Shown here: piece after piece, positions 1 through 14,728 of the stretch
Layout of the letters: each line of letters opens with the position of its first letter
Position numbering within the stretch: position 1 is the stretch's first letter
Source of the DNA: an uncultured Eubacteriales bacterium
GTDB lineage: Bacteria > Bacillota > Clostridia > Oscillospirales > UMGS1783
Length of the DNA stretch: 14,728 nt
Assembly (NCBI GenBank): GCA_905209135.1
Contig: CAJLRT010000009.1
Coordinates: 1 to 14,728 of the forward strand
Direction of reading: 5' to 3'
Made by a program: the position numbers and the translations under genes
Notes under the pieces: generated by a model
What the model was told of the DNA's origin: nothing
Database searches by the model: none
Seen by the model: only the letters and a program-made list of their open reading frames with translations

Positions 1-33
1 AGGGGCGCGGCGGCGCTCGGAACACAACCAGAA

Positions 34-59
34 AGCGGCCCGGGTTTCCCCGGGCCGCT
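34..59 (-). terminator. Probable terminator of the minus-strand operon
   Basis: An 11-bp perfect GC-rich inverted repeat (AGCGGCCCGGG / CCCGGGCCGCT) with a 4-nt loop lies just past the stop codon of the methylase gene. Read on the minus strand, the stem is followed by TTCTGGTTGTGTT, which is only moderately T-rich. Termination is therefore likely but not certain. Confidence 0.5.
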
Positions 60-80
60 GCTCCCAAACGGACGGACCCC

Positions 81-1124
81 TTACCCTTTCCGGGCGACGA
101 TCACGTCCCTGTATATCGACTGGTCGACCCGGTGCGCAAGTTCCAGCCACGGCCCGCCGTCCATCACGTGAAAGCCGGCGGACGCCAGAAGCGCGGAGAG
201 TTCGGCGCGCGGCAGTACAAACGTGTTCCACGACAGCGCGAGCGCGCCGCCGCGCCGGAGCACGCCGTACCACGCGGGCAGGCACGCCTCCAGAAGCTTT
301 TGGGGGCTGCGCGTCATGGCGCTCTGGTTTTCCGCCGTCACGTTTCCGTGCTTCACGCCGTAGGGTAGATCGCCCACTAGGATGTGGAAGGTGTTTTTCC
401 GGAAGAGACTTTCCGCATACATGGAGTTTGCGCAGACGAACTCCAGCGACCGGCTGTCCTCCTTCATCCGTTCCTTGGCCGGGGCGAGCGTGAAGCTGTG
501 CCGCACGGCGCGCATTGCGCCGCCCGCGCCGCCCTGCCGCCGCATGTGATAGCTGTGCTTGTATTTCTCATGCTCCAGATATTTTTTCAGGTACTGCACG
601 GCCTCCCGGACCGGCAGTTCGCCGACCTCGATTCCGCAGCCGTTATACCCCCGTACAAGCCCTTCAAACAGGGTAGTACCCTTGCCCATGACCGGATCGA
701 GCAGCCACAGCTCGGACGGGGGCTGATCCCCGAAATCAGAGGCGGACACGGCAAGATGAAGCAGCATACGGGTGAACAGTTCGTTGGTCTTGCCCGTATA
801 TTTCAGGATTCGGCCGATTCCCTCGTCCGCATACGGGACGTCGGTGCGCGCAACGGGGCGCAAAAGCGCGCCGCCGTCTTCCACCTGATAGACGGCGTAC
901 AGAAAGGAAAGGCCGCAGACGCGGCGGAGCGCAGGCGCCGGCAGCGGAGACTGCGTATCAAACAGGAAATAGGGCACGCCGGCAAGGGGTTCGACCCGCG
1001 CGTTTTCACAGGAAAAGCCCGCGCCGGAAGCCGCGATTTGAAGCTCGGCGAGCGCCATGGCCCTGGACTGTTCATAGTAAACGCGGTTGTGGCCCGGATT
1101 TTGCAGCAGCGCGTATGTAACCAA
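81..1124 (-). CDS. TRM11-like / UPF0020-type RNA methylase
   Basis: This 347-residue protein is a putative SAM-dependent methyltransferase of the TRM11/UPF0020 kind, a group that methylates the exocyclic N2 of guanine in tRNA or rRNA. Residues 143-150 (DPVMGKGT) form the SAM-binding loop that is usually DPxCGxGT. Residues 251-256 (GDLPYG) are the catalytic (D/N)PPY-type motif in its DLPY variant. The first 130 residues would hold the substrate-recognition part, but I cannot identify a THUMP domain by eye. The start is TTG, 12 bp after the hydrolase stop codon, with a G-run Shine-Dalgarno at 1131-1136. It is the last gene of a tightly packed minus-strand operon. The exact target RNA cannot be read from the sequence, and a DNA-methylase relative remains possible. 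Confidence 0.8.
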   Translation of the reverse strand: MVTYALLQNPGHNRVYYEQSRAMALAELQIAASGAGFSCENARVEPLAGVPYFLFDTQSPLPAPALRRVCGLSFLYAVYQVEDGGALLRPVARTDVPYADEGIGRILKYTGKTNELFTRMLLHLAVSASDFGDQPPSELWLLDPVMGKGTTLFEGLVRGYNGCGIEVGELPVREAVQYLKKYLEHEKYKHSYHMRRQGGAGGAMRAVRHSFTLAPAKERMKEDSRSLEFVCANSMYAESLFRKNTFHILVGDLPYGVKHGNVTAENQSAMTRSPQKLLEACLPAWYGVLRRGGALALSWNTFVLPRAELSALLASAGFHVMDGGPWLELAHRVDQSIYRDVIVARKG

Positions 1125-1136
1125 AGCCCGCCCCCC

Positions 1137-1949
1137 TTACCGCAGATGCCGGATCCAGTCAGCCGCAAGGCCCAGCCACTGGGCGGCGACGGGGCTGATC
1201 ATGCGCTCGTTCTCCCCCGCCACTTCTGCGGTGGCCAGAGAGAATCCGTGGGGACCTTCCGGGAAAATATGCATTTCAAACTTCACATTTACCCGGCGCA
1301 TGGCGGCGGCGAGCAGCAGCGAGTTCTCGGTAAAAACGGCCTCGTCCTCAAACGTATGCCACAAAAACGTCGGCGGCATGTTCGGCGTCACCTGTTTTTC
1401 CAGGCTGACAAGCTCCATCAGCTCCGGGTCGCCGTAACGGCTGCCGAGCAGGTTGCGTATGCTGCCTTGATGCGCGTATTTTCCGGATGTGATGACCGGA
1501 TAGGACAGCACAAGGCCGTTCGGGCGGAAGCGCTCGTTTGCCATGCCGCACTTCTCGCTGAGGAAAGCATGGTGCCAGAGCACGCCGAGCGAAGCCGTCA
1601 GGTGCCCGCCCGCGGAAAAGCCCGCCACGACAATGCGGTTTGGGTCGATATTGAACTGCGCGGCGTTGTCCCGCACCAGTGCGACGGCGAGCGCCAGCTC
1701 CTGCAGCGCCGTCGGGAACACTGCGGGCTTGACATCGTACTGCAGTACGCACGCGTTGAAGCCGCGCGCGAGCAACTGTACCGCGACAGGTTCGCCCTCG
1801 GTCGGGGCAATGCCGCCGTAGGCCCCGCCCGGTACGACCACCACCATCGGGCGCGGCGGCGGCGCGGCCAGATGCCGCTCGTCCAGAAGATAGACGGTGA
1901 GGCTGCCCTCCCCGCCCTGGACCGGGATCGGATATGTGTTTACAAGCAT
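1137..1949 (-). CDS. Alpha/beta hydrolase (esterase/lipase-like)
   Basis: This is a 270-residue cytoplasmic alpha/beta hydrolase of the carboxylesterase / BD-FAE-like type. The oxyanion segment PGGAYGG is at residues 40-46. The nucleophile elbow GFSAGG is at 110-115, making Ser112 the nucleophile. Asp202 (HTFED) and His234 (GPHGF) complete a plausible catalytic triad. There is no signal peptide. I chose the ATG at 1949 rather than an upstream in-frame one because a perfect AGGAGG (complement of 1957-1962) sits 7 nt before it, and the longer form would overlap the preceding gene. That gene ends 19 bp upstream, so the two are probably cotranscribed. Substrates in this family are typically small acyl or acetyl esters, including acetylated sugars; the actual substrate is unknown. 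Confidence 0.85.
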   Translation of the reverse strand: MLVNTYPIPVQGGEGSLTVYLLDERHLAAPPPRPMVVVVPGGAYGGIAPTEGEPVAVQLLARGFNACVLQYDVKPAVFPTALQELALAVALVRDNAAQFNIDPNRIVVAGFSAGGHLTASLGVLWHHAFLSEKCGMANERFRPNGLVLSYPVITSGKYAHQGSIRNLLGSRYGDPELMELVSLEKQVTPNMPPTFLWHTFEDEAVFTENSLLLAAAMRRVNVKFEMHIFPEGPHGFSLATAEVAGENERMISPVAAQWLGLAADWIRHLR

Positions 1950-1968
1950 AATAAGCCCTCCTGCAGAT

Positions 1969-2700
1969 TTATTTTCTGAACCGGGCGGCAATACGCCTGC
2001 GGCGGCGTTCCGCCCACGACATGAGCGGCTCCATCTTCCACCACAAAACGACCACCAGCAGCAAGAAGCCCGCGAAGAGCAGGCCTGCCGCCCAGAAATT
2101 CCCTTTTAAGATTGTGTGCCCGACAGAACACATGAAAAGAATACTCGGCAAAGAACCGCACAGCGTGCCCAGGACATAGCCGCGGCTTGTGACCTGCGTC
2201 CGCGCCGCGAGATACGGAATAATCCCGTTGGGGATGACGGGGAGCAGATTGACGATAAACACTTTAAAAGCGGGGTGCGACTGGTCGCGGAAAAATCCCG
2301 ACTGAGGCGGCTCCAGGTCGATCCAGTCGTTGAGCTTGCCGCCGAGCCGGCGCGCAACGGAAAAGATGGCGAAATTGACCGCGACAAAGCTGAGCAGGCA
2401 GACGGCAGCGCCCAGGGGCGCGCCGTATACGATGCCGGCCGCAATTTGGATGGGCGCGCCCGGGAACACGATGCTGAGCACCTGCAGGCACTGCAGCAGC
2501 GCGACGAGTATCACGCCGCGAAAGCCGGTGGTCTGCTTGATATACGCCTCTATCTCCTCCTGGCTGCCGCGGCGCAGGACGGGGATTAAATCGGGAAGGT
2601 AATTTGTCAGGATCAGATAAAACGCGCCTATAATCAGCAGCAGCAGCGCCGCGATCACCAAGGTGCGGATCAGCTTCGCCTTCCATTTTTTACGGTTCAT
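1969..2700 (-). CDS. TVP38/TMEM64 (VTT/DedA-like) membrane protein
   Basis: This is a 243-residue integral membrane protein of the TVP38/TMEM64 family, which shares the VTT (SNARE-associated/DedA) fold. A basic N-terminus (MNRKKWKAK) precedes a first membrane segment at about residues 12-32. The family core is at about 60-125 and contains FPGAPIQIAAGIVYG (79-93), the typical re-entrant region. Further hydrophobic segments lie at about 146-165, 175-195 and 204-221, followed by a strongly basic tail (ERRRRR). Relatives are linked to lipid scrambling or membrane homeostasis, but the role here is not known. It lies 45 bp downstream of the MGMT-like gene and 19 bp upstream of the hydrolase in the same orientation, so it is an internal operon member. 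Confidence 0.88.
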   Translation of the reverse strand: MNRKKWKAKLIRTLVIAALLLLIIGAFYLILTNYLPDLIPVLRRGSQEEIEAYIKQTTGFRGVILVALLQCLQVLSIVFPGAPIQIAAGIVYGAPLGAAVCLLSFVAVNFAIFSVARRLGGKLNDWIDLEPPQSGFFRDQSHPAFKVFIVNLLPVIPNGIIPYLAARTQVTSRGYVLGTLCGSLPSILFMCSVGHTILKGNFWAAGLLFAGFLLLVVVLWWKMEPLMSWAERRRRRIAARFRK

Positions 2701-2745
2701 TCCATTACTCCATTCGTACCGCCAGCCGTAAACGGCACAGGCGGC

Positions 2746-3063
2746 TCAGTCCGCGCCGTCCCAGCGGAAGCGGGACATGTCCACCCTGCCCTGTTCGTCG
2801 AACTCCACGCCCTCTTCCCGCAGCAGTTCACGCTGCACGCCGGGGCCGCCGAAAGCGTAGCCCGTACAGGTAGAGCCGTCGCGGAATACGACGCGGTGGC
2901 AGGGAATCTGCCCGGGGTCGGGGTTGTTGTGCAGCGCGTAGCCGACGATGCGCGCCGCGCGGGGCCGGCCCGCCATGGCGGCGATCTGCCCGTACGAGGC
3001 CACGCGGCCGCGCGGGATTCTGCGGACGGCAGCATAGATATTTTCAGTAAATTCAGAACGCAT
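2746..3063 (-). CDS. Short MGMT-family (alkyltransferase-like) DNA repair protein
   Basis: This 105-residue protein consists only of the C-terminal DNA-binding domain of O6-alkylguanine-DNA alkyltransferases (Ogt/Ada type). The N-terminal domain of full-length Ogt is absent. The recognition-helix region is RVASYGQIAAMAG (20-32), followed by ARIVGYAL (37-44). The active-site motif PCHRVV (54-59) keeps Cys55, unlike alkyltransferase-like proteins, which have Trp there. It may therefore be a catalytically competent mini-MGMT or a damage-recognition protein. The ATG at 3063 is preferred, with a G-rich Shine-Dalgarno about 9 nt upstream; an in-frame GTG at 3072 would add three residues. It is the first gene of the minus-strand operon. 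Confidence 0.85.
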   Translation of the reverse strand: MRSEFTENIYAAVRRIPRGRVASYGQIAAMAGRPRAARIVGYALHNNPDPGQIPCHRVVFRDGSTCTGYAFGGPGVQRELLREEGVEFDEQGRVDMSRFRWDGAD

Positions 3064-3172
3064 GCAAAGCACCCCCGGTTTTCATAGTATGCGCCGCGCG
3101 GGCGGCGGACATGCGGCGCAGGGCGGCGTATATGCAATACCGCGCCGCAAATACACGTCGTTATTCACACAT

Positions 3173-3201
3173 ATTTTACTATAAAAGCGCGCCCGTGTCG
3201 A
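3173..3201 (-). promoter_or_regulatory. Sigma-70-type promoter of the four-gene minus operon
   Basis: On the minus strand the -35 is TCGACA (3196-3201), the spacer is 17 bp and the -10 is TAAAAT (3173-3178). Each hexamer has one mismatch to consensus. The predicted start is near 3166, giving a leader of about 100 nt before the MGMT-like gene. The leader is GC-rich and could fold, but I see no recognisable riboswitch. Confidence 0.6.
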
Positions 3202-3262
3202 GGACGCAAGCAAAAACCGGGCAAAAATTGTTAAAAAAGGCTGTCCCAGGATTCGCGCGGCC

Positions 3263-3291
3263 TTGATTCAGGCGAAAAAATGTGGTATTCT
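3263..3291 (+). promoter_or_regulatory. Promoter of hisB
   Basis: The -35 is TTGATT (3263-3268), the spacer is 17 bp and the -10 is TATTCT (3286-3291). A TGG directly before the -10 makes it an extended -10 element. The predicted start is near 3298, only about 20 nt upstream of the hisB start codon, so there is no room for a T-box or attenuator leader. Confidence 0.6.
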
Positions 3292-3318
3292 TTTAGGGAA
3301 AAAACGGAGGTGCGGACC

Positions 3319-3909
3319 ATGGACAGCAGAACGGCGACAGTACGGCGGCAGACGAAGGAGACGGATATCTCCCTCACGCTCTGCCTGGACGGGCACGGAA
3401 CATGCGAATGCCATACCGGCGTCGGTTTTTTTGACCACATGCTGGACGGCTTTGCGCGGCACGGCGTATTCGACCTCTCCCTGCGCTGCGACGGCGACCT
3501 GCACGTGGACCAGCACCACACCGTCGAGGACGTGGGCATCGCGCTCGGAACCGCCATCCGGCAGGCCGCGGGCGACAAGGCGGGCATCCGCCGCTACGGA
3601 CAGTGCATCCTGCCCATGGACGATGCGCTCGTGCTCTGCGCGCTGGATCTGTCCGGCAGGCCCTACTATGCAAGCGACGTGCGCTACGCCACCGAAGCGA
3701 TCGGGGACATGCCCACCGAGCTTTTCCGCGAATTTTTCTACGCCGTGAGCTACACGGCGCAGATGAATCTGCATTTCAAGCTGCTCAGCGGCGAGAACAG
3801 CCACCACATCGCCGAAGCCTGCTTCAAGGCGTTCGCCAAAGCGCTTGATATGGCGACGTCCGCGGAGCAGCGCGTGCCGGGCGTGTGGTCTACGAAAGGC
3901 GCGCTCTGA
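3319..3909 (+). CDS. hisB: Imidazoleglycerol-phosphate dehydratase
   Basis: This 196-residue monofunctional HisB catalyses dehydration of imidazole-glycerol phosphate to imidazole-acetol phosphate in histidine biosynthesis. The length matches the usual single-domain enzyme of about 195 residues. The metal-binding and catalytic motifs are all present: GFFDHMLDGFARHG (36-49), DQHHTVED (64-71) and SHHIAEA (161-167). The ATG at 3319 is chosen over an upstream ATG because GGAGG at 3306-3310 lies 8 nt before it and the protein then begins as the family does. No other his gene is in the window, and it appears to be transcribed alone from its own promoter, ending at the hairpins at 3964-4027. Confidence 0.95.
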   Translation: MDSRTATVRRQTKETDISLTLCLDGHGTCECHTGVGFFDHMLDGFARHGVFDLSLRCDGDLHVDQHHTVEDVGIALGTAIRQAAGDKAGIRRYGQCILPMDDALVLCALDLSGRPYYASDVRYATEAIGDMPTELFREFFYAVSYTAQMNLHFKLLSGENSHHIAEACFKAFAKALDMATSAEQRVPGVWSTKGAL

Positions 3910-3963
3910 CGGGAGCGCTTGCCCGGCGCTTACAGCCGAATATATTTTTTGCATACAGCAAAA

Positions 3964-3988
3964 GCGGGACATAAATCTTATGTCCCGC
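3964..3988. terminator. Convergent terminator hairpin 1
   Basis: A 10-bp perfect stem (GCGGGACATA / TATGTCCCGC) with a 5-nt loop. Read on the minus strand it is followed by TTTTGC, and on the plus strand by CTTATTT. It most likely ends the epimerase transcript and may also act on hisB. Confidence 0.7.
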
Positions 3989-3995
3989 CTTATTT

Positions 3996-4027
3996 GCGGC
4001 GGCGGGGACTTCCGCCGCCGCATTTTT
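3996..4027 (+). terminator. Convergent terminator hairpin 2
   Basis: A 10-bp perfect stem (GCGGCGGCGG / CCGCCGCCGC) with a 6-nt loop, followed on the plus strand by ATTTTTG. This is a good intrinsic terminator for hisB, immediately before the end of the opposing epimerase gene. Confidence 0.7.
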
Positions 4028-4031
4028 GCGT

Positions 4032-4967
4032 TTATTCGCCCTTAAGCCAAAGATAGGTGCGGCGCAGGCCTTCCTCAATGTCCACTGTGGGCGACCAGCC
4101 GAAACGGCGCAGCTTGCCCGCGTCAAGTATGCCGCGGCGGACGTCGCCCGCGCGCGCGCCCTCCACAAGCAGTCCGCTGCGCGCGCCGGTCAGGCGCTTT
4201 ATCATGTCAAACACGCCGCGCGTGGAGGTTTCCACGCCCGTGCCGACATTGAAGATCTCCCCGTCGCCGCCGTCAAGGCAGCGCAGCACGGCGTCGCACA
4301 CGTCGTCCACATAGACATAGTCGCGGTAGGTGCCGTCGGGCATGTCGGCATAGGCGAACAGCTTCGCGTCCTCCCCCCGCAGGCAGCGCTCAAAGTAGAT
4401 GGGGATGACCCCGCACTCGCCCTTGGGGACCTGGCGCGGGCCGTATACGTTCGCAAGCCGCAGCACGCTGTAGGACAGCCCGTGCAGCTTGTTGTATATC
4501 TTCAAATAGCCCTCCGACGTATGCTTGGTCAGCGCGTACGGGGAGAGCACCTCCGGCACATAGGTCTCCGGCGTGGGGATTACGTCCGCATCGCCGTAGA
4601 TCGCGCCGCCGGTGGAGATGAAAATAAATTTGCGCACGCCGTATTCCCTGCTGTTTTTGAGCAGGTTCAGCAGCCCCATGAGATTCACGTCCGCATCGTA
4701 GACCGGGTCCAGCACCGAGTCGATGACCGACGCCTGCGCGGCAAAGTGGATTACAAGCTCCGGACGTTCGATTTCAAATATCTTCGCAATTTCAGCATTC
4801 CTTACGTCCTGCAGATAAAACGCCGTATCCGGCCGCCGGGTCGCCAGGTTCTCCAGCTTTCCCGTAGACAGGTTGTCGATTACCGCCACGGAATGGCCCT
4901 TGCTCTCCAGCAGGTTTACCATTGTGGAGCCGATAAAACCGGCGCCGCCGGTTACGAGTATTTTCAT
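4032..4967 (-). CDS. NAD-dependent epimerase/dehydratase (GalE-type extended SDR)
   Basis: This 311-residue extended short-chain dehydrogenase/reductase acts on a nucleotide-sugar substrate. The NAD-binding Rossmann motif GGAGFIG is at residues 7-13, with an acidic residue at the end of beta-2 (VIDNLSTG, 29-36). The catalytic Ser/Thr is in FISTGG (116-121). The YxxxK motif is Tyr144/Lys148 in SPYALTK. RDYVYVDD (215-222) is the usual substrate-side motif. The closest fit is UDP-glucose 4-epimerase or a relative that feeds cell-surface polysaccharide, but exact specificity cannot be assigned. A GAGGTGAT Shine-Dalgarno precedes the ATG. The gene is single, with a perfect-consensus promoter upstream that is back to back with the recombinase gene. 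Confidence 0.88.
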   Translation of the reverse strand: MKILVTGGAGFIGSTMVNLLESKGHSVAVIDNLSTGKLENLATRRPDTAFYLQDVRNAEIAKIFEIERPELVIHFAAQASVIDSVLDPVYDADVNLMGLLNLLKNSREYGVRKFIFISTGGAIYGDADVIPTPETYVPEVLSPYALTKHTSEGYLKIYNKLHGLSYSVLRLANVYGPRQVPKGECGVIPIYFERCLRGEDAKLFAYADMPDGTYRDYVYVDDVCDAVLRCLDGGDGEIFNVGTGVETSTRGVFDMIKRLTGARSGLLVEGARAGDVRRGILDAGKLRRFGWSPTVDIEEGLRRTYLWLKGE

Positions 4968-4988
4968 GTATAGATCACCTCGGAACCT

Positions 4989-5017
4989 ATTATATCCGCT
5001 TTAGAAAATAATGTCAA
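4989..5017 (-). promoter_or_regulatory. Perfect-consensus promoter of the epimerase gene
   Basis: On the minus strand, TTGACA (5012-5017) is followed by a 17-bp spacer and TATAAT (4989-4994). Both hexamers and the spacing match the sigma-70/sigma-A consensus exactly. The predicted start is near 4982, about 15 nt upstream of the start codon. Confidence 0.85.
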
Positions 5018-5040
5018 TTGTGAAAAGTTTCTCCAATTGA
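5014..5040. repeat. Inverted repeat (possible operator) between divergent promoters
   Basis: TCAATTG (5014-5020) and CAATTGA (5034-5040) are inverted arms separated by 13 bp, a centre-to-centre distance of 20 bp (about two helical turns). The left arm covers parts of the -35 elements of both divergent promoters, and the right arm lies in the spacer of the recombinase promoter. The architecture fits an operator, but no protein can be named. Confidence 0.4.
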
Positions 5041-5047
5041 GTAAAAT
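5018..5047 (+). promoter_or_regulatory. Probable promoter of the recombinase gene
   Basis: TTGTGA (5018-5023), an 18-bp spacer and TAAAAT (5042-5047). The -35 directly abuts the -35 of the epimerase promoter on the other strand. It is weaker than its divergent partner. The predicted start near 5054 would give a leader of about 46 nt. Confidence 0.45.
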
Positions 5048-5099
5048 CATTTTTGCTGCAAAGGATATAAATGAATAAAAGAAATGGAGGACACAATCA

Positions 5100-5924
5100 T
5101 TGACCGGCGCTATATCCGATTTTGAAAAGCACCTATGGGGTGAGGAAAAATGCAAGTCGACGGTGGACAAATACGTCCGAGACGCAGGCGCTTTCTGTAT
5201 GGCGCTGCACAACCGTCCCCTGACAAAAGAATTCGTTATAAAGTACAAAGCGGCGCTTTGCGAAAAATTCAAGCCCGCCGGCGTAAACAGCAGGCTGGTC
5301 GCTATCAACCGATTTTTGCAGTTTACAGGCAGGCAGGACTGCTGCGTAAAACTTTTAAAAATTCAGCGCCAGATGTTTGCCAACGAAAAGCGCGAACTGA
5401 CGGCCGCGGAATACAAAAGGCTGGTAAACGCCGCCGGGAACAGCCGCATTTCCTTTGTTTTGCAGACCATCTGCGGCACGGGCATTCGCGTTAGCGAGCT
5501 GCAGTATATTACGGCAGAAGCCGTAGCGGATGGGCGCGCCGTGGTAAGCTGCAAAAACAAAACCCGGATTATTTTCATACCGGTACAGCTCCAGCGCATT
5601 TTAAAAAATTATATAAAAAAAGCCGGCATCAAATCCGGCTGCGTATTCGTTACAAACGGCGGGAAACCGCTGAACAGGTCCAATATATGGCGCGAGATGA
5701 AAATGCTGTGCAGAAAAGCGCACGTGAACCCGGACAAGGTGTTTCCGCACAACCTGCGCCATCTGTTTGCAAGGACGTTTTACCAGCTTGAAAAAGACAT
5801 TGTACGGCTGGCCGACCTGCTTGGGCACAGCAACGTGGAAACCACGAGAATTTACACCATTGAGACGGGCGTCAGACACCGTGAAGGCCTGAATGCAGTT
5901 GGTCAAATCCTGTTTACAACATAA
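5100..5924 (+). CDS. Tyrosine recombinase, likely the invertase of the adjacent segment
   Basis: This 274-residue tyrosine site-specific recombinase (XerC/D / phage-integrase family) has an N-terminal SAM-like core-binding domain (about residues 4-85) and a C-terminal catalytic domain (about 98-270). The catalytic set looks complete: Arg130 (GTGIRVSEL), Lys152 or Lys154 in the beta-hairpin (CKNKTR), His217 and Arg220 (HNLRH), His243 (LGHSNVETT) and the nucleophile Tyr252 (RIYT). The start is TTG, with GGAGG at 5086-5090 placed 9 nt upstream. The TAA stop (5922-5924) lies inside the left 22-bp inverted repeat of the invertible segment. It is small and lacks an arm-binding domain, typical of simple Xer-like invertases. 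No excisionase or phage genes are nearby. Proximity makes it the likely enzyme for the switch; that is inference. Confidence 0.92.
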   Translation: MTGAISDFEKHLWGEEKCKSTVDKYVRDAGAFCMALHNRPLTKEFVIKYKAALCEKFKPAGVNSRLVAINRFLQFTGRQDCCVKLLKIQRQMFANEKRELTAAEYKRLVNAAGNSRISFVLQTICGTGIRVSELQYITAEAVADGRAVVSCKNKTRIIFIPVQLQRILKNYIKKAGIKSGCVFVTNGGKPLNRSNIWREMKMLCRKAHVNPDKVFPHNLRHLFARTFYQLEKDIVRLADLLGHSNVETTRIYTIETGVRHREGLNAVGQILFTT

Positions 5925-5936
5925 TATGAATTATGT
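5915..5936 (+). repeat. Left inverted repeat / recombination site
   Basis: TACA followed by ACATAATATGAATTATGT. It is identical to the reverse complement of 6199-6220 over all 22 bp; identity stops at 5914 and 5937. Inside it, ACATAAT and ATTATGT form 7-bp inverted half-sites around a 4-bp asymmetric centre (ATGA), the layout expected of a core site bound by two recombinase protomers. It overlaps the recombinase stop codon. Confidence 0.85.
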
Positions 5937-5975
5937 CGTACTTCAAATTCTTACCCACTACATAATGACAGGTTT

Positions 5976-6004
5976 ATTATATCATCTTTATTATAGCGTG
6001 GCAA
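5976..6004 (-). promoter_or_regulatory. Promoter inside the invertible segment, facing left
   Basis: On the minus strand, TTGCCA (5999-6004) is followed by a 17-bp spacer and TATAAT (5976-5981). The spacer ends in TGA, giving an extended -10 (TGATATAAT). There is one mismatch to consensus in total. The predicted start is near 5968, so in this orientation the RNA runs out through the left repeat and antisense into the 3' end of the recombinase gene. It is the strongest promoter I find in the segment. Confidence 0.78.
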
Positions 6005-6056
6005 TAGGGGATTCCCCTTTTCTGCGATAAAAACTTTGTTCATGAATACAAAATAA

Positions 6057-6121
6057 GGCATAACAAATCCGGCCGACAGTGATTCTGCATTCTCGGCTGA
6101 GTTTGTTATGCCTGCTTTTTT
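6057..6121 (+). terminator. Intrinsic terminator inside the invertible segment
   Basis: GGCATAACAAA (6057-6067) pairs perfectly with TTTGTTATGCC (6102-6112). An inner GCCGA/TCGGC (6072-6076 / 6093-6097) extends it to a stem of about 20 bp with one true mismatch. TTTTTT follows at 6116-6121. On the plus strand it would stop read-through from the recombinase gene into the surface gene. The opposite side reads TTATTTTG after the stem, so weak bidirectional activity is possible. Confidence 0.85.
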
Positions 6122-6156
6122 GCCCGCGGGAAGCGCTATGGCAGGGCCAATTCGCC

Positions 6157-6196
6157 TATGATTGCGACTGGATATTGGAATTTGGTCGCAATCATA
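6157..6196. repeat. 12-bp perfect inverted repeat next to the right recombination site
   Basis: TATGATTGCGAC (6157-6168) and GTCGCAATCATA (6185-6196) are separated by 16 nt and end 2 bp before the right 22-bp repeat. No T-tract follows on either side, so it is not an ordinary terminator. It could be an accessory-protein site for recombination, or an RNA hairpin. In the inverted state it would lie next to the left repeat. Confidence 0.6.
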
Positions 6197-6198
6197 TC

Positions 6199-6220
6199 AC
6201 ATAATTCATATTATGTTGTA
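6199..6220 (-). repeat. Right inverted repeat / recombination site
   Basis: ACATAATTCATATTATGT followed by TGTA. It is the exact reverse complement of 5915-5936. It ends 35 bp upstream of the surface gene's Shine-Dalgarno sequence. Confidence 0.85.
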
Positions 6221-6268
6221 TTTCATATTCCGTCCCATAAAAGCAATTGAATTGCAGGAGGAATATGG

Positions 6269-7648
6269 ATGATGAAAAAACGGTTATTCAGCATGATGGT
6301 CTGTCTCATACTGACGCTCATGATCTTGCCGATGACGGTATCTGCAAAAGGTCAGCAGGGCGCAGGCGGACTCAGCGAACAGTATTACAACTCGGCCCAG
6401 TCTTTCGGCTATGACGCCTTGACTTCCGGCGGGCAGAACAACGGCGAACTCGACGGGCTCGCTTCCGTTTCCGTCGGCACGGCGAACCTGACGAGAAACA
6501 GCGCGGCCTCCACTACCGGAGCCGCCGTTGCAAACGGCGTGACCATCGGCTTTCAGGAGGGCTACTACCTGGACAGCTACAAAATTGTCTGCGGCGACAA
6601 GTATGGCTGCCGGACGGACGCGAGCGGCAAGGCCGTAAGCAAAAGCAATGTAATGTCCGGCGCGACGACTGCATCCATCACACTCGGCGAAAGCGACGGC
6701 ATTACAAAAGCCGCGTTCGGACACAGCAGCCAAAAGGCTCCCTATTGGCTCCTTCTCAAGCTTGCGGCGGATTCGACGCTGTACAGCGTGACCTATAACT
6801 GGGGCGAGCTTGCGGACGACCTGACGGCGGCTCTCCCCGAAACGAAGTCGTACAAAGTCAACGCCATCGTCACCGTCGCCTCCCCCGGCGCGAGCGCGCT
6901 TTCCGAAGCGGCTACGATCGGTGAAAACGGCTATCAGTTCCTCGGCTGGCAGCTTGATCTGGACAGCGAAACACACCAGGCCAACGACACTTTCGGCATG
7001 CCGCGCAAAAACGTCGTTCTGACAGCGCTGTGGAAAAAGATTGCCGCCACTGAAGTGCATTACACCATCAACGTTCCCATCGTTAAAACGGTCGTGCAGG
7101 ACGGCAGCGCCGCGCCCGGTGCGCAGACTTTCCAGTTTGCGATGATTGAAAGCGACACGCCGGCTGAATTTGAAATACTGAACGATACTATCGAGACCAC
7201 CGGCGCAGGGACTTTCGAGGGGGTTTATTCCATCCGCGTTTCCGAAGAGACATTCCGGAACCTCTCCGAGGGCTTTGCCATTGCCGAAGTAAACGGTGAA
7301 GCGGCGGACTGGACCTATGATGAGACCGTGTGGGGCGTTGTTCCCTACATGGACAATTCCGGCGAAATCAGCGTCCGGTTCGCAAACCTGAGCGCCGAGG
7401 AGGAACTCTGGGGCAAAACTGAATACGAATATACCGCCGCTGAGTTCACAAACACTTATCGCGCGAATACCGCTGCGGAGGAACCGGAGCAGCCGGAAGC
7501 GCCGAAGCCGGAAGCGCCGAAGCCCGATTCCCAAAACCCGAGCACCGGAGACAGCTTCCAGCCCTGGTTGCTTGCCCTCCTGTTGCTTGCCAGCGGCACT
7601 GCGGCGGCCAGCGCTTTGCTTCGGAGAAAACACTCTCCGGGCAAATAA
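6269..7648 (+). CDS. Sortase-anchored (NPSTG) surface protein, adhesin/pilin-like
   Basis: This 459-residue secreted, cell-wall-anchored protein begins with a signal peptide (MMKKRLF, a hydrophobic core at about 7-22, likely cleaved after VSA at 26). Residues 27-190 form a region I do not recognise. Residues 194-257 resemble an InlB/Listeria-Bacteroides repeat (GYQFLGW ... TFGMPRKNVVLTALW). Residues 264-397 resemble a Spy0128/FctA-type pilin domain, with Lys273 (PIVKTV) and Asn395 (EFTNTY) placed like an intramolecular isopeptide pair. A Pro/Glu stalk (403-422) leads to the sorting signal NPSTGD (423-428), a membrane segment (432-451) and a basic tail (RRKHSPGK). AGGAGG at 6256-6261 lies 7 nt before the chosen ATG; a second in-frame ATG at 6272 is also possible. 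No sortase gene is in the window. Expression probably depends on the upstream switch. Confidence 0.88.
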   Translation: MMKKRLFSMMVCLILTLMILPMTVSAKGQQGAGGLSEQYYNSAQSFGYDALTSGGQNNGELDGLASVSVGTANLTRNSAASTTGAAVANGVTIGFQEGYYLDSYKIVCGDKYGCRTDASGKAVSKSNVMSGATTASITLGESDGITKAAFGHSSQKAPYWLLLKLAADSTLYSVTYNWGELADDLTAALPETKSYKVNAIVTVASPGASALSEAATIGENGYQFLGWQLDLDSETHQANDTFGMPRKNVVLTALWKKIAATEVHYTINVPIVKTVVQDGSAAPGAQTFQFAMIESDTPAEFEILNDTIETTGAGTFEGVYSIRVSEETFRNLSEGFAIAEVNGEAADWTYDETVWGVVPYMDNSGEISVRFANLSAEEELWGKTEYEYTAAEFTNTYRANTAAEEPEQPEAPKPEAPKPDSQNPSTGDSFQPWLLALLLLASGTAAASALLRRKHSPGK

Positions 7649-7676
7649 TTGCCTTGCTTGAATCTCCCCTTTATAA

Positions 7677-7712
7677 ACTGCCGGTGATGTTGACCCCATC
7701 ACCGGCGGTTTT
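7677..7712 (+). terminator. Terminator of the surface protein gene
   Basis: GCCGGTGATG (7680-7689) pairs with CATCACCGGC (7697-7706), extended outward by three further pairs including a wobble. GGTTTT follows. It closes the phase-variation module 28 bp after the stop codon. Confidence 0.85.
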
Positions 7713-7862
7713 ATCTGTACGGAAAATGCGCGGCGGCGCGGGGCGGGCGCGGGCCGGAGCGGAGTGCGCAGCGCGGCGTGGTACGGCGGAGAAATACGCG
7801 GCTTGGTGCGCTGCGGGCACGGGCAGGAGCGGGGGCGGAAAGGGCGCCGGGTCGGCCGGCTA
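7713..7862. other. GC-rich intergenic stretch without a recognisable gene
   Basis: This spacer is very G/C-rich, with strong G bias on the plus strand. Open frames exist on both strands but are low-complexity, lack Shine-Dalgarno sites and resemble nothing I know. It may be a decayed remnant or a junction between the AT-richer surface-protein module and the van cluster. I see no repeat or RNA gene in it. Confidence 0.5.
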
Positions 7863-7891
7863 TTGACTTTTGAGAGCGTTCGGCGTATACT
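7863..7891 (+). promoter_or_regulatory. Promoter of vanRS
   Basis: TTGACT (7863-7868), a 17-bp spacer and TATACT (7886-7891): one mismatch in each hexamer. The start would be near 7898, giving a leader of about 125 nt that is GC-rich and foldable. I found no copy of the repeats seen upstream of vanG near this promoter, so expression may be constitutive. Confidence 0.75.
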
Positions 7892-8023
7892 GCAACAATG
7901 AAAGGCGGCTTGTCCCGCACAGCGGCCGGTTTGCAGCGCAAAGCGCCGCCGGGTTTCGCGGCGGGGACGGCTGAACGCGTATGCACAGTGAACGGAGCAT
8001 TCCCTGCTGAGAGGTGAACTTTG

Positions 8024-8719
8024 TTGAGCGCCAACATATTGATTCTGGACGACGAACGGCCAATTGCCGATCTCATTGAACTATACCTGAAAAATGAAAA
8101 CTACAACGTATACAAGTTTCACACCGCCAGGCAGGCGCTCGCATGCGTGGCGGACACGCCGTTCGACCTTGCGATTCTGGACGTTATGCTCCCCGACGAG
8201 GACGGCTTTTCCGTGTGCCGGAAAATACGGGAGGAGCACTACTTCCCTGTAATCATGCTGACGGCAAAGGTGGAGGACATGGACAAGATCATGGGCCTGA
8301 CTCTCGGCGCGGACGACTATGTCACAAAGCCTTTCAATCCGCTGGAGCTTGTCGCGCGGGTCAAAACGCAGCTGCGGAGATATACGAAATACAACCAGGG
8401 CGACAAGGCGGACGAGACTGTGACGGAGTATGACTTCTCCGGGCTTGTCATCAACAGCGAAACGCACAAGTGCACCCTGTACGGCAAACCGCTCGCCCTG
8501 ACCCCCATTGAGTTTTCCATACTCTGGCACCTGTGCCAGAACAGGGGCAAAGTCGTCTCCTCCGAAGAGCTGTTTGAAGCGGTATGGGGCGAAAAATACC
8601 TGGACAACAACAACACCGTAATGGCGCACGTGGCCCGGCTGCGGGACAAAATGCACGAGCCGTCCCGCAGGCCGAAATTTGTAAAGACTGTGTGGGGAGT
8701 GGGGTATACGATTGAATAA
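8024..8719 (+). CDS. vanR: VanR-type response regulator (OmpR family)
   Basis: This 231-residue response regulator has a receiver domain at about 1-120: the acidic pocket Asp9/Asp10 (LILDDE), phosphoacceptor Asp53 (AILDVMLP), Thr80 (MLTAK) and Lys102 (TKPF). A winged-helix DNA-binding domain occupies about 135-231, with LTPIEFSILWHLC, NNTVMAHVARLRDKM and the closing KTVWGVGYTIE. Many blocks match enterococcal VanR from memory (ADLIE.YLKNENY, GADDY.TKPF.PLEL, KTVWGVGY). I place the start at TTG 8024, not TTG 8021, because AGAGGTGA (8010-8017) gives normal spacing to 8024. The last 8 nt overlap the start of vanS, indicating translational coupling. When phosphorylated it should activate the vanG operon. 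Confidence 0.92.
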   Translation: MSANILILDDERPIADLIELYLKNENYNVYKFHTARQALACVADTPFDLAILDVMLPDEDGFSVCRKIREEHYFPVIMLTAKVEDMDKIMGLTLGADDYVTKPFNPLELVARVKTQLRRYTKYNQGDKADETVTEYDFSGLVINSETHKCTLYGKPLALTPIEFSILWHLCQNRGKVVSSEELFEAVWGEKYLDNNNTVMAHVARLRDKMHEPSRRPKFVKTVWGVGYTIE

Positions 8720-9824
8720 GCAGGACTGGGCGCGGTCGGGTTCCGACCTCGCGCGCACCGTATTTACCAGGTTTCTTCTCTCGCTTATGCTGTTTACCGG
8801 CGGGTATCTGCTGCTGTTTTTCGGCATGTACTTCTCCCTTTCCTCCATGACCTGGCATGGGGACGAGCTGCTGTACCGGCCGCTGCAGATCCTCTATGAC
8901 AACAGTATCGTCGTGCTGATTCTCGGCTGGATTATCCTTGTGTTCTGCCTCATCATTTACTACTGGCGCAAGAGCCAGCGGTTTGTGGCGACGATCGCAG
9001 CCGCGAGCGACCAGCTCGTCGCCAACGACGACCAGTTCATCCGCCTGCCAAAGGAGCTCAAGGACATAGAAAACCGGATGAACCGCGTTAAACAGGACGC
9101 AATGCGCAACGCCCGCCTCGCCCGAGAGGCCGAACAGCGGAAAAACGACCTGATCGTCTACCTCGCGCACGACCTCAAGACGCCGCTGACTTCGGTGATC
9201 GGATACCTGACCCTGCTGCGGGACGAGCCGCAGATTTCCGAACAGCTGCGCGAAAAATACCTCGGCATCTCCCTGGATAAGGCCGAACGGCTGGAAGAGC
9301 TTATCAATGAATTCTTTGAGATTACGCGGTTCAATCTCAGCAGGCTGACGCTCGAGCCGAGCCGGGTGGACCTCTCGCGCATGCTGGAACAGATCTGCTA
9401 CGAGTTTCGGCCCCTGTTCGACCAGAAACAGCTTCGCTATACGCTGCGCATGGAGCCGGGCATTGAAATACGCTGCGACGTGGCCAAGATGGAACGGGTT
9501 TTCGACAACCTCATCCGCAACGCCGTGAGCTACAGCTATGAGGGCGGGGAAATCTCCGTCGGCGCCGTGCGGACAGACGAGGGCGTATACATCCAGTTTA
9601 TCAACGACGGCGACACCATACCCGAAGAAAAGCTCAGGCGCATTTTCGAGCAGTTCTACCGGCTGGACACATCCCGTTCCACCAAGACGGGCGGCGCAGG
9701 GCTGGGGCTCGCCATTGCGAAGGAGATAGTGGAGCTGCACGGCGGCACTATTACCGCCACGAGCGCCAACGACGCGGTGGCCTTTACCATATTCCTGCCC
9801 AGCGAGCCTGTCAGAAAATCGTAA
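8712..9824 (+). CDS. vanS: VanS-type sensor histidine kinase
   Basis: This 370-residue membrane histidine kinase has two transmembrane segments, at about 20-42 and 65-85. They bracket a very short external loop of about 22 residues, so it lacks a large sensor domain, as in VanS proteins. A HAMP-like linker follows. The H-box is LAHDLKTPLTSVIGYL (151-166) with His153 as phosphorylation site. The ATPase boxes are N (DNLIRNAVSYS, 265-275), G1 (INDGD, 297-301), F (FEQFYRLD, 312-319) and G2 (GGAGLGLAI, 327-335). The start is TTG, overlapping vanR by 8 nt, with GTGGGG about 7 nt upstream. It should phosphorylate and dephosphorylate VanR in response to a cell-wall or glycopeptide signal. The inducer cannot be read from the sequence. 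Confidence 0.92.
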   Translation: MNKQDWARSGSDLARTVFTRFLLSLMLFTGGYLLLFFGMYFSLSSMTWHGDELLYRPLQILYDNSIVVLILGWIILVFCLIIYYWRKSQRFVATIAAASDQLVANDDQFIRLPKELKDIENRMNRVKQDAMRNARLAREAEQRKNDLIVYLAHDLKTPLTSVIGYLTLLRDEPQISEQLREKYLGISLDKAERLEELINEFFEITRFNLSRLTLEPSRVDLSRMLEQICYEFRPLFDQKQLRYTLRMEPGIEIRCDVAKMERVFDNLIRNAVSYSYEGGEISVGAVRTDEGVYIQFINDGDTIPEEKLRRIFEQFYRLDTSRSTKTGGAGLGLAIAKEIVELHGGTITATSANDAVAFTIFLPSEPVRKS

Positions 9825-9841
9825 GAATTCCGAAAGAAAAT
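9808..9841 (+). promoter_or_regulatory. Three 11-bp phased repeats, candidate VanR-binding site
   Basis: CTGTCAGAAAA (9808-9818), TCGTAAGAATT (9819-9829) and CCGAAAGAAAA (9830-9840) are contiguous direct repeats with an 11-bp period sharing G at position 3 and AGAA at 6-9. This is the layout used by OmpR-family regulators. The middle repeat resembles the enterococcal VanR half-site as I remember it (TCGTANGAAANT). The array overlaps the last codons of vanS. A weak -10-like TTGAAT lies at 9858-9863, 16 bp past the array. Confidence 0.45.
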
Positions 9842-9875
9842 AAACAGGCTTCTGCATTTGAATCCTGAAAAACAG

Positions 9876-9918
9876 AACTTCCTGCTCTGGTACCATAGAG
9901 CAGGAAGTTTTTATTTTT
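9876..9918 (+). terminator. Strong terminator/attenuator between vanS and vanG
   Basis: AACTTCCTGCTCT (9876-9888) and AGAGCAGGAAGTT (9897-9909) form a perfect 13-bp stem with an 8-nt loop, followed by TTTATTTTT. On the other side AAAAACAG gives TTTTT on the minus strand, so it could work both ways. It ends only 9 nt before the vanG Shine-Dalgarno (9928-9933), leaving no space for a promoter after it. Transcripts entering vanG must therefore cross it. Confidence 0.85.
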
Positions 9919-9939
9919 AAAATACCTGGGAGGAAATAT

Positions 9940-10995
9940 ATGGACAGACCGAAAATCGCCGTCCTGTTCGGGGGACGTTCGAGCGAGTACGACATTTCGC
10001 TCCAGTCGGCTTTCTCCGTGATCGGGCACATAGACGCGCAGCGGTACGAGCCGGTACTGATCGGGATTACGAAAGAGGGGGACTGGTTCCGCTATTACGG
10101 CGACCGCGCGGACATCCTGAACGACCGGTGGCGGCAGTCCGGCCGCTGCGTGCCCGCCGCCTTTGCGCAGAACTATCATGCAAAGGCGCTGCTGGAGTTC
10201 CCGGAGCACGGCGGCGTGCAGTGCACGCGCATAGACGCGGTCTTTCCCGTTCTGCACGGCAAGAACGGCGAAGACGGAACGGTGCAGGGGCTGTTCGAGC
10301 TCGCGGGGGTACCGGTGATCGGCTGCGGCACGCTCGCTTCGGCGCTGTGCATGGACAAGGACCGCGCGCACAGGCTGGCGGCGCTGGCCGGCGTGGACAC
10401 GCCCGCCGCGGCCGTTTTCTCCGCACGGGTCACGCCCGGCGAGCTGATGCGGGAAACCGCCGCGCTCGCCTGCCCGCTGTTTGTCAAGCCCGTGCGGGCC
10501 GGGTCGTCGTTCGGGATTACGAAAGTGGACGACCGCGGGGAGCTTTGGGAAGCGGTGCGGGCCGCATTTGAGCACGACGACCGGGTCATCGTCGAGCAGG
10601 GGGTGCCCGGGTTCGAGGTGGGCTGCGCCGTGATCGGAAACGAAGACCAGCTCACCGTGGGCGCTGTGGATGAGATTGAACTTTCCGACGGGTTCTTCGA
10701 CTTTGATGAAAAGTACACGCTCAAAAGCTCCAAAATCCACATGCCGGCGCGCATAGACGATGAGACCGCCGCGCGCATATGCAGCGCGGCGGAGACGGTC
10801 TACCGGGCGCTCGGCTGTTCCGGGTTTGCGCGCGTGGACATGTTTCTGACGCCCGAGGGGCGGGTCGTATTCAACGAGGTAAACACCATTCCGGGCTTTA
10901 CTGCGCACAGCCGGTTTCCCAATATGATGCGCGGTGTTGGCATGACGTTTGCAGAGCTTATTGACACGCTGATCCGTACGGGGCTGCGCAGATGA
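9940..10995 (+). CDS. vanG: VanG-type D-alanine--D-serine ligase
   Basis: This 351-residue ATP-grasp ligase joins D-Ala to D-Ser for an altered peptidoglycan precursor of low vancomycin affinity. The N-terminal motif is VLFGGRSSEYDISLQSA (8-24). HGKNGEDGT (106-114), PLFVKPVRAGSSFGITKV (179-196) and NEVNTIPGFTAHSRFP (312-327) are family hallmarks of nucleotide and substrate binding. The omega-loop motif EKYT (257-260) marks the D-Ala-D-Ser group (VanC/E/G), and long blocks such as ALCMDKDRAH and EKYTLKSSKI match VanG as I recall it. GGGAGG at 9928-9933 lies 6 nt before the ATG. It is the first gene of vanG-vanXY-vanT. The ATGA overlap with vanXY implies translational coupling. Confidence 0.93.
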   Translation: MDRPKIAVLFGGRSSEYDISLQSAFSVIGHIDAQRYEPVLIGITKEGDWFRYYGDRADILNDRWRQSGRCVPAAFAQNYHAKALLEFPEHGGVQCTRIDAVFPVLHGKNGEDGTVQGLFELAGVPVIGCGTLASALCMDKDRAHRLAALAGVDTPAAAVFSARVTPGELMRETAALACPLFVKPVRAGSSFGITKVDDRGELWEAVRAAFEHDDRVIVEQGVPGFEVGCAVIGNEDQLTVGAVDEIELSDGFFDFDEKYTLKSSKIHMPARIDDETAARICSAAETVYRALGCSGFARVDMFLTPEGRVVFNEVNTIPGFTAHSRFPNMMRGVGMTFAELIDTLIRTGLRR

Positions 10996-11750
10996 GGGCG
11001 CGCACGGCATACGCGCCGCGCATGCACGCCGGCGGGCTGGTGCTGGTGAGCGCGGCGCACCCGATTGCACAGACGGAAACGGGGCCGCCGCGCGTGCCCG
11101 TGACCATCGGCGGGCGGACGGCCGAACTGGAGGCGCGCACGGCGAATCTTCTGCTGCGGCTGTTCGGCGACATCCGGAGCGGGGACGAGATTGTGCCTGC
11201 GGACGGATACCGGAGCGCGGCCGAACAGCGGCGGCTGTACGACGCGGCCAGGGCCGAGCACGGCGAGGCTTTCGCCCGCGCATTCGTCGCCCCGCCCGGC
11301 GGCAGCGAGCACCAGACGGGGCTTGCCGTCGACCTGGCGCAGAACGCCGCGCAGATCGACCCGATCCGGCCGCTGTTCCCCAATACGGGCGCGTGCGGGC
11401 GGTTTCGCCGGCTGGCGGCGGAGTACGGGTTCATTGAGCGGTATCCCGCGGGCAAGGAACATGTGACGGGCATTGCCCACGAGCCCTGGCATTTCCGGTA
11501 TGTGGGGCATCCGCACGCGCGGATCATGGCGGAATACGGTCTGTGCCTGGAGGAGTATATCGGGCTGCTGCGGCAGTACCGGCACGACGGCGAGCACCTA
11601 TGGTTTTCCGAAAAGCCGCGGCGGTTCGAGATTTATTTTGTGCCGGAAGAGCAGTTCGGCCCCGATACGGCGCCGGCGTGCGGGTGCTATCAGGTTTCGG
11701 GCAACAATGTGGACGGGTTTATTGTAACAGTCTGGAGGGAATACGTATGA
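10992..11750 (+). CDS. vanXY: VanXY-type D,D-peptidase/carboxypeptidase
   Basis: This 252-residue zinc peptidase of the VanY/VanXY (M15B) family has no signal peptide or membrane segment. That fits the cytoplasmic VanXY type, which cleaves D-Ala-D-Ala and removes the terminal D-Ala from precursors. Motifs are the substrate-binding Arg in GYRS (72-75), the zinc motif SEHQTGLAVD (105-114; His107, Asp114), and EPWHFRY (164-170; catalytic Glu164, zinc ligand His167). The C-terminal 70 residues hold the extension seen in D,D-carboxypeptidases. Whether it has both activities or only the carboxypeptidase activity cannot be decided by eye. It is joined to its neighbours by 4-nt ATGA overlaps on both sides. 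Confidence 0.88.
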   Translation: MRARTAYAPRMHAGGLVLVSAAHPIAQTETGPPRVPVTIGGRTAELEARTANLLLRLFGDIRSGDEIVPADGYRSAAEQRRLYDAARAEHGEAFARAFVAPPGGSEHQTGLAVDLAQNAAQIDPIRPLFPNTGACGRFRRLAAEYGFIERYPAGKEHVTGIAHEPWHFRYVGHPHARIMAEYGLCLEEYIGLLRQYRHDGEHLWFSEKPRRFEIYFVPEEQFGPDTAPACGCYQVSGNNVDGFIVTVWREYV

Positions 11751-12934
11751 TCCGCACCTTTGCAGGCCGCACCTTTGCAGGCCGCACCCTCGCGGGCCGC
11801 ACCTTTGCAGGCCGCACCTTTGCAGGCCGCGCCTGGACGGAAGTGGACCTGTCGGCTCTCCGGCACAACGCGCGGGCGCTCGCGGGCCTGGCGCCGCAGG
11901 GCGTCAGGATCATGGCGGTGGTCAAGGCCGACGCGTACGGGCACGGGGATGTGCGCGTGGCGCAGACCCTGTACCGCTGCGGCGTGCGCGACTTCGCCGT
12001 CGCCACCCTGGAGGAGGGAATCCGCCTGCGCCGGCACATGGCGCGCGGGCGCATCCTTGTGCTGGGGTATACTGATCCGCGCGAAGCCGCGGCCCTTTGG
12101 CGGTGGAGGCTGGCGCAGACCGCTGTGGACGCCGCGCACGCGCAGGCGCTAGATGCGCAGAAAAAACGGCTGCACGTACACCTGGCCCTGGACACCGGAA
12201 TGCACCGGCTGGGGACGGACGCGATGGACGGCGCGGCCCTCGACGCGCTCTGCAGCCTCAAATGGCTGCGAGTGGACGGCGTGTTCACCCACCTGTGCGT
12301 CGCCGATGAGCTGACGGAGCAGGCGCGCGCGTTCACAGCCGCGCAGGCGGCCAGGTTCCGCGCGGCGGTCGAAATGCTGCGGGAGCGCGGGCTGCACGGC
12401 TTTCAGACGCACGCGCAGGCCACCTACGGACTGATGAACTACCCGGAGTTCAGCGGCGACGTTGCGCGCGTCGGCATCGGCTTATACGGCGTGCTGAGCC
12501 AGCAGGGACAAACGCGGACGCAGGCCGATCTGCAGCCGGCGCTGGCGCTGCGGGCGCGGGTGGCGCAGGTACGGCGCGTTGCGGCGGGCGAAAGCGTGGG
12601 CTACGGCAGGGCGTATACCGCCCGCACCGATATGGCGGCGGCCGTGGTGACGGCCGGTTATGCGGACGGGATTCCGCGCAGCCTGTCCGGCTCCGGCGCG
12701 CATGTGCTCATACACGGCCAGCGCGCGCCGGTGATCGGGCGCATCTGCATGGATCAGCTTCTGGCGGACGTGAGCGGGATTGTAGGCGTGAAGCAGGGCG
12801 ACGTCGTCACGCTCATCGGCCGGGACGGTTCGGCCGAAATACGCTGCGAGGACTTCGCAGGCTGGTGCGGCACCATTTCCAATGAAATTCTGTGCAGGCT
12901 GGGCGGGCGGCTGGGACGCATATATCTGCCGTAA
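11747..12934 (+). CDS. vanT: VanT-position serine/alanine racemase without membrane domain
   Basis: This 395-residue fold-type III PLP racemase has the PLP lysine Lys60 in VVKADAYGHG (58-67), RVGIGLYG (241-248), the catalytic tyrosine Tyr286 in VGYGRAYTA, GYADGIPRS (304-312) and RICMDQ (332-337). By position it is the VanT of the cluster and would supply D-Ser to VanG. Classical VanT proteins are about 700 residues with an N-terminal multi-span membrane domain. Here that domain is absent, and the racemase domain is preceded by five RTFAG repeats (residues 3-27). D-Ala supply, meaning a plain alanine racemase, is an alternative. The start overlaps vanXY (ATGA), with GGAGGG at 11733-11738. A hairpin follows the stop codon. 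Confidence 0.85.
   Translation: MIRTFAGRTFAGRTLAGRTFAGRTFAGRAWTEVDLSALRHNARALAGLAPQGVRIMAVVKADAYGHGDVRVAQTLYRCGVRDFAVATLEEGIRLRRHMARGRILVLGYTDPREAAALWRWRLAQTAVDAAHAQALDAQKKRLHVHLALDTGMHRLGTDAMDGAALDALCSLKWLRVDGVFTHLCVADELTEQARAFTAAQAARFRAAVEMLRERGLHGFQTHAQATYGLMNYPEFSGDVARVGIGLYGVLSQQGQTRTQADLQPALALRARVAQVRRVAAGESVGYGRAYTARTDMAAAVVTAGYADGIPRSLSGSGAHVLIHGQRAPVIGRICMDQLLADVSGIVGVKQGDVVTLIGRDGSAEIRCEDFAGWCGTISNEILCRLGGRLGRIYLP
11753..11827 (+). repeat. In-frame 15-bp tandem repeat (5 copies, RTFAG) at the start of vanT
   Basis: The unit CGCACCTTTGCAGGC occurs five times in direct succession. Copies 1, 2, 4 and 5 are identical. Copy 3 differs at 3 positions (CTC and GCG codons, giving RTLAG). 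Because the unit is a multiple of three, copy-number change would alter protein length but not the frame. Confidence 0.97.
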
Positions 12935-12938
12935 GCAA

Positions 12939-12967
12939 CTCCGGCGGGAGAAAATCTCCCGCCGGAG
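12939..12967. terminator. Hairpin between vanT and the collagen-like gene
   Basis: A perfect 13-bp stem (CTCCGGCGGGAGA / TCTCCCGCCGGAG) has an AAA loop. It is followed by CTTGTATT on the plus strand and CTTGCTTAC-like bases on the minus strand, both T-poor. Its position between convergent genes suggests a shared terminator. Confidence 0.65.
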
Positions 12968-12979
12968 CTTGTATTGGGG

Positions 12980-14728
<1,749 letters not shown>

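What the first reader, a model, noticed from the sequence alone, without database searches (positions are those of the whole stretch)
5100..7712. Self-contained phase-variation module: recombinase, invertible promoter, sortase-anchored surface protein
A complete tyrosine recombinase is followed by a 306-bp segment with perfect 22-bp inverted repeats, and then by a secreted, NPSTG-anchored pilin/adhesin-like gene. All parts needed for ON/OFF switching of one surface protein sit side by side, and the module is AT-richer than its flanks. The parts are seen directly; comparison with C. difficile switches (cwpV, flagellar switch) is family knowledge; that this recombinase flips this segment is inference.
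Basis: partly seen in the sequence, partly recalled or inferred. Interest (0 to 1): 0.93.

Follow-up and report, generated by a model that had tools for sequence, protein, structure and literature searches.

The report
Flip switch with its own recombinase
A bacterial recombinase gene ends inside a 306-base segment with perfect inverted repeats and an outward promoter-like site, likely a flip switch that turns a predicted wall-anchored surface protein on or off, and in the likely off position shown here it is predicted to make a short antisense RNA against its own recombinase.

Summary
A 274-aa Xer-like tyrosine recombinase (5100-5924) ends inside one arm of a perfect 22-bp inverted repeat. The 306-bp segment (5915-6220) holds one strong sigma-70-like promoter pointing away from the surface gene (predicted OFF) and a two-way terminator-like hairpin. 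A predicted secreted NPSTG protein follows (6269-7648).

I read 176 loci of this recombinase family. Of 152 testable, 136 have such repeats directly after the gene (2 of 456 shuffles). Both promoter directions occur (62 OFF, 22 ON of 135), homologous segments are reversed in 11 of 64 pairs, and the half-site follows recombinase clade. The switch reading is well supported; inversion in this strain is untested. Similar Clostridia switches are published (PMC11892184).

The new part: many recombinase genes carry an intrinsic terminator on their antisense strand at one conserved place (64 of 171 at -12 kcal/mol or better; 22.6 expected; 1 on the sense strand), with covarying stems in one clade. The OFF promoter would thus make a finite antisense RNA (about 356 nt here). 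I propose that OFF represses its own recombinase. In this window that terminator is only moderate (-9.8 kcal/mol). The RNA and its effect are inference.

The parts
5100..5924 (+). Xer-like tyrosine recombinase, 274 aa, TTG start; predicted to invert the neighbouring segment
   Evidence: ORF; PF00589 E 6.5e-24; aligned to the Xer-type chain 4a8e over residues 5-260 and to XerA 5hxy over 5-254
5915..6220 (.). predicted invertible segment, 306 bp
   Evidence: family-wide repeat test
5915..5936 (+). left inverted repeat; contains the recombinase stop codon and the core ACATAATATGAATTATGT (5919-5936)
   Evidence: core
6199..6220 (-). right inverted repeat, perfect reverse complement of the left
5976..6004 (-). 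promoter-like site TTGCCA-17-TATAAT with extended -10, pointing left, away from the surface gene (predicted OFF)
   Evidence: 11 of 12 matches; family pattern
6050..6119 (.). terminator-like hairpin behind the promoter, with T-run on the right and A-run on the left; predicted to block read-through from recombinase to surface gene in either orientation
   Evidence: I1; 6040-6128 folds at -36.5 kcal/mol, z -6.5 on + and -30.2, z -3.7 on -
6157..6196 (.). 12-bp dyad with 16-nt centre (TATGATTGCGAC), role unknown
6269..7648 (+). predicted secreted, NPSTG sortase-type surface protein, 459 aa, InlB-B-repeat-like domain
   Evidence: two hits among 7999 scored candidates, one 99% identical (near copy) and one 64%
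7675..7711 (+). terminator-like hairpin after the surface gene, before the van-like cluster
   Evidence: I4; -26.7 kcal/mol, z -5.7 for 7660-7725
5612..5640 (-). antisense intrinsic-terminator-like hairpin inside the recombinase coding sequence (stem 5640-5621, then T-run)
   Evidence: -9.8 kcal/mol; the wider fold has z only -1.24; place enriched in the family
5613..5969 (-). predicted antisense RNA of the OFF orientation, about 356 nt, covering the 3' third of the recombinase gene
   Evidence: length computed from promoter and terminator positions; no RNA data

Best explanation
The recombinase gene and the 306-bp inverted-repeat segment that its 3' end overlaps likely form a cis-acting ON/OFF switch in which the recombinase would flip the segment and so turn its single strong promoter-like site toward or away from the surface-protein gene. 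In the window the promoter points left, so the surface gene is predicted OFF; after a flip transcription would start near 6166 and read into the gene at 6269. The hairpin in the middle of the segment would keep recombinase read-through out of the surface gene in both orientations. The central part of the core sites is asymmetric, so two inverted copies would give inversion rather than deletion. In the OFF orientation the promoter would read antisense into the recombinase and stop at an intrinsic terminator inside that gene, which would lower recombinase output and make OFF the more stable state. Shown by sequence or calls: repeats, promoter-like site, hairpins, family conservation, both orientations in the family. 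Inferred: flipping here, promoter activity, antisense RNA and repression.
For: Perfect repeats. 136 of 152 testable loci (window included) have repeats directly after the recombinase, against 2 of 456 shuffles and 3 of 142, 2 of 138 and 2 of 137 at three places further downstream. The core ACAnAA-n6-TTnTGT is in 126 of 135 repeat loci against 63 of 1350 shuffled arms; the spacer is never palindromic (0 of 126) and the central 10 bases are identical in both arms in 121 of 126; the fourth base follows the recombinase clade (T in 83 of 90 loci outside clade A, 2 of 34 inside, 2 unassigned; p 1.6e-20). Of 135 segments, 62 have one clear promoter toward the recombinase and 22 away; the -10 box is 21-63 bp from the near arm in 82 of these 84. 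Homologous segments are reversed against a collinear recombinase in 11 of 64 aligned pairs, three with the downstream flank collinear too (L172/L180, L222/L223, L181/L201); promoter calls agree with this in 8 of 8 reversed and 29 of 30 same-strand pairs in which both were called. Assembly contigs end within 250 bp downstream of the gene in 21 of 174 loci, upstream in 6 (p 0.006). Antisense terminators. Published reads show flipping in Clostridia inverton group 139 tied to a tyrosine recombinase group (PMC11892184).
Against: No reads or second genome of this species were available, so inversion here is unseen. 16 of 152 family loci show no such repeat, and 49 of 135 segments have no promoter that passes my scan. 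The antisense terminator of the window is modest: its wider fold is matched by 23 of 200 shuffles. Antisense terminators are as frequent in loci where I found no repeat (7 of 16) as in those with one (51 of 133), and in the most diverged set the excess is small (5 of 49 against 1.4, maximum 4). Two of five XerD control frames hold a strong antisense hairpin elsewhere in the open frame (-19.3 and -12.4). The surface protein's anchor motif is below the Pfam cut-off.
Confidence: 0.9

Rival explanations
1. The switch works as a plain promoter inverter; the antisense hairpins in the recombinase genes only insulate the recombinase promoter and upstream genes from OFF-state transcription and do not regulate the recombinase.
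For: An intrinsic terminator by itself shows only that antisense transcription is likely stopped there. Promoter and flip parts are conserved regardless.
Against: Strong antisense terminators sit mostly at one place, 240-330 nt before the gene's end (62 of the 80 genes that have one anywhere), so the RNA would cover about the last third of the gene; insulation alone could be placed outside the coding sequence. The OFF excess of 62 to 22 fits a stabilised OFF state, though selection could give the same.
Confidence: 0.4
2. The hairpins in the recombinase genes act on the sense strand: an A-rich stretch followed by a stem could be a programmed frameshift signal that limits full-length recombinase.
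For: On the sense strand an A-run precedes a stem.
Against: In 80 genes with a hairpin of -14 or better, chosen without any T criterion, T is at 0.69-0.76 already 2-5 nt after the antisense stem, so the run abuts the stem as in a terminator (the 5-9 nt spacing of frameshift sites is recalled). Only 12 of 82 genes have an in-frame -1 slippery heptamer within 15 nt. The 0-2 nt gap counted is built into its search and is not evidence.
Confidence: 0.05
3. The repeats are a relic: the segment is fixed and the recombinase acts elsewhere in the genome.
For: Only one orientation is available for this species; the whole genome is not held.
Against: The arms are perfect over 22 bp, relatives at 48-66% recombinase identity keep arms of 19 bp or more, and core and recombinase clade covary.
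Confidence: 0.05
4. The switch is of the cwpV kind: the promoter lies outside and the flip makes or breaks a terminator in the leader.
For: There is a strong hairpin inside the segment.
Against: The hairpin is flanked by a T-run in both directions and would stop rightward transcription either way; a strong outward promoter-like site lies inside the segment, as in much of the family (84 of 135).
Confidence: 0.04

Closest known systems
E. coli fimE-fimS-fimA switch (type 1 fimbriae)
   Same: Tyrosine recombinase gene beside a 314-bp inverted-repeat element that carries the promoter of a surface-structure gene; switch orientation also controls the neighbouring recombinase (fimE) through a detachable Rho-dependent terminator (PMC9993118 and PMC2784873, passages read).
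   Different: One recombinase beside the segment here; 22-bp repeats (short 9-bp fim repeats are recalled); here a two-way intrinsic hairpin sits inside the segment, and the predicted feedback is an antisense RNA with an intrinsic terminator embedded in the recombinase gene, not a Rho-dependent terminator in the switch.
Clostridia inverton group 139 / invertase group 35 (PMC11892184)
   Same: Tyrosine recombinases near short invertible segments in Clostridia; orientation shifts seen in reads for Clostridium sp. D5 and Intestinimonas butyriciproducens (passages and section 8). The two segments whose coordinates are given span 257 and 255 bp, like this family.
   Different: The group's repeat motif is not in the main text, so identity with the ACATAAT core could not be checked. 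Word counts of that main text: 'antisense' 0, 'terminator' 1.
C. difficile switches (cwpV, flagellar, pdcB)
   Same: Xer-type tyrosine recombinase RecV for cwpV and flagellar switches, about 20-bp repeats; pdcB has an invertible promoter (PMC9286219, passages).
   Different: cwpV promoter lies outside the switch and recV is not near cwpV (PMC2784873). PMC9286219 raises antisense RNA in the OFF state, but between two promoters of the target, not against the recombinase.

Membership tests
Invertible-promoter phase-variation switch (fimS kind) | short segment bounded by inverted repeats | tested here: met
   22-bp perfect arms; 136 of 152 family loci
Invertible-promoter phase-variation switch (fimS kind) | promoter inside the segment directed outward | tested here: met
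   11 of 12 match plus extended -10; clear one-strand promoters in 84 of 135 family segments; activity untested
Invertible-promoter phase-variation switch (fimS kind) | adjacent site-specific recombinase | tested here: met
Invertible-promoter phase-variation switch (fimS kind) | both orientations occur | tested here: inconclusive
   both occur in the family; not seen for this species
Invertible-promoter phase-variation switch (fimS kind) | expression of the target follows orientation | not testable with these tools
   no RNA data
C. difficile cwpV-type switch | promoter outside the inverted segment | tested here: not met
   strong outward promoter-like site inside the segment
C. difficile cwpV-type switch | recombinase encoded away from the switch | tested here: not met
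   recombinase overlaps the left arm
Inverton group 139 / invertase group 35 (PMC11892184) | repeat sequence belongs to the group 139 motif | not testable with these tools
   motif not in the main text; 'ACATAAT' occurs 0 times there
Inverton group 139 / invertase group 35 (PMC11892184) | tyrosine recombinase within 5 kb of the segment | tested here: met
   it overlaps
XerC/XerD/XerA equivalogs | score over the curated NCBIfam cut-off | tested here: not met
   XerA 126 against 220, XerD 105 against 329.6, XerC 94.4 against 335.15 bits: Xer-like, not a housekeeping Xer
Tyrosine recombinase superfamily | catalytic R, HxxR, H/W and Y positions | tested here: met
   GIRVSEL, HNLRH, LGHSN and RIYT align with the two Xer chains shown; the names of the catalytic residues are recalled
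LPXTG sortase substrates | anchor motif, hydrophobic stretch and basic tail | tested here: inconclusive
   NPSTG, hydrophobic run and RRKH are visible; Gram_pos_anchor 16.9 bits is below its cut-off of 20

The most novel reading that the evidence does not exclude
A large family of self-contained flip switches silences its own recombinase from the OFF position: the same promoter that drives the target when ON makes, when OFF, a finite antisense RNA of about 355 nt over the 3' third of the recombinase mRNA, ended by an intrinsic terminator written into the recombinase coding sequence on the opposite strand. The orientation thus sets its own flip rate (OFF is held, ON decays).
Probability: 0.5. 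Interest if true: 0.8.

Novelty: new variant of a known kind. Interest (0 to 1): 0.62.

Why it matters
Invertible promoters are well known, but how a lone recombinase gets different ON and OFF dwell times is less clear. Here a whole family may carry the feedback in its own sequence: the recombinase gene codes for a protein on one strand and, in many members, for a transcription terminator on the other. The site motif and the antisense terminator also give sequence-only marks for finding such switches and for reading their state in a single assembled genome.

Tried and rejected
Own genome not held. Species not identified: best HisB identity was 67% among 394 genomes of the order of G001, and a 391-genome draw of its class at E 1e-84 found nothing, so no close relative with the reversed segment could be compared. 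The viral-contig scan, which reaches close relatives only, confirmed none; plasmid records gave one record with a short hit outside the recombinase (query bases 26-86). Rfam found nothing at gathering score in the window. The cwpV model and a frameshift signal were considered and set aside (see rivals). A conserved distal dyad was tested: 13 of 84 segments have one of 9 bp or more (0.8 expected), but most differ in sequence and place. The hairpin census of segments (65 of 84 with a hairpin) had no shuffle control, so it is descriptive. On re-check I withdrew one argument: the 0-2 nt gap between stem and T-run counted follows from the search rule; one search repeats the test without that rule, and over the whole gene. 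The search for the same idea in print: (open-access library only). In those listings, and in the passages I read of seven papers (PMC5903667, PMC11892184, PMC8777976, PMC9286219, PMC2845655, PMC9993118, PMC2784873), I saw no antisense terminator inside such a recombinase gene. Of these I read passages, and one section of PMC11892184; none whole.

Rows dropped: 24 of 176 loci had no stop codon or under 450 bp downstream; partial matches at contig ends G128:C36, G297:C15 and G203:C13 were not fetched; L235 duplicates L218 and was left out (edge count; gene tests) but not. Gene tests used 171 of 176 loci (complete enough, no N). The XerD control used 5 of 13 fetched loci, those that the script's motif picked. 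Family members weaker than E 1e-60 (1e-30) were not sampled, and one search scored at most six candidates per genome.
Full report
What is there. The recombinase is a tyrosine recombinase (PF00589, E 6.5e-24), nearest to XerA/XerD models but far below their cut-offs, and it aligns with two Xer-type chains of known structure along nearly its whole length. Its stop codon lies inside the left repeat, so flipping would not alter the protein. Inside the segment a consensus scan finds a minus-strand promoter-like site, TTGCCA-17-TATAAT with an extended -10, at 6004-5976, which points away from the surface gene; a weaker plus-strand match (10 of 12) lies at 5965-5994, 204 bp from the right arm. A long hairpin at 6050-6119 folds at -36.5 kcal/mol (z -6.5) on the plus strand and at -30.2 (z -3.7) on the minus strand (stretch 6040-6128). 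The gene at 6269-7648 starts like a secreted protein and ends with NPSTG, a hydrophobic stretch and a basic tail; the anchor model is below cut-off and the only Pfam domain over cut-off is of InlB-B-repeat type. Two hits were found among 7999 scored candidates: a near copy (99%) and one relative at 64%.

Family test. The recombinase has relatives in 109 of 394 genomes of one order at E up to 1e-60, 28 of the 109 with more than one (at most six candidates per genome were scored), and in 22 of 87 genomes of one family that overlaps that order. I read 176 loci, the window included, of which 152 had a stop codon and at least 450 bp downstream. In 136 of 152 an inverted repeat of score 14 or more begins within -60 to +150 bp of the stop codon, against 2 of 456 shuffles and 3 of 142, 2 of 138 and 2 of 137 at 1.0, 1.8 and 2.6 kb further downstream. 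The arms share a core, ACAnAA-n6-TTnTGT (126 of 135 repeat loci; 63 of 1350 shuffled arms). The fourth base is T in 83 of 90 loci outside one recombinase clade (clade A, set by a protein signature at residues near 195) and in 2 of 34 inside it (Fisher p 1.6e-20). The central bases are never palindromic (0 of 126) and the central ten are the same in both arms in 121 of 126. The sequences are related by descent, so the p value overstates independence; the link between recombinase type and site is nevertheless plain.

Evidence for flipping. Of 135 segments scanned, 62 have a clear promoter toward the recombinase, 22 toward the target, 2 are ambiguous and 49 have none by my thresholds; the -10 box lies 21-63 bp from the arm it faces in 82 of the 84 (exceptions at 118 and 121 bp). 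At the stricter threshold 48 and 19 were found where shuffles give 1.1 on one strand. Among genes below 70% identity the tally is 33 to 16, below 60% 18 to 8. Of 64 pairs whose segments align over 60 bp or more, 11 have the segment reversed while the recombinase side is forward; in three of these the downstream side is forward too (L172/L180, L222/L223, L181/L201). Where both promoters were called, they are opposite in 8 of 8 reversed pairs and alike in 29 of 30 same-strand pairs (exception L147/L206, a 64-base alignment). Several reversed pairs are paralogues within one genome. Contigs end within 250 bp downstream of the gene in 21 of 174 loci and within 250 bp upstream in 6 (p 0.006), as expected if assemblers stumble over mixed orientations. 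One relative, L002, has a run of N inside its segment. Published reads show orientation shifts of Clostridia inverton group 139, linked to a group of tyrosine recombinases (PMC11892184; passages and section 8); I could not test that these are the same sites.

Targets. The same cassette sits before many kinds of genes. In a Pfam scan of the first 330 residues of 132 putative targets, the window's included (picked as the longest downstream ORF, so some picks will be wrong), the commonest families were DUF4379 (12), type IV pilin-like N_methyl (8), Band_7_1 (7), signal peptidase (6), Band_7 (6), BspA leucine-rich repeats (5) and CpsB/CapC (4).

Antisense terminators. Since the OFF promoter faces the recombinase gene, I looked for terminators on that strand. 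They cluster at recombinase residues 165-190: 39 of 171 genes, against a mean of 13.9 (highest of 20 rounds 21) when synonymous codons are shuffled within alignment columns, and 6 on the sense strand. Scored by energy over residues 150-200, 64 of 171 reach -12 kcal/mol against a mean of 22.6 (highest of 12 rounds 28) and 1 on the sense strand; the strongest is -28.0. Over the whole gene, 80 of 171 have an antisense terminator of -12 or better, 62 of them 240-330 nt before the gene's end, against 6 of 171 on the sense strand; and in 80 genes with a hairpin of -14 or better picked without any T criterion, T makes up 0.46-0.76 of each of the eleven positions after the stem, while A makes up 0.09-0.47 of the mirrored positions before it. 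With genes below 70% identity the count at -12 is 35 of 109 against 11.0 (highest of 20 rounds 15); below 60%, 5 of 49 against 1.4 (highest 4). In clade A (44 non-redundant genes, 43 distinct) a 14-bp stem is paired in 85.4% of cells against 37-50% when partners are slid; 8 pairs change on both sides, and 29 cells do so against 8.2 in shuffles. Other members, such as L116 and L112, form the hairpin in a different register of the protein, which suggests repeated origin. Five XerD genes from the same genomes have nothing of -6 or better in the 240 nt before the LRH motif, against 98 of 143 family genes; two of the five frames have a strong antisense hairpin elsewhere. Only 12 of 82 genes have a slippery heptamer in frame. 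In 29 loci with an OFF promoter and a terminator the predicted antisense RNA has a median length of 355 nt (333-491), 356 in the window; that search was confined to 200-420 nt before the gene's end, so the range is partly set by it.

Limits of that claim. The window's own hairpin is moderate (-9.8 kcal/mol), and the fold of its surroundings is matched by 23 of 200 shuffles. Strong antisense terminators are as frequent in loci without a detected repeat (7 of 16) as with one (51 of 133). Column shuffles do not remove shared ancestry. No RNA data were available. The excess of OFF assemblies (62 to 22) fits an OFF-stabilising feedback but also plain selection.

Mechanism and precedent. My reading is a fim-like cis switch. 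In fim, orientation also controls the recombinase gene next door, through a Rho-dependent terminator that follows fimE only in OFF cells (PMC2784873 and PMC9993118, passages). Here the same logic would be reached by a different means: an OFF-state antisense RNA with an intrinsic terminator embedded in the coding sequence. The switch itself is a new member of a known kind; the embedded antisense terminator makes it, in my view, a new variant.

Noticed in passing
window 8021-12934: A vanG-type cluster follows: VanR, VanS, VanG-type ligase and VanT catalytic-domain models pass their cut-offs; VanXY-G is below its cut-off (217.9 against 500). It is separated from the surface gene by a terminator-like hairpin (7675-7711) and has a promoter-like site at 7863-7891.
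   Followed up: partly
window 11752-11834: 5.5 copies of a 15-bp tandem repeat near the start of the alanine/serine racemase gene (TFAGR-like peptide repeat).
   Followed up: no
window 12980-14548: Collagen-like Gly-Pro-Thr repeat protein on the minus strand (PF01391) in long tandem DNA repeats.
   Followed up: no
window 4989-5017: Perfect consensus promoter TTGACA-17-TATAAT on the minus strand before the epimerase gene, just upstream of the recombinase.
   Followed up: no
window 6157-6196: A 12-bp dyad near the right arm; could be an accessory protein site or a second hairpin. Not generally conserved in place or sequence.
   Followed up: partly
L166, L167, L168, L181, L196, L201 (alike N-termini): A repeated target class of these switches is a DUF4379 zinc-finger protein (12 of 132 targets; which loci match is judged by eye), not an obvious surface protein.
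   Followed up: no
L103, L107, L112, L113, L114, L116, L140 (alike N-termini): Proteins of one type, probably the SPFH/Band 7 class (Band_7_1 in 7 of 132 targets), lie downstream of several switches.
   Followed up: no
L002 and L007: In two Clostridium genomes the picked ORF after the switch looks like a PRD/CAT antiterminator (2 of 132 targets match PRD and CAT_RBD) beside PTS-like ORFs (by eye), so sugar uptake may be switched.
   Followed up: no
G343 contig C1: One genome with a 4.0-Mb contig carries six copies of the recombinase at E up to 1e-60, so several switches with their own recombinases can coexist.
   Followed up: no
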